Assembly: GCA_023264815.1 (NCBI GenBank)
Contig: JAHFUZ010000010.1
Span: 1-64,000 of the forward strand
Direction: 5' to 3'
Length of the DNA: 64,000 nucleotides
Source: Arthrobacter sp.
Lineage (GTDB): Bacteria; Actinomycetota; Actinomycetes; Actinomycetales; Micrococcaceae
Each line of letters opens with the position of its first letter. Within the stretch, counting starts at the first letter, position 1. Made by a program: the position numbers and the translations under genes. The notes under the pieces were generated by a model that saw nothing but the letters and a program-made list of their open reading frames with translations, was not told the origin of the DNA and made no database searches. Below are positions 1 through 64,000 of the stretch, piece by piece.

Positions 1-117
1 AAGAACTGGCGGGGACTCGCGATGAGATCGGACAAAACCGCACGCAATTACCTCGCCGCCGTCCAACTCGCGGCATCGCTCGCCTGGCTAAAAGCCAGCT
101 TTAGCAACACACCCTAG
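1..117 (+). mobile_element. C-terminal end of an IS5-family transposase (5' part outside window)
   Basis: Frame 1 reads KNWRGLAMRSDKTARNYLAAVQLAASLAWLKASFSNTP* (stop at 115-117), resembling the C-terminus of IS5/IS427-type DDE transposases (WRGLA-R-DKTxRNYL). Too short for the ORF track. Confidence 0.82.
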
Positions 118-120
118 GGC

Positions 121-1254
121 ATGGCACCCACCGGCGGGCTTGCCCGCAGCCCGCGGACCCTGGAAGTCGAAAGCCTGGAGAGCTTCGACCGCCTGGTCGC
201 GGCCGGCGCCGTGGCCATGCACGGATGGCACGCCCAGTCACTGGACCTGCGGGGCCGGAAGGCAGCACTGGCTTCCCTGGACGTGGAAGGCGCCATTTTC
301 CTCGGCTGTACCTTCGACCAGGGGGTGGAAGACGGGCTCAGGCACCGTGGCGCACTGATCTTCCCCAAGCTGGTGGGCGTCCCGTTCGACGCTTACCGGG
401 CGCGGCTGTACACGCCGCAGGAACTCTACGCGGGCCTTGAATCGAGGCCGTACGAGGAGCTGCCGGACGCCCTTGTCTACCAGTGGAGTATCCGCCCCGG
501 GCAGCGCCACAGCCTGGACGCCACGCTCGCCTCCGCGCTGCATGACCATGCCATCGGCGACGCACTGGACGAATTCATGCGCTCCGACGTCCAAGCCGGC
601 CAGACCACTGTGGGGGTGATGGGCGGACACGCCGCCCAAAGGGGCACCCCGGAGTTCGCCCAGGCCGCGGAGCTAGGCCGGCGGCTGGCACAGTCCGGCC
701 GGATGGTGGCCACGGGCGGCGGTCCGGGGGCCATGGAGGCCGCCAATCTGGGCGCCTACCTCAGCCGCATTCCGGACGGGGGTTTCACGGACGTGCTGGC
801 GGGGCTCGAAGCCGTCCCCGGCTTCCGGCCCTCGGTGTCCGCGTGGGCACGCGAGGCGGCCGCCGTCGTCGAACGCTATCCGGACGGAACACCGACGCTG
901 GGAATCCCCACCTGGTTTTACGGGCACGAGCCGCCCAACTACTTCGCCACCCACATTGCCAAGTACTTCGCCAACGCCATCCGCGAGGCCATCCTGCTCG
1001 AAGTCTGCGACGGCGGCATCATCTTCCTGCCGGGAGCGGCGGGGACAGTGCAGGAAATCTTCCAGGACGCGTGCGAAAACTACTACAGCGCCCGCGAAGC
1101 AGTCACGCCAATGGTTCTCGTCGGGAGGCATCACTGGGAGCAGGAACTGCCCGCGTGGCCCATGCTGCACAGGCTGGCCGCGGGCCGGGCCATGGCGGAC
1201 CGGATCTTCCTGGTGGACAGTGTGGCTGAGGCGCTGGAAGTGCTGGGCGGCTAA
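121..1254 (+). CDS. LOG family / Rossmann-fold nucleotide-binding protein
   Basis: 377 aa with GVMGGHAAQRG and ATGGGPGAMEAANLGA, plus a GxxGTxxE-type motif (GAAGTVQEIF). Confidence 0.85.
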   Translation: MAPTGGLARSPRTLEVESLESFDRLVAAGAVAMHGWHAQSLDLRGRKAALASLDVEGAIFLGCTFDQGVEDGLRHRGALIFPKLVGVPFDAYRARLYTPQELYAGLESRPYEELPDALVYQWSIRPGQRHSLDATLASALHDHAIGDALDEFMRSDVQAGQTTVGVMGGHAAQRGTPEFAQAAELGRRLAQSGRMVATGGGPGAMEAANLGAYLSRIPDGGFTDVLAGLEAVPGFRPSVSAWAREAAAVVERYPDGTPTLGIPTWFYGHEPPNYFATHIAKYFANAIREAILLEVCDGGIIFLPGAAGTVQEIFQDACENYYSAREAVTPMVLVGRHHWEQELPAWPMLHRLAAGRAMADRIFLVDSVAEALEVLGG

Positions 1255-1293
1255 CGGCAGATCGCTGGCTCAGCCCACCACAGTGCAGAAGCG

Positions 1294-2433
1294 TCAGCCC
1301 ACCACCGTGCCGAAGGCGAAGCCCAGCACGTAGGTCACGGCCGCCGCACCCAGGCCGATGGCCAGCTGGCGCAGGCCCCGTGACAGGGGCGAGGTTCCGG
1401 ACAGCAGGCCCACGATGCCACCGGTGACCAGCAGCGCCAGTCCCACGAGCACTGCTGCCACCACCAGCGCAGTCACGCCGGTCAGGCCGAACAGGAACGG
1501 CAGGATGGGGACCACGGCGCCGGAGGCGAAGAAGCAGAAGCTGGACAGCGCGGCTCCCCACGCCGTTCCCACTGCTTCGTGCTCGTCCGGCGACTCTGGC
1601 AGTTCCGGCTGGAGCGAGAGGCTGGGATCGCAGTCGCAGCTGAGCAGTCCCATACGTTCGGCCACGCGGTGTTCTGCGGCTTCATGGGACATCCCGCGGG
1701 CCAGGTAGACCAGCAGGAGTTCGTTGTGCTCGAGGTCCAGTTTCGGCGCCGCTGCGAGGGTGACCTGCGTGGGCTTGGTGGCTGCCAACAGCTCCCGCTG
1801 CGACCGGACGGACACGAACTCGCCGGCGGCCATGGACATGGCACCGGCCAGCAGGCCGGCCACGCCGCTGAGCAGCACCACCCCGCTGGCCACGCCGGAA
1901 GCGGCCATGCCCATCACCAGGGACAGGTTGCTGACGAGGCCGTCGTTGGCGCCAAACACGGCCGCCCGGAAGGTTCCGGCCAAGCGGTTGCGGCCACGCG
2001 TGGCCAGGCCGCGGACCACTTCCTCATGGATCTGTTCGTCGGCGGCCATGGCTTCCGTGGCGTTGGGGTCCTTGGCATACGGCGAGCGGCCTTCTGCGCG
2101 CTGGGCCAGTGCCAGGACAAAGACGGAGCCGAAGTGGCGGGCCAGGAAGCCGAGGAGCTGGCTGCGGACCGACGCCGGCCGGGACTTTTCCGCGTGTTCA
2201 CCGAGGAGCTGGAGCCAGTGGGCCTCGTGGCGGCCTTCGGCCTCGGCCAGGGCCAGCAGGATGTCCCGTTCTTCGCCGTCGCGGTTCTGGGCCAGGTCCC
2301 TGTAGACGGCAGCCTCGGCCCGTTCGTCCGCCAGGTATTGACGCCACCGGCGGATATCGGCCGGGCTGGGCGGGGCGGGCTGCTCGGGTGCTGCGGAGGG
2401 CTGGGCCGGACTCGACTTGGCGTGGTGTGACAC
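1294..2433 (-). CDS. Ferritin-like + VIT1/CCC1 family transporter (MbfA-like)
   Basis: N-terminal rubrerythrin-like helices and C-terminal AAVFGANDGLVSNLSLVMGM typical of VIT1/CCC1. GTG start at 2433 chosen for its upstream AGGAG; the ORF track extends to 2718. Confidence 0.85.
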   Translation of the reverse strand: MSHHAKSSPAQPSAAPEQPAPPSPADIRRWRQYLADERAEAAVYRDLAQNRDGEERDILLALAEAEGRHEAHWLQLLGEHAEKSRPASVRSQLLGFLARHFGSVFVLALAQRAEGRSPYAKDPNATEAMAADEQIHEEVVRGLATRGRNRLAGTFRAAVFGANDGLVSNLSLVMGMAASGVASGVVLLSGVAGLLAGAMSMAAGEFVSVRSQRELLAATKPTQVTLAAAPKLDLEHNELLLVYLARGMSHEAAEHRVAERMGLLSCDCDPSLSLQPELPESPDEHEAVGTAWGAALSSFCFFASGAVVPILPFLFGLTGVTALVVAAVLVGLALLVTGGIVGLLSGTSPLSRGLRQLAIGLGAAAVTYVLGFAFGTVVG

Positions 2434-2689
2434 GGAGGCTCCTGTGCTGGATGGGACATGGTTCGGCCCCATTGCACGGCCCAGCTTAGCCCGAAATTCC
2501 GCGGATTTTCGGCTGGCAAACCTCACTGCAGGGTTTCGGGTTGCCTTAAAAATCACCGTTCCGGGAGGCGGGGCGGGGCGGTCCAGAAGACCCTTGACCG
2601 GGGTAGCGGGCGGTGCTGTGATGAAGGGGTGGAGCCCGGCTGGCGCCCACGCGGAAGAGCACGTCAGGCGATCAAACGGAGGTTGAACC

Positions 2690-2911
2690 ATGAACACCAC
2701 CGGACAGCAACCGGACATGCCGCACCTCGAGGCAGTTGAATCGGATCCCGCTTACGACTACGCCGAAGATGCGCCCGTCAGCGACGACTGGGACGCCGAG
2801 GATGAATTCCTGGACGGCGAAGGCGTGGTTGTCCCCACGGTCCCGGTGGAGGCCGACGCCGAGGAGCGTGTGGTTCCCCTGGATGACGACGAGTTCCGCG
2901 AGTCCCAATAG
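2690..2911 (+). CDS. Small acidic hypothetical protein
   Basis: 73-aa Asp/Glu-rich ORF with an upstream purine-rich RBS, followed by a strong hairpin. Confidence 0.6.
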   Translation: MNTTGQQPDMPHLEAVESDPAYDYAEDAPVSDDWDAEDEFLDGEGVVVPTVPVEADAEERVVPLDDDEFRESQ

Positions 2912-2934
2912 CCACACTGCCCGGAGCGGAGCGG

Positions 2935-2988
2935 ACGACGGCGGCACGTCCGGTTTCGTTGAATGCGAACCGGACGTGCCGCCGTCGT
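2935..2988. terminator. Bidirectional intrinsic-type hairpin
   Basis: Perfect 21-bp arms ACGACGGCGGCACGTCCGGTT / AACCGGACGTGCCGCCGTCGT between convergent genes. Confidence 0.8.
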
Positions 2989-3020
2989 GGGTTGCTCCTT
3001 GGTGATCGAGCCTGTCGGGA

Positions 3021-4538
3021 TTATGCGGCCCTGACCGGCTCCGGAACTTCCTCGTTGTCCTGGCCCGCAACCCGGCGCACCCAGTTCCGCATGACTTGCG
3101 GGTCGGTGGGCCTGGTGAGCAGCGAGACCGCTACGTACACCACGGCCGAGCTGATGAGGCCGTAGTAGATGGGCTCGTTGGCGAACACGCCGTCCAGCGG
3201 TGCCTTGGCGTTGATCTCCAGCACGATCATGGTGCCCAGCGTCACCAGGGAGCCCACGGCCATGGAGGCTGCGGCAGCCAGGCCGGTGCCGCGCTTCCAC
3301 ACCAGGCCGCCGAGGATGGCCACCAGGAGGCCGCCCACCAGGATGTCGTACGCGATGGTCAGTGCGGCCACCACGTCCTTGGTGATGATGGCGATCAGGA
3401 TGGCCAGGACGCCGAGAGACAGTACCCAGACGCGGTTGGCGCGGACATCGTGCTCCGGGTTGTCTGTGTCGTCCGTGTTGATGTCCTTGCCGAACCAGCC
3501 GGCAACGAACGGGAGGACGTCGGCGCGGGCCACGGTGGCCGCGGCGATCAGGGCGCCGGAGGCGGTGGACATCATGGCGGCCACTGCTGCGGCGAGCACC
3601 AGTCCGCCGATGCCGACAGGCAGGATGGTCTGGGCAACTTCGGCGTAGACGTCGTCCTTGGCAGCGATGTCGATGCCGGACAGGGCCACGCTGGCGGCCA
3701 TGCCGATCAGGGCGCCGGCAACACCGTAGAGGATGCAGTAGATGCCAGCGGTGGCGCCGCCCCAGCGGGCCACCCCGGGGGTCTTGGCGGTGAAAACGCG
3801 CTGCCAGATGTCCTGGCCGATCAGCAGGCCCAGGGTGTAGACCACGAAGTAGGTGATGATGGTCTGCAGGCCGATGCCATCGATCTGGAAGAAGCTTTCG
3901 TCCACGCGGCTCCGGATACCGTCGAGGCCGCCGGCGGCGTTGAGCGTGAAGGGGAGCATGAGGGCAAAGATGCCCAGCGTCTTGATGACGAACTGGACCT
4001 GGTCCGCGAGGGTGATGGACCACATGCCGCCGATGGTTGAGTAGACCAGGACGATCGCGCCGCCGAGGGCGATGGCGAGCCAGCGCTCCCAGCCGAAGAG
4101 GACCACAAAGATGGTGGCGTAGGCGCTGGTGGAGGTGGCGCACAGCATCAGGGTGTAGGCCAGCATCACGATGCCGGAGGTCTGCGTTGCCTTGCTGCCG
4201 TAGCGAAGGGTGAGCATCTGGGAGACGGTGTAGATCTTGAGCTTCTGGATGGTGCCGGCGAACAGGAGGCTCAGCAGGAGAACGCCGGCGCCGATGGCCA
4301 CAACCAGCCACATGCCGGAGATCCCGAACTTGTAGCCGAGGCCCACGCCGCCCACCGTGGAGGCTCCGCCGAGGACGACGGCGGCCATGGTGCCGGTGTA
4401 GAGGAACGGGCCCAGGCGGCGGCCGGCCACGAGGAAGTCGCTGTTGTTCTTGGTGCGGGACTTGCCCCACCACCCGAAGGCGAGCATAGCGATGAGATAC
4501 ACCACCACGATGGCGATGTTGACGAAATTGGCGTCCAT
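3021..4538 (-). CDS. Sodium:solute symporter (SSS) family protein
   Basis: Multi-TM protein with GRRLGPFLYTGTMAAVVLGGASTVGGVGLGYKFG; ATG at 4538 preceded by AGGAG. Confidence 0.9.
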   Translation of the reverse strand: MDANFVNIAIVVVYLIAMLAFGWWGKSRTKNNSDFLVAGRRLGPFLYTGTMAAVVLGGASTVGGVGLGYKFGISGMWLVVAIGAGVLLLSLLFAGTIQKLKIYTVSQMLTLRYGSKATQTSGIVMLAYTLMLCATSTSAYATIFVVLFGWERWLAIALGGAIVLVYSTIGGMWSITLADQVQFVIKTLGIFALMLPFTLNAAGGLDGIRSRVDESFFQIDGIGLQTIITYFVVYTLGLLIGQDIWQRVFTAKTPGVARWGGATAGIYCILYGVAGALIGMAASVALSGIDIAAKDDVYAEVAQTILPVGIGGLVLAAAVAAMMSTASGALIAAATVARADVLPFVAGWFGKDINTDDTDNPEHDVRANRVWVLSLGVLAILIAIITKDVVAALTIAYDILVGGLLVAILGGLVWKRGTGLAAAASMAVGSLVTLGTMIVLEINAKAPLDGVFANEPIYYGLISSAVVYVAVSLLTRPTDPQVMRNWVRRVAGQDNEEVPEPVRAA

Positions 4539-4585
4539 AAGGGGGCTCCTTGGAGCTGGTCTGCAGCTGGGGTGGGTTCGAAATA

Positions 4586-4628
4586 TTGCCTGATAGGCAA
4601 CATATGTTGTCAAAAAGCGTATGTTGTG
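4586..4628. promoter_or_regulatory. Palindromic operator cluster in the divergent symporter/XRE promoter region
   Basis: TTGCCTGATAGGCAA (4586-4600), perfect palindrome CAACATATGTTG (4598-4609) and a further TATGTTG half-site (4620-4626). Confidence 0.6.
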
Positions 4629-4760
4629 ACCTGCGTAACAGTCAAGGCTGGCTATGCCATCTTGGGCACTGTTAGGAGTTGGCACCGCCGTATGGCCAGT
4701 GCTGACCATTAGGATTGCTCCAGAGATGGGGCCGGACCGCCGGCCATGAAAGGTCCGTAC

Positions 4761-5336
4761 ATGAAGGCACTGCCAGTTGAGCCGAGCAACGTTCCGGTTG
4801 CCATTGGATCCAGAATCCGTGCCGCGAGGCAGTCCCAGCGGTTGACCATCGAGCAGGTTGCCGACGCGACAGGCCTGACCAAGGGCTTCCTCAGCCGCGT
4901 GGAGCGGGACCTTACGTCACCCTCGGTGGCCTCGCTGGTCACCCTGTGCCAGGTCCTGTCCATCTCCATCGGCGACCTTTTCGCGGCCCCCGAAACCCAC
5001 CTCACCAAGCGGAACCACGGTCCCAAAATTTCGCTGGGCGGTGAAGGTATTGTGGAGCGGCTGCTCACTGCCCGATCAGAGCGCCGCATCCAGATCATCC
5101 ATGCCGTGATCGAGCCGCACGGCCGGGGCGAAGCCGAGCTCTACGCGGTGGACTGCGACGTTGACGTGCTCCATGTCCTCAAAGGCAGCATCCGCCTGAT
5201 CCTGACCAACGAGGAATACGAGCTCAACACCGGTGATACCGTCACGTTCCCGGGCCGCGAACCGCACACCTGGGTCAATCCCACGGATGAATCCGTTGAG
5301 GTTCTCTGGGTCCTGGTCCCTGCCGCCAGTCGGTAA
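4761..5336 (+). CDS. XRE-family HTH regulator with C-terminal cupin domain
   Basis: RIRAARQSQRLTIEQVADATGLTKGFLSRVERDLTSPSVASL HTH plus a cupin. Alternative start at 4746. Confidence 0.9.
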   Translation: MKALPVEPSNVPVAIGSRIRAARQSQRLTIEQVADATGLTKGFLSRVERDLTSPSVASLVTLCQVLSISIGDLFAAPETHLTKRNHGPKISLGGEGIVERLLTARSERRIQIIHAVIEPHGRGEAELYAVDCDVDVLHVLKGSIRLILTNEEYELNTGDTVTFPGREPHTWVNPTDESVEVLWVLVPAASR

Positions 5337-5472
5337 CTTCTCCTGGGGCGCGGCCCGCGCTCGCTCCTGCCCGGTTTGTTGCCGGCATTTCGAAGCGCCG
5401 GCACGGAATGACGTGGGTTGGTGACCGATCGAGGGTTGCCGGGGTGGACTAACTGGGCTGGAGCGCACGGGC

Positions 5473-6300
5473 TTAGGCGCCGGGAGTCTTCCTGCCGGCC
5501 AGTACTGCGCGAATTTCGGCCACTACCTGCTCCGGGTTGAACCAGACGAGCTCCGGCATGTAGCGCAGCACGGCGAAACCCTGGACGGTTGATGCGTTGT
5601 TTCGGTGCCGGTCCCTGCGCATGTCCGCCCGCTGTGAGTGGAAGGCGAAGCCGTCGATCTCTACGATCAGGAATCCGTCCAGCAGGAAATCCACGCGCCC
5701 GATGCCCGGCAGGAGTACCTGGGTTTCGAACCCGATGCCGTTGGTCCGGAACAGGTGCTGCGCGTCGACTTCCACGATGGACTCTGCGCGCAGGTCCAGA
5801 TCGTGCAACGCTCGCCGGACGGGGGCCGATCGGTCTCCCCGAAGTTGATCCTTGAGTAGTTCCAAGTGGACGCCGTGCAGACGGATCGCCGAGGTCGCGA
5901 TGGCGGTGGACGACGGCGGCTCCAGGCATCCGAGCGCATGCAGGGCGACGTCTTCCACGGCAGCTACCGGTAAGTTTTGGGGGCCGTCGAATCGAACGGT
6001 CCGGTGACGAATGAAGCCGGTGCCGTGGCCGTGATTGCAGGCAAGGTGCAGGCGATCCGGAGGGCTGCGAAGCCACAATCCGTAGTGGCCTGCCGCGCTG
6101 GCGCAGGTGAGCTTGCCGTTCAGTCGGATTGCGGCAGCGAGGTCAGGGTTGCAGCCCGGGGCGAGAAAAATTCCCCGCCGTGGTTGTGACGCACCGAGGG
6201 CCGTTAGCCGCCCAATATCCCGCCGGGAGTATCCGGCATTGAGGAGTTGGGCGGTGCGGGTCACTCCACCGGCCTGATTGAGGTATTCGAAGATGTCCAT
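5473..6300 (-). CDS. DUF559/Vsr-like endonuclease-fold protein with AbiEi-like N-terminal domain
   Basis: C-terminal GRVDFLLDGFLIVEIDGFAFHSQRADMRRDRHRNNA matches DUF559-type proteins; N-terminus resembles an AbiEi HTH. Confidence 0.7.
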   Translation of the reverse strand: MDIFEYLNQAGGVTRTAQLLNAGYSRRDIGRLTALGASQPRRGIFLAPGCNPDLAAAIRLNGKLTCASAAGHYGLWLRSPPDRLHLACNHGHGTGFIRHRTVRFDGPQNLPVAAVEDVALHALGCLEPPSSTAIATSAIRLHGVHLELLKDQLRGDRSAPVRRALHDLDLRAESIVEVDAQHLFRTNGIGFETQVLLPGIGRVDFLLDGFLIVEIDGFAFHSQRADMRRDRHRNNASTVQGFAVLRYMPELVWFNPEQVVAEIRAVLAGRKTPGA

Positions 6301-6605
6301 CAGTCCATTGCAGACGCGTGCAGGGCCTGGCCGGAAGGCAGCTCGGGCCGTATGTGGATAGCTCCGGCAGTTCGGGCAGCCCGTGCGTGCGCTCCCGCCC
6401 GGTTGGTCAGCCTGCTGCCGGACCGGGGTTGGGGGAGGGCTCCGGGATGCCGCGGAAGTCGCGTGGAGCCGGCCTCATTCTCTGAAGGCAACTGGGCGGG
6501 AAGGCGCAGCGGGGCGATGAATTGTAAACATCTGATGCGCATTGGAAAACTTCGGGCTATGATGGCAGTCACACCTGCGATCAATCCTCGAAGGAGAGGC
6601 TCACT

Positions 6606-7673
6606 GTGAAAGAGCTGCGCATCGAAGCCAACGGCAACCTTGGCCCCATCGATTCATCCCGTATTCCGCGCTACGCCGGAGCTGCCACCTACGCCCGCCT
6701 GCCGCGCCTTGACCAGGTGGCCAAGGCGGATGTGACGGTGGTGGGCGTGCCCTTCGACTCCGGCGTTTCCTACCGGCCCGGGGCGCGGTTCGGCGCGAAC
6801 CACGTCCGTGAGGCCAGCCGCCTGCTCCGCCCGTACAACCCGGCCTGGGATGTCAGCCCGTTCGAAAACGTTCAGGTGGCCGATGCCGGCGACATGGCGG
6901 TCAACCCGTTCAATATCAACGAGGCCATCGAAACCATCCAGCAGAACGCCCTGGACCTGACCGCCGGAGGCAGCAAACTGGTGACCCTCGGCGGAGACCA
7001 CACCATCGCCCTGCCCCTGCTGCGGGCAGCAGCCGAACGTGCGGGCGGCCCTGTCGCCATGCTGCACTTCGACGCCCACCTGGACACCTGGGACACCTAC
7101 TTCGGTGCCGAATACACGCACGGCACGCCGTTCCGCCGGGCGGTCGAGGAAGGCATCCTGGACACCGCGGCCATCAGCCACATCGGCACGCGCGGTCCGC
7201 TCTACGGCAAAAAGGACCTCGACGACGACCACCGCTTCGGGTTCGGCATCGTCACCTCCGCCGACGTCTACTACCAGGGCGTCCTGGAGACGGTGGCCAA
7301 GGTCCGGGACCGGATCGGCAGCCGCCCGCTGTACATCTCGGTGGACATTGACGTCCTGGATCCCGCCCATGCGCCCGGCACCGGCACCCCGGAAGCCGGT
7401 GGCATTACCAGCCGCGAACTTCTGGAAATCATCCGCGGCTTCCGCGGCATGAACCTGGTGGGTGCGGACATTGTTGAAGTGGCCCCGGCCTACGACCACG
7501 CCGAAATCACCGGCGTGGCCGCCAGCCACGTGGCCTATGAACTGGTCACCCTGATGGCGGACAATGCAGTGGAAGGTGACCGCTTCGGCACTGCCAACGG
7601 CTACGCCGCCCAGGCCCTCGGCCAGGAAGTCCGCCAGCCCGCCGGTTTCGCCGCCGCCTCAAAGGAGTCATAA
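6606..7673 (+). CDS. speB: Agmatinase/guanidinobutyrase-family ureohydrolase
   Basis: [19 protein letters not shown] and [22 protein letters not shown] metal-ligand motifs. Confidence 0.92.
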
Positions 7674-7675
7674 GA

Positions 7676-9370
7676 ATGATCGATTTCGATCCGGGCACAG
7701 CAGCCCCTACGAGTGCGACCGGCCAGCGCAACGGCGGGGACCTCGTCGTCGAGACCCTGGAAGCCCTTGGTGCCAAAACGGTCTTCGGTATCCCCGGCCA
7801 GCATGCGCTGGGGCTGTTCGACGCCATGGGCCGCGGCAACCTGCACTTTGTATCCTCCCGCGTGGAGAACAACAGTGCCTTTGCCGCGGACGGCTATGCG
7901 CGCGCCACCGGTGAAGTGGGGGTGCTGTTCCTGTCCACCGGACCCGGAGCCTTGACGTCCCTCGCCGGCCTGCAGGAGGCCTACGCAACGGGCGTGCCCA
8001 TGGTGGTGGTGGCCAGCCAGATCCCCCTCGACGGGCTCGGCGCCCGCCGCAAGGGCATGCTCCACCAGCTCGATGACCAGAAGGCCTCAGCCGCCAACGT
8101 CACCAAGAGCCAGCGGCTCATCCAGCACGCCTCCGGCATTCCGTCGGCCATCCAGGACGCCTGGACCGAAGCAATCTCCTCGCCGCAAGGCCCGGTGTGG
8201 TTGGAAATCCCGCAGAACGTGCTGCTAGATCCCATCATGGTGCCCCCGGTAGAGGACGCGCTCGCCGAGGCAGCAGACAATCCGCCGCGCGTGGAGCTTG
8301 TCCGGGAAGCGGTGAAATGGCTTTCGACGGCGGTACGTCCCGCCATCATCGCCGGCGGCGGTACGCGGCGCGGCCGGGCTGAAAAATCACTTCTGTCGAT
8401 TGCCGAAAAGCTCCGGGCGCCGGTGATCTGCACCCCCGGCGGCAACGGCGCCTTCCCGTGGAACCACGAACTGTCGCTGCAGTCCTGGATCGAGGACCGC
8501 TACATGACCGACGTGCTGGAGGACGCCGACGTCCTGATCGTCATCGGCTCGTCCCTCGGCGAAGTCACCTCCAACTACTTCACCTTCGAGCCGCGCGGCC
8601 GGATCATCCAGATCGACGCCGAACCGCGCGTCCTCGAATCCAACCGGCCCGGCCTGGGCATCCGTGCCGACGCAGGGCAGGCGCTGGCCGCCCTCGACGA
8701 AGCCCTGAGTGGTCCCGCCGCCGCAGCGCCAAGCTGGCACGGCGTCACGCCCGAAGTGCTGGTCAAGGAGTCCCTCGCCAAGGTCCGCGCCCGGCTTGAG
8801 TCGCAGGACCTGGCCAAGGAACTGAAGTTCATGGCCGACATCCGCGAGGCAGTCCCGGCGGACATGCAAACCTTCTGGGACATGACCATTGCGGCCTACT
8901 GGGGCTGGAGCTGCTGGGATGCGCGGCAGGGCCAGTTCCACTCCGCCCAGGGTGCCGGGGGACTGGGGTACGGCTTCCCGGCGGCCATTGGCGGTGCGGT
9001 GGGACTGGAAACGACCGGCAAGCCCGGCCGGGTACTTGCGGTGTCCGGCGACGGTTCGGCCATGTATTCCATCTCTGAACTTGCCACGGCCAGGCAGCAC
9101 AATGTCCCGGTCACCTGGCTGATTGTGGACGACGGCGGCTACGGCATCCTGCGCGAATACATGGTGGGCGCGTTCGGCAAGGCCACCGCCACCGAGCTCG
9201 CCCGCCCGGACTTCGTCAAACTCGCCGAAGCATTCGGTGTGCCGGCTACGCGCGTGGCCCCCGAGGATGTCGGGGACGCGCTCAGGGCGGGGTTCGCGGC
9301 AGACGGACCCAACGTCGTCGTCGTTGAAACCCTGCTCAAGATGTTCGGCCCCACGCACCTGGACCAGTAG
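7676..9370 (+). CDS. Thiamine-pyrophosphate-dependent enzyme (acetolactate synthase-like)
   Basis: TPP-enzyme N-terminus (VVETLEALGAKTVFGIPGQHAL) and GDGS...N TPP-binding region (GDGSAMYSISELATARQHN); 2-nt gap after the ureohydrolase. Confidence 0.92.
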   Translation: MIDFDPGTAAPTSATGQRNGGDLVVETLEALGAKTVFGIPGQHALGLFDAMGRGNLHFVSSRVENNSAFAADGYARATGEVGVLFLSTGPGALTSLAGLQEAYATGVPMVVVASQIPLDGLGARRKGMLHQLDDQKASAANVTKSQRLIQHASGIPSAIQDAWTEAISSPQGPVWLEIPQNVLLDPIMVPPVEDALAEAADNPPRVELVREAVKWLSTAVRPAIIAGGGTRRGRAEKSLLSIAEKLRAPVICTPGGNGAFPWNHELSLQSWIEDRYMTDVLEDADVLIVIGSSLGEVTSNYFTFEPRGRIIQIDAEPRVLESNRPGLGIRADAGQALAALDEALSGPAAAAPSWHGVTPEVLVKESLAKVRARLESQDLAKELKFMADIREAVPADMQTFWDMTIAAYWGWSCWDARQGQFHSAQGAGGLGYGFPAAIGGAVGLETTGKPGRVLAVSGDGSAMYSISELATARQHNVPVTWLIVDDGGYGILREYMVGAFGKATATELARPDFVKLAEAFGVPATRVAPEDVGDALRAGFAADGPNVVVVETLLKMFGPTHLDQ

Positions 9371-9415
9371 CCCGAACACATCTGAAATCTGCTCCGCCGC
9401 AGCGCGGAACCACCC

Positions 9416-9451
9416 CTGAGGCCCCCTGTCCGCAAGGACAGGGGGCCTCAG
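9416..9451 (+). terminator. Intrinsic terminator-like hairpin
   Basis: CTGAGGCCCCCTGTCC-GCAA-GGACAGGGGGCCTCAG, 16-bp perfect arms. Confidence 0.85.
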
Positions 9452-9470
9452 TTACCTCTTTAGTTTCCCA

Positions 9471-9507
9471 AAGCAACCATTTAGGGATATAGTTGCTTCA
9501 GGCAAAC
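9471..9507. promoter_or_regulatory. Candidate MarR operator
   Basis: AAGCAAC-N14-GTTGCTT inverted repeat and TTGCTTCAGGCAA palindrome immediately upstream of the marR-like gene. Confidence 0.5.
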
Positions 9508-9523
9508 AAATGAGGAGATGTTC

Positions 9524-10009
9524 ATGGCAGTCGCGCCGGACACTGCAGCGGATCTGGTCTATCGCATCTTTGACCTCCAGCGGGTGGTCCGCTGCGTTGC
9601 CGCGGCGAGCTTCCGCGGGCAGGATACGGGGGTCGCGCTGCAGGGCGTGCTGAGGTTCGTGGGGGAGGGGGAGTCCCGCGCCACCCACCTCGCCGAGCGC
9701 CTGGGCGTCAGCGCCCCTGTCCTCAGCCGCCACATTGCGGACCTCGAAGAGCAGGGGTACGTCATCCGGCGGCCGGATCCCGACGACGGCCGGGCCCAGC
9801 TGGTTGCCCTGTCACCTGCCGGTGCGGACAAGCTTCGCCGGATCGAGGAACACCGCGCGGCAACCCTGCAGGGATACCTCAGCGACTGGAGCCAGGACGA
9901 CGCCGAAGACACGGCGCGGATCCTGGCCAGGCTCTCCGACTCCCTCAAGCAATCAGCCCGGGCAACGGCGGCCGGACCCATCACCACCTCCACCCTCCAG
10001 AAGGACTGA
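9524..10009 (+). CDS. MarR family transcriptional regulator
   Basis: Winged-helix ATHLAERLGVSAPVLSRHIADLEEQGYVIRRPDPDDGRAQLVALSPAG. Confidence 0.88.
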   Translation: MAVAPDTAADLVYRIFDLQRVVRCVAAASFRGQDTGVALQGVLRFVGEGESRATHLAERLGVSAPVLSRHIADLEEQGYVIRRPDPDDGRAQLVALSPAGADKLRRIEEHRAATLQGYLSDWSQDDAEDTARILARLSDSLKQSARATAAGPITTSTLQKD

Positions 10010-10010
10010 C

Positions 10011-11609
10011 ATGTCGAGCCAACCGCCCGCCGCACCACCCGTGGCGATGACCCACCGCCAGATCATGGAAGCCCTGACCGGGCTCCTCGCAGCATTCTTT
10101 ACCGCCATCCTCAGCAGCACCATCGTGGCCAACGCGCTGCCCACCATCATGTCCGACCTGCACGGAACCCAGACCGACTTCGCCTGGGTGATCACTGCCG
10201 CGCTGCTGGCGAACGCCGTCACGACCCCCATCTGGGGCAAGCTGTCCGACCTCTTCAACAAGAAGCTGCTGGTCCAGCTGAGCATCGTCATCTTCGTGGC
10301 CGGCTCGGTGATGGCCGGACTCTCCGAAACCATTCCGCTGCTGCTCACCGCCCGGGTCATCCAGGGCGTGGCCATGGGCGGGCTCACCGCGCTGGCCCAG
10401 TCCATCATCGGCACCATGATCCCGCCACGTGACCGCGGCAAATACTCCGGGTACATGGGCGCCGTGATGGCTGTAGGTACAGCCGGCGGACCGCTGCTCG
10501 GCGGATTCGTCGTGGACAGCCCGCTGGGCTGGCGCTGGACGTTTTTCGTCTGCGTGCCGCTCGCCGTCGTCGCGCTCATCCTGCTTCAGGTGACCCTGAA
10601 GATCCAGCACGTCAAACGCCCCGCCAAGATCGACTGGCTCGGCTCCATCCTCCTGACCTCCGGCGTCAGCCTGCTCCTGATCTGGGTCTCCTTCGCCGGC
10701 AACCCCGCCTACTACGACTGGGTTTCCTGGCAGTCCGCCGCCATGGTGGGCGGCGGCCTGGCGCTGTTGGCCCTGCTGGTCCTGGTCGAATCCAAGGTGG
10801 AACAGCCCATCATCCCGTTGAAGATCATTTCGGAGCGCACCACTGCCCTGGCCATCCTTGCCTCCGTGGCCGTAGGCATCGCGATGTTCGGCTCCACAAC
10901 GTTCCTGGGCCAGTACTTCCAGGTTGCCCGCGGCGCCACGCCCACGGAAGCCGGGCTCCTGACCCTCCCGATGATCGCGGGCAACCTGACCGGTTCCGTG
11001 GTGTCGGGACTGCTCATCAGCCGCACGGGCAAGTGGAAGGTCTACCTGATCGGCGGTTCCATCCTGCTCATTGGCGGACTGGGCCTGGCGGGAACCATGG
11101 ACCACACCACCGAACTGTGGCAGGCCGGGATCTTCACCGCCATCCTGGGCATGGGCCTGGGCATGCTGATGCAGAACCTTGTCCTCGCCGTGCAGAACAC
11201 CGTCCGCGCCTCGGACATCGGCACGGCCAGCGCGTCCGTGGCCTTCTTCCGCTCGGTGGGCGGCGCGATCGGCGTCGCCGTGCTCGGCGCAGTGCTCAGC
11301 AACCGGGTCACGGAACTCGCCACCGAGGGCCTGGCCAAGGCCGGCATTCCGGTGGCCGGCGGTTCCGCGGGCGCATCCATGGACCTGGTGGACATGCCCG
11401 CCCCAGTCCGCGAGATTATGCGGGCCGCCTACGGGGATGCCACCGCCGAAGTCTTCCTGATCTCTGCCGGGGTGGCCGTGGTGGCACTGCTCGCGGTGCT
11501 GTTCATCAAGGAGCGCCCGCTGCGGCGCACGGTGGACATCCAGCCGGAGGTGCGTGCGGACGCTGACGCGGAACGTACGACGCCGGAGCTCACCTCCGCC
11601 AGCCGCTGA
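10011..11609 (+). CDS. MDR-type MFS exporter (DHA2/EmrB-QacA-like)
   Basis: Multi-TM ORF; internal ATG at 10011 directly after marR stop is preferred over the ORF-track start at 9735. Confidence 0.9.
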   Translation: MSSQPPAAPPVAMTHRQIMEALTGLLAAFFTAILSSTIVANALPTIMSDLHGTQTDFAWVITAALLANAVTTPIWGKLSDLFNKKLLVQLSIVIFVAGSVMAGLSETIPLLLTARVIQGVAMGGLTALAQSIIGTMIPPRDRGKYSGYMGAVMAVGTAGGPLLGGFVVDSPLGWRWTFFVCVPLAVVALILLQVTLKIQHVKRPAKIDWLGSILLTSGVSLLLIWVSFAGNPAYYDWVSWQSAAMVGGGLALLALLVLVESKVEQPIIPLKIISERTTALAILASVAVGIAMFGSTTFLGQYFQVARGATPTEAGLLTLPMIAGNLTGSVVSGLLISRTGKWKVYLIGGSILLIGGLGLAGTMDHTTELWQAGIFTAILGMGLGMLMQNLVLAVQNTVRASDIGTASASVAFFRSVGGAIGVAVLGAVLSNRVTELATEGLAKAGIPVAGGSAGASMDLVDMPAPVREIMRAAYGDATAEVFLISAGVAVVALLAVLFIKERPLRRTVDIQPEVRADADAERTTPELTSASR

Positions 11610-11760
11610 CCGCCGTGTCCCGGCACACGTGAGGGCCCCTTGATTCCGGGGCCGTGTCTTTTGCGTTCGGACCGGCGCCCCGGCGGCGCCCCAAGTACAC
11701 CGCTGGGATGATCTTTTCCCGAAGATGTTTCGGTCAGGCAACAGATTTCGTACAGTGGGT

Positions 11761-11779
11761 AGGCTAACAATGTCAGCCT
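11761..11779. promoter_or_regulatory. Candidate operator upstream of the ABC exporter pair
   Basis: AGGCTAACA-A-TGTCAGCCT, 9-bp arms with one mismatch. Confidence 0.4.
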
Positions 11780-11834
11780 CTGCTGCTACCACTTATCTCA
11801 CCATTTCGCGCTCTCTCCCTAAGGACCCGTGGGC

Positions 11835-13568
11835 ATGCTCCTCACCCTGATACGGCGCTATTCGAAGCCGTATGCGCCGTACATCGTGGCGGTCATAGTC
11901 TTCCAGTTGGCATCCACCATCGCAGCGCTCTACCTGCCCAGCCTCAACGCCCGGATCATCGATGAAGGCGTTTCCCGCGGAGACACGGACTTCATCTGGC
12001 GCACCGGCGCCCTGATGCTCCTGGTGGCCATCGTCCAGGTGGGCACCGCCATCGCGGGCGTCTACTACGGCTCCAGGACGGCCATGGCCGTGGGCCGCGA
12101 CCTGCGCCGCGGAGTGTTCCGCAAGGTCACCAGCTTCTCCGCGAAGGACGTCAACGCGTTTGGCGCCCCCACCCTCATCACCCGCGGCACCAACGATGTC
12201 CAGCAGGTCCAGATGCTGGTGCTGATGGGCCTGAACTTCATGGTGGCCACGCCCATCATGTGCATCGGCGGCATCATCATGGCGCTCCGCGAGGACCTCA
12301 ACCTGTCCTGGCTGGTGTGGGTTTCCGTGCCGGTGCTGATCGTGGTGGTGGGCTACCTCGTGGTCCGGCTGATGCCCCTCTTCCGCACCATGCAGAAGAA
12401 GATCGACCGCATCAATGCCGTGCTGCGCGAGCAGATCATCGGCATCCGCGTGGTCCGCGCCTTCGTCCGCGAGCCTTACGAGACTGACCGTTTCGGCGTG
12501 GCCAACAAGGACCTGACCGATGTCTCCCTGAAGATCGGGGCCCTGTTTGTCCTGATGTTCCCGGCCATCGGCATGATCCTGCACCTCTCCACCGCCGCAG
12601 TCCTGTGGTTCGGTGGCCAGCGGGTGGAATCCGGAGACATGCAGGTGGGCGCCCTGACCGCCTTCCTGCAGTACCTGCTGCAGATCCTGATCGCCGTCAT
12701 GATGGGCACCTTTATGGCCATGATGATTCCCCGTGCCTCGGTCTGCGCGGACCGCATTGGTGAGGTGCTCGACGTCGAACCTTCCATCCATGACCCCGAG
12801 CACCCCGAAACACCCGCCACGCTGGCCGGTGTGGTGGAGTACCGGAACGTCACCTTTGCCTACCCCGGTGCCGAGTCGCCGGTGCTGAGCAACATCAGCT
12901 TCACCGCCAAGCCGGGGGAGACCGTCGCCATCATCGGCTCAACCGGGGCGGGCAAGACTTCGCTGCTGTCACTGCTGCCGCGCCTTTACGACATCGCCGA
13001 GGGCGAGGTGCTCCTGGACGGCGTCTCCGTCGCCAACCTGGACCGGGCCGAAATCACCAAGCGCGTGGCCCTCGTCCCGCAGCGGCCCTACCTGTTCTCC
13101 GGCACCATCGAACACAACCTGCGCTTCGGCAAGACCGAAGCCACGGACCAGGAACTATGGGATGCGCTGCGCACGGCCCAGGGTGAGGACTTTGTCCGCG
13201 AGAAGAAGAACGGCCTGAATTCCCGCATTGCCCAGGGCGGCACCAACGTCTCTGGCGGCCAGCGGCAGCGGCTCTGCATAGCCCGCGCCCTGGTCACTAA
13301 ACCCAAGGTGTACCTCTTTGACGACTCATTCTCCGCCCTGGATGTGGCCACGGATGCCCGGCTCCGGGCCGCGCTGAAACGCACCACCGCCGACGCCACC
13401 GTGATTATCGTGGCCCAGCGGATTTCCACCATCACCGAGGCTGACCAGATCCTGGTCCTGGACAACGGCAGGATCGTGGACCGCGGAACGCATGAGGAAC
13501 TCCTGGAAACCTCACCCACCTACCAGGAAATTGTTGAATCCCAGCTGAGCGTGGAGGAAATGGCATGA
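11835..13568 (+). CDS. ABC transporter permease/ATP-binding subunit 1 (degenerate catalytic site)
   Basis: Type I exporter TMD plus NBD: GSTGAGKTS, NVSGGQRQRL; Walker B LFDDSFSALD with Asp in the catalytic Glu position. Confidence 0.92.
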   Translation: MLLTLIRRYSKPYAPYIVAVIVFQLASTIAALYLPSLNARIIDEGVSRGDTDFIWRTGALMLLVAIVQVGTAIAGVYYGSRTAMAVGRDLRRGVFRKVTSFSAKDVNAFGAPTLITRGTNDVQQVQMLVLMGLNFMVATPIMCIGGIIMALREDLNLSWLVWVSVPVLIVVVGYLVVRLMPLFRTMQKKIDRINAVLREQIIGIRVVRAFVREPYETDRFGVANKDLTDVSLKIGALFVLMFPAIGMILHLSTAAVLWFGGQRVESGDMQVGALTAFLQYLLQILIAVMMGTFMAMMIPRASVCADRIGEVLDVEPSIHDPEHPETPATLAGVVEYRNVTFAYPGAESPVLSNISFTAKPGETVAIIGSTGAGKTSLLSLLPRLYDIAEGEVLLDGVSVANLDRAEITKRVALVPQRPYLFSGTIEHNLRFGKTEATDQELWDALRTAQGEDFVREKKNGLNSRIAQGGTNVSGGQRQRLCIARALVTKPKVYLFDDSFSALDVATDARLRAALKRTTADATVIIVAQRISTITEADQILVLDNGRIVDRGTHEELLETSPTYQEIVESQLSVEEMA

Positions 13569-15631
13569 GCGCCGCCAAGAAGGACGCCACACGGGCCGAG
13601 GACAAAGGCCTGGGAAGCGGGACGGCAGCTCCAGGCGGGATCCTGGAGGACGACGACTTCGTCGAGGAGGAGTACACGCCCTCCGAAGCCGACGGCGACA
13701 TGTTTGGCGGCATGCCGGCCAAAAAGGCTGAGCACTTCTGGCCCTCGGCCAAACGCCTGCTGGGACTGCTGAAGCCCGAGGCCGTGGGCATCTACGCCGT
13801 GGTGGGCCTGGTTGTGGTCTCGGTGGTCCTGAACGTCATCGCCCCCAAGATCCTGGGCCAGGCCATGGACGTGATCTTCGGCGGCGTGGTGGGTAAACAG
13901 CTGCCCGCCGGCGCCAGCAAGGACCAGTTCGTCGAGGGGCTGCGCCAGCAGGGCCAGGACAACTTCGCGGACATGGTGGCCAGGATGGAACTTGTTCCGG
14001 GCACCGGAATCAACTTCCAGAAGCTGTCCGTCCTGATCGCTATTGTGCTGCTGATGTACTTTGTGGCCAACATTTTCCTGTGGCTGCAGGGCTACGTGCT
14101 GAACCGCATTGTCATGAAGGTGATCCGCAAGCTCCGGGATGATACCGAGAAGAAGCTGAACCGGCTCCCGCTGAACTACTTCGATACCCGCCAGCGCGGC
14201 GACGTGCTGTCCCGGGTGACGAACGACGTCGACAACGTCCAGCAGGCGCTGCAGCAGGCCTTCGCCCAGCTGATCAGCTCGCTGCTGACCGTCATTGGCA
14301 TTGTCATCATGATGTTCATCGTTTCCTGGCAGCTGGCCCTGATCGCCCTGATCGCGCTGCCGCTCTCCGGCCTCGCCGCCGGCCTGATCGGCTCCCGGAG
14401 CCAGAAACTGTTCGCCGCCCAATGGAAGAACACCGGTTCGCTGAACGGCCAGATCGAGGAGTCCTTTTCCGGCCACGACCTGGTGCGGGTCTTCGGCCGC
14501 GATGCCGACATGCTGGAACGCTTCGAAGAACGCAACGAGGCCCTCTACAAGGCCAGCTTCGGCGCCCAGTTCGTCTCCGGCATGATCTTCCCGGTCATGC
14601 AGTTCGTCTCCTACCTCAGCTATGTGGGCATCGCCGTGGTGGGCGGGCTGCGGGTGGCTTCGGGCTCCATGTCCCTGGGTGACGCCACGGCGTTCATCCA
14701 GTACTCGCGCGAGTTCACCCAGCCGCTGGGGCAGATGGCCGGCATGGCCAACATGCTGCAGTCCGGTGTGGCCTCCTCCGAGCGGGTGTTCGAATTCCTT
14801 GACGCCGATGAGCAGGATGCCGAGACCGCCACGGAGCACTTGCCGGCCAAGACCGACGGGCACGTGGAGTTCCAGGACGTCACCTTCAGCTACACCCCGG
14901 ACAGGCCGCTGATCGAGAACCTGTCCTTCACGGCTGAGCCCGGGCACACCGTGGCCATTGTTGGCCCCACGGGCGCCGGTAAGACCACCCTGGTGAACCT
15001 GGTGATGCGCTTCTACGAGCTCAACTCCGGGTCCATCACCCTGGACGGGGTGGACGTCACCAAGCTGAGCCGTTCCGAACTGCGGTCCAAGGTGGGCATG
15101 GTCCTCCAGGACGCGTGGCTGTTCGGCGGGTCCATCTACGACAACATCCGGTACGGCAACCTGGACGCCACCGAGGAACACGTCATGGCGGCCGCGAAGG
15201 CCACCTTCGTGGACCGCTTCGTGCGCGCCCTGCCTGACGGCTATGACACGGTGATCGACGAGGAAGGCAACAACGTCAGCGCCGGTGAAAAGCAGCTCAT
15301 CACCATCGCCCGGGCGTTTGTGGCCAACCCGTCGCTGCTCATCCTGGATGAGGCCACCAGTTCCGTGGATACGCGCACCGAGCTGCTGGTCCAGAAGGCC
15401 ATGGCGGCGCTGCGGACCGACCGCACCAGCTTTGTGATCGCCCATCGCCTGTCCACCATCCGCGACGCCGACACCATCCTGGTGATGGAAAACGGCAAGA
15501 TCGTGGAACAGGGCAACCACAAGACGCTGCTGGCGGCAGAGGGCGCTTACTACCGCCTGTACATGTCCCAGTTCGCCGGTTCCGATGTTGAGGAAACCGT
15601 TGTGGACGATTCGACGGCGGTGCACAGCTGA
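13565..15631 (+). CDS. ABC transporter permease/ATP-binding subunit 2
   Basis: GPTGAGKTT and canonical LLILDEATSSVD, signature NVSAGEKQLI; ATGA overlap with the preceding gene. Confidence 0.92.
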   Translation: MSAAKKDATRAEDKGLGSGTAAPGGILEDDDFVEEEYTPSEADGDMFGGMPAKKAEHFWPSAKRLLGLLKPEAVGIYAVVGLVVVSVVLNVIAPKILGQAMDVIFGGVVGKQLPAGASKDQFVEGLRQQGQDNFADMVARMELVPGTGINFQKLSVLIAIVLLMYFVANIFLWLQGYVLNRIVMKVIRKLRDDTEKKLNRLPLNYFDTRQRGDVLSRVTNDVDNVQQALQQAFAQLISSLLTVIGIVIMMFIVSWQLALIALIALPLSGLAAGLIGSRSQKLFAAQWKNTGSLNGQIEESFSGHDLVRVFGRDADMLERFEERNEALYKASFGAQFVSGMIFPVMQFVSYLSYVGIAVVGGLRVASGSMSLGDATAFIQYSREFTQPLGQMAGMANMLQSGVASSERVFEFLDADEQDAETATEHLPAKTDGHVEFQDVTFSYTPDRPLIENLSFTAEPGHTVAIVGPTGAGKTTLVNLVMRFYELNSGSITLDGVDVTKLSRSELRSKVGMVLQDAWLFGGSIYDNIRYGNLDATEEHVMAAAKATFVDRFVRALPDGYDTVIDEEGNNVSAGEKQLITIARAFVANPSLLILDEATSSVDTRTELLVQKAMAALRTDRTSFVIAHRLSTIRDADTILVMENGKIVEQGNHKTLLAAEGAYYRLYMSQFAGSDVEETVVDDSTAVHS

Positions 15632-15681
15632 ACGCCAACGGCAACGCGCCCGCTCCCCGGCGCATCGAGGTCCTGGTCCCC

Positions 15682-16098
15682 ATGCGCTGGGGCGACATGG
15701 ACGCCTACGGACATATCAACAACGTCCAGATCGTCCGGATGCTGGAGGAGGCCCGGATCGCCGCGTTCGGGCCGCCCCGCGGAACTGGTATGCCGGGGCT
15801 CGAACCGGAAGTGGCCCTCTTCAACGAGGTCCCGGACGGAACACTGGCACTCGTGGTGGACCACAAGATCCGCTACGTCAGGACCCTCGAGTACAGGAAC
15901 GTTCCGGCCGTGGTCCAGGTCTGGATCGGTGCCGTGAAAGGCGCCAGCTTCGACATCCACTACGTGGTGCAGGACCCTGTCACCAAGGAGGACTGCGTCC
16001 GGGCGAGCAGCCACCTGGCGTTCGTTGATGCAGCATCCGGGCGTATCCTGCGGCTGACCCCGGAGCAGAAGGAGCGGATGGCACCCTTCACCTTTTGA
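15682..16098 (+). CDS. Acyl-CoA thioesterase (hot-dog fold)
   Basis: MRWGDMDAYGHINNVQIVRMLEEARIA typical 4HBT motif. True start may lie slightly upstream. Confidence 0.85.
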   Translation: MRWGDMDAYGHINNVQIVRMLEEARIAAFGPPRGTGMPGLEPEVALFNEVPDGTLALVVDHKIRYVRTLEYRNVPAVVQVWIGAVKGASFDIHYVVQDPVTKEDCVRASSHLAFVDAASGRILRLTPEQKERMAPFTF

Positions 16099-16165
16099 GC
16101 TGCGCACCCGGCCCCCGTTTGCAAGGGCGGGTTCCACGCCCGAAACTGGGTATATCCACAAAGGA

Positions 16166-16414
16166 GTGTTGACCATGGCTAAGAAAAACAAAAAGACCTG
16201 GAAAGAGATGTCGCCGGCCGCGCGGACAGGTTTCGTGGCGGTGGGGATAGTGCAGGTGGCCCTGATGCTGGCCGCCCAGCGCGACATTTCGAAGCGCCCG
16301 GCGTCCCAGATCAACGGCCCAAAGGCAGCCTGGCGGGCGGCCGCCCTGATCAATTTCATCGGCCCGATGGGCTACTTCATTCTGGGGCGCAAACGGCCCG
16401 GGGCAGCCACGTAG
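16166..16414 (+). CDS. Small membrane protein (PLDc_N-like)
   Basis: Two TM segments; INFIGPMGYFILGRK resembles the PLD-nuclease N-terminal membrane domain. Confidence 0.6.
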   Translation: MLTMAKKNKKTWKEMSPAARTGFVAVGIVQVALMLAAQRDISKRPASQINGPKAAWRAAALINFIGPMGYFILGRKRPGAAT

Positions 16415-16487
16415 GATCGGCCCGGGAACCAGGCCCGGACAGGAACCGTGGAGCGGGCGTCCAGCTTAAGCCTGTAAATTTGAAGGC

Positions 16488-18722
16488 ATGACCCCGCCTC
16501 CCAAGACTGCAATGCACCGCGCCCTCGGAGTCTCCAAAGAGATCGAAGAGGCGGCATGGTTTGTGCTGGGTCCGGGGCTCCAGGGCAAGCCCTCGGCCCT
16601 GGACGGCAAGACCTTAACCTGGACCTCGGAAGCCGCGGCCGAGCTGCTGGACCGCCTGGAACGCGGCGTGCCGGACGCCAAAGCGCCCATGATGACCAAC
16701 CTCCGGCAGAACCTCGACGGTGCCTCGCGGGAGGCCAAACAGCTCGCCGTCGAACTGCTCTTCCTGCAGTCGCTGCCGCTGGCCCACGAGGTCAAGTCGC
16801 TCAAGGTCAAGCGTGCCCGCGTGGCGGAGGCCGCCTCCTGGCTGGAGCCTGCGCTGGAACTGCCCGAGGAACTCTATAAGGGCATGACGGACCACGGCGT
16901 GATCAGGGACCGCACCGCGGAATTCAACTGGACCATCTGGGACCATCTCAAGTGGCTCTGCCGCTTCGTCCTGCACGTTGACCAGCAGGTGCCCGCCGCC
17001 ATCACCAAGGCACTGAAGGATCCGCTGAAATTCCATGAGCTGGCCGCGGGCACCCCGGATGACCAGCACGCCATCCGCCGCAGCATCGAGTACCTCGCCT
17101 GGCCCAGTTACTTCGAACCCGTGGTGGCCGACGTCGAACGCCGGGAAATCCGGGACGCCTTTGCCTCCCTGGTGGGCGGTGCCAACGGCGACTCGGACGA
17201 GGATGTCACCGCGGACATCCACCGCATCCGCCTGCACCTGGACGAACAGGCCGGGCAGCGCATCGACTGGTACGCCCGCCAGCTCGTCAGCCAGTGGCGC
17301 AAGGTGGGGGATCCGGGCCGCCGGGCCTGGCTGCTGCGCACCCACAGCGACAACGCCGAGCTCCTTGCCTCGTGGCACGAGGAGGAAAAGGTGACGCTCG
17401 ACGTCGAACACCTCCGCCACCTGGACCCCGGCGTGACTGCCGGGCTGGTGCAGCACGCCGTTGACGAGGACTATAAGCACCTCGGCTACGTGGAGCGGGA
17501 GGACACCAAAACAGCGGTGTTCGCTTTCCTTACCGTCATGAAGCCGGGCGACCTTGTCCTGTACCAGAACTCGGGCACCGTGCGGCTTGGGGTGGTGCTC
17601 GGCGAGCCGGAGCACAATGAGGACAACCGCCAGATGCGTCGCAAGGTGCGGTGGCTCGACGACGAAGGCCACGCCACCGGCGAACTGCCCCGCCACGTCC
17701 AGCGGCAGCTGGCCACCGCCGGGATCGTCGTGGACGTCACCAAGGTGGTGCAGGCGCTGCAGGCCCTCGTCCCCGGCGAAGCGGAACCGGACGACGACGA
17801 CCCCGCCACAGCCGCCGTCGAAGTCGTCCCTGTGCCTGAGGGCTTCCGCCCGCTGAGCCGCGACTTCGCGGCTTCGCTCCACATGGACCTCGAACCGCTG
17901 CAGGAGATCGCGGAACTGCTGGAGGAGAACCGGCAGCTGGTGCTCTACGGTCCGCCGGGCACCGGAAAGACGTACCTTGCCAAACACCTCGCCGCCGAGC
18001 TCGCGCAGGACAAGACCGACGAGCGCGTGAAGCTGGTGCAGTTCCACCCGTCGTACGCCTACGAGGACTTTTTCGAAGGCTACCGGCCGGACAAGACCGA
18101 CGAGGGCCAGGTGTCCTTCAAACTTGTGGCTGGGCCGCTGCGCCGCCTGGCGGAGGAAGCCGCCAAACCCGGGAACGAAAAGAAGCCCTACTTCCTGATC
18201 ATCGATGAGATGAACCGCGCCAACCTCGCCAAGGTATTCGGCGAGCTGTACTTCCTGCTGGAATACCGCGACGACAGAATCTACCTGCAGTACAGCCCCA
18301 ACGAGCCGTTTACGTTGCCGGATAACCTCTACATCATTGGCACCATGAATACCGCTGACCGCTCCATCGCCATGATGGATGCGGCCATCCGCCGCCGGTT
18401 TGCGTTCATTGAGCTGCACCCGCAGACGGAGCCGGTCAAGGGCTCGCTGCTGCGGTTCCTGCAGGCCCGGCAGCTGGACACTACTCCGGCGCTGCTGCTC
18501 GATGCGCTCAACGCCGCCATCGACGAATGGGACCGTGACCTGATGATCGGCCCGTCGTACTTCATGAAGCCCGCCGCCCAGAGCCCTGCCGGACTCCGCC
18601 GGATCTGGAAGTACGAGCTCATGCCGCTGCTCGAGGAGCACTATCACGGCCAGCTGACCCGGGCCCAGCTGGAGGAACGGTTCGGACTGGAGCCGCTCCT
18701 GGGACGCCTTGCGGCCAGCTAA
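16488..18722 (+). CDS. McrB-like AAA+ ATPase with long N-terminal region
   Basis: LVLYGPPGTGKTYLAKHL (Walker A), VQFHPSYAYEDFFEGYRP, GTMNTADRSIAMMDAAIRRRF are McrB-family signatures. Confidence 0.88.
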   Translation: MTPPPKTAMHRALGVSKEIEEAAWFVLGPGLQGKPSALDGKTLTWTSEAAAELLDRLERGVPDAKAPMMTNLRQNLDGASREAKQLAVELLFLQSLPLAHEVKSLKVKRARVAEAASWLEPALELPEELYKGMTDHGVIRDRTAEFNWTIWDHLKWLCRFVLHVDQQVPAAITKALKDPLKFHELAAGTPDDQHAIRRSIEYLAWPSYFEPVVADVERREIRDAFASLVGGANGDSDEDVTADIHRIRLHLDEQAGQRIDWYARQLVSQWRKVGDPGRRAWLLRTHSDNAELLASWHEEEKVTLDVEHLRHLDPGVTAGLVQHAVDEDYKHLGYVEREDTKTAVFAFLTVMKPGDLVLYQNSGTVRLGVVLGEPEHNEDNRQMRRKVRWLDDEGHATGELPRHVQRQLATAGIVVDVTKVVQALQALVPGEAEPDDDDPATAAVEVVPVPEGFRPLSRDFAASLHMDLEPLQEIAELLEENRQLVLYGPPGTGKTYLAKHLAAELAQDKTDERVKLVQFHPSYAYEDFFEGYRPDKTDEGQVSFKLVAGPLRRLAEEAAKPGNEKKPYFLIIDEMNRANLAKVFGELYFLLEYRDDRIYLQYSPNEPFTLPDNLYIIGTMNTADRSIAMMDAAIRRRFAFIELHPQTEPVKGSLLRFLQARQLDTTPALLLDALNAAIDEWDRDLMIGPSYFMKPAAQSPAGLRRIWKYELMPLLEEHYHGQLTRAQLEERFGLEPLLGRLAAS

Positions 18723-19986
18723 GGGGCTGCCGGCCAAACCTACGCAGGCGCCCCTGCATGGCGGGCCGGTTAAGGGCCCCAAGTACCTGGTCCTGGATGA
18801 GCTGTCTGGCGGCATCGTGGAGCGGCTGGACGCTGCCAGCGCCGCGTTCCTGAACGCCTCGGGCCTGGCCAAGGCTTCGCCCATGGGGATGGGTCTGTAC
18901 CGGATCGAGCCGGTGGGCAAGGTGGGGTCGGTCCGCACGGCCACCATGCAGCTGGACATCCGGCCCAAAGACCGGCTGGGGCTCAGCCGGCTGCTTTTCC
19001 TCCTCAGCTACGCCGGGAACCAGGGCTTCCGGGCGGATTCTGTGGCCGCCGTCGAGGACCGCGAACTGTGGAGCGCACTGGCCGAGTCCCTGGCCCAGCT
19101 TGCCGAGCGTGCCCTGGGCCGGGGTGTGCTGCAGGGCTACCTCACCGTGGATGAGTCGCTCCGCACCGTGAAGGGCCGCATCCGGATCTCGGACCAGATT
19201 TCCCGCCGCCCCGGCATGCTGGTGCCGCTGGAGGTGTCCTACGACGAGTTCACGGAGGACATTGCCGAAAACCGGATCCTCCGTGCTGCCCTTGAACGCA
19301 TGGGCCAGGTCCCGCGCGTTCGGCCCGAGGTGCTGAGCCGCCTGCGCCAGCTGAAGGGAAAGCTCGACGCCGTCACCCGCCTTCCGGCCGGCGCGCCGCT
19401 GCCGCCGTGGACACCCAGCAGGATGAACGTCCGCTACCACTCGGTACTGCGCCTTGCCGGGCTGATTCTGCGGAACGCGTCCGCTGAATCCGGCGACGGC
19501 AAGCAACAGACGGCATCGTTTGTAGTGGACATGGGACAGGTGTTCGAGGACTTCGTGGGGGCGGCTCTCCGCGAGGCCATGGCGTCGTACCCGGGGGAGA
19601 CGCGGCTGCAGTACAACGCGCTCCTCAGTGAGGCGGTGCACGACGCCGACAGGCTTTCGGTGCGCCCGGATGCGGTGCACCTGCTCGGCGGACGCCCTGT
19701 GGTGGTCTACAACGCCAAGTACAAGGCCGCCGCGGATATTGGTGCGTCCCTGACGGCCGACCACTACCAGATGCTCGCCCACTGCACCGCGCTCGGCGTG
19801 CCCACCGCCTGGCTTATCTATGCCGGCGCCGGCGAGATCAAGCTGCGGCGGATCCTCAATACAGACATCGACATTGTGGAGTTTCCGCTGGATCTGTCCC
19901 TGCCGCCGTCGGACATTCTGGCAGCGGTGGCGGAGCTGGCGCGCCGGTCGTGGGGTGAAGTCGTCCGGAATTCCCTGGACGGGTAG
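18709..19986 (+). CDS. McrC-like restriction component
   Basis: VSYDEFTEDIAENRILRAALERM and PD-(D/E)xK-like RPD...VVVYNAKYKAA. TTG start overlaps mcrB; start uncertain. Confidence 0.82.
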   Translation: MRPAKGLPAKPTQAPLHGGPVKGPKYLVLDELSGGIVERLDAASAAFLNASGLAKASPMGMGLYRIEPVGKVGSVRTATMQLDIRPKDRLGLSRLLFLLSYAGNQGFRADSVAAVEDRELWSALAESLAQLAERALGRGVLQGYLTVDESLRTVKGRIRISDQISRRPGMLVPLEVSYDEFTEDIAENRILRAALERMGQVPRVRPEVLSRLRQLKGKLDAVTRLPAGAPLPPWTPSRMNVRYHSVLRLAGLILRNASAESGDGKQQTASFVVDMGQVFEDFVGAALREAMASYPGETRLQYNALLSEAVHDADRLSVRPDAVHLLGGRPVVVYNAKYKAAADIGASLTADHYQMLAHCTALGVPTAWLIYAGAGEIKLRRILNTDIDIVEFPLDLSLPPSDILAAVAELARRSWGEVVRNSLDG

Positions 19987-19994
19987 GGCGCCGC

Positions 19995-21650
19995 CTACAC
20001 CGGCAGGCGGAACGTGAAGGTGGTTCCCTCGCCCAGCTTGCTCTCCACATCGATGGTGCCGCCGTGGGCCTCCACGATGGCCTTGCTGATGGACAGGCCC
20101 AGCCCCACCCCCGGGATGTTTGTCCGGCGCACGCTGCCGGTTCGGAAGAACTTGGCGAACACTTCGGCCTGGTCCTCTTCGCTCATGCCCATTCCCGTGT
20201 CGCTGACGCGGCAGGAGAAATGGCCGTCCTCCTGCGCCAGGGACACCACCACGTTGCCGCCGTCGGGTGAGTACTTGATGGCGTTCGAGACCAGGTTGTC
20301 AAGGACCTGGGAGATGCGGGGACCGTCCACGTGGGCATCCAGCCGGGCGGGCACGTCGGCTTTGAGGACCACACGGGCGGCGTCAGCCTTGGGTTTGGCC
20401 GCGGAGACGCTGGCCCGCACCAGTTCGGCGACGTCCACAGCGTGCGGCGTGACGATCAGCTGGCCGTTCCTGGCTGCCAGCAGGTCCGAGACCAGGGTCA
20501 GCAGGCGCTCCGAATTGCGCCTGATGATGGTGAGGGCTTCCAACTGGTCCTCGGCGGGTTCGTCCTCCAGCAGGATCTCCACATAGCCGAGGATCGACGT
20601 CAGGGGCGTCCGGAACTCATGGGACACGCTGGACACGAATTCGTCCTTGGCGGCCAGGGCGTTCACCAGGTCTGTGACGTCGCCGAAGACAATGACAGAT
20701 CCCGCAAACTGCCCGTCCGCGTCCTTCATGGCGCGGGCACTGGTGGTGATGGCCCGCTGCTCCTTTCCGGTGCCCAGCCAGACGAGGTAGTCCGTGAATG
20801 TCTCGCCCAGTACGGCCCTGCGCACCGGGCGGTCCTCCACCGGGACCAGGGTGGTGCGGTCGGCGGCGAACACCAGCAACTGCGATTCGTTGGGATCCTC
20901 GATGTCCCTGGGACGTGCCAGCTCGTGGTTGGCGCGCTGTTTCCGGTTCATCAAAATGTCGTGGCCGTCGGCGTCCACGGCCAGGACGCCCAGATGCACG
21001 GTGTCCAGGACGGAATTGAGTAGGGCCTCCTGCTGTTTGGTGCTCCGCAGGCCGGCCTGGAGCTGCTCGTCCTTCTCCTCCAGGATGCGCTGCTGGCGCA
21101 TCATGCTGAGGGTCAGGACGCTGACCGATACACCGATGCCAAGCATCATGACCGGAAGCAGCAGGGACTTGGCCAGGCTGGGACCGGACACACTCCCGCG
21201 GATGAACAACGGAACCCAGATGATGGCCAGCGGTCCCAGGAAGGACACCCAAAGGGCAAGCCGTGGATAGTAGCCGGAAGCGCACAGCCAGATGACAGGG
21301 AAAACCGCCAGGAGGCTGATGCCTGTCAGGCTTTCCTGGCCGCCCTCCCGGCCCAGTGCGATGGAGACAAAGTCCAGCAGCGGCACCACCAGGAAACTGG
21401 TGTAGGGCAGCCGGTCCCACGGAACCACGTAGCAGAGGACCATGATGGCCATTTGGGAGATGAGAAACGCCAAAAACAGGGGGTTGTCCAGGGTTCCCGG
21501 GAAAAAAGCCCACATGAGGAACGCTGTCAGAAGCGTCGTAACAAACAAGGGCAACTGGCTCAGGGCCACCCGGTCCGTCAGCCGGTACTCATGGAAAGGG
21601 CGACGAAGAAACCTCAGCCGGCCCGCTGCCCACGCCACCGGCTCAGTCAT
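19995..21650 (-). CDS. PAS-containing sensor histidine kinase
   Basis: FVSSVSHEFRTPLTSILGYVEILLED (H box) and HATPase DNLVSNAIKYSPDGG; ATG at 21650 chosen. Confidence 0.9.
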   Translation of the reverse strand: MTEPVAWAAGRLRFLRRPFHEYRLTDRVALSQLPLFVTTLLTAFLMWAFFPGTLDNPLFLAFLISQMAIMVLCYVVPWDRLPYTSFLVVPLLDFVSIALGREGGQESLTGISLLAVFPVIWLCASGYYPRLALWVSFLGPLAIIWVPLFIRGSVSGPSLAKSLLLPVMMLGIGVSVSVLTLSMMRQQRILEEKDEQLQAGLRSTKQQEALLNSVLDTVHLGVLAVDADGHDILMNRKQRANHELARPRDIEDPNESQLLVFAADRTTLVPVEDRPVRRAVLGETFTDYLVWLGTGKEQRAITTSARAMKDADGQFAGSVIVFGDVTDLVNALAAKDEFVSSVSHEFRTPLTSILGYVEILLEDEPAEDQLEALTIIRRNSERLLTLVSDLLAARNGQLIVTPHAVDVAELVRASVSAAKPKADAARVVLKADVPARLDAHVDGPRISQVLDNLVSNAIKYSPDGGNVVVSLAQEDGHFSCRVSDTGMGMSEEDQAEVFAKFFRTGSVRRTNIPGVGLGLSISKAIVEAHGGTIDVESKLGEGTTFTFRLPV

Positions 21651-21751
21651 GGACAGCAGCAGGGAGTGCCAGGGTAATGAGACGCATACCAACAGCGTAT
21701 CGGCAGCGGGCTATACTTCTCACGTTGTCAAGCTGGCGGAGGGGGCCTTGT

Positions 21752-22516
21752 ATGAGTGAAGCACGTGTGGGTCTGGTCATCGAGGACGACCAGGATATCC
21801 GGGAACTGGTCCGCGCCGTCCTGACCCAGGCCGGGTTCGACGTCAGCGTGGCCGCCAGCGGAGTAGAGGGAGTTCTTGCGGCACGGTCGCTTAATCCCGA
21901 TGTCATCACGCTTGACCTGGGCCTGCCCGATATCGATGGCTTTGAGGTCTCCCGCCAAATCCGCGAGTTCTCCGACGCCTACATCGTGATGCTGACGGCG
22001 CGGGCTGAAGAACTGGACACCCTGATCGGCCTGGAGTCCGGAGCTGATGACTACCTGACGAAGCCTTTCCGTCCGCGGGAGCTGCGTGCACGGATTGCGG
22101 CCATGATGCGTCGGCCCCGGTCGGTGCCGGCCATGACGGAGTCAATGCCTTCCGCCGACCAGCCAGCGGAAGCCGTGGCCAGAATCGGTCACTACAGCCA
22201 CAACGGGCTGGACCTGACGTACGCGTCCCGGTCCGTCAGCGTGGACGGACAGGAACTGAACCTGACCCGTACGGAGTTTGAACTGCTTTATGCCCTGCTC
22301 GAGGCGGGCAGGACTGTCCGGACCAAATCGGACCTGGTGCGCCGGCTGCGGGACGAGGATTACGACGTCGGAAGCTACATCAGCGAGGCTGACGAACGGT
22401 CCGTGGAAGTCCACATGGGGAACCTGCGCAAGAAACTTGGTGATTCACCGCAGCAGCCGCGCTGGCTGCAGACAGTCCGCGGGGTGGGCTACCGGCTGGC
22501 GCCCGCGGAACGCTGA
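21752..22516 (+). CDS. OmpR-type response regulator
   Basis: Receiver GLVIEDDQDIRELVRAVLTQAG...LDLGLPDIDGFE and C-terminal winged helix. Confidence 0.92.
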   Translation: MSEARVGLVIEDDQDIRELVRAVLTQAGFDVSVAASGVEGVLAARSLNPDVITLDLGLPDIDGFEVSRQIREFSDAYIVMLTARAEELDTLIGLESGADDYLTKPFRPRELRARIAAMMRRPRSVPAMTESMPSADQPAEAVARIGHYSHNGLDLTYASRSVSVDGQELNLTRTEFELLYALLEAGRTVRTKSDLVRRLRDEDYDVGSYISEADERSVEVHMGNLRKKLGDSPQQPRWLQTVRGVGYRLAPAER

Positions 22517-22965
22517 AGTTCCAGTCTGTTCAGTGTCTGGCGGCAGCACAGGCTGATGGGCCGGAGGTAGTCGGCGGCCAGTCGCGGCAGGGCCACGGAG
22601 GGTTCCTCCCGCGGGGTGTCCTCGCGGATGGAGCGTTCAAGGTCATGGGCCAGTCCCGCCAATTGTTCAGCCCCCACCATCTGGCTGGATGTCTTGAGGC
22701 TGAGGACAGCGTCCACCGCGCCAGGGAGGTCGCCGGTGGTGAGGGCAAGGCGAAGCCGGCCAATGCGGACGGGCAGGCAGTCGATGAAGTTGCCCACAAA
22801 AACCGTGCAGTAACCTTCGTCCTCGGCCAGTTCGATGCGAAGCCGATCAAGGACGGAACGGTCCACCAAGGGCCGCCCAGCATCATCGGAGGGAGCCATT
22901 TCAGTCCTTTCCGCTGGGACCCGCCACCGGGGAATCCCGGGGTGGAGGTGTGGGTCGTCGTCCAT
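22489..22965 (-). CDS. Hpt-domain-like protein lacking the phospho-acceptor His
   Basis: DAVLSLKTSSQMVGAEQLAGLAHDLERSI aligns to the Hpt motif HSLKxSS-VGA-L with Leu for His. 3' end overlaps the response regulator by 28 bp. Confidence 0.7.
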   Translation of the reverse strand: MDDDPHLHPGIPRWRVPAERTEMAPSDDAGRPLVDRSVLDRLRIELAEDEGYCTVFVGNFIDCLPVRIGRLRLALTTGDLPGAVDAVLSLKTSSQMVGAEQLAGLAHDLERSIREDTPREEPSVALPRLAADYLRPISLCCRQTLNRLELQRSAGASR

Positions 22966-23114
22966 CTTCAGAGTAGGTCTCTTCCTTTGTCCTGCAGCGG
23001 GCTGGGGGCCAATATTGGGGGTTTTTTGGGGAGACTGCGGGTTTTGCCGTAGCTGCCATCTTTGCCGGTGCCGATCAAGCCGGGCGCGGGCAAACGCTCA
23101 AGGTTGGCTCAAGT

Positions 23115-23552
23115 TCAGGCGGGTGCGGAGTGGGCACCAAGAAACTGCACCAGCTGGGCTTCGAGGGCCGATCCGTCTTTCAGTTCGCATTCCCAGACGG
23201 TGAGTACTTCCCAGCCGGCAGCTTCCAGTTGGAGGCGTTGCCGGGCGTCGCGGTCGCGGGTGCGCGAGCGCTTGGTCTCCCAGAACGAGGCGTTGGCTTT
23301 GGGGGCGTGCAGGCCCACGCGGCAGTCGTGAAAGTGCCAGAAGCAGCCGTTGACGAAGATGACTTTGCGCCGCCCTGCGAAGACCAGGTCGGGGTTTCCG
23401 GGCAGGCGGACTTTGCCGGACTTGCCGTGCAGGCGGTAGCGGTAACCCTTGGCATGCAGAAGGCGGCGCACCAGCAGTTCCGGCTTGGTGTCCTTGCCCC
23501 GGATGCGGGACATGTTCCAGCTGCGCTGCTCCGGAGTCAGCCTGTCCGCCAT
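23115..23552 (-). CDS. vsr: Very short patch repair (Vsr) endonuclease
   Basis: SWNMSRIRGKDTKPELLVRRLLHAKGYRYRLH...LPGNPDLVFAGRRKVIFVNGCFWHFHDC. Confidence 0.92.
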   Translation of the reverse strand: MADRLTPEQRSWNMSRIRGKDTKPELLVRRLLHAKGYRYRLHGKSGKVRLPGNPDLVFAGRRKVIFVNGCFWHFHDCRVGLHAPKANASFWETKRSRTRDRDARQRLQLEAAGWEVLTVWECELKDGSALEAQLVQFLGAHSAPA

Positions 23553-23571
23553 GGTTCCGATCCAGGAGCTC

Positions 23572-24015
23572 CTAGATTTCCCGTTCCGGCTGTTCGCCCA
23601 GCTCGAAATGGCGCCCGCTGATTGAGGTGGGGACAATCTCCACGTAGAAATCCTTCAGTGTGGGCACCCAGGTTTTCAGGCCCAGTTGCTCGACGGCAGC
23701 CAGTTCGGCCTCGTTGCTCAGCACCCGGGCAGTGCCCCTGAGTACTACCGACCAGGCTTCATCGGAGAAGATGCCGTCTGTTTCCAGCAGCACGCTGGAG
23801 TTGATGGTGAGCTGCGCAAGCTTATTGCCCGGCGCGGTCCGGAGGTAGATCTTCCGGTTTGAGGCGAGGTAGTTGACGGGGAAGATATCCGGTTCGCCGG
23901 CGACTGAGACAACCAGGCGGCCGTGCTTGGTTGCTTCCAGAAGTTTCCAGGACTGCTCGTCATCGAGTTCAAGTACGGGGTTGCCATCAGAGTGGGTAAA
24001 CATCATAACGACCAT
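23572..24015 (-). CDS. Pyridoxamine 5'-phosphate oxidase-family flavin-binding protein
   Basis: HGRLVVSVAGEPDIFPVNYLASNRKIYLRTAPGNKLAQL. Start may be at 24006 or 24003. Confidence 0.85.
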   Translation of the reverse strand: MVVMMFTHSDGNPVLELDDEQSWKLLEATKHGRLVVSVAGEPDIFPVNYLASNRKIYLRTAPGNKLAQLTINSSVLLETDGIFSDEAWSVVLRGTARVLSNEAELAAVEQLGLKTWVPTLKDFYVEIVPTSISGRHFELGEQPEREI

Positions 24016-24038
24016 TCTTCTACGATCGGTAGAAGAAT
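24014..24038. promoter_or_regulatory. 25-bp palindromic operator at the 5' end of the PPOX-like gene
   Basis: ATTCTTCTAC-GATCG-GTAGAAGAAT, perfect 10-bp arms. Confidence 0.6.
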
Positions 24039-24251
24039 TCTAGGGTTGGTTGGGGGAATTCTGGTCTCGCGCTGGTGATGGCGCCCCCGGGGCTGGCCTT
24101 TGACGGCCTTGACTTCTTATTGGCGCCCGGCGGTGGTAGAACCGTTGTCGGGTGGCTGTGGATAACTTTGATCGCTCTGGTGTGACCTGGGCTACCCTTA
24201 AGTCACTGTTCGGAGCGAGGCGTCTTGAAACTATCGGGGGATTAGCTGCCC

Positions 24252-24908
24252 ATGACATCGCACAACTTCTTCACTGGCTGGCGTTTGCCTGCGGCCTTCG
24301 TCGCTGCTGTTGCGGCGGCTGCTTTGACACTCTCAGGCTGCAATGCCGGCGACCCCGGCGGCACCGGCACGCAGTCACCGTCCGCCACTCCGACGTCAAC
24401 GGCCACGCCGACTCCGACGCCGACGGCGACACCTGCCTACGTGCCGGCGTCGGCCAGTGGGCGGGCGCAGAACGTGCCGGTGCCGGTGCTGCCGGAGGTC
24501 GCCAAGACTGAGACGAAGGAAGGTGCCATCGCATTTGCCCGTTACTGGTTCCAGGTCCTTAGCTATTCATACGAAACCGGGGAACTATCGCTTTTTAGGA
24601 ACTTGACCCCTCAAACCTGCGGCCCATGTCAAAAGTCCGCGGAAGTGATTGGCAACTGGCATTCCGAAGGCAGGTGGTTGGTCGGAGGCCAGATCAGTAC
24701 GCCGGTCATCGATTCTACGTTCACCAAAGATGCGGCGGGGAAATACAAGGTCTCTGCCCAAGTTCATCAAGTTCCGCTCTCGTACGTTCGGGCCGACGGA
24801 ACCGTTGCACGTACAGACCCGCAGGATGCGGACCAAGGTAACTTGCTCATCATTTCGTTTGGCTCCGACTCGTGGCAGCTGGATGAAGTGGGAAGCATCG
24901 TTGGCTAG
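24252..24908 (+). CDS. DUF6318-like lipoprotein
   Basis: Signal peptide with lipobox LTLSGC, Thr/Pro linker, then RYWFQVLSYSYETGELSLFRNLTPQTCGPC. Confidence 0.75.
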   Translation: MTSHNFFTGWRLPAAFVAAVAAAALTLSGCNAGDPGGTGTQSPSATPTSTATPTPTPTATPAYVPASASGRAQNVPVPVLPEVAKTETKEGAIAFARYWFQVLSYSYETGELSLFRNLTPQTCGPCQKSAEVIGNWHSEGRWLVGGQISTPVIDSTFTKDAAGKYKVSAQVHQVPLSYVRADGTVARTDPQDADQGNLLIISFGSDSWQLDEVGSIVG

Positions 24909-24911
24909 CAA

Positions 24912-25853
24912 GTGGCGACATGGGGAATGCCCGGATTTCGAGCCCTTCTGCTTGCCGTCGGGCTACTTCTGCCACTCGTTGTCCCGCCAGTTGAGGATGT
25001 TGAAAGCCCGGATCCAGACTTCGGTGGTGCCTGGAGGCCTGACGCGCTGGGAGTGGGAGGATATGTTTGGGACGCCGCTGCTAACGACTTCATTCGACAA
25101 CCGCCGGGGGTAGCGATCACGGATCCCAACACCTATAAATACGAATTGCAGTGCCACCTCGGCGGCGGCGACTTCGACACCGAATGCCTGAGCTATCAGA
25201 TACAGTGTGCGGACCGACCGGACGGGCAAGTAGGCATCCCGGTCGTTTGGTATTCGATGCCGAGAGGCGTTCCCGGTGCCGTGTGGGCCATCCATTCAGG
25301 CCCCACGTGCCTGTACGATGCACAACCCGAAGACCTCCTGCCGCGAATAGCCGCCGAGATCCAGCGCCGGTTTGAGAGCTTGCCGATCAATGCTGGTACC
25401 GTCGTCGCGCAGCCCAGTCCGCATACACTCCGCGGCGCGGAGACGAACTTCTATGCCGACGCGTCGGAACAGCAGTTTGATGTGACGATGTTCGGGCAGC
25501 GGGTCCATGTGGTGGCTACGCCGGTCCAGTACACGTGGAACTACGGAGACGGCACGGTATTTGGTCCGCAGCCTTCCATGGGCGGTCCGCTGCCACAGGA
25601 CCGCTGGGGCGAAAAGACACGGACCAGCCACATCTACGCGGCAACGGGCGATTACCAGGTGGTCCTCACCACGTCCTTCCAGGGAACCTACTCCGTGAAT
25701 GACGGCCCGCCACTGCCCATTCCCGGGCAGGGCCAGTTCAGTGCTCCGCCCCAGGGCATCAGCGTGTGGCGGTCCATCACCAGAAACTACGCCGACGACT
25801 GCAACCAGAACCCGCAGGGCCAGGGCTGCCCGGGGGTTGCCGCGGGACCCTAG
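24912..25853 (+). CDS. Exported PKD-like domain protein
   Basis: N-terminal hydrophobic segment; TWNYGDGTVFG...HIYAATGDYQVVLTTSF is PKD-like. 3-nt gap after the lipoprotein gene. Confidence 0.65.
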   Translation: MATWGMPGFRALLLAVGLLLPLVVPPVEDVESPDPDFGGAWRPDALGVGGYVWDAAANDFIRQPPGVAITDPNTYKYELQCHLGGGDFDTECLSYQIQCADRPDGQVGIPVVWYSMPRGVPGAVWAIHSGPTCLYDAQPEDLLPRIAAEIQRRFESLPINAGTVVAQPSPHTLRGAETNFYADASEQQFDVTMFGQRVHVVATPVQYTWNYGDGTVFGPQPSMGGPLPQDRWGEKTRTSHIYAATGDYQVVLTTSFQGTYSVNDGPPLPIPGQGQFSAPPQGISVWRSITRNYADDCNQNPQGQGCPGVAAGP

Positions 25854-25954
25854 ACAAAAGAAGCTGCCAGTGTGACGGCGCTCTCACCCGGAATAGATGC
25901 ACGCACCAGCCGGTTGGGCACAACAGAACCATTTCCCTTCGAAAGGAACTGTCT

Positions 25955-27025
25955 GTGCTGTTTTCCCCCTTGACTCTTGGTGAGCTTGAACTGTCCAACC
26001 GCCTGGTGATGGCGCCCCTCACGCGGCTTCGCGCGGGCCAGGAAGGTGTTCCCGGCCCCTTGCTGGTGGAGCACTACCGGCAGCGTGCATCGCTGGGCCT
26101 CATCGTCAGTGAAGGAACGTATCCGAGCCCGGCCGGACGCTCCTACATGGGCCAGCCCGGACTTGTGACCGAAGAGCAGATCGCCGGCTGGAAGAAGGTC
26201 ACCGACGCCGTCCACGCCGAGGGCGGCAGGATGTTCGCCCAGGTCATGCATGGCGGACGGGTGTCCCACCCGGACATCACGGGCGGCCACGAAATTGTGG
26301 CACCGAGCGCCGTGGCCATTGATGGCGAAGTCCGCACCCCGGCCGGAAAGAAGCCCTACCCGGTGCCCCATGCGCTGACCAGTGACGAACTGCCGGTTGT
26401 GATGCAGGAAATCGTCACCGCATCCCGCAACGCCATTGACGCCGGATTCGATGGCGTGGAGCTGCACTCCGCCAACGGCTACCTCCTGAACGAATTCCTC
26501 GCCCCGAACTCCAACATCCGCACGGACAGCTACGGTGGTTCCCCGGAAAACCGGGCCCGGTTCGTGATTGAAACGGTCAACGCGGTGGTCGCCGCCGTGG
26601 GTGCACCCCGTGTGGGCATCCGCATCTCCCCGGAACACAACGTGCAGGGCATCGCGGAATCAGACCCCGCCGACGTCCGCGCCACCTACCAGGTGCTGGT
26701 GGACAGCATTGCCCCGCTCAACCTCGCATACCTGAGCGTCCTCCACCACGATCCGACCAGCGGCTTGGTGCAGGACCTCCGGGCGCGCTTCAATGGCACG
26801 TTCCTGGTAAACACCGGCTTCGGCACCGTGACCACCAGGGACGAAGCGGCCGGGCTGGTGGCCGATGGCCACGCTGATGCCGTGGTGGTGGGCCGTCCTG
26901 CCATCGCCAACCCGGACCTGGCGCGACGCTGGAAGGAAAACCTTCCCCTGAACGAACCGGACCCGTCCACGTTCTACGCGGACAGCTCGGTGGGCTACAC
27001 GGACTACCCGGTCCACTCGGCCTGA
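25955..27025 (+). CDS. Old yellow enzyme-family alkene reductase
   Basis: LFSPLTLGELELSNRLVMAPLTRLRA, HGGRVSHP, GFDGVELHSANGYLLNEFLAPNSN; GTG start preceded by GAAAGGA. Confidence 0.92.
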   Translation: MLFSPLTLGELELSNRLVMAPLTRLRAGQEGVPGPLLVEHYRQRASLGLIVSEGTYPSPAGRSYMGQPGLVTEEQIAGWKKVTDAVHAEGGRMFAQVMHGGRVSHPDITGGHEIVAPSAVAIDGEVRTPAGKKPYPVPHALTSDELPVVMQEIVTASRNAIDAGFDGVELHSANGYLLNEFLAPNSNIRTDSYGGSPENRARFVIETVNAVVAAVGAPRVGIRISPEHNVQGIAESDPADVRATYQVLVDSIAPLNLAYLSVLHHDPTSGLVQDLRARFNGTFLVNTGFGTVTTRDEAAGLVADGHADAVVVGRPAIANPDLARRWKENLPLNEPDPSTFYADSSVGYTDYPVHSA

Positions 27026-27057
27026 CTGGCGGTCCGGGGTCCAACCCTGAATTAACG

Positions 27058-27092
27058 ACGACGGCGGCACCCGGTCTGGGTGCCGCCGTCGT
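27058..27092. terminator. Intrinsic-type hairpin
   Basis: ACGACGGCGGCACCC-GGTCT-GGGTGCCGCCGTCGT, 15-bp perfect arms. Confidence 0.8.
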
Positions 27093-27238
27093 TGGCTGCG
27101 CGGGGTGCTGTCCCGGCAGCTTGAGCCGTGAGCCATCCGACGGCTGTGGGCTCTTTTGTTGGAAAATGGCCCGCCCGGGCTCTGTAGATCCGAGCGGTAC
27201 CGCCAGAATACTCCAGCGAATGGATTATTGCTAGGGGC

Positions 27239-27535
27239 TTACAGGAATGCTTCCCTGCCGGTTCCTTCGCGCATCACGAGCCTGTCGTCCTGGATGGAAA
27301 CGAGCAGGCTCCTGGGCTTGCCGCTGACCTTGGTGATGGCCTTCAGGCCGCGGTTGGTCACCTCCACGCCCACCTGGGCGCCCTTGGCAGGCAGTTCAAT
27401 GGATGTTTCGAAGGCTTCCCCCAGGAGCGGGTTCGTGGAGACGCCAACATCCCGGCGGACCTCCTTGCCGTTGACCATGACGGTGATGTTGGCATCGTCG
27501 AATCCATCCTGAAAGACGATGAGCAGTTCCCGCAT
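27239..27535 (-). CDS. Small hypothetical protein
   Basis: MRELLIVFQDGFDDANITVMVNGKEVRRDVGVS..., beta-rich; start chosen at the internal Met. Confidence 0.6.
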   Translation of the reverse strand: MRELLIVFQDGFDDANITVMVNGKEVRRDVGVSTNPLLGEAFETSIELPAKGAQVGVEVTNRGLKAITKVSGKPRSLLVSIQDDRLVMREGTGREAFL

Positions 27536-27668
27536 GGTGGCCTCTTCCTCGAAAGCGATTGCCTGTGACTGCATATCCACTACAGCACTTCGCGGCCCGG
27601 AGCGGAATACCCGGCCTGTCCGGACGCCGTCGCTGGAGGCGGGTGACGGGGTAAGGCAAAATGTTCAG

Positions 27669-30086
27669 GTGACTGAACTCCCGCACGCCCTGTCTGCCCC
27701 AGCATCCGCCGCCACCCCGGACAGCGCCATCCACGCCCAGATCGCCGCTGAGCTGGGCGTGAAAACCTGGCAGGTGAAAGCCGCGGTGGAACTGCTCGAC
27801 GGCGGTTCCACCGTCCCGTTCATCGCCCGGTATCGCAAGGAAGCCACCGGGACGCTGGATGACACCCAGCTTCGCGAGCTCGACGAGCGGCTGCGCTACC
27901 TTCGGGAACTGGAGGACCGCCGTCGTACTGTCCTGGACGCCCTCGCCTCGCAGGGACAGCTCACAGGTGAGCTGCAGAAGGCGGTCCTCGCCGCAGACAC
28001 CAAGTCCCGGCTTGAGGACATCTACCTGCCGTTCAAGTCCAAGCGGCGCACCAAAGCGCAGATCGCCCGCGAGGCCGGCCTGGAGCCCCTCGCGGACTCG
28101 CTGCTCAAGCGGCCCGAGCTGGACCCCGAACGCGAAGCGGCCAAGTACCGCAACGCGGAGCACTCCATCGATGACGCCGCGGCGGCACTCGCCGGCGCGC
28201 GTTCCATTCTCGTGGAACGCGCGGCCCAGGATCCGGAGCTCGCCGCCACCCTGCGAGAGCGGCTCTGGACCCAGGGGCGGATGGTGTCGCGCGTCAGGAA
28301 GGGCAAGGAAGCCGAAGGCCAGAAGTTCGCCGACTACTTTGAGTTTGCGCAGGCACCGTCCGGGATGCCCTCGCACCGCGTCCTCGCCCTGCTGCGCGGC
28401 GAGAAGGACGGCGTCCTTGAATTGGACCTCACCGAAGCGGATCCAGCGGACGACGACGCCCTGGCCGCCGCGCGCTCGCGGTACGAAAGTGCGGTGGCCA
28501 GGTGCCTCGGGGTTGCCGACCGTGGCCGTCCCGCCGATGCCTGGCTCATGCAGACCGCGCAGCTTGCCTGGCGCTCGCGGGTGCTTGCGCGGCTGACCGC
28601 TGACCTTCGCGGCCGCATGTTCACCGCCGCCGAGGATGAGGCGGTGCGGGTGTTCGCCGCGAACCTGCGCGATGTCCTGCTGGCCGCACCTGCCGGCAAC
28701 CGGGCCACCCTGGGCCTGGACCCGGGACTGAGGACCGGCGTGAAGGTGGCTGTTGTGGACGGCACCGGCAAGGTGGTGGCCACCGACACGGTATACCCGC
28801 ACGCGCCGGCCCGGAAATGGGACGAAGCGCTGGCCACCCTGGCGGGTCTCGCGCGCAAACATCACGTGGAACTGGTGGCCATCGGCAACGGCACGGCGTC
28901 GCGGGAGACGGACAAGCTGGCCGCAGAGCTGATTAAGCTGCTGCCCGCGACGGAGAAAAAGCCGCAGAAACTGGTGGTGTCCGAGGCCGGAGCGTCGGTG
29001 TACTCGGCGTCGGCGCTGGCGGCAGCCGAACTGCCCGGCATGGATGTCTCCCTGCGCGGCGCGGTATCCATCGCCCGCCGGTTGCAGGACCCGCTGGCCG
29101 AGCTGGTGAAAATTGATCCCAAATCCATCGGCGTGGGGCAGTACCAGCACGACGTCACGGCATCGAAACTGGACCGCAGCCTGGACGCGGTAGTGGAAGA
29201 CTGCGTGAACGCCGTGGGCGTCGATGTGAACACGGCGTCACCGGCGCTGCTGAGCCGCGTGGCCGGCGTGGGACCCCTGCTGAGCGAAAACATAGTGGCC
29301 TACCGGAACGAGCACGGACCGTTCGCCAAGCGCAGTGAGCTGAAGAAGGTCCCACGGCTGGGGGCCAAGGCGTTCGAGCAGTGTGCAGGCTTCCTGCGGA
29401 TTACCGGCGGAGCGGAGCCGCTGGACGCCTCCAGCGTGCACCCGGAAGCGTATGCCGTGGCACGCAGGATCCTGCTGGCGGCCGGTTCGGCTCCGGCTTC
29501 ATCCCTGGATCCGCGGGAGTTTGTGGACGGGACGTTCGGCCTGCCCACCGTCCAGGACATCCTCGCCGAGTTGGACAAGCCCGGCCGTGACCCGCGGCCT
29601 GCCTTTGCTGCCGCGACGTTCTCCGAAGGCATTGAGAAGATCTCCGACCTCAAACCCGGCATGGTGCTGGAAGGAACTGTGACCAACGTGGCTGCCTTCG
29701 GCGCGTTTGTGGACGTGGGAGTGCACCAGGACGGCCTGGTGCACGTGTCCGCGCTTGCCAACCGGTTCGTCGCGGACCCCCGCGAAGTGGTCAAGTCGGG
29801 GCAGGTTGTTCGCGTCAAAGTCCTGGAGGCGGACCCCGAACGGAAGCGGATTTCGCTGACGTTAAGGCTCGACGACGAGCCGTCGGCTTCCGGTGGGCGG
29901 GTGCAGTCCGGACGCGGCCCGGCCCGGCAGCCCGATGCGCAGGGAAACCGCGGTGCCGGCAACCGGAATTCACCTGGCGGAAAGACTGAGGCCAGGTCAT
30001 CGGCTGGCCGGCTTCCCGCATCAAAGCCGGCGCCGGCCAATACCGCCATGGCTGAGGCGCTTCGGAAGGCCGGGCTCGGAAAATAA
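27669..30086 (+). CDS. tex: Tex-family S1 RNA-binding transcription accessory protein
   Basis: Tex_N, YqgF-like TLGLDPGLRTGVKVAVVDGTGKV, HhH and C-terminal S1 domain (GMVLEGTVTNVAAFGAFVDVGVHQDGLVHVS). Confidence 0.93.
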   Translation: MTELPHALSAPASAATPDSAIHAQIAAELGVKTWQVKAAVELLDGGSTVPFIARYRKEATGTLDDTQLRELDERLRYLRELEDRRRTVLDALASQGQLTGELQKAVLAADTKSRLEDIYLPFKSKRRTKAQIAREAGLEPLADSLLKRPELDPEREAAKYRNAEHSIDDAAAALAGARSILVERAAQDPELAATLRERLWTQGRMVSRVRKGKEAEGQKFADYFEFAQAPSGMPSHRVLALLRGEKDGVLELDLTEADPADDDALAAARSRYESAVARCLGVADRGRPADAWLMQTAQLAWRSRVLARLTADLRGRMFTAAEDEAVRVFAANLRDVLLAAPAGNRATLGLDPGLRTGVKVAVVDGTGKVVATDTVYPHAPARKWDEALATLAGLARKHHVELVAIGNGTASRETDKLAAELIKLLPATEKKPQKLVVSEAGASVYSASALAAAELPGMDVSLRGAVSIARRLQDPLAELVKIDPKSIGVGQYQHDVTASKLDRSLDAVVEDCVNAVGVDVNTASPALLSRVAGVGPLLSENIVAYRNEHGPFAKRSELKKVPRLGAKAFEQCAGFLRITGGAEPLDASSVHPEAYAVARRILLAAGSAPASSLDPREFVDGTFGLPTVQDILAELDKPGRDPRPAFAAATFSEGIEKISDLKPGMVLEGTVTNVAAFGAFVDVGVHQDGLVHVSALANRFVADPREVVKSGQVVRVKVLEADPERKRISLTLRLDDEPSASGGRVQSGRGPARQPDAQGNRGAGNRNSPGGKTEARSSAGRLPASKPAPANTAMAEALRKAGLGK

Positions 30087-30121
30087 TCCCGCACGCTTGC
30101 GCGGGAGTCGCCAAAGAACGC

Positions 30122-30982
30122 TCAGGGGTGCCGGACTCCAGTGCCCGCCAGGACCTCGCGGTAGCCTTCCCGGAACGTCGGATAGGCCAACTCGAGCCCG
30201 GAACGCCGGAGCAGCGCATTGCTGCAGCGCTTGTTGCCGCCGCGGGCCTCGCCGGCCGGGCCAACAGGAGGCGCGGGGTACCCCATCTCGGCTGCCAGGA
30301 ACCGGAGCACATCGCCCAGTTCGGCGGGAGAGTCGTCCACCCCGATGTAAACCGACGCAGGGTCAATGGCAACGGTAGCCAGGTGGACGATCGCGGCAGC
30401 CGCATCGTCGCGGTGGATGCGGTTGGTGAACCGGGACTCATCGGGAATCACGGCGGACCCGGTGCGCACCTGGTCGATCAGCCGTGTCCGGCCCGGGCCG
30501 TAGATTCCGCCCAGCCGCAGCACCACAGGAGCGGACCCGGTGCCGCGCAGCCGCGACAGCAGCAGCTCTTCCGCCTCGCGGAGGATGCGGCCCGAGAACC
30601 CGCCCGGCACCGCCGTCGTCCGCTCATCAACCCAGCCACCGCCGGCGTCCCCGTACACGGCGGTGGAGGACACAAAAAGCACCCGCTGAGGCGTCACGCC
30701 GTCGCGCGCCAGGGCGTCCAGTACGTGCGCCAGCCCGTCCACGTAGGCGGCCCGGTAAGCCGCTTCGGTGGGGGAGCTGGCGGCAACGGCCACGACGACG
30801 GCGGTGGTGTCCGCCGGGACCACAGGCAGGGAGGCGGAGCTCAGGTCAGCCGCCACCCCTTCGATCGCTGCCGGGAGTTTCCCGGGGGAGCGGCGCCAGC
30901 CCACCACCCGGTGCCCGGCCGCGGCGAAGCGCAGGCCGGCTTCGGTGCCCAGGTCGCCGCAACCGGCCAGGAGAATCGTCAC
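30122..30982 (-). CDS. NAD-dependent epimerase/SDR-family oxidoreductase
   Basis: MTILLAGCGDLGTEAGLRFAAAGH Rossmann start, FVSSTAVYGDAGG. Confidence 0.88.
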   Translation of the reverse strand: MTILLAGCGDLGTEAGLRFAAAGHRVVGWRRSPGKLPAAIEGVAADLSSASLPVVPADTTAVVVAVAASSPTEAAYRAAYVDGLAHVLDALARDGVTPQRVLFVSSTAVYGDAGGGWVDERTTAVPGGFSGRILREAEELLLSRLRGTGSAPVVLRLGGIYGPGRTRLIDQVRTGSAVIPDESRFTNRIHRDDAAAAIVHLATVAIDPASVYIGVDDSPAELGDVLRFLAAEMGYPAPPVGPAGEARGGNKRCSNALLRRSGLELAYPTFREGYREVLAGTGVRHP

Positions 30983-30986
30983 GGGG

Positions 30987-31913
30987 TCAGGAAGCCAGAA
31001 CCGACGGGGCCGGAACCGGGAAGAACACGCGGGGATCCTGGAGCAGTGCCGGGTAGTCGAACGCTGCCCGGTCGATCACGTCGGTGACGCTGAAGTTGCG
31101 GCCGAAGCGGCCGTCGTCGAGCGTGATGGGGCGGCCCAGGACCTGGCCTACGGCGAACTTCCGGCCCTCCTCGAACGACACGGCCACGGTGGTCTTGCCG
31201 GGGAGCGTGGCGAACGCTTCCTCCTGGGCCTGGCGCTTGCGCGTGGGCTTCTTGACGAGCTTCGGGGGCAGCTTCCGCGGCTGCTTGGAAGGCCGGCGCG
31301 ATCCGTCGTCGATGTACACAGGGGAGTAGCCGTCCGGGTCCGTCCCAGCCGTGGTGGCGCTGGCGCGCCGGACCGGCGGCAGGGCCACGGTCCTAAGGGT
31401 CTGCGGGTCAACGTCCGGGTACGGGTCGCGGAGGATCCACAGGAAGTCGTCCTCGGGGTCGGCCGGAAGGAATTCGTGCTTGGGTTCAGGCCAGATGTAG
31501 TCCACATCGAGGTCGGCGTCGGTGAACACCGTCTTGTAGAACTTGGGCTCCTTGTGCACCAGCTTGGCGCGGTGGCTCAGGTGGAAGTTGGGATCTCCGA
31601 GCCATGGCGGCATGGGGATTTTGGCGGCGTAGTCCGGGTGGGCGGCCTGGGGCGCGAACTCAGTGATGTTGGCGCGGGTGTTGTCGGGATGGCCGCGGGC
31701 GGTCCACTCATCCACCATCGCCAGGCCGTACAGGGTCAGGGCGGGCACATGGCCCATCCACATGCGGACGGCGGGGTGGGTCTGCCAGCCGTACTCGGGA
31801 ATCACCAAGGCCCGGAGGGTCTGCAGCGCCTCGACACGCTGCTTGCCAAGCCTGGCGGTGTCCAGTGCGGCGGCACTCTGCCGGAAATCGGGGTACGGAA
31901 GGAAGGTTTGCAT
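30987..31913 (-). CDS. MSMEG_6728-like protein (pyrimidine-dimer-glycosylase-like family)
   Basis: MQTFLPYPDFRQSAAALDTARLGKQRVEALQTLRAL; start at internal Met 31913. Confidence 0.7.
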   Translation of the reverse strand: MQTFLPYPDFRQSAAALDTARLGKQRVEALQTLRALVIPEYGWQTHPAVRMWMGHVPALTLYGLAMVDEWTARGHPDNTRANITEFAPQAAHPDYAAKIPMPPWLGDPNFHLSHRAKLVHKEPKFYKTVFTDADLDVDYIWPEPKHEFLPADPEDDFLWILRDPYPDVDPQTLRTVALPPVRRASATTAGTDPDGYSPVYIDDGSRRPSKQPRKLPPKLVKKPTRKRQAQEEAFATLPGKTTVAVSFEEGRKFAVGQVLGRPITLDDGRFGRNFSVTDVIDRAAFDYPALLQDPRVFFPVPAPSVLAS

Positions 31914-32080
31914 CCCTTCAGTCTGACGGCACACGGCGGATGTTCCAATTGCAGTGCCCGCCGCCACACGGGGAGCACACGCAGCACGAACCAAGGTGTT
32001 CACATAGTGGACCGATGCATACAGGGATTGCCGTTACCCACTAAGATCTCCGAAACGCCCCACCGTCCCGGAAGTCCCCC

Positions 32081-32671
32081 ATGACAATTTCTCTTGAATC
32101 GACCCCCGGTCCATCGCAGCACGTCAAGCCCAAATTCGGGCAGATGCTGGGCCCGGAGGCCAAGGGCATCCTGGTCCTTGATGAATTTACGATTGATCCG
32201 GCCGAAGCACGTAAGGAACAACACGGTTTCCGTGCCGCCATGGCATCGGTCGCTCTGACCCTGCGCCGGATCGTGGCGCTGCGTGTGGTGATTGCCCTCG
32301 TGGCCATCGGCAACATGCCCCTGTTCCTGCTGAACAGCGGCTGGTGGATCTACGCCGTTTCCCTGGCGCTCGTGGTGGCTGTCCACCTCGCAGTTTCCTG
32401 GCTCAACAAGCACGAACCGAAGGTGCGCCAGCGCCAGATGCTGCAGCTCCACCTGCACCGGGAACGGAGCGCCAACTACCGCAAGGTCCGCGACGCCGTG
32501 AAGTACATGATTGACGCCCCCGGCCGCATGAACGAGCACCTCTACCTTGAACTGCTCGCCGCCAAGCGTGTGGCGCTGAACGTTGCCCACGGCACGGTGG
32601 CGCTGCTGGACACCACTGACGCCCACGCCTGGAAAGTGCGCATCGTCCGGGAAATCCCGGCCGCCGCATAA
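32081..32671 (+). CDS. Hypothetical membrane protein
   Basis: Two hydrophobic segments (IVALRVVIALVAIGNMPLFLL, WWIYAVSLALVVAVHLAV). Confidence 0.6.
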   Translation: MTISLESTPGPSQHVKPKFGQMLGPEAKGILVLDEFTIDPAEARKEQHGFRAAMASVALTLRRIVALRVVIALVAIGNMPLFLLNSGWWIYAVSLALVVAVHLAVSWLNKHEPKVRQRQMLQLHLHRERSANYRKVRDAVKYMIDAPGRMNEHLYLELLAAKRVALNVAHGTVALLDTTDAHAWKVRIVREIPAAA

Positions 32672-32717
32672 CTCCCCGGCCAGCCGCTGGGATTACCCAC
32701 AGGCTGAACAAACAGGC

Positions 32718-32769
32718 AAAGAACGACGCCGGACCTCCCCTTGAGCGGGGAGTTCCGGCGTCGTTCTTT
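32718..32769. terminator. Bidirectional intrinsic-type hairpin
   Basis: AAAGAACGACGCCGGACCTCCCC-TTGAGC-GGGGAGTTCCGGCGTCGTTCTTT, 23-bp arms with one mismatch. Confidence 0.85.
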
Positions 32770-32834
32770 CATGCGTCAGCCCTTCCCCGGGGTGAAAAGG
32801 GGGAACGAAGAAGCCCCCGGGGACAGCTGAACGC

Positions 32835-33569
<735 letters not shown>

Positions 33570-33751
33570 TCACTTTTCGGTGGCTGCCGGCCGGGCAGTT
33601 CTGGTGGAGGCAGCACCGGGCATTCATTCGCCCGCCTTGCGGGCTTGCTTTTCACGCTAGGACATCGCGGCGCCGTTATCAAACCGAAATTCAGCCGGCC
33701 CGGGTGCCCGCGGCCGATGTGCCCATCCGGCCAGGGGACTATCCTGACCGG

Positions 33752-34804
33752 ATGGATATTATTGCGGACGGCACTGCCGCGCCTGAAACCGACATTGCCA
33801 ACCCACAGCTGGAGACGGAAGCCGCGCGGATCCTTCCCCTGGCCGAACTGCATCTGCATATTGAAGGTACGCTGCAGCCCGAGCTGATCTTTGAGCTGGC
33901 CGAACGTCACGGGATCAAGCTTCCGTACTCCGGGCTCGAGGAACTGCGGTCGCTGTACGAGTTCACCGACCTGCAGTCTTTCCTGGACCTGTACTACGCC
34001 AACATGGCGGTGCTGCAGACCGAGCAGGACTTCGCTGACATGACCCGCGCCTACCTGGCCCGGGCGGCCGCCGCCGGGGTCAGGCATGCCGAGATCATGA
34101 TGGACCCGCAGGCCCACATCTCCCGCGGTGTCAGCCTGGAAACCTGCGTCAACGGCGTGGCCTCGGCGCTGGCAACATCCGAGGAAGAGTTTGGCATCTC
34201 CACGCTGCTGATCGCCGCGTTCCTGCGCGACCTGTCCGAGGAGTCGGCACTGGAGGTCCTGGACGGGCTGCTGGCCATGAAGGCACCCATCGCGGCCATT
34301 GGCCTGGATTCAGCCGAGGTGGGCAACCCGCCGGCCAAGTTTGAGCGGCTGTTCGCCAAGGCCCGCGAAGCGGGCCTCCGCCTCACCGCCCACGCGGGCG
34401 AGGAGGGGCCGGCGTCGTACATCATTGAAGCCCTGGACGTGCTGGGAGTGGAACGGATTGACCACGGCATCCGCTGCATGGAGGACGCGGACCTGGTGGA
34501 GCGGCTCGTTGACGAGCGGATTCCGCTGACGGTCTGCCCGCTGTCCAACGTCCGGCTCCGGGCGGTGGATACGATGGCGGACCACCCGTTGCCTGCCATG
34601 CTCGCCGCCGGGCTCAACGTTTCGGTGAATTCTGACGATCCTGCGTACTTCGGCGGCTACGTGGATGACAACTTCGCACAGCTCCAGGCGGTCTTCGAGT
34701 TGTCCGAGTTCGACAGGTCCCGGCTTGCGGCAAACTCCATCCACTCGTCGTTCGCGTCCGAGGAGCGGAAGGCCGAGCTGCTGGACGAGTTGAACAGAGG
34801 CTAG
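33752..34804 (+). CDS. add: Adenosine deaminase-family protein
   Basis: LAELHLHIEGTLQPELIFELAERHGI, TAHAGEEGPASYIIEAL, DHGIRC, NSDDPAYFGG. Confidence 0.9.
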   Translation: MDIIADGTAAPETDIANPQLETEAARILPLAELHLHIEGTLQPELIFELAERHGIKLPYSGLEELRSLYEFTDLQSFLDLYYANMAVLQTEQDFADMTRAYLARAAAAGVRHAEIMMDPQAHISRGVSLETCVNGVASALATSEEEFGISTLLIAAFLRDLSEESALEVLDGLLAMKAPIAAIGLDSAEVGNPPAKFERLFAKAREAGLRLTAHAGEEGPASYIIEALDVLGVERIDHGIRCMEDADLVERLVDERIPLTVCPLSNVRLRAVDTMADHPLPAMLAAGLNVSVNSDDPAYFGGYVDDNFAQLQAVFELSEFDRSRLAANSIHSSFASEERKAELLDELNRG

Positions 34805-35041
34805 CTCGCGCCCGGGGCCCTCGCTACACTGGGCTCAGCGCCTCGGGCACGCGACTGGCGGTGCCCCCGAAAAGCGCCCCAGGGTTGAGTAAACAGCCCG
34901 CCAGACGAGACTCTTGCCTCAGTTCCGGTGTAATCGGCGTCATAGTCGGTCACGACACGCAGAGTTAACCATTTCAAGTCGTGCGATTTAATACGGTGTT
35001 GGCAAGATGCCTAGTGACAGATCGCTTTACTAAGGGGAATC

Positions 35042-35989
35042 ATGGCCAAGTCCACCGCAGAAAACACCTATCTTCGACTCAAAACCGTGCTGGATGTCCT
35101 GACGGAAGGCACCTGGACCGGTGAGGCCCGCAACGCCGGTGAGGTCCTGGCGGAAGCCACGGCCCGCGTGCCGTTCAGCGATCACGAGGCGACCCTGCTC
35201 AGCGGCGGCATTCCCCGCGGCCACAAGACCCTCACCTCCGCCACGGCCAAGCTGGTGAAGGCCGGCTGGCTGGTTAAGGGCCGATCCGGCTGGACCATCA
35301 CCGAGGACGGCATGCGCGCCACCGTCGCCTTCGCTGACGCGGATTCCTTTGCGGGAGCGCTCGACGCCGGGACTCCCGTCCCAGCCGGTACTCCCGTTCC
35401 CGCTGCTCCCGCAGTGAAGAAGGCTCCCGCTAAGGTGGCTGCGGCCAGCAAGGCCACAGGCACCAAAACTGCTGCCGCTGCGTCCGCGGAGGCCCCCGCG
35501 AAAAAGGCACCTGCCAAGAAGGCGCCGGCGAAGAAGGCTGCCGAGGCTGTGGGCAAGGCCGCCAAACTGATCGAGGATGCGGTGGAGCCGGTGGTGAAGG
35601 CCGTCCGTTCACGCAAGGCTGCCGCTTCAAAGGCAAAGGCAGCCGCCGTTGCGGCGGAGCCGCTGGAAGGGCCGGACGAGGAGACCTTCCCGCAGCCCGA
35701 AGCCGTAGCCGTAGCCGGCGACTTCAACACGTTCCTGGGTGCCCCGGAGAACTGGGCCCCGCAGTATGATGAGTCGCAGATGGACTTCGACTTCGGCTCC
35801 CAGCTGTGGACCAAGAGCAGCGAACTGCCGGCCGGCTTCTACACCTTCAAGATCGCCCTGAACCGTTCGTGGAGCGAGAACTACGGCGCGTTCGGAACCT
35901 TCGACGGCCCCAACCACGAACTGCACCACAACGGCGGCACGGTCACCATCCGCTACAACCACCGGACGCGGGACATCACCATCAACTGA
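35042..35989 (+). CDS. Winged-helix (Mrr_N-like) + histone-H1-like linker + pullulanase X25-like domain protein
   Basis: N-terminal wHTH-like region, APAKKAPAKKAPAKKAAE Lys/Ala/Pro segment, C-terminal VAVAGDFNTFLGAPENWAPQYDESQMDFDFGSQLWTKSSELPAGFYTFKIALNRSWSENYG. Confidence 0.75.
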   Translation: MAKSTAENTYLRLKTVLDVLTEGTWTGEARNAGEVLAEATARVPFSDHEATLLSGGIPRGHKTLTSATAKLVKAGWLVKGRSGWTITEDGMRATVAFADADSFAGALDAGTPVPAGTPVPAAPAVKKAPAKVAAASKATGTKTAAAASAEAPAKKAPAKKAPAKKAAEAVGKAAKLIEDAVEPVVKAVRSRKAAASKAKAAAVAAEPLEGPDEETFPQPEAVAVAGDFNTFLGAPENWAPQYDESQMDFDFGSQLWTKSSELPAGFYTFKIALNRSWSENYGAFGTFDGPNHELHHNGGTVTIRYNHRTRDITIN

Positions 35990-36030
35990 CGTGCGCACTC
36001 TCTGGACAAAGCCTCCAGAGTAAAGCAATG

Positions 36031-36059
36031 TGGGAACCGGCTGCACTGGCCGGTTCCCA
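36031..36059 (+). terminator. Hairpin terminator candidate
   Basis: TGGGAACCGGC-N7-GCCGGTTCCCA followed by TGTTGTTTT. Confidence 0.65.
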
Positions 36060-36089
36060 TGTTGTTTTCCACACAAAGGAGATACCCAA

Positions 36090-36635
36090 GTGACCCTTCC
36101 CTCAGGCCTGACATCAGGCGTTTGGCTCCTGGACATGTCCCACAGCGAAATTGGCTTTACGGTCCGGCACGCAGGCATCAGCAAGGTCCGCGGCCGCTTC
36201 ACTGACGCCACGGCAGAGGCCCGGGTTGGCGATTCCCTGGCTGACGCCTCCCTGCACGCCACGGTCAAAACGGCCAGCTTCGAATCAGGCGACGCCAACC
36301 GCGACGGACATGTGAAAGGACCGGACTTCTTCGACGTGGAACAGTTCCCGGAAATGACCTTCCGCGCCACGTCCGTGGAGGGCGACGGTGAGGACTATAC
36401 GCTCACCGGAGACCTCACCATCCGCGGCGTCACCAGGCCGGTGGAGCTGGAAGTCGAATTCACCGGCGTGGCAGTGGACCCGTTCGGCGCCACCCGCGCC
36501 GGCTTCTCCGCGGAGTGCGAGATCAGCCGCAAGGAATTCGGCCTGACCTGGAACGCTGCCCTGGAAGCCGGCGGCCTGCTGGTCAGTGACAAGGTCAAGA
36601 TCAACGTCGAAGCTGCGCTGGTCAAGCAGGCCTGA
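36090..36635 (+). CDS. YceI family protein
   Basis: GVWLLDMSHSEIGFTVRHAGISKVRGRF...FDVEQFPEMTFRATSV; GTG start with AAAGGAG upstream. Confidence 0.93.
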   Translation: MTLPSGLTSGVWLLDMSHSEIGFTVRHAGISKVRGRFTDATAEARVGDSLADASLHATVKTASFESGDANRDGHVKGPDFFDVEQFPEMTFRATSVEGDGEDYTLTGDLTIRGVTRPVELEVEFTGVAVDPFGATRAGFSAECEISRKEFGLTWNAALEAGGLLVSDKVKINVEAALVKQA

Positions 36636-36640
36636 GTGCC

Positions 36641-36937
36641 ATGACCTCTGGAAGCCCGCAACGGGGCGATGTCCGGCTCTCTGCCCGCGTGTTCGGCGTG
36701 GTGCAGGGGGTCGGATTCCGTTTCTGGACCATGGGCAAGGCAGACGAACTCTCGCTCAGGGGCGTGGTGAAAAACCTCGACGACGGTTCGGTGTCCATTG
36801 TGGCCGAGGGCCCCGAGGAGCGGGTGCAGGAGCTCCTGGACTGGCTGAGGTCAGCCAACGCGCCCGGCCGCGTGGAACGCGTGGAAGAGTCCTTCTCCCC
36901 GGCCGAGGGTTCCTACCGGGATTTCAGGGCGCGCTGA
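36641..36937 (+). CDS. Acylphosphatase
   Basis: ARVFGVVQGVGFRFWTMGKADELSLRGVVKNLDDGSVSIVAEG. Confidence 0.93.
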   Translation: MTSGSPQRGDVRLSARVFGVVQGVGFRFWTMGKADELSLRGVVKNLDDGSVSIVAEGPEERVQELLDWLRSANAPGRVERVEESFSPAEGSYRDFRAR

Positions 36938-38159
36938 CGCGCTCCCGCGGCCCTGGCGGGTAGGCATGCCGCCGTCCGGTAAGGATCAGGACGAATGCGA
37001 CGACGGCGGGTACGGCGGCCGCTACGGGGATCAGCGCAGGTCCGGCCAGGGTCAGGGCGGCGGCGCCGAACATCGCTCCGACCGTGATGCCTACCTGGAT
37101 GGTCAGGACCGTCAGGCCGTTCGCGGCGTCCCGGAACTCTCCGCCCGCGCGGAGGATGGCTGACTGGTTGTAGATCCCCACGGCGCCGATGCCGGTGCCC
37201 CACACAAACATCAGGAGCAGGGCTGCCGGGAGGGCAAGGTCGCCGCCGGCCAGGTTTCCGATGGCCAGGCCAGGCAGTACCGTTCCCACCAGCGGGAGCA
37301 GCAACAGCGAGACCACCACGCCGCCCACGGTGAGGAGGTGCCAGCGCCGGGGCCTGGAATCCACTGTGATCCCGGCGATCCAGATGCCCACCAGGCCGGC
37401 AACACCGAGGACGCTGATGGACAGCGGAATGGTGAAATCGGGGAGCCGGACCTCGCGCAGGAACGGGGCGATGTACGTGAACAGGGCAAAGTGCGCCATC
37501 AGCATCAGTGGCCAGCCCACGGCGACGGTCTTGACGCCGGGCTGGCCAATTGCTTTCCGGAGCGACGGGTGCGGGGCATCGGGGATGCGGCGCACCGGGG
37601 GAAGCTGCCACACAGCAAGCAACGCGAGCACCACGCCGGAAGCTGCCAGGACCAGGAACGCCGCCCGCCAGCCGAGGACGTTGCCGAGGGCCGTGCCCAC
37701 GGGAGCGCCGATGGCTAGTCCCAGGCTGTTGCCGCTGAAGACGATGGCCAGGGCCTTGCCCACCTTGTGGGCGGGAACAATCCGGGCCACGAACGGCGCC
37801 ATGGCGGACCACAGCAGGCCGTGGGCGATGCCGCCCACCACCCGTGACCCCATGGCGGCGCCAAAGTCGGAAACGATCGCCACCAGCGCGTTGCTGGCGG
37901 CGAACGTGAGGATCAGGCCGATGAGCAGGAAGTGCCTGGGGATCCGGGCCAGCGCCATGGAAAGCGGGATCACGGTCACCACAATGATGGCCGCATAGCC
38001 CGCCGTCAGGTAGCCGGCCGTCGCTTCCGAGACTTTGAAGTCCGCGCTGATTTGCGGCAGCAGGCCGGACGGGAGAAGTTCGGTGGTGATGGCCGTGAAG
38101 CCGATGGCAGCGAGGACGATCAGTGCGCCGACAGGCAGCTTGTTGGTCTGGGATGTCAC
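36924..38159 (-). CDS. MFS transporter
   Basis: 12-TM-like ORF; 4-bp overlap with the upstream nuclease/helicase gene. Confidence 0.88.
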   Translation of the reverse strand: MTSQTNKLPVGALIVLAAIGFTAITTELLPSGLLPQISADFKVSEATAGYLTAGYAAIIVVTVIPLSMALARIPRHFLLIGLILTFAASNALVAIVSDFGAAMGSRVVGGIAHGLLWSAMAPFVARIVPAHKVGKALAIVFSGNSLGLAIGAPVGTALGNVLGWRAAFLVLAASGVVLALLAVWQLPPVRRIPDAPHPSLRKAIGQPGVKTVAVGWPLMLMAHFALFTYIAPFLREVRLPDFTIPLSISVLGVAGLVGIWIAGITVDSRPRRWHLLTVGGVVVSLLLLPLVGTVLPGLAIGNLAGGDLALPAALLLMFVWGTGIGAVGIYNQSAILRAGGEFRDAANGLTVLTIQVGITVGAMFGAAALTLAGPALIPVAAAVPAVVAFVLILTGRRHAYPPGPRERVSAP

Positions 38160-41100
38160 CTCCTGAACTTACCCTGTTGATGGCCACCTGAGCGTTGACG
38201 GCTACCCGGGCTGAGACCGATGAAGGCGCCAAGCTCCTCGAGTACCGCAGGTTTGGACGGCATGTAGTTGGTGAGTTCGGGTGAACGCACTATCACCGCA
38301 CGCCATTGCCCCCGCGACACAGCCACGTTGATCCGGTTCCGGTTGAGCAGGAACTCTGCACCGCGCGGCGCCTCGGCCACTGCGGAACAGGCCATGGAGA
38401 CCACCACCACCGGCGCCTCCTGGCCCTGGAACTTGTCCACGGTACCCACGCGGACGCCGGCCAGGCCTGCCAGCTGCAGGGACTGCCTGATCAGCTGGAC
38501 CTGGGCGTTGTACGCTGCCACCACCAGGACGTCCTCCGGAGTCAGCGCCCGCGCGGGTTTGTCACCACCGGGAAGCCACTTCAGCCCGATGTGCCGCTGC
38601 GCCTGCCTGACCACTTCGGCGGCTTCCTCCGGGGAGGACGTGGTGTTCCCGCTGTGGGCAACGAAGACTGTTTCGACGCCGGGCGGCAGCTCCGCCAGGC
38701 TCCGGCCCGACGCAGCCGGGGCTGAGTCGAGCTTGCCGTCATAGCTCAGGACAGACACGGCACGGCAGAGGTGGGGGTGCATGCGCCAGCTGTCGGCCAG
38801 GAAGTAGCCGAGGTTCTCCGGCAGCGTGGCATGGCCGGCCGCAAGCCAGCCCAAGGCCGATTCATCCACCGGCTCGGGGTGTGAACCCTGGGTGACCTGC
38901 GGCAGCTGCTGCGGATCCCCCAGGAGCAGGAGCCGCCTGGCTGCGCGGGCAACGGCCAGGGTGTTGGCCAGCGAAAACTGCCCGGCTTCGTCAATGACCA
39001 GCAGGTCCAGCGAGCCTGCAGGGACTGACTTGCCGGTCATGGTCCAGGCGGTGCCGCCCACCAGCGCGCCGCCGGGGGAGCCCAGGAGTGCTGCGACGTC
39101 GTCGTCCTTCTTCCGGTGCCACGGCACGGCAGGGTCGCCCACCACCTTTTTGGCGACTCGGGCAGGGTCCACTCCGGCCGATTCGATGGCCGTGCGCAGC
39201 ATGTTCTCCACCACGGCGTGCGATTGGCCCACCACGCCGATCTTCCAGCCCCGGGCCACGAGCCGGGCAATGACGTGGGAGCCCACGTAGGTTTTGCCCG
39301 TCCCGGGAGGCCCCTGAACGGCCAGGTAGGAGTGGTCGAGGTCCAGCAACGAGGCGGTGATGGCGGCGGCGTAGTCCGGCACGCCTGAGCCGCCGGCCTT
39401 AGTGCTGTTGGTTTCGACGGCGGCGGGTGCCGGCAGGCTCCGGAAACGCGGCGGCAGCTTGCGGAGGATGTCCACGCCGGGATGCTTGGGGAGTTCCGGT
39501 ACGGCGGCGCCCACTCGCTGTGCCAGTTCGGCCAGGGCGGCGTCGATGCTGGCGGTGCGGACCGGCTGGTCCTCGGTGAGAGCCACGGGGATGTGCGGAT
39601 ACGCGGGGACCTTGCCCGTTTCCTTTTCCTCGATGGTGATGATGCTCTGCCCTGGAATCCGGGGGTGGTCCTCCACCGCCGTGACCAGGGTGCCAAAGGT
39701 GAAGCCGCGGCCGGTGACGTTCCCGGCGGAGTCCTCCAGCCCGTCAGGGACCGGCGAATCGTAAACCCGGCACCACGTGCTGCCGGGTTTGAAGTCGGAA
39801 CCTTCGCTCATGGTGCCGGTCAGCCGCAGCGTACGGGTCTGCATACGGGCGGTGGGCTTGGCCAGTGCCCAGTTGGCCACCACCTCGGCGGTGTCCACGA
39901 CGAAAACGTTGCGGTGCTCGGCCCACTGGTCGATCTCGGATTCGGTGCGGTCGAAGTGCTCCCACCAGAACTGCTTCCGTTCGCGCCGGTGGTACCCGGT
40001 GGCGGCTGCCACCATGGCGATGGCTCGTTCGTCGTTGGTCCACGGCCTCGTGTCCGGGACCGTGGCCAGGTACTCCTTGAGCTTGATTTCCCCGGGTGTG
40101 GGCTCGGGTTCCGGGATGCCAGGAACTGGAGGCTGCAGCGGAACCGGTGTGACGTCGTCGTGCGTTCCCGTTGACCCGGCGCCCGAACCCCCGGCGTGGG
40201 TGGCCGTGGAACTGAGAGCCCGCAGCCCCAGCAGCCAGTCGCGGAGGCGGAGGGTTGAGAGGCAGTCGTACTCGTTGTAGTCGGAGATGGAGGCGAGGAT
40301 CCTGGCGGCTTCGGCGGAGTCGCCGCCGTCCCGGGCCGCGCAGTAGGCGGCATAAGCAACAACCGAGGCACCGGCGTCCTTCACGTCGCCCGAGCGAAGG
40401 TTGTCTCCCATGTACAGGGGCTCGAGCTTCTTGATGGAGTAGGACGGCTCGGAAATCCGGAGCGAATGCCGTGCCGTGGCGTAGAGATCCACCAACACCC
40501 CTTCACGGAGCCAGTTGTCCACGATGTCCTCGCCGGCCAGATGGCGGACCGAAAGGTTCCGCAGCGCCGATTTCTCGTACGCGGCGTAGTGGTAGACGTG
40601 CATGTCCGGGTACTGGGAACGGCGTTCCTCCACATAGGCCAGGAAGTCCAGGAAGGCCTGCCTTTCCCCGGACCGTGAGTGCGCCCAGAAGGGACGGAAC
40701 ACCGGTTTGCCTGCAGCAACCGCATCCAGGGCAACAGCCTGCCCGGCACGAGCGTCCTTGTCAGCGACAGATCCGGCAGATCCGGCAGGCGCCTCGATCA
40801 CACCGAAAAGATACTCCAGGCCCCACTGGCTGGTTGCCGGATCCTGCCAGAGCGGATCGCCCTCGAAATCGAAGAAGATGTCTCCCGGGCTGGGCGCCGG
40901 GATGCTGGCCAGGGCGTTCTCCGGCAGGACCTTGAACGTGACAGTGTGGGTTTCGCCGTCCTTGGTGAACGTGCGGGTACCGTCCGGCACGTCACGGCCC
41001 AGCTGCATCCGGGCCTGGTCGCGGAGCCTGGCCAGAGAACCCGTTGCGTTACCCGGCGGAAGGTCAGCCAAGGTGTCGATGGTGGTGATGCCGGCGGCGA

Positions 41101-41917
41101 TGAGCTTCTTGCGCCGGAGCATGCTCATGCCGCCCACCATCAGGAGGTCACGGTGGGCCTGGACCTGTTCGGCGCAATAGTTGCAGCGGCCGCAGCAGGT
41201 GATGCCGGCCTGTTGCCACTGCACCGCCGAGCCGCGTTCCCGGTGCGCAGCCGTCAGGTCCCGGAAACGGTCGCGGCGCTCGCGGAAGACGGGCAGCAGG
41301 TCGGGGAGGGAGTGGTGGCTGCGGACGTAATCCCCGTCCACCACGGCGCCCAGGACAAGGGTGACCCGGGGCGACGGCTCCACGCCCATCCGGATGAGCT
41401 GATCGCCGTAGGCAGCCAGCTGCAGCAGGGCGCCCACCTTGGCGTGCCGGGCGAGTTTGGTGTCCCACACCTCGTAGCGGCCCGGTTTCCCGGTTCCGGC
41501 GGCTTCGTTGACGATGAAGTCCGCATAGCCCAGGAACTCGCCGTCGAAGAAGGTCGCCTGGAAGACGACGTCAGCCCCGGCACTCAGGGCAAGCTCTGTT
41601 TCGGCCTGCTTGGCCTGCAGGCCTCCCCGGGTGGTGTCCCCACGGTCAAGGGAGTAGACGCCGGTGCCGCGGCCCGCATCCCAGGGGCCGTACTTGGCGA
41701 TCAGCCCGGCCAGGACCTTTGCCTCGTGCCTGTCGCCGAGCTTCCCGGCACGGAGCTGCATCTCGTCGTCGGGAAACTGGGCCTTGGGGGAGATGCCGAG
41801 TTTCTCGTCCAGGACACGGAGCGTGCGGTACTCGCACTCGCTGGCAGCCACGAGGTCGCTGGCGGAAAAAACCAGGTCCGGCGGGACGCCGTTGCCGGCA
41901 GGATCGAGCAGGAACAC
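38156..41917 (-). CDS. TM0106-like RecB-family nuclease fused to superfamily I helicase
   Basis: N-terminal RecB-like nuclease (YADFIVNEA...YEVWDTKLARHAK), CCGRCNYC cluster, Walker A VQGPPGTGKTYVGSHV, DEAGQ, VDKFQGQEAPVVVVSM. Confidence 0.88.
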   Translation of the reverse strand: MFLLDPAGNGVPPDLVFSASDLVAASECEYRTLRVLDEKLGISPKAQFPDDEMQLRAGKLGDRHEAKVLAGLIAKYGPWDAGRGTGVYSLDRGDTTRGGLQAKQAETELALSAGADVVFQATFFDGEFLGYADFIVNEAAGTGKPGRYEVWDTKLARHAKVGALLQLAAYGDQLIRMGVEPSPRVTLVLGAVVDGDYVRSHHSLPDLLPVFRERRDRFRDLTAAHRERGSAVQWQQAGITCCGRCNYCAEQVQAHRDLLMVGGMSMLRRKKLIAAGITTIDTLADLPPGNATGSLARLRDQARMQLGRDVPDGTRTFTKDGETHTVTFKVLPENALASIPAPSPGDIFFDFEGDPLWQDPATSQWGLEYLFGVIEAPAGSAGSVADKDARAGQAVALDAVAAGKPVFRPFWAHSRSGERQAFLDFLAYVEERRSQYPDMHVYHYAAYEKSALRNLSVRHLAGEDIVDNWLREGVLVDLYATARHSLRISEPSYSIKKLEPLYMGDNLRSGDVKDAGASVVAYAAYCAARDGGDSAEAARILASISDYNEYDCLSTLRLRDWLLGLRALSSTATHAGGSGAGSTGTHDDVTPVPLQPPVPGIPEPEPTPGEIKLKEYLATVPDTRPWTNDERAIAMVAAATGYHRRERKQFWWEHFDRTESEIDQWAEHRNVFVVDTAEVVANWALAKPTARMQTRTLRLTGTMSEGSDFKPGSTWCRVYDSPVPDGLEDSAGNVTGRGFTFGTLVTAVEDHPRIPGQSIITIEEKETGKVPAYPHIPVALTEDQPVRTASIDAALAELAQRVGAAVPELPKHPGVDILRKLPPRFRSLPAPAAVETNSTKAGGSGVPDYAAAITASLLDLDHSYLAVQGPPGTGKTYVGSHVIARLVARGWKIGVVGQSHAVVENMLRTAIESAGVDPARVAKKVVGDPAVPWHRKKDDDVAALLGSPGGALVGGTAWTMTGKSVPAGSLDLLVIDEAGQFSLANTLAVARAARRLLLLGDPQQLPQVTQGSHPEPVDESALGWLAAGHATLPENLGYFLADSWRMHPHLCRAVSVLSYDGKLDSAPAASGRSLAELPPGVETVFVAHSGNTTSSPEEAAEVVRQAQRHIGLKWLPGGDKPARALTPEDVLVVAAYNAQVQLIRQSLQLAGLAGVRVGTVDKFQGQEAPVVVVSMACSAVAEAPRGAEFLLNRNRINVAVSRGQWRAVIVRSPELTNYMPSKPAVLEELGAFIGLSPGSRQRSGGHQQGKFRR

Positions 41918-42105
41918 GGGGCCTCCCCATCGGGTTACCTGGCCACAAGACGGTTCCCCTGGCCATGAGGTGAATCTACCAACAGGGACTGACAGCGTGG
42001 GTCATGCCAGGCCGCCCGGGGCGGCCCGACGGGCAGGGAGTGACCCCGCGCTGCTTTGCGTCCCGGGCCGCGGACTGATGCTGCGCCGCTGGTTAGTGCC
42101 GCGGG

Positions 42106-43302
42106 TTAGTCCTGGACTGCGCGGACCTGGGCCTTGTCGTGCTCCGTGTGGGCGCTGCGAATGAGGTCCATGAACTCTGTCTCGTTCCGGATGAGCCGCT
42201 TGTACTTCTCCGGCAGCTTGCGGATCTGGTCTTCCTCGCGGACCATGCGGGCGAAAATTTTGTCGCGCTCGGCCATGTCCGTTTCGTAGTTGAGGTCCAG
42301 GTACTCGGTGGCGTGCCGCTTGGCGCCGGATACCGCATTCTTGGCCTTGCCCTTGGGGCTGAAGATGGACGCCAGGACGGTGACCACCAGAACGCCCAGG
42401 ATGACGGTCAGGGAAACCCCGGTGCTGACCTCCACCACACTGACGTGTTCGCCGTCGTTGATGAAGGGCAGCGTGTTCTCGTGCAGTGCGTGCAGGATCA
42501 GCTTCACGCCAATGAAGCCGAGGATGGCAGCAAGGCCGTAGGAGAGGAAAATGAGGCGGTCCAGCAGACCGTCGATGAGGAAGTACAGCTGCCGCAGGCC
42601 CATGAGGGAGAACGCAGTGGCCGTGAAAACAATGTAGACGTTCTGGGTGAGACCGAAGATGGCCGGGATGGAATCGAGGGCAAAGAGGATATCGGTGCCG
42701 CCGATGGCCACCATCACCAGGAGCATCGGCGTCAGGACGCGTTTGCCGTTTTCCGTGGTGAAGAGCTTGTCGCCGTCGTAGTGTTCCGACGCCGGCAGGA
42801 ACTTCTTGGCGAGGCGCACCACGAGGCCTTCGGATTCTTCCTCATGGTCGCCGGGCTTGAGCAGGTTGCCGGCCGTGATCAGCAGGATGAGCCCGAAGAT
42901 GTAGAACACCCAGGCGAAACTGTTGATCAGTGCTGCGCCCAGGAAGATAAAGGCGGTACGGGCGATCAGGGAGAAGACGATGCCGAACAGCAGTACTTTT
43001 TGCTGGTCCGCGCGGGGCACCCTGAAGCTTGCCATGATGATCAGGAAGACGAAGAGGTTGTCCACGGACAGCGCCTTCTCCGTGACATACCCGGCGAAGT
43101 ACTCCGTGCCCATCGTCGTGCCGCCAAACATCAGCACGCCCAGGCCGAAGAGCAGCGCGATGCCCACGTAAATGGAGGACCAGATGGCCGCTTCCTTCAA
43201 CGAGGGCGTGTGGGCTTTCCGGACATGGAAGAAGAAATCGAAGGCCAGCAGGCCCGCAATTCCCACGATGGTCAGGATCCAGACAAGGGAAGAAACTTCC
43301 AC
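42106..43302 (-). CDS. TerC/Alx family membrane protein
   Basis: TEKALSVDNLFVFLIIMASFRVPRADQQKVLLFGI and GTDILFALDSIPAIFG. Confidence 0.92.
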   Translation of the reverse strand: MEVSSLVWILTIVGIAGLLAFDFFFHVRKAHTPSLKEAAIWSSIYVGIALLFGLGVLMFGGTTMGTEYFAGYVTEKALSVDNLFVFLIIMASFRVPRADQQKVLLFGIVFSLIARTAFIFLGAALINSFAWVFYIFGLILLITAGNLLKPGDHEEESEGLVVRLAKKFLPASEHYDGDKLFTTENGKRVLTPMLLVMVAIGGTDILFALDSIPAIFGLTQNVYIVFTATAFSLMGLRQLYFLIDGLLDRLIFLSYGLAAILGFIGVKLILHALHENTLPFINDGEHVSVVEVSTGVSLTVILGVLVVTVLASIFSPKGKAKNAVSGAKRHATEYLDLNYETDMAERDKIFARMVREEDQIRKLPEKYKRLIRNETEFMDLIRSAHTEHDKAQVRAVQD

Positions 43303-43537
43303 GGGGAGGGCCTTTCGTCGGAGTCTCCCTCCAGCGTACCTAAGGAGCTACAGCGATGGTGACCAGCCTGCGCGAGGCGGGGCCCGCCGTCGTCCGCTGT
43401 ATGACATCACCCGATCCATGCACCTGCGGGGTCCTCTCCCTTGACTTAGCCACCCCCCTCAACAAGGGTGGAATGAGACCCTTCCGCGCTGCGAAACCGG
43501 TGTGTGACGGGAAGTCCGGAATCAAGGAGAGTGCAAC

Positions 43538-45841
<2,304 letters not shown>

Positions 45842-45855
45842 GCCTCACCGGGCAT

Positions 45856-46185
45856 CTATTGCCCGGTGTCTGCCCACCCCTTGGCCGCCGGGCCGCCGTC
45901 GTGCCCGTCCTCGCAGAGCCGGAACGCGACGTCGGCAGCCTTGGAGATCGCCGCCGCGGACGCCGCCTTGGAGCCCTCACCGCCTGTACCGGCTTCGAGC
46001 CCCGCGGCGTAGCCCACCAGGAATGTGGTGATGGGGGCCGCCGCATGGATGACGGAGCCGGCGGACTTCCGGGCCAGGTCCAGGAGCAGTTCCTGGTCCA
46101 CGTCCAGGTCAAGGACCTGGAGTGCCTGGGCCAGACGGTGGGTCCACTGGTCCAGGACCTGGGCTTCGTCGTCGTTGACGGCCAT
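45856..46185 (-). CDS. DUF6457-like (molybdopterin-guanine dinucleotide biosynthesis-associated) protein
   Basis: LDQWTHRLAQALQVLDLDVDQELLLDLARKSAGSVIHAAAPITTFLVGYAAGL. Confidence 0.7.
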   Translation of the reverse strand: MAVNDDEAQVLDQWTHRLAQALQVLDLDVDQELLLDLARKSAGSVIHAAAPITTFLVGYAAGLEAGTGGEGSKAASAAAISKAADVAFRLCEDGHDGGPAAKGWADTGQ

Positions 46186-46448
46186 GTTCTCTCCTCTGGG
46201 TGGGAGGGCATAGGCGGGAAATCCTTGCCCGGTGCCCACGACACTACAAGCATTGGCGGGCTAAGTCACCGGTATTCCGGCGTTCTTGACACTCTTCCCC
46301 GCCCTGAGGAATATCAAAGGTGCCGGTGCACCTGGCGGTCGTCGTGGAGTTCAGCTGCGGTCCGGCCCCTGAAGGGAACCGGGATGCGGGCGGTTGTTGG
46401 TGGTTCCACCTCCTGCCGGCTCGCGGCCGCGATGGCTGCGGCCGCGAG

Positions 46449-47033
46449 AGCCTCATCAAGCCTCCCGGACCGGTCACCATCCGCAGCCTGCTCAACCACC
46501 GGTCCGGCATGCCGAACTATTGGGAGCCGCCCACAGACATTGCTAGCAGGCGCTTCACCCACCAGGAGCGCTTGGGTTTTGCCGCGGCCACGCCGCGGAT
46601 GCGGAGCCGGCGTCCCCTCTTTAGCTACTCGAATACGAACTATTCGGCCCTGGCGATCCTGGTGGAGAAGCTGCGGTGCCAGGACATCGGGGCGGTCATC
46701 GAGGCCGACAATGTGAAGCCGCTGGGGCTGAAGGACACCCTGATGTCCGGCGTTGACCCCAAGCCGCAGCGGACGATCCACGGCTACACCGTTCAGGACG
46801 GCACGCAGTCCGATAACACGCTGGCCCCGCTCCATTGCTCCAACAATGCCTATTTCGGCCACGTTGGGGTGGTCCGCGGATACGCCGCGCTCGCGTTGAT
46901 CAGCGAGGACGGCTCCCGGCAAGTGGCCATGGCGGTAGCCCGGGCCCCCGTTCCGGACCCGGTGAGCTTCGATGACCCGCAGTCCCTCGAGATGGCCGAA
47001 GCGGCAGTCAAAGCTCTCAACCTGGCGTGCTAG
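46449..47033 (+). pseudogene. Decayed class C beta-lactamase-like serine hydrolase
   Basis: Recognisable VTIRSLLNHRSGMPNYWE and LFSYSNTNYSALAILVEKL; the SxxK segment is absent upstream and the middle region is missing before FGHVGVVRGYAALALISEDG. Confidence 0.7.
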
Positions 47034-47103
47034 CAGCCATGAAATAGCCGACGCCCATCCGAGGTTAGGCTGTAGCAGACGCCTACCATCCGAGGAGACT
47101 GCC

Positions 47104-47451
47104 GTGCATGACGTGACTATCCGCCACAACCCGGCGCGGCACCGCTTCGAAGTCATGACCAGTGGGACGGTTATAGGCAAGGCCGTGTACACAGAGTACG
47201 ACGGCGGCGCGTCACCGGAGCGGATTTTCTACCACACCGTGATCAACGAGGAATACGGTGGGCAGGGGCTCGCAGGGAAGCTCGCCAAAGTGGCACTGAC
47301 GGAAACGGTCGAGTCAGGCCGCGCGATCGTCGCGGTCTGCCCGTACATCAAGAAGTACGTCCGCAAACACCCGGAGTTTGCCGAGGCTGCCGTGGCCATC
47401 ACCCCCGCGCACCTGGAATTCCTCAACGACGCACTGGCAGCCCGGGCCTGA
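47104..47451 (+). CDS. YjdJ-type GNAT N-acetyltransferase
   Basis: IFYHTVINEEYGGQGLAGKLAKVALTETVESGRAIVAVCPYIKKYVRKHPEF. Confidence 0.88.
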   Translation: MHDVTIRHNPARHRFEVMTSGTVIGKAVYTEYDGGASPERIFYHTVINEEYGGQGLAGKLAKVALTETVESGRAIVAVCPYIKKYVRKHPEFAEAAVAITPAHLEFLNDALAARA

Positions 47452-47475
47452 GCCCGGCAGCACCAGACTTCTTTC

Positions 47476-48909
47476 GTGAGTAATCAACCCCGGACCGGAC
47501 TGGCGGTGGCCGGCCTCAGCCTGGGCACGGCGCTGAACCCGTTGAATTCCTCCATGATCGCTGTTGCCCTCGTGGTGCTGCGCGCGGACTTCGGGCTCGA
47601 CGTTGCCACGGTCACGTGGGTGGTGACCTCCTTCTACCTCAGCTCCGCCGCGGGACAACCGCTGATGGGCAGGCTTGCCGACAGGTTCGGGCCGCGCCGG
47701 ATGTTCATGCTGGGCATGGCACTGGTGGCAGTGACCTGTGCGCTGGCCCCGTTTTCGCCGAACTTCGCACTGCTCTGCGTTGCCCGGGCGGTGATGGCGC
47801 TGGGCACCGCCGCAGCCTACCCCAGCGCCGTCGTGATGGTGGGGACCCTCGCCCAACAGTCCGGCCCAGCCCAACAGTCCGGCACAGCCCAACAGTCCGG
47901 CGCATCACATCAATCCGGCCCGGCGCAGCGGGCCAACGCCGGATCGTCCCGCCCGCTGGGGCACATCCAAATGGCCAACACTTCCGCCGCGGCCGTGGGT
48001 CCGGTGCTGGGCGGCCTGCTGGTGGCCTTTGTGGGGTGGGAGGCGCTGTTCCTCGTCAACGTTCCGCTGGCGTTGGCGGCGCTGCTGATCGTGCGGCAGG
48101 CGGCCCCTGCCGATGCCGCGCGGGAACGGGGTAGCTTCGCTGCGCTGCTGCGCGACTCGGACATCCCGGGGATCCTGGGATTTGTCAGCTCCCTGCTGCT
48201 GGTGATGATGGCGCTGCTGGACGTGGCGCCCGGTTTCCGGTGGTGGCTTTTGGCCGGCGGAACCCTGATCGCCGCCCTGTTTGTGTGGCGTGAACTGCGT
48301 TTCACCCCGCCCTTCCTGGACCTGCGGCTCCTGGGCAGGAACCGGCCATTGATGCTGGTGTATGTGGGGTTCGCCGTGTTCAACAGCGTGTACTATTTCG
48401 CGTTCTTCGGCCTGCCCCAGTTGCTGCAGGAGGCGGGCGGGTACAACCCCGGCCTGGTGGGACTGCTGATGCTGCCGCTGGCAGCGGCTTCCGTCCTGGC
48501 CACCCCGTGGGCGGTCCGGGCGATGGGACGGTTCGGCGTGCGGCGGGTGCTGATTGCCGGCGTCGTACTCCTCGCTGTGGTGGCCGCGCTGATGTGGCTC
48601 CTGACCGGCTCAGTGGCCATACCGCTGGTGCTGGCGCTCACGGCGCTGCTGGGGGTTCCGTTCGGAGCCGTGAGCATTGCTTCGAACCAGGGCATGTTCG
48701 TCTCCACGCGGCCGCAGGAACGCGGGGTGGCTGCCGGAATCTTCCAGACGTGCCGGTACGTCGGCGCCATCACGGCCACCGTGCTGATCGGTGTTTTCGC
48801 TGCGGACGGCGTGGACCAGGAAAGCTGGGGACTGATGACGCTGACCATGCTGGTGCTCAGCGCCCTGGCATTCGCGGTGACGCTGCTCTGGCGCGAAAAG
48901 CCCCGGTAG
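47476..48909 (+). CDS. MFS transporter
   Basis: DHA-type MFS motifs (GRLADRFGPRRMFMLGMALVA); 14-TM-like. Confidence 0.88.
   Translation: MSNQPRTGLAVAGLSLGTALNPLNSSMIAVALVVLRADFGLDVATVTWVVTSFYLSSAAGQPLMGRLADRFGPRRMFMLGMALVAVTCALAPFSPNFALLCVARAVMALGTAAAYPSAVVMVGTLAQQSGPAQQSGTAQQSGASHQSGPAQRANAGSSRPLGHIQMANTSAAAVGPVLGGLLVAFVGWEALFLVNVPLALAALLIVRQAAPADAARERGSFAALLRDSDIPGILGFVSSLLLVMMALLDVAPGFRWWLLAGGTLIAALFVWRELRFTPPFLDLRLLGRNRPLMLVYVGFAVFNSVYYFAFFGLPQLLQEAGGYNPGLVGLLMLPLAAASVLATPWAVRAMGRFGVRRVLIAGVVLLAVVAALMWLLTGSVAIPLVLALTALLGVPFGAVSIASNQGMFVSTRPQERGVAAGIFQTCRYVGAITATVLIGVFAADGVDQESWGLMTLTMLVLSALAFAVTLLWREKPR
47851..47922 (+). repeat. In-frame 18-bp tandem repeat (4 copies) in the MFS gene
   Basis: GCCCAACAGTCCGGCCCA / GCCCAACAGTCCGGCACA / GCCCAACAGTCCGGCGCA / TCACATCAATCCGGCCCG encoding AQQSG-like units. 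Confidence 0.85.
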
Positions 48910-48996
48910 CGGACGGCCCAACGGGTGGTGAACACAACACGAAGTGCGTGGGCGGAGCCTGGCGCAATCGTGGTTCCGCACGCCTATGATGGCGGC

Positions 48997-49464
48997 ATGT
49001 CATCCTACGAAGTCACTCGCAGCGCCTTGATTCCTGCCTCGCCGGAAGAGATTTTTCCCTTGGTGAACAGCTTCCTTGACTGGACCAAATGGTCCCCCTG
49101 GGAGAATGTCGATCCTGAACTGGACCGCTCGTACTCAGGCAACGATGCCGGCGTGGGCGCACGCTACGCCTGGAGCGGCAACCGGAAGGCCGGCAGCGGG
49201 ACCATGGAGATTGTCGAGTCCGACTTTCCCTCGGTCATCAAGGTGCGGCTCGAGTTCACCAAGCCGTTCAAGGCCGTGAACCCCACAACCTTCACGTTCA
49301 CACCGGCCGACGGCGGCACCCGGGTCACGTGGCGGATGACCGGCGAGAACAAGGGCCTGGCCAAGGTGTTCGCGCTGATGGTGAACATGGACAAGATGGT
49401 GGGCGGCGACTTCGAGCGCGGGCTGGCAGCGCTCTCCACCGCCGCCACGGCGAACAAGGCCTGA
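48997..49464 (+). CDS. SRPBCC family protein
   Basis: VTRSALIPASPEEIFPLVNSFLDWTKWSPWENVDP. Confidence 0.88.
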   Translation: MSSYEVTRSALIPASPEEIFPLVNSFLDWTKWSPWENVDPELDRSYSGNDAGVGARYAWSGNRKAGSGTMEIVESDFPSVIKVRLEFTKPFKAVNPTTFTFTPADGGTRVTWRMTGENKGLAKVFALMVNMDKMVGGDFERGLAALSTAATANKA

Positions 49465-49572
49465 CCACTCTCGACCTGACCCGCACCAGGGGCGGGCGCA
49501 CGCTCGCCGGGAAGTCCCGACGTCGGGCCCGCACCCATGGTGATCGGCGCACCGCGCGCTTATCGTGGAGCC

Positions 49573-49881
49573 ATGCCTGATACTTTTGCGTCCCTTGTGG
49601 AGACCTTCAAGAACGTCGGCGTCAGCAAGGCCTACGGCCCTCCGGTGAAGGTGGGGGAGGAAGAGGTAGTGCCCGTTGCCCTGGTGACCTTCGGGTTCGG
49701 TGGCGGCGGCGCCTCCGGAGGGGGCGGAGGCGGCCTGGTGCTGCCGCTGGGGGTCTATGCCAGCTCCGGCGGCCGCGCGGAGTTCCGTCCCAACACCGTT
49801 GTCACCCTGGTGTGCGTTGTCCCCGTGATCGCCGTGGTGGGTGCCGCCGTCCGTGGCGCCATCCGCGCCGCGAGGTCCTGA
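49573..49881 (+). CDS. GerW/YtfJ-family protein
   Basis: VYGPPVKVGEEEVVPVALVTFGFGGGGASGGGGGG-like arrangement typical of YtfJ. Confidence 0.75.
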   Translation: MPDTFASLVETFKNVGVSKAYGPPVKVGEEEVVPVALVTFGFGGGGASGGGGGGLVLPLGVYASSGGRAEFRPNTVVTLVCVVPVIAVVGAAVRGAIRAARS

Positions 49882-49922
49882 GCCTGGCACGCGGGTCAGC
49901 CGCTCGTTGCTGACCCGCGCGC

Positions 49923-50243
49923 CTAACCCGCTGACCGCCGGTTTCGGGCCTGCCGCGCCAGCCGGATGAACGCGTAAACGAACACCGCCTCGATCGCCAT
50001 CATGAGGCCGAGCAACAGCCACTGGCCTCGGGTGATGAAGACGACGGAGCCGGTGATCACCAGGGTGGTCCCGAGGCCCAGTGCATAGAGCGCGAAGCCG
50101 AGTGCCACTTTTGCGCTGCGCACGCCCGTCCGGAAACCGAACCCCACCGGTTCGCCGCCGGGGTGGCCCGGCACGCGGTCGGGCGCTGCGGGCTTGAGCC
50201 TGTCGAATTCCTCCCAGGGGTCCGCATCCGGATTAGTCGTCAT
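49923..50243 (-). CDS. Hypothetical membrane protein
   Basis: Two TM helices after an acidic N-terminus. Confidence 0.6.
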   Translation of the reverse strand: MTTNPDADPWEEFDRLKPAAPDRVPGHPGGEPVGFGFRTGVRSAKVALGFALYALGLGTTLVITGSVVFITRGQWLLLGLMMAIEAVFVYAFIRLARQARNRRSAG

Positions 50244-50558
50244 GACTCCATTATCCCGCCGGGGCACACGCCAAGAACGAAACCACCATCAACCGCCTGC
50301 CTGACGATGTCTGTGCTTTCGTTTGGCCCGGCATCCCGTTAAATCCCCTATATCCGGAGGCGGCACTTCGGTTCCATAATGGCCACATAGGCTTCGGGGA
50401 CCCACGCGACGGGGATGGCTGGCGGGGCGTTGCAGGATCCCAGGTGGCTGTCCCGGCATTGGCGCAACGGACGGCCACGCGGCACGGACGGGGATGTTCC
50501 GGGCCGCACCCGGGGGAGAGCACCGCCACCAACGCGAAAAGGCACGAAGGAAATCATC

Positions 50559-50939
50559 ATGCTCAAGGATCGAACCATCATGGCTGTCCTCGCCGCGAAG
50601 GACATCAACAGGGCGAAGGATTTCTACCGGGACAAGCTGGGCCTGGAACCCTCCGAGTCCATGGAGGATGACAGCCTGTTCTACAGCGGAGGGAACGGAA
50701 CGGGCTTCCTGATCTATCAGACCGAGAATGCCGGAACAGCCAAGAACACGCAGATGGGCTGGGAAACGGACAACCTCGAAACTGAGATGGAGGAACTGCG
50801 GGGCCGCGGAGTCGTCTTCGAAGACTATGATTTTCCCGGCCTGAAGACGGAAAACGGCGTGGCCACCAACGACTGGGGCAAATCCGCCTGGTTCCTGGAC
50901 AGCGAGGGGAACATCCTCAACATTTCCCAGCGCGCGTAA
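50559..50939 (+). CDS. VOC family (glyoxalase-like) protein
   Basis: VLAAKDINRAKDFYRDKLGLEPSESMEDDSLFYSGGNGTGFLIYQ; start at internal ATG. Confidence 0.88.
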   Translation: MLKDRTIMAVLAAKDINRAKDFYRDKLGLEPSESMEDDSLFYSGGNGTGFLIYQTENAGTAKNTQMGWETDNLETEMEELRGRGVVFEDYDFPGLKTENGVATNDWGKSAWFLDSEGNILNISQRA

Positions 50940-51117
50940 TTACCGCCGCGCCACACCAAACACCGCAGCCGAGGCAGGGGCTGAGGATGCGCTCAACGGG
51001 CCGCGCCTGCCACCCCCGGCATGCGCGGCCCGTTGGACGATACGCCGGCTCCCGCCTACCATGCCACGGCTCTGCAGAGGCTGGCTGGGTGAAGTAGCGG
51101 CTGGCTACGCTAGGGCA

Positions 51118-51618
51118 ATGGACTTCCAAATCCGGCAGGCTACGCCCCATGACGCCGAGGCCGTGGTGCGGATGCACACCCTGGCACACGAGGAAACGTA
51201 CGGGGACCATCTCTCGGCGGAGTTCTTCCGCGCCCGGCGGGAGAGCATTCCCGAACGGGTGGCACGCCGTCGGACATACCTTGCCGGCAGCGATCCGCGG
51301 ATCATAGCCGTGGACGCCAACAACGAGGTGGTGGGGCTGGCAGACGCCGGTCCCGGCCGCGATGACGACGGTCCCATGCCGCTGGAACTGTATTCGCTCT
51401 ACACGCTCAAGCGCACTCACGGCAGCGGGCTTGGTGCCGCATTGCTGGGCGCCGCCATTGGCGGGAGCCCCGCCTACCTCTGGGTCCTGGACGGCAATTC
51501 CCGGGCGGTGGCCTTCTACCGCAAGCACGGTTTCCGCCCCGACGGCAGGCGCGGGCTGCTGCCGCCCGAATGGGAGGAACTGCCCGAATTACGGATGGTG
51601 CGCGGGGCAGGGACGTGA
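51118..51618 (+). CDS. GNAT N-acetyltransferase
   Basis: IRQATPHDAEAVVRMHTLAHEETYG...GSGLGAALLGAAIG. Confidence 0.88.
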   Translation: MDFQIRQATPHDAEAVVRMHTLAHEETYGDHLSAEFFRARRESIPERVARRRTYLAGSDPRIIAVDANNEVVGLADAGPGRDDDGPMPLELYSLYTLKRTHGSGLGAALLGAAIGGSPAYLWVLDGNSRAVAFYRKHGFRPDGRRGLLPPEWEELPELRMVRGAGT

Positions 51619-51946
51619 GCGCGCCTCCCGCTGAGATTCTGTCCGGCTACCGCCGCGCGGCACAGGAACTGGAGGCCAGGTTGGCCGCCGCCACTCCAGG
51701 GGATCTCCGGCGCAGGACCAACGGCACCAAATGGACCAACGAGCAACTTCTCTTCCACATGGTTTTCGGCTACACGGTGGTCCGTGCACTGCTTCCCCTT
51801 GTCCGCATTATCAGCAGGCTGCCCCGGACCGGTGGGACCCGTTCTTTGAGCCACTGATGACGCTGAACGACGTCTACGCCTACCCAACACTGCATTTCGA
51901 CTTCCACGCCAAACAGCTGACCCTCCCGCCGGCGAAAGCCGCGTAG
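51615..51946 (+). pseudogene. DinB-superfamily protein with internal deletion and frameshift
   Basis: N-terminal VSAPPAEILSGYRRAAQELEARLAAATPGDLRRRTNGTKWTNEQLLFHMVFGY ends early; the C-terminal part (RWDPFFEPLMTLNDVYAYPTLHFDFHAKQLTL) is in another frame. Confidence 0.7.
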
Positions 51947-52003
51947 GCCAGCACGCTTCACGCACAGAGCATCCCATGCGCAGCAGGACTCCGGCCCTTT
52001 GCG

Positions 52004-52348
52004 TCAGAGGCCGAGGTTCTTCAGAGCCTCCAGCATCTGGGCGGGAGCCGGAACGCCGGCGAGGCCGTGGGGCGTTGGGTAGAGCCTGCAGGCGAGCTCA
52101 CCGGTTGGTGTTCTGTCAGGGAAGATGTCCCCGCCGTCCGCGGTGATGGTGGGCGAACCGGCGAATCCGGTCCCGGCGGCATCCTCCGGAGTATCGATTC
52201 GGACCATGTGGACGGCGATATCCTGACGGCCCAGGGCGGCCAGGGCGGCCTCAACCTGCTGGAGGGCCAGCGCCGTATGAGGGCAGTCGGGGATGTGAAG
52301 CAGTTCCAGTTTCACGGTGGTCCGTTTCCGCGGCTGTGCTGCGGTCAT
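52004..52348 (-). CDS. Thioredoxin-like protein of a metal-responsive operon
   Basis: KLELLHIPDCPHTALALQQVEAALAALG...TGFAGSPTITADGGDIF. Confidence 0.75.
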   Translation of the reverse strand: MTAAQPRKRTTVKLELLHIPDCPHTALALQQVEAALAALGRQDIAVHMVRIDTPEDAAGTGFAGSPTITADGGDIFPDRTPTGELACRLYPTPHGLAGVPAPAQMLEALKNLGL

Positions 52349-53088
52349 GTTTTGCGGCTTTCTGTTGGGTCGGAGAGGTTGAGGGGTTTCGGTTCAGGAC
52401 CCGGCCGGCAGCCATCACAGCACCCGTCAGGGTCTCCGTCCGGTTGCGCGTCGGCACGGGGAACAGCGCAGCAGACATCCCCTCGCCAGGCGTTGATACC
52501 TTCTCGGACGGCGATACCGGCAATGATCAGTGCCGCACCGGCATCCGCCCACCACCACCCCAGGGCGCTGTTGAGGACAAGTCCTATGAGCAGGACGGCG
52601 GAGAGATAGGTGCAGAGCAGGGTCTGTTTGGAATCTGCGACGGCGGTCCGGGAGCCCAGTTCCCTGCCCGCGCGGCGCTGAAGCCAGGACAGGACAGGCA
52701 TGATGCCCAGGCTCAGGGCGGCGATCACGATTCCCGGCGTGGAATGCTGTGCCGCGGCTCCGCCAAGCAGGGATGTGAGCGAGTCGATGGAGACAAATAC
52801 TGCCAGGGCGAAGAAGGAGGCCGCGATGATCCGCAGCGTGAGGTGTTCGCGGCGTTCGGGGTTGGCCGCGGAGAACTGCCAGGAAAGGGCGACGGCGGAC
52901 GCGACCTCGATCACCGAATCGAGTCCGAAGCCGATAAGGGCCGGTGAATCCGCCAGATTGCCTGCCCACAGCGCGGCGACGGCCTCAACCACGTTGTAGG
53001 TGATGGTAGCGGCGGCGAAGATGCGGATGCGCCGGCTTAGGACGGCGCGGCGGGCAGCGGTCGGGACGCCCTGCAGTATTCCGCTCAT
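52345..53088 (-). CDS. Cation diffusion facilitator-type transporter with Cys-rich C-terminal tail
   Basis: CDF-like TM helices (ALIGFGLDSVIEVASAVALSW); tail DVCCAVPRADAQPDGDPDGCCDGC. Confidence 0.82.
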   Translation of the reverse strand: MSGILQGVPTAARRAVLSRRIRIFAAATITYNVVEAVAALWAGNLADSPALIGFGLDSVIEVASAVALSWQFSAANPERREHLTLRIIAASFFALAVFVSIDSLTSLLGGAAAQHSTPGIVIAALSLGIMPVLSWLQRRAGRELGSRTAVADSKQTLLCTYLSAVLLIGLVLNSALGWWWADAGAALIIAGIAVREGINAWRGDVCCAVPRADAQPDGDPDGCCDGCRPGPEPKPLNLSDPTESRKT

Positions 53089-53411
53089 ACCAGGCACGTC
53101 CCGTCGGGGGCGCAGCACGCAGGATCGACGGCCAGCACCACGCCAAGAAGGTCCCGGATCGCATGGCCCAGCCGGGAATCTGCGAGTTCATAACGCGTCC
53201 GCCGTCCGTCCGGGACGGCCACCACCAAGCCGCAGCCCCGCAGACAGGCCAGGTGATTGGACATCCTTTGGCGCGAGACGGCCAGGGACTCGGCCAGATC
53301 CGACGGGTAGGCCGGCGAATCCGCCAAAGCCAGCAGGATCCGGGCACGCGTAGCATCAGAGACCGCGTAGCCGAACCGGGCCAGCACCGGAGCATGCGTC
53401 AGGGTTTCCAT
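53085..53411 (-). CDS. CmtR-like ArsR/SmtB family metalloregulator
   Basis: HLACLRGCGLVVAVPDGRRTRYELAD with C-x3-C in the recognition helix and C-terminal ACCAPDGTC. Confidence 0.85.
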   Translation of the reverse strand: METLTHAPVLARFGYAVSDATRARILLALADSPAYPSDLAESLAVSRQRMSNHLACLRGCGLVVAVPDGRRTRYELADSRLGHAIRDLLGVVLAVDPACCAPDGTCLV

Positions 53412-53546
53412 GGGTCAACAGTACAGCAGACGATGTATTCAGTAGGAGCTGTATTGAGGGGGTCATTGTGGCGGCTTCGCGCAACGCTGCCTCCAGGGCA
53501 TGGTCCGGGGCTGGTTTACTGGCAGGAGTCGAGAGAAGGAGCCAAC

Positions 53547-54497
53547 ATGCCCGGTGTCGCCAAAGCGCGGAAACTACGGGTGAGCCTGCCCGGCGAGGAG
53601 TTGGCGGACGCTGTGATGCTGCCCGCCGGCGTCGAACTCTTCCTGTGGGACCTTACCGGCGAGCCGCCCGCTGCCCGGTTCGATCTGGTGGTGCCGCCCT
53701 ACATGGGCAAGCCGGACGCGCTCGCGGCGCTCGCCGGCGTGGACGTCGGGCTGGTCCAGAGCCAGTCGATCGGGTACGACGGCGTCGCGGCTGTTCTGCC
53801 CGCGGGGTGCCGTTTTGCGAACGCTGCGGGAGTCCATGAAACGTCGACGGCGGAACTTGCGGTGGGCATGATGATCGCCAGCCAGCGGGGCATGCCGGAT
53901 TTTGCCCGGAACCAGGCGACGGGTACGTGGGATAACGGGATGCGCCCCAGCCTGGCGGACCGGCGGGTGCTGCTGGTGGGTTACGGCGGAGTGGGGAAGG
54001 CGATCGAGGCCCGGCTGCTGCCGTTCGAGACCGAAGTAACCCGGCTGGCCAGCCGCGGCCGGACGGATGGGCGCGGCACGATCTACGGGATCGATGCGCT
54101 GTACGGGCAGCTGCCGCTGCATGACATTGTGGTGGTCAGCGTGCCGCTCGGCGAGCACACCCGGCACCTGGTGGATGGCAGGTTCCTGGCAGCCATGCAG
54201 GACGGAGCACTGCTGGTCAACGTGGCGCGCGGTCCGGTGGCCGACACCGATGCCCTGCTTCGCGAGGCCTCCACCGGCAGGCTGCGGGCGGCCCTGGACG
54301 TGACGGACCCGGAACCGCTGCCGCAGGATCACCCGCTGTGGACCGTGCCGGGCGTGCTGATCACACCGCACGTGGGCGGCGCGAGCACGGCCATGCTGCC
54401 ACGGATGGCCCGGCTGGTCCGCCAGCAGATCGGGCTGCTGCAGGCAGGTGAGGAACCGGTGAATGTGGTGCTGGGCGGGGACAGCGGAGACCATTAA
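53547..54497 (+). CDS. D-2-hydroxyacid dehydrogenase family protein
   Basis: LVGYGGVGKAIEARLLPFE, LLVNVARGPVADTDALL, TPHVGGAS. Confidence 0.9.
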   Translation: MPGVAKARKLRVSLPGEELADAVMLPAGVELFLWDLTGEPPAARFDLVVPPYMGKPDALAALAGVDVGLVQSQSIGYDGVAAVLPAGCRFANAAGVHETSTAELAVGMMIASQRGMPDFARNQATGTWDNGMRPSLADRRVLLVGYGGVGKAIEARLLPFETEVTRLASRGRTDGRGTIYGIDALYGQLPLHDIVVVSVPLGEHTRHLVDGRFLAAMQDGALLVNVARGPVADTDALLREASTGRLRAALDVTDPEPLPQDHPLWTVPGVLITPHVGGASTAMLPRMARLVRQQIGLLQAGEEPVNVVLGGDSGDH

Positions 54498-54631
54498 TTC
54501 CGGCATATTGACACCCCATCGGCACAGGATTAACGTCTGCGTTAACGGGACTGTCCGCCCCGTTCCTACGAATTTTCGGCGCCGAGTCCGGGCCCGCTTC
54601 TGCTTGGCAAGGCGCCAGCGAGGAGGGCTCT

Positions 54632-55249
54632 GTGTCTTGGGAAATTTCGGGAACGTACGTTGGTAACTGCACCTGCCAACTGATTTGTCCGTGCCCCGTG
54701 GACGGGATGCCCACCGGGCCTGACGGAGAGTGCCGGGGGCTGAACGTGTTCCACATCGCGAAGGGAAACCTTGATGACACCGACCTGTCCGGCGTCGACT
54801 TCGCGTTCCTCAATTGGTTCCCGACGCATCTGACTGCGGGCGGCTGGAAGGTGGGGGCCGTCGTCGACGATGCCGCAACCGCTGCCCAGGTGGGCGCCTT
54901 GGAAACAATTCTTCGAGGGCAGGCCGGCGGGCCTTTTGGTGATCTGGCCGGACTGTACGGCGAATGGCTGGGAGTTGAACGGGGCGGTGTCACATTTGCC
55001 GGTGGCGACAGGCCCTCCGGCTCGGTGGCCGGCCGTGCCGAGTTCACGTTCGAGCCCCTGCCCGGACCTGATGGCGGCGTAACCACGGTGAAAAACGCGA
55101 TGTACGGCTTTGCCCCTGAGTTCCGGGTGGGAAAGGCCCCGGGGCACACGGAGCTGTTCGGCATGGAATTCGACGGCGTGTACGGCGAAACCGCGGAGTT
55201 CATGTTCGCCAGTGAAATGGCTGAGGGTACTCCGAAGGGCAGAGGATAG
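54632..55249 (+). CDS. DUF1326 domain protein
   Basis: WEISGTYVGNCTCQLICPCPVDGMPTGPDGECRG. Confidence 0.85.
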   Translation: MSWEISGTYVGNCTCQLICPCPVDGMPTGPDGECRGLNVFHIAKGNLDDTDLSGVDFAFLNWFPTHLTAGGWKVGAVVDDAATAAQVGALETILRGQAGGPFGDLAGLYGEWLGVERGGVTFAGGDRPSGSVAGRAEFTFEPLPGPDGGVTTVKNAMYGFAPEFRVGKAPGHTELFGMEFDGVYGETAEFMFASEMAEGTPKGRG

Positions 55250-55262
55250 CCCGGCGGGCCCC

Positions 55263-56072
55263 ATGGAACACAGGAAACCCCTGAGACGAAGGATCGCATC
55301 GACTCAGGCGGCGGCCTCGCGCATTGACCTGCGGGAGGCCGCCCTGATTGCAGCCCTTCTGGTTCTGGCGGCGGCCAGCTGGACCTTCACGGCAACCCAG
55401 CTCAACGGTATGGACATGGGCAGCTGGACGGACCCCGGGCCGCTGGGCTTCTTCACCCTGACGTGGGTGGTGATGCTCGCAGCAATGATGTTTCCGTCCG
55501 TGGCGCCCATGGTGGTCGCCTATCACCGGATCCAGCGCCACCGGCGTCAGACGGGACGTTATGCACCGGGTGGATCAACGGCCATATTTGTGGCCGGCTA
55601 CCTGATTGCGTGGACGGCTTTCGGGCTGGCGGCCTATTCGCTGTACAAGTGGATCGCGGGGGTCACTCCCGCGGTATTCGCCCCGGACCAAGGCGGCCGC
55701 TATGTGGCGGCCGGGGTGATCGTACTGGCGGCCGTGTACCAATTGACGCCTGCCAAGAATGTCAGCCTGATGAAATGCCGCTCGCCCCTGGACTTTATCC
55801 TGCACCGGATGCGCCCCGGTTACGGCGGTGCGCTTCGTATGGGTGTGGAGCACGGCGTATGGTGCGTGGCGTGCTGCTGGGCGCTCATGACCGCGTTGTT
55901 TGCGCTGGGCGTTATGAGCATTGGCTGGATGGCGCTGATTGGCGCCTTCATTGCCGGGGAGAAGATGCTGCCCTGGAAGCGGCTGGCTAACCGATCGGTC
56001 TCGGTGGCACTGGCCCTGATCGCATTGGCAGTGGCGCTCGCGCCGGCAGCGGTAGACGGCATGGGAATGTAG
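55263..56072 (+). CDS. DUF2182 predicted metal-binding integral membrane protein
   Basis: TWVVMLAAMMFPSVAPMVVAYHRI, LTPAKNVSLMKCRSPLDF, GVEHGVWCVACCWALM. Confidence 0.88.
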   Translation: MEHRKPLRRRIASTQAAASRIDLREAALIAALLVLAAASWTFTATQLNGMDMGSWTDPGPLGFFTLTWVVMLAAMMFPSVAPMVVAYHRIQRHRRQTGRYAPGGSTAIFVAGYLIAWTAFGLAAYSLYKWIAGVTPAVFAPDQGGRYVAAGVIVLAAVYQLTPAKNVSLMKCRSPLDFILHRMRPGYGGALRMGVEHGVWCVACCWALMTALFALGVMSIGWMALIGAFIAGEKMLPWKRLANRSVSVALALIALAVALAPAAVDGMGM

Positions 56073-56267
56073 CCGGAACAGGGGAGCAGATTGCGGGCGC
56101 TGGCTATGGCCCTTTCGAAGGAGGCATGCCTAGACTGTCCAGACCTCCAACCGTGGGAAGACACCCACCTGCTCAAGCCGCGGGCAGCTCTGAACTGGAG
56201 GTCCATTGCAGCACTTTATGATCCGCAGCGTGCCCCACCGGGCGCGCTGCGCTGACAAGAGGAGAGC

Positions 56268-57482
56268 ATGATGACAGGGAACAAAGCCGTTGCCTACAAG
56301 GAACCGGGCAAAGTCGAACTGATCGACATCGACTATCCAACCTTCGAACTCAAGGACGGGCCGGGCGTGAACCCGGCGAATGTGGGGCGTTCGGTACCGC
56401 ACGGGGTCATCCTGAAAACGGTGGCCACCAACATCTGCGGCTCGGACCAGCACATGGTCCGCGGCCGGACCACGGCGCCGCCCAACCTGGTTCTGGGGCA
56501 CGAAATCACCGGCGAAGTGGTGGAGGTGGGCCCCGGCGTCGAGTTCATCAAAGTGGGGGACATCTGTTCGGTGCCCTTCAACATCGCCTGCGGCCGGTGC
56601 CGTAATTGCAAGGAACGCAAGACCGGGATTTGCCTGAACGTCAATCCGGACCGGCCGGGCAGCGCCTACGGCTATGTGGATATGGGCGGCTGGGTGGGCG
56701 GCCAGGCCAATTACGTCCTGGTGCCCTACGCCGACTGGAACCTGCTGAAGTTCCCGGACAGGGATCAGGCCCTCGAAAAAATCATGGACCTGACCATGCT
56801 CTCGGACATCTTCCCCACGGGCTTCCACGGTGCCGTGACAGCCGGGGTGGGCGTGGGCTCCACCGTGTATGTGGCCGGCGCCGGTCCGGTTGGCCTCGCA
56901 GCAGCCACCAGTGCGCATCTGCTGGGTGCCGCCGTCGTGATCGTGGGGGACCTGAACAAGGACCGGCTGGCGCAGGCACGCAGCTTCGGATGCGAAACCA
57001 TCGATCTCAGCGAGGGCGGCCCGGCGGAGCAGATCGAGCAGATCCTGGGCGTTCCGGAAGTGGACTGCGGGGTGGACGCCGTGGGTTTCGAGGCCCGAGG
57101 CCACGGCCACGACGCCAAGGAAGCGCCGGCCACGGTGCTGAATTCGCTGATGGACATTACCGCGGCCGGCGGCGCGCTGGGCATTCCCGGGCTGTACGTC
57201 ACCGGTGATCCGGGCGGGATCGACGACGCCGCCAAAAAAGGTGCACTGAGCCTGAGCCTGGGCACCGGCTGGGCGAAGTCCCTGAGCTTCACCACTGGCC
57301 AGTGCCCGGTGATGAAGTACAACCGGCAGCTGATGATGGCCATCCTGCATGACCGCGTGAGCATCGCCAAGAACGTCAATGCAAAGGCGATCACGCTGGA
57401 AGACGCGCCCAAGGGCTACGCCGAGTTCGACGCCGGCGCCGCCACCAAGTACGTCCTCAACCCGAACGGATACCTCAACTGA
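56268..57482 (+). CDS. fdhA: Glutathione-independent formaldehyde dehydrogenase (zinc MDR)
   Basis: VATNICGSDQHMVRGRTTAPPNLVLGHEITGEVVEVGPGVEFIKVGDICSVPFNIACGRCRNCKERKTGICLNVNPDRPGSAYGYVDMGGW. Confidence 0.92.
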   Translation: MMTGNKAVAYKEPGKVELIDIDYPTFELKDGPGVNPANVGRSVPHGVILKTVATNICGSDQHMVRGRTTAPPNLVLGHEITGEVVEVGPGVEFIKVGDICSVPFNIACGRCRNCKERKTGICLNVNPDRPGSAYGYVDMGGWVGGQANYVLVPYADWNLLKFPDRDQALEKIMDLTMLSDIFPTGFHGAVTAGVGVGSTVYVAGAGPVGLAAATSAHLLGAAVVIVGDLNKDRLAQARSFGCETIDLSEGGPAEQIEQILGVPEVDCGVDAVGFEARGHGHDAKEAPATVLNSLMDITAAGGALGIPGLYVTGDPGGIDDAAKKGALSLSLGTGWAKSLSFTTGQCPVMKYNRQLMMAILHDRVSIAKNVNAKAITLEDAPKGYAEFDAGAATKYVLNPNGYLN

Positions 57483-57566
57483 GCCGCTGCCGGGCCGGGT
57501 GCCCAACGCACCTGGCCCGGCCCTTCGGCCCTGCCCGTTCCTGTGATTGATGGGTACGGTTGCCTC

Positions 57567-57902
57567 ATGCAGAAGATATCGATCGACGCCCTGGCCCGCC
57601 AGCAGATCGCGGCCGCCGTGGCGGCACCCAGCGGGCGGGCCGCCGACACAGCGTTCGGCGGGCACGAAAAGAAGCTCCGGCAAACTGTCATGGCCTTCCG
57701 CGCCGGCACCCGGCTCAGCGAACACCAGAACCCCGGCGAGGCCACGGTTTATGTCATCAAAGGGTCCGTGTGGCTAAAGGCGGGCGATGAGTCGTGGCAG
57801 GGCAAGTCCGGTGACCTCCTGATCGTCCCGGAGGGCCTGCACAGCCTCGAAGCGGAAGAGGACTCCGCGGTGCTGTTTACGGTGGTCAAGACAGACCGCT
57901 AG
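57567..57902 (+). CDS. Cupin domain protein
   Basis: GTRLSEHQNPGEATVYVIKGSVWLKAGDESWQGKSGDLLIVPEGLHSLEA. Confidence 0.85.
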   Translation: MQKISIDALARQQIAAAVAAPSGRAADTAFGGHEKKLRQTVMAFRAGTRLSEHQNPGEATVYVIKGSVWLKAGDESWQGKSGDLLIVPEGLHSLEAEEDSAVLFTVVKTDR

Positions 57903-57947
57903 CCGCACGCCCTGCTATGGTCCCCGGTCTGCCCGAGCTCCGCCGGC

Positions 57948-58298
57948 TCAGAGATCTGCCAGGAGTCCTGCGACGTCGTCCAGGGCGCCAGGGATAAGCG
58001 AGTAGTAGGCCCACGTGCCGCGCTTTTCGCGGTGCAGCAACCCAGCCTCTACCAGCATCTTCAGGTGGTGGGAGACGGTGGGCTGGCCGAGGTCCAGTGG
58101 CTCTGTCAGGTCACACACGCAGGACTCGCCGGAGGGCTCGGCCTTGATGATGGAGAGCAGCCGCAGCCGGTTCGGATCCGCCAGTGCCTTGAAGACCAGG
58201 GCCTTCTGCTTCGCTTCTTCGGCACCCAGGGCGGGCACGCGGGCCGGGGCGCAGCAGGCTTCAACCGTGGCCGGGGTGAGGACGGGCAGGGAGTTCAT
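57948..58298 (-). CDS. arsR: ArsR family arsenic-responsive repressor
   Basis: Cys15-Cys16 (EACCAP) plus ESCVCDL; HTH LGQPTVSHHLKMLVEAGLLHREKRGTWAYYSL. Confidence 0.88.
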   Translation of the reverse strand: MNSLPVLTPATVEACCAPARVPALGAEEAKQKALVFKALADPNRLRLLSIIKAEPSGESCVCDLTEPLDLGQPTVSHHLKMLVEAGLLHREKRGTWAYYSLIPGALDDVAGLLADL

Positions 58299-58317
58299 GT
58301 ATCCATTATGCCCGCAT

Positions 58318-58333
58318 ATTGACCATCATCAAT
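58318..58333. promoter_or_regulatory. Candidate ArsR operator
   Basis: ATTGA-N6-TCAAT directly upstream of arsR. Confidence 0.6.
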
Positions 58334-58367
58334 GTATTCGGCCGGCGCATCGGTTGCCGGTGGGCCC

Positions 58368-59108
58368 TCAGGAAGCGGCCTGGCCGGCTGCGTGCGGAAG
58401 AACGACGTCGTCCGCGGTGCGTGCCGCGGACGGGAACAGGAGGAGGAGCAGGCCAAGCCCCACGGCCGCTCCGGCCAGTTGTGCAAGGACGAAGCCCGGG
58501 ACCGAGCCGGGCGCGATGCCGGCGAACGTGTCACTGAAGATCCGGCCGAACGTCACGGCGGGGTTCGCGAACGACGAAGAGGACGTGAACCAGTACGCTG
58601 CCCCGATATAGGCGCCCACGGCCGGTGCGGCAAGAACCCCGCGCTTCGTGGCGGCCAGGGCGAAGATCAGCAGGACGAGTCCTGCGGTGGCCACCACCTC
58701 GCCGAGCAGGTGTCCCGTGGTGGCGCGGTCCTTGGTTGAGATGGAGGTGCCCACCTCAAACATGGTGTTCGCGATGATGCTGCCGCTTACCGCGCCCGCC
58801 GTCTGCGCAACAATGTAGATGCCGAGTTCGGACAGGGTGAGCCCGGTTCCGCTGCGGCGGCCAAGGACCCAGTCCACGAGGGATACCACGGGGTTGAAGT
58901 GCGCGCCGCTGACCGGCCCGAGGACGAGGATCAGTACCGTCAGGCCGAAGACCGTGGCCATGCTGTTCTGGAGCAGCTGCAGCCCCACGTCGTTGGGGGA
59001 GAGCTGTTGGGCGGCGATGCCGGAACCCACCACGATCATTACGAGCAGGCTGGTGCCGAGCAGTTCGGCGGCGGCGCGGCGCCACAGCGGGGGCTGGTTG
59101 GAAGTCAT
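58368..59108 (-). CDS. MIP/aquaporin family channel (AqpS-like)
   Basis: SGAHFNPVVSLVDW and FANPAVTFGRIFSDTF NPA-type motifs; ars context. Confidence 0.88.
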   Translation of the reverse strand: MTSNQPPLWRRAAAELLGTSLLVMIVVGSGIAAQQLSPNDVGLQLLQNSMATVFGLTVLILVLGPVSGAHFNPVVSLVDWVLGRRSGTGLTLSELGIYIVAQTAGAVSGSIIANTMFEVGTSISTKDRATTGHLLGEVVATAGLVLLIFALAATKRGVLAAPAVGAYIGAAYWFTSSSSFANPAVTFGRIFSDTFAGIAPGSVPGFVLAQLAGAAVGLGLLLLLFPSAARTADDVVLPHAAGQAAS

Positions 59109-59154
59109 GCACAAAAGCTTGACGCATGAAGTTATCTCAGTCAAAATTGAACCA

Positions 59155-59829
59155 ATGATGACTGAGCCAGTTGACGAGTTTCAGGCGCGGGTTGCCAAGC
59201 ATGCCGCCCTGGCCGACCCGGCGCGCCTTCGCATGGTGGACCTGCTGACGCTGGGGGACCTTTCCCCGAGCGAACTGCAGGCCGAGCTCGGGATGCCCTC
59301 AAACCTGGTGTCCCACCATCTGCGCACGCTGGAAGGTGCAGGCCTGGCCACCCGCCATCGTTCCGAGGCGGACAGGCGCCGAAGCTACATCCGGCTCGCC
59401 GCCGGCGTGTTGGACGGGCTCGCCCCCGGCCGTGAACACGGAGCCCGCCGCGTCCTTTTTGTGTGCACGCGCAACAGTGCCCGGTCCCAACTGGCTGCGG
59501 CGCTCTGGAGCCAGGTCAGTGAGATTCCCTCGCTTTCGGCAGGCACCCACCCTGCGGACCGGATTGCCCAGGGGGCGGTCGACGTCGCCCGGCGCCACGG
59601 GCTCGACCTTGCGGACCGCTCCCCGAGGCTGCTGGATGACGCGGTGCGTTCGGATGCGTTCATTGTGACCGTGTGCGATAACGCCCATGAGGAAATCCCC
59701 ATACTGGGAGGGATTCACTGGTCTGTTCCTGATCCGCTCCGCCTCAACACCGAGGATGCCTTCGAGGGCGCCTTTGCTGATATTGCCCGACGCGTTGGCG
59801 ACCTCGCGCCCCGCCTGCACGCCGCCTAG
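59155..59829 (+). CDS. ArsR-ArsC fusion (HTH + LMW-PTPase-like domain)
   Basis: N-terminal ArsR HTH (LQAELGMPSNLVSHHLRTLEGAGLATRHR), then RRVLFVCTRNSARSQLAAALW. Confidence 0.88.
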   Translation: MMTEPVDEFQARVAKHAALADPARLRMVDLLTLGDLSPSELQAELGMPSNLVSHHLRTLEGAGLATRHRSEADRRRSYIRLAAGVLDGLAPGREHGARRVLFVCTRNSARSQLAAALWSQVSEIPSLSAGTHPADRIAQGAVDVARRHGLDLADRSPRLLDDAVRSDAFIVTVCDNAHEEIPILGGIHWSVPDPLRLNTEDAFEGAFADIARRVGDLAPRLHAA

Positions 59830-59847
59830 ACCCCCCATCCCATCAAT

Positions 59848-59901
59848 ATTGACAAGTATCAATCTACTGATCGATACTTCATGCATCGATAGATATCAAT
59901 G
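59848..59901. promoter_or_regulatory. Candidate tandem ArsR operators upstream of arsC
   Basis: ATTGA-CAAGTA-TCAAT (59848-59863) and CATCGAT-AGAT-ATCAATG (59884-59901). Confidence 0.6.
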
Positions 59902-59979
59902 TCTGTCAGTAGAGGGTGGCACAGGGGTAGGGGCCACAAACAACCCGATCCACACCCAACTGATACCAGGAGAAACCAC

Positions 59980-60402
59980 GTGACTACCGAGACCGCCAAG
60001 AAGCCTTCCGTCCTGTTCGTCTGCGTCCACAACGCCGGCCGCTCCCAGATGGCCGCGGCCTTCCTGACCACCCTGGGCAAGGGGAACATCGAGGTCCGCT
60101 CTGCAGGATCCCAGCCTGCCGATAAGGTCAACCCTGCCGCCGTCGAGGCCATGGCCGAGCTCGGCATCGACATGTCCGCCGAGATTCCGAAGATCCTCAC
60201 CACCGAGGCGGTCAAGGAGTCCGACGTGGTGATCACCATGGGCTGCGGCGATGAGTGCCCGTACTTCCCGGGCAAGCGGTACGAGGACTGGGTGCTGGAG
60301 GATCCGGCCGGCCAGGGTGTGGACGCCGTCCGGCCCATCCGGGACGAGATCAGGACCCGCATCGAGGGGCTCATCGAGTCCCTGATCCCTGCCGCCAAGT
60401 AA
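59980..60402 (+). CDS. arsC: Arsenate reductase ArsC
   Basis: SVLFVCVHNAGRSQMAAAFL and TMGCGDECPYFPGKRYEDW; GTG start. Confidence 0.93.
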   Translation: MTTETAKKPSVLFVCVHNAGRSQMAAAFLTTLGKGNIEVRSAGSQPADKVNPAAVEAMAELGIDMSAEIPKILTTEAVKESDVVITMGCGDECPYFPGKRYEDWVLEDPAGQGVDAVRPIRDEIRTRIEGLIESLIPAAK

Positions 60403-60470
60403 CCCGTCCCGGACAGTGTGGTCCGGCAGGCCGCCACACCGACCACCCCACAGATGAAACAGAGGACAGC

Positions 60471-61856
60471 ATGGATCCAGTGAAGAACCTTCCCGTCGCC
60501 GTCATCGGCGCGGGACCCGTGGGACTCGCCACCGCGGCCCACCTCCTGGAGCGCGGCCTCGAACCCGTGATCTTCGAAGCCGGCCCGACGGCGGGCGCTG
60601 CCGTCGAAGAATGGCGCCACATCCGGCTGTTCTCACCCTGGCGGTTCAACCTCGACGCCGCCGCCGTCCGCCTGCTCGAGGCCACCGGCTGGGAGACGCC
60701 CCGCCTGACGGCACTGCCGTACGGCGGCGATCTCATCGACAACTACCTGGCCCCGCTGGCCGCGGTCCCGGCCATGGCGTCCCGGCTCCAGACCGGCGCC
60801 CGGGTCCTGGCCGTGACCAGGCAGGGCATGGACAAGACCCACAGCCGCAACCGAGATGCCACGCCCTTCATTGTCAGGGTGGAGCATGCCGACGGCGAGA
60901 TCCGCGACCACACAGCCGCCGCTGTCATCGACGCGTCCGGCACCTGGTCCACCTCCAACCCGCTCGGCACCTCCGGGCTGCCCGCCATCGGCGAGAACGC
61001 GGGCGGCGGCCGGATTTCCTCGCCCCTGCCGGACGTCACCGGACGGGACCGCGCTGCCTTCGCCGGCCGCCGCGTCCTGGTGGTCGGGGCAGGGCACTCG
61101 GCTGCGAACACTTTGATCAACCTGGCCGACCTCGCCAAGGAAGAACCCGGAACCAGCATCCTCTGGGCCGTCCGTGGAGCCTCCGCCGAGAAGGTTTACG
61201 GCGGTGGAGATGCCGACGGCCTGCCGGCCCGCGGCCAGCTCGGCTCCCGGCTTCGCCGGTTTGTTGGGGCGGGAAGGATTGAGCTGCACACCGCCTTCGG
61301 TATCTCCTCACTGAAAACCCTGGACTCCGGCATCAGCGTCGAAGCTGCCGACGGCCGGACCTTGGAGGCCGACATCATCATCCCCTGCACCGGTTTCCGT
61401 CCGGACCTGGACATCCTGCGTGAGCTCCGGCTCGACCTGGATCCCGCCGTTGAAGCGCCGTCCCAGCTCGGGCCGCTGATCGATCCCGAATTCCACTCGT
61501 GCGGCACGGTCGAGCCGCACGGTGCGAAGCTCCTGGCGCACCCGGAGAAGGACTTCTACATCGTGGGCATGAAGTCCTACGGCCGTGCTCCGACCTTCCT
61601 CCTGGCCACGGGCTACGAACAGGTCCGCTCAGTTGCTGCCGCCCTGGCAGGCGACCAAGCCGCCGCGGACGCGGTACATCTCGAACTTCCCGAAACAGGC
61701 GTGTGCTCCACCGACGCCGGGACGAGCTGCGACGTCCCCGTGGCCGTTACGGCAGGCACGGACAGCCCAGCCGGCGACGGCTGCTGCGCCGCACCCGAAC
61801 CCGTGCTCATCGGATTCCCCACCGGTCTGGCACACGGCCGCTCCGGCGGAGCCTGA
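60471..61856 (+). CDS. ArsO-like FAD-dependent oxidoreductase
   Basis: PVAVIGAGPVGLATAAHLLERGLEP, second Rossmann VLVVGAGHSAANTL, Cys-containing C-terminal tail. Confidence 0.82.
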   Translation: MDPVKNLPVAVIGAGPVGLATAAHLLERGLEPVIFEAGPTAGAAVEEWRHIRLFSPWRFNLDAAAVRLLEATGWETPRLTALPYGGDLIDNYLAPLAAVPAMASRLQTGARVLAVTRQGMDKTHSRNRDATPFIVRVEHADGEIRDHTAAAVIDASGTWSTSNPLGTSGLPAIGENAGGGRISSPLPDVTGRDRAAFAGRRVLVVGAGHSAANTLINLADLAKEEPGTSILWAVRGASAEKVYGGGDADGLPARGQLGSRLRRFVGAGRIELHTAFGISSLKTLDSGISVEAADGRTLEADIIIPCTGFRPDLDILRELRLDLDPAVEAPSQLGPLIDPEFHSCGTVEPHGAKLLAHPEKDFYIVGMKSYGRAPTFLLATGYEQVRSVAAALAGDQAAADAVHLELPETGVCSTDAGTSCDVPVAVTAGTDSPAGDGCCAAPEPVLIGFPTGLAHGRSGGA

Positions 61857-61913
61857 CCACAAACATCCCCACCTCCAACCAACGTTCCGGAAGCACCGGA
61901 AGGGAAAACTGCC

Positions 61914-62585
61914 ATGACTGAACACCACGAAGCGAAGCTGGGACTGCAGGACAACACCGAGATTCTGCACCGGATCAGCAGCCGCCTCGCTGATCGCTAT
62001 GCCGGAACATTCGCTGCCGAGACGGTGGAACGCTATGTCTTCGAGTCCTACACAGCTCTGGCGCGGACCGCCAGGATCAGCGCGTACCTGCCTGCCACGA
62101 CAGAACACTTCGCCAATGACAGGCTCCACGCACTTGCCAAATCCAAGGGAGTGATCGCGTCCGGGGTTCCCGACGTGCTCTTTGTTTGTGTGCAGAACGC
62201 CGGCCGCTCCCAGATGGCCGCCGCACTGCTGGCGGTCGAAGCCAAGGGCAGAATCCACGTCCGCTCCGCCGGTTCCATGCCGGCAGCCGAACTTGATCCG
62301 ACCGTGGTGGCCGTGATGTCCGAGATGGGCCTGGATCTAACCCGGGACTACCCGAAACCGCTCACCGACGATGTGGTGCGGGCCTCAGATGTGGTCATTA
62401 CCATGGGCTGCGGGGACTCGTGCCCGATCTACCCGGGGAAGCGCTACGAAGACTGGGACCTTACCGATCCCGCCGGGCAAAGGCTGGAGACCGTCCGGGA
62501 CATCCGCGACCAGATCCACGAGCGCGTGAGGAAACTCGTCGCGTCACTCCTGCCCTCTGATCAGAAAGAAGCAACCACCGCATGA
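61914..62585 (+). CDS. ArsC-like arsenate reductase with N-terminal three-helix-bundle domain
   Basis: N-terminal helical ILHRISSRLADRYAGTFAAETVERYVFESY, then VLFVCVQNAGRSQMAAALL...TMGCGDSCPIYPGKRYEDW. Confidence 0.9.
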   Translation: MTEHHEAKLGLQDNTEILHRISSRLADRYAGTFAAETVERYVFESYTALARTARISAYLPATTEHFANDRLHALAKSKGVIASGVPDVLFVCVQNAGRSQMAAALLAVEAKGRIHVRSAGSMPAAELDPTVVAVMSEMGLDLTRDYPKPLTDDVVRASDVVITMGCGDSCPIYPGKRYEDWDLTDPAGQRLETVRDIRDQIHERVRKLVASLLPSDQKEATTA

Positions 62586-63013
62586 GCGAAACACCCGCTA
62601 CCCCGTCCGTCCTGTTCGTCTGCAGCAAGAACGGCGGCAAATCCCAACTGGCCGCCGGCCTCATGCGGGACCTCGCCGGAGACGCCGTCACCGTTTACTC
62701 CGCAGGCACCAAGCCCGGGGCCGGGCTGAACCCCGAGTCCGTGGAATCCCTTGCCGAGCTCGGCATCAACATCACCGGCGAGCACCCGAAGCCCGTCACC
62801 GACGACGTGCTCAACGCCGTGGACGTCGTGGTTGTCCTCGGCACCGAGGCGAAGCTCGAACCCCGCGAAGGAACCCGGTTTGAGATCTGGGAAACGGACG
62901 AGCCCTCCTCCCGCGGCATCGAAGGCATGGAACGCATGCGCCTGCTCCGGGACGACATCAAAGCCCGCGTCCAAACGCTCTACGAAGGACTCGGGCGGTC
63001 GAAAATGTCATGA
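62582..63013 (+). CDS. LMW-PTPase family / ArsC-like protein with CSKNGGK P-loop
   Basis: SVLFVCSKNGGKSQLAAGLMRDLAG; ATGA overlap with the previous gene. Confidence 0.88.
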   Translation: MSETPATPSVLFVCSKNGGKSQLAAGLMRDLAGDAVTVYSAGTKPGAGLNPESVESLAELGINITGEHPKPVTDDVLNAVDVVVVLGTEAKLEPREGTRFEIWETDEPSSRGIEGMERMRLLRDDIKARVQTLYEGLGRSKMS

Positions 63014-63126
63014 CGAAGACTGCGGGTTGGACCTACATCCTTGTAGCGATGGGTGCCGTCTCAGTAATTCTGCTATGGGTTGCGACGAGACCGGCGACGA
63101 TGAGTACGCCTCAACTGCCCTCATAG
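63010..63126 (+). CDS. 38-aa predicted single-pass membrane peptide
   Basis: ATGA overlap with the upstream stop; MTKTAGWTYILVAMGAVSVILLWVATRPATMSTPQLPS*. Absent from the ORF track because of length. Confidence 0.5.
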   Translation: MTKTAGWTYILVAMGAVSVILLWVATRPATMSTPQLPS

Positions 63127-63169
63127 GACAGGTGCAGCAGGCCGGCACCCACGGCCACCAGGAGCAGGT

Positions 63170-64000
63170 TTACGCCACCTCAAGCACGCCCATCATGCCG
63201 AGGTCCTCGTGGTCCAGGATGTGGCAGTGGTAAGCGGAGCGGCCGCGGAAGTCGGTGAACGCCACCCTCACTATGACCTGCCCGTCGGCGGGGACGTTGA
63301 CCACGTCCTGCCACACGGCGGCCCGCACGGCCTGGCCGTTCTGCTCGATGATCTGCATGGGCCAGACGTGCAGGTGGAAGGGATGATCCATGGGGCCGGT
63401 GTTGGTCAGCGTCCATTCCTCGATGCTTCCGGCAGCAACCGTGGTATCTGTCCTGGCCCCGTTGAACTCCCTGCCGTTGATGGTGAACCGCATCATGCCC
63501 GGACCCATCCCCATCCCCATCCCCGCCGCGAGGATAAACCTGCGGTGAACGGCAACGGCGGAGGACCGCAGGTCCGGCGGTGAGTACTCCGCGGGCACGG
63601 CCCCGGGGGCTTCGTCGGGTTCGCCTGCGATGCGGAGGGTAGCCAGCACGGCACCTTCCGGTTCCCCGCCCGGACCGGGCGGTCCGAACCCGGGCGCCGG
63701 CATTCCTGTCATGCTTCCGCGGTCCTGGTAGAGGTAGCGGACGGCGGAGTCTGAAGTCCCTGTCGTCACGAGCAGGTCCGCCCGGTTTCCGGGCAGCAGC
63801 AACAGTTCCTCCACGCTTTCCGGTAGGGGAAAGCGTCCGGAGTCCATGCCGAGGAGCTGCAGCCGGGCTCCGTCGAGCCGGAGCCGCAGATAGCGCGCGA
63901 CGCACGCGTTGATGATTCGCCACCGCTCCCGCTGCCCGGGCCGGGCCGTCAGCTGCGGAGTGAGCTGGCCGTTGACCAGGACCAGCTGGCCCTCGCGTCC
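63170..64000 (-). CDS. Multicopper oxidase (C-terminal part; 5' end beyond window)
   Basis: HPFHLHVWPMQII, YHCHILDHEDLGMMGVLEV copper ligands; frame remains open to 64000. Confidence 0.9.
   Translation of the reverse strand, partial: GREGQLVLVNGQLTPQLTARPGQRERWRIINACVARYLRLRLDGARLQLLGMDSGRFPLPESVEELLLLPGNRADLLVTTGTSDSAVRYLYQDRGSMTGMPAPGFGPPGPGGEPEGAVLATLRIAGEPDEAPGAVPAEYSPPDLRSSAVAVHRRFILAAGMGMGMGPGMMRFTINGREFNGARTDTTVAAGSIEEWTLTNTGPMDHPFHLHVWPMQIIEQNGQAVRAAVWQDVVNVPADGQVIVRVAFTDFRGRSAYHCHILDHEDLGMMGVLEVA

Follow-up and report, generated by a model that had tools for sequence, protein, structure and literature searches.

Why would a bacterium couple a DNA-binding-type domain to a starch-binding-type module inside the cell? 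This question is raised by a gene (35042..35989, + strand) in the window, the 64,000-nucleotide stretch analyzed here, which is contig C6 of a 4.18-Mb Arthrobacter genome. The open reading frame (ORF) of 315 codons starts with an ATG, just downstream of a good ribosome-binding site (AAGGGG), and the GC content at the third codon position is 0.81. The frame is kept across many genera without stops; hence, it is not a chance ORF. The 315-aa product carries an N-terminal winged helix (wHTH, residues 14–93), a linker (residues ~111–212) and a C-terminal X25 module (residues 222–310): the three-part layout proposed in an earlier note on this DNA is real. The protein contains no cysteine, and neither a hydrophobic N-terminus nor a signal peptide is seen. 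The nearest named relative found for the genome is Pseudarthrobacter oxydans USM2, with 75% identity across the entire protein. Most probably, the protein would be a two-headed cytoplasmic binder of DNA and alpha-glucan; tentatively, and judged from sequence, its role would be to hold glycogen to the nucleoid.

The first head (35081..35320, +) can be assigned to the Mrr_N type of winged helix, which gives a name to the wHTH-like sequence recognized earlier. Searched as a domain alone, it matches Pfam PF14338 with E = 2.5e-5 and 24.7 bits, below the cut-off of 29.5 bits; two full-length orthologs pass this cut-off (29.7 and 30.7 bits), and the match is found in 29 of 31 family sequences. With hhalign, the N-terminal profile and the Mrr endonuclease encoded in the window genome (L159) align over the full length of the domain (E = 1.1e-4), and a tblastn search with residues 1–103 retrieves an annotated Mrr protein (35%, E = 4e-4). 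No relative among solved structures was found by profile search. The AlphaFold2 model, built from two sequences, those of the window protein and a single named relative, has a low confidence (pLDDT 56); at this level, the predicted order of elements fits helix-helix-helix-wing, and a Foldseek search with the model gave nothing at E ≤ 0.001. The core of the wHTH is strongly conserved.

Modified foreign DNA is the presumed target of type IV restriction systems that carry Mrr_N domains. The domain is common to Mrr and McrB-like proteins and to the window protein, with a collinear homology of ~80 residues, and it is also present at the start of McrB-like AAA+ ATPases of ~717 aa in two related genomes of the same family (L053, 597–2753, −; L054, 886–3036, −), recognized from the translated sequence. 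This kinship with Mrr and the ATPases is what would make the protein a defence factor sensing modified, e.g., glucosylated, foreign DNA. Such a role seems very improbable, however. Mrr and McrB-like proteins possess an endonuclease or an ATPase domain, whereas the window protein has neither: Pfam gives no match to the Mrr catalytic domain at the C-terminus, and a nuclease or other effector domain was not found. PADLOC gives no match either, the phage collection contains no full-length relative, and the stand-alone gene is kept through whole genera instead of being scattered.

The second head (35705..35971, +) is a member of PF22058 (X25_BaPul_like), with E = 1.5e-18 and a score of 67.1 bits (cut-off, 27), so that the resemblance to pullulanase X25 modules noticed earlier is borne out at the sequence level. 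A profile of 30 orthologous modules matches the X25 part of 2wan, a pullulanase of Bacillus acidopullulyticus (E = 7.7e-13); its match to the X25 pair of Sca5 is weak (7rpy, E = 0.024). With residues 220–313, tblastn retrieves an annotated type I pullulanase. The AlphaFold2 model of this part, based on the same two sequences, is of low confidence (pLDDT 37). In the Sca5 pair (7RPY), maltotriose is contacted by W620, K654 and W661 (PMC9112005), with which W238, K270 and W277 align at E = 0.024. These three residues are invariant in all 41 winged-helix-linked modules, as well as in all 27 modules of large amylase-type ORFs. Because of this invariance, glucan binding by the X25 module is considered likely; the same residues may also be of structural importance.

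A cysteine pair, corresponding to residues 234 and 242 of the window protein, is kept in 26 of the 27 modules of the large ORFs. Among the 41 winged-helix-linked modules, none has both cysteines and a single one has either. Since disulfides would be expected in extracellular proteins but not in cytoplasmic ones, the loss of the pair, together with the absent signal peptide, fits a relocation into the cytoplasm, where the earlier note had placed the protein. With the X25 modules of amylases and pullulanases, Sas20 and Sca5, the module has the family and the aromatic/lysine contact positions in common. In contrast to them, it is single, is attached to a DNA-binding-type domain and has no signal peptide, catalytic domain or cysteine pair.

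One module per protein may be too few for a complete site. Single X25 modules of Sca5 alone bind no oligosaccharide, including maltoheptaose, and the pair forms one site (PMC9112005); the activity of the BaPul pullulanase is almost unchanged without X25 (PMC4712565). Furthermore, F228, Q246, H292, E293 and H296 are conserved in the cytoplasmic group only, a sign of a changed surface. All this would suit a module that no longer binds glucan and acts as a protein-protein or oligomerization domain of a DNA-binding protein. We regard such a loss as unlikely: the three aligned contact residues are invariant in 41 sequences, and every carrier of the gene possesses a glycogen synthase, as described below. 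As the Sca5 site is formed by two modules and single ones do not bind, the one-module protein may instead depend on dimerization or on a multivalent ligand, e.g., glycogen. SusF modules are reportedly weak binders.

The full architecture was identified in at least 47 of the 149 Micrococcaceae genomes sampled, belonging to at least ten genera; this count is a lower bound, as the best 15 candidates per genome were scored. It was not found outside the Micrococcaceae in 297 genomes of the order and 396 of the phylum, which confines the taxonomic distribution, a point raised in the earlier note, to one family among the genomes sampled. With the N-terminal domain, the 297 genomes of the order yield no more than two matches outside the family, both weak. 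The ORFs that hold X25 modules elsewhere in the 396 genomes of the phylum range in length from 635 to over 2,000 residues and are read as amylases and pullulanases on the basis of this size and the Pfam family. The closest X25 relatives outside the fusion are modules of such large actinobacterial ORFs, including L002 of this genome. In a tree of 68 modules, one branch separates the 41 winged-helix-linked ones from the others (SH-aLRT 88, based on few columns), which suggests that X25 was joined to the winged helix once.

Two side observations concern X25 modules elsewhere. In the window genome, malQ (G000:C16, 17789–19288) is located ~5 kb from the large amylase-type X25 ORF L002 (near 24229–24597 of the same contig), and similar malQ/X25 pairs are present in two other genus members. 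X25 modules are also encoded in two human-gut records that lack annotation, both labelled 'Bacteriophage sp.' (MT836818.1, 1175–1501, and MT835825.1, 4650–4943); either the starch-binding modules are carried by phages, or the records are bacterial contigs that were misassigned.

The actinobacterial glycogen synthase GlgA (TIGR02149 over the cut-off) is present in 47 of 47 carriers vs. 54 of 102 non-carriers of the wHTH-X25 gene in the 149 Micrococcaceae genomes. Fisher's test gives 1.4e-10 when genomes are counted and 0.030 when genera are counted; genomes are not independent, and the modest genus figure is the one to use for a co-occurrence that is confounded by phylogeny and genome size. Genome size alone is not the explanation, since the large-genome genera g22 and g23, which lack GlgA, also lack the gene. 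The glycogen link proposed in the earlier note is, thus, supported by sequence, through this co-occurrence and the kept maltotriose-contact residues. As the domain pair is confined to glycogen-making members of one family, the stored sugar is possibly linked to the chromosome.

The part between the two heads (35372..35677, +) is a low-complexity Ala/Pro/Lys linker with a net charge of ~+10, whose composition differs between genera. It includes the AKKAPAKKAPAKKA tract (residues 153–166; 35498..35539, +), which is absent, or substituted by acidic sequence, in several genera. The linkers of the orthologs are mostly 31–126 residues long and vary in net charge from +15 to −20, the strongly acidic ones belonging to genus g31, one g18 copy and g30. 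No conserved Lys/Ala/Pro-rich basic domain is present among the orthologs. A histone H1-like tract was hence rejected as a family feature, and the claim that it is a defining part of the protein does not hold. As charge and length vary between genera, the linker is, on its sequence, a tether of free composition with no conserved histone-like part.

The wHTH-X25 gene stands alone. An adenosine deaminase gene (33704–34804) ends 237 bases 5' of the ORF, and a YceI-like gene and an acylphosphatase are located downstream. The neighborhood, to which the earlier note had also drawn attention, is conserved inside the genus only; between genera, the gene order is not kept. An ORF of 1,253 aa (38156–41917, −) is found near the gene in most of the genus, and by eye, its N-terminus is nuclease-like and its C-terminus helicase-like.

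Nearly as likely as a tether, and likewise a possibility short of even odds, is a glucan-responsive transcription regulator. Here, the wHTH, with its strongly conserved core, would sit on operators, and X25 would sense intracellular maltodextrin or glycogen, perhaps via a ligand-bridged dimer. Such dimerization is conceivable because the solved glucan site of 7RPY lies between two X25 modules and is common to both (PMC9112005). Regulation is also suggested by a second wHTH-X25 copy with an acidic linker, found in one genome (L055, 8642–11713), which is transcribed divergently from malQ, a 4-alpha-glucanotransferase gene (GH77, E = 1.1e-111). The malQ association is not a strict one: ten carriers are devoid of malQ. 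The neighbors at the other loci vary between genera and are rarely glucan-related, which speaks against a regulator. In two genus members, the wHTH-X25 gene lies next to GH13 genes; with a dozen GH13 genes per genome, this is close to chance and was not counted.

A further argument for regulation is a conserved element 5' of the gene itself (34939..34973, +), ~70–103 bases before the ATG. It consists of GTCATAGTCGGTCAC followed by GACACGCAGAGTTAACC, a tandem GTCAY-N5-GTCA with GTTAACC, and is present in most genus members and partly in a second genus. The GTCAY-N5-GTCA motif precedes 11 of the 41 orthologs, several of them closely related; the expectation from shuffled sequences is 0.1. The GTCAC repeat is similar to the MtrA box, but its spacing is 10, compared to 11 in the published Streptomyces consensus of MtrA sites (PMC12323332). 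Against a regulator, however, no second perfect copy of the element was found in the genome, and the near-copies inspected are not beside recognizable glucan genes. The wide variation in linker length and charge is a further point against it.

In the tether that we prefer, the Mrr_N-type winged helix would bind DNA and the X25 module would bind alpha-1,4-glucan, glycogen or long maltodextrin, with the flexible linker connecting both heads. Glycogen particles would in this way be held to the nucleoid, and the store would be distributed along the chromosome and divided among the daughter cells. The avidity provided by the many chains of each glycogen particle could offset the single weak X25 module per polypeptide. 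Linkers that are long and variable are more in keeping with a tether than with an allosteric switch. The tether is slightly favored over the regulator by the free linker, the multivalent ligand and the fact that no regulon is visible; arguments for the regulator are the winged helix and the malQ-linked copy. Against the tether, the acidic linkers of several genera indicate that the H1-like tract is not a general DNA-binding part. Moreover, the nucleoid of E. coli is displaced by glycogen condensates (PMC12706056), which means that tethering would be no general rule.

The placement and sharing-out of glycogen in bacteria are hardly known. Polyester and polyphosphate granules are treated in a recent review on organelle positioning, in which glycogen goes unmentioned (PMC13052382). 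No paper describing a wHTH-X25 protein of this kind, nor any report of a regulator with an X25 module as sensor, was found in the open-access literature searched. A conserved protein with a DNA-binding head and a probable alpha-glucan head would make the question of glycogen placement directly testable, and should the regulator be true, X25 would act as a sensor. Furthermore, the protein clearly exemplifies a module of secreted enzymes that has come to live in the cytoplasm, the lost cysteine pair being its footprint. It is conceivable, but on the doubtful side, that we are dealing with the first glycogen-nucleoid tether in bacteria, a counterpart of PhaF in which the starch-binding module of a secreted amylase moved into the cytoplasm and was joined to a restriction-type winged helix.

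The module has a weak profile similarity to the glycogen-binding module of AMPK beta and to the carbohydrate-binding module of SEX4-type glucan phosphatases. Both are small beta-sandwiches that recognize intracellular glucan, as proposed for the window protein, which, however, is of another family and lacks a kinase or phosphatase domain. Known tethers consist of a polymer-binding end and a DNA-binding end: PhaM, PhaF and PhaH tether polyester granules and AlgP polyphosphate, and PhaH indicates that a DNA-binding domain other than a histone-like tail can serve (PMC13052382). The same two ends are proposed for the wHTH-X25 protein, and as in that class, the host makes the polymer, with GlgA in 47 of 47 carriers. 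The K/A/P tract seen in some members is reminiscent of the histone-like domain in PhaF and PhaM, but a histone-like basic tail is not a trait of the family, in which the linker charge ranges from −20 to +15. Moreover, the domains are unrelated to those of PhaF, PhaM, PhaH and AlgP as far as known, their order is reversed, with the DNA end first, and the polymer is another one. If our reading is right, the wHTH-X25 protein would, by analogy, work like the known tethers, yet it is no member of their families.
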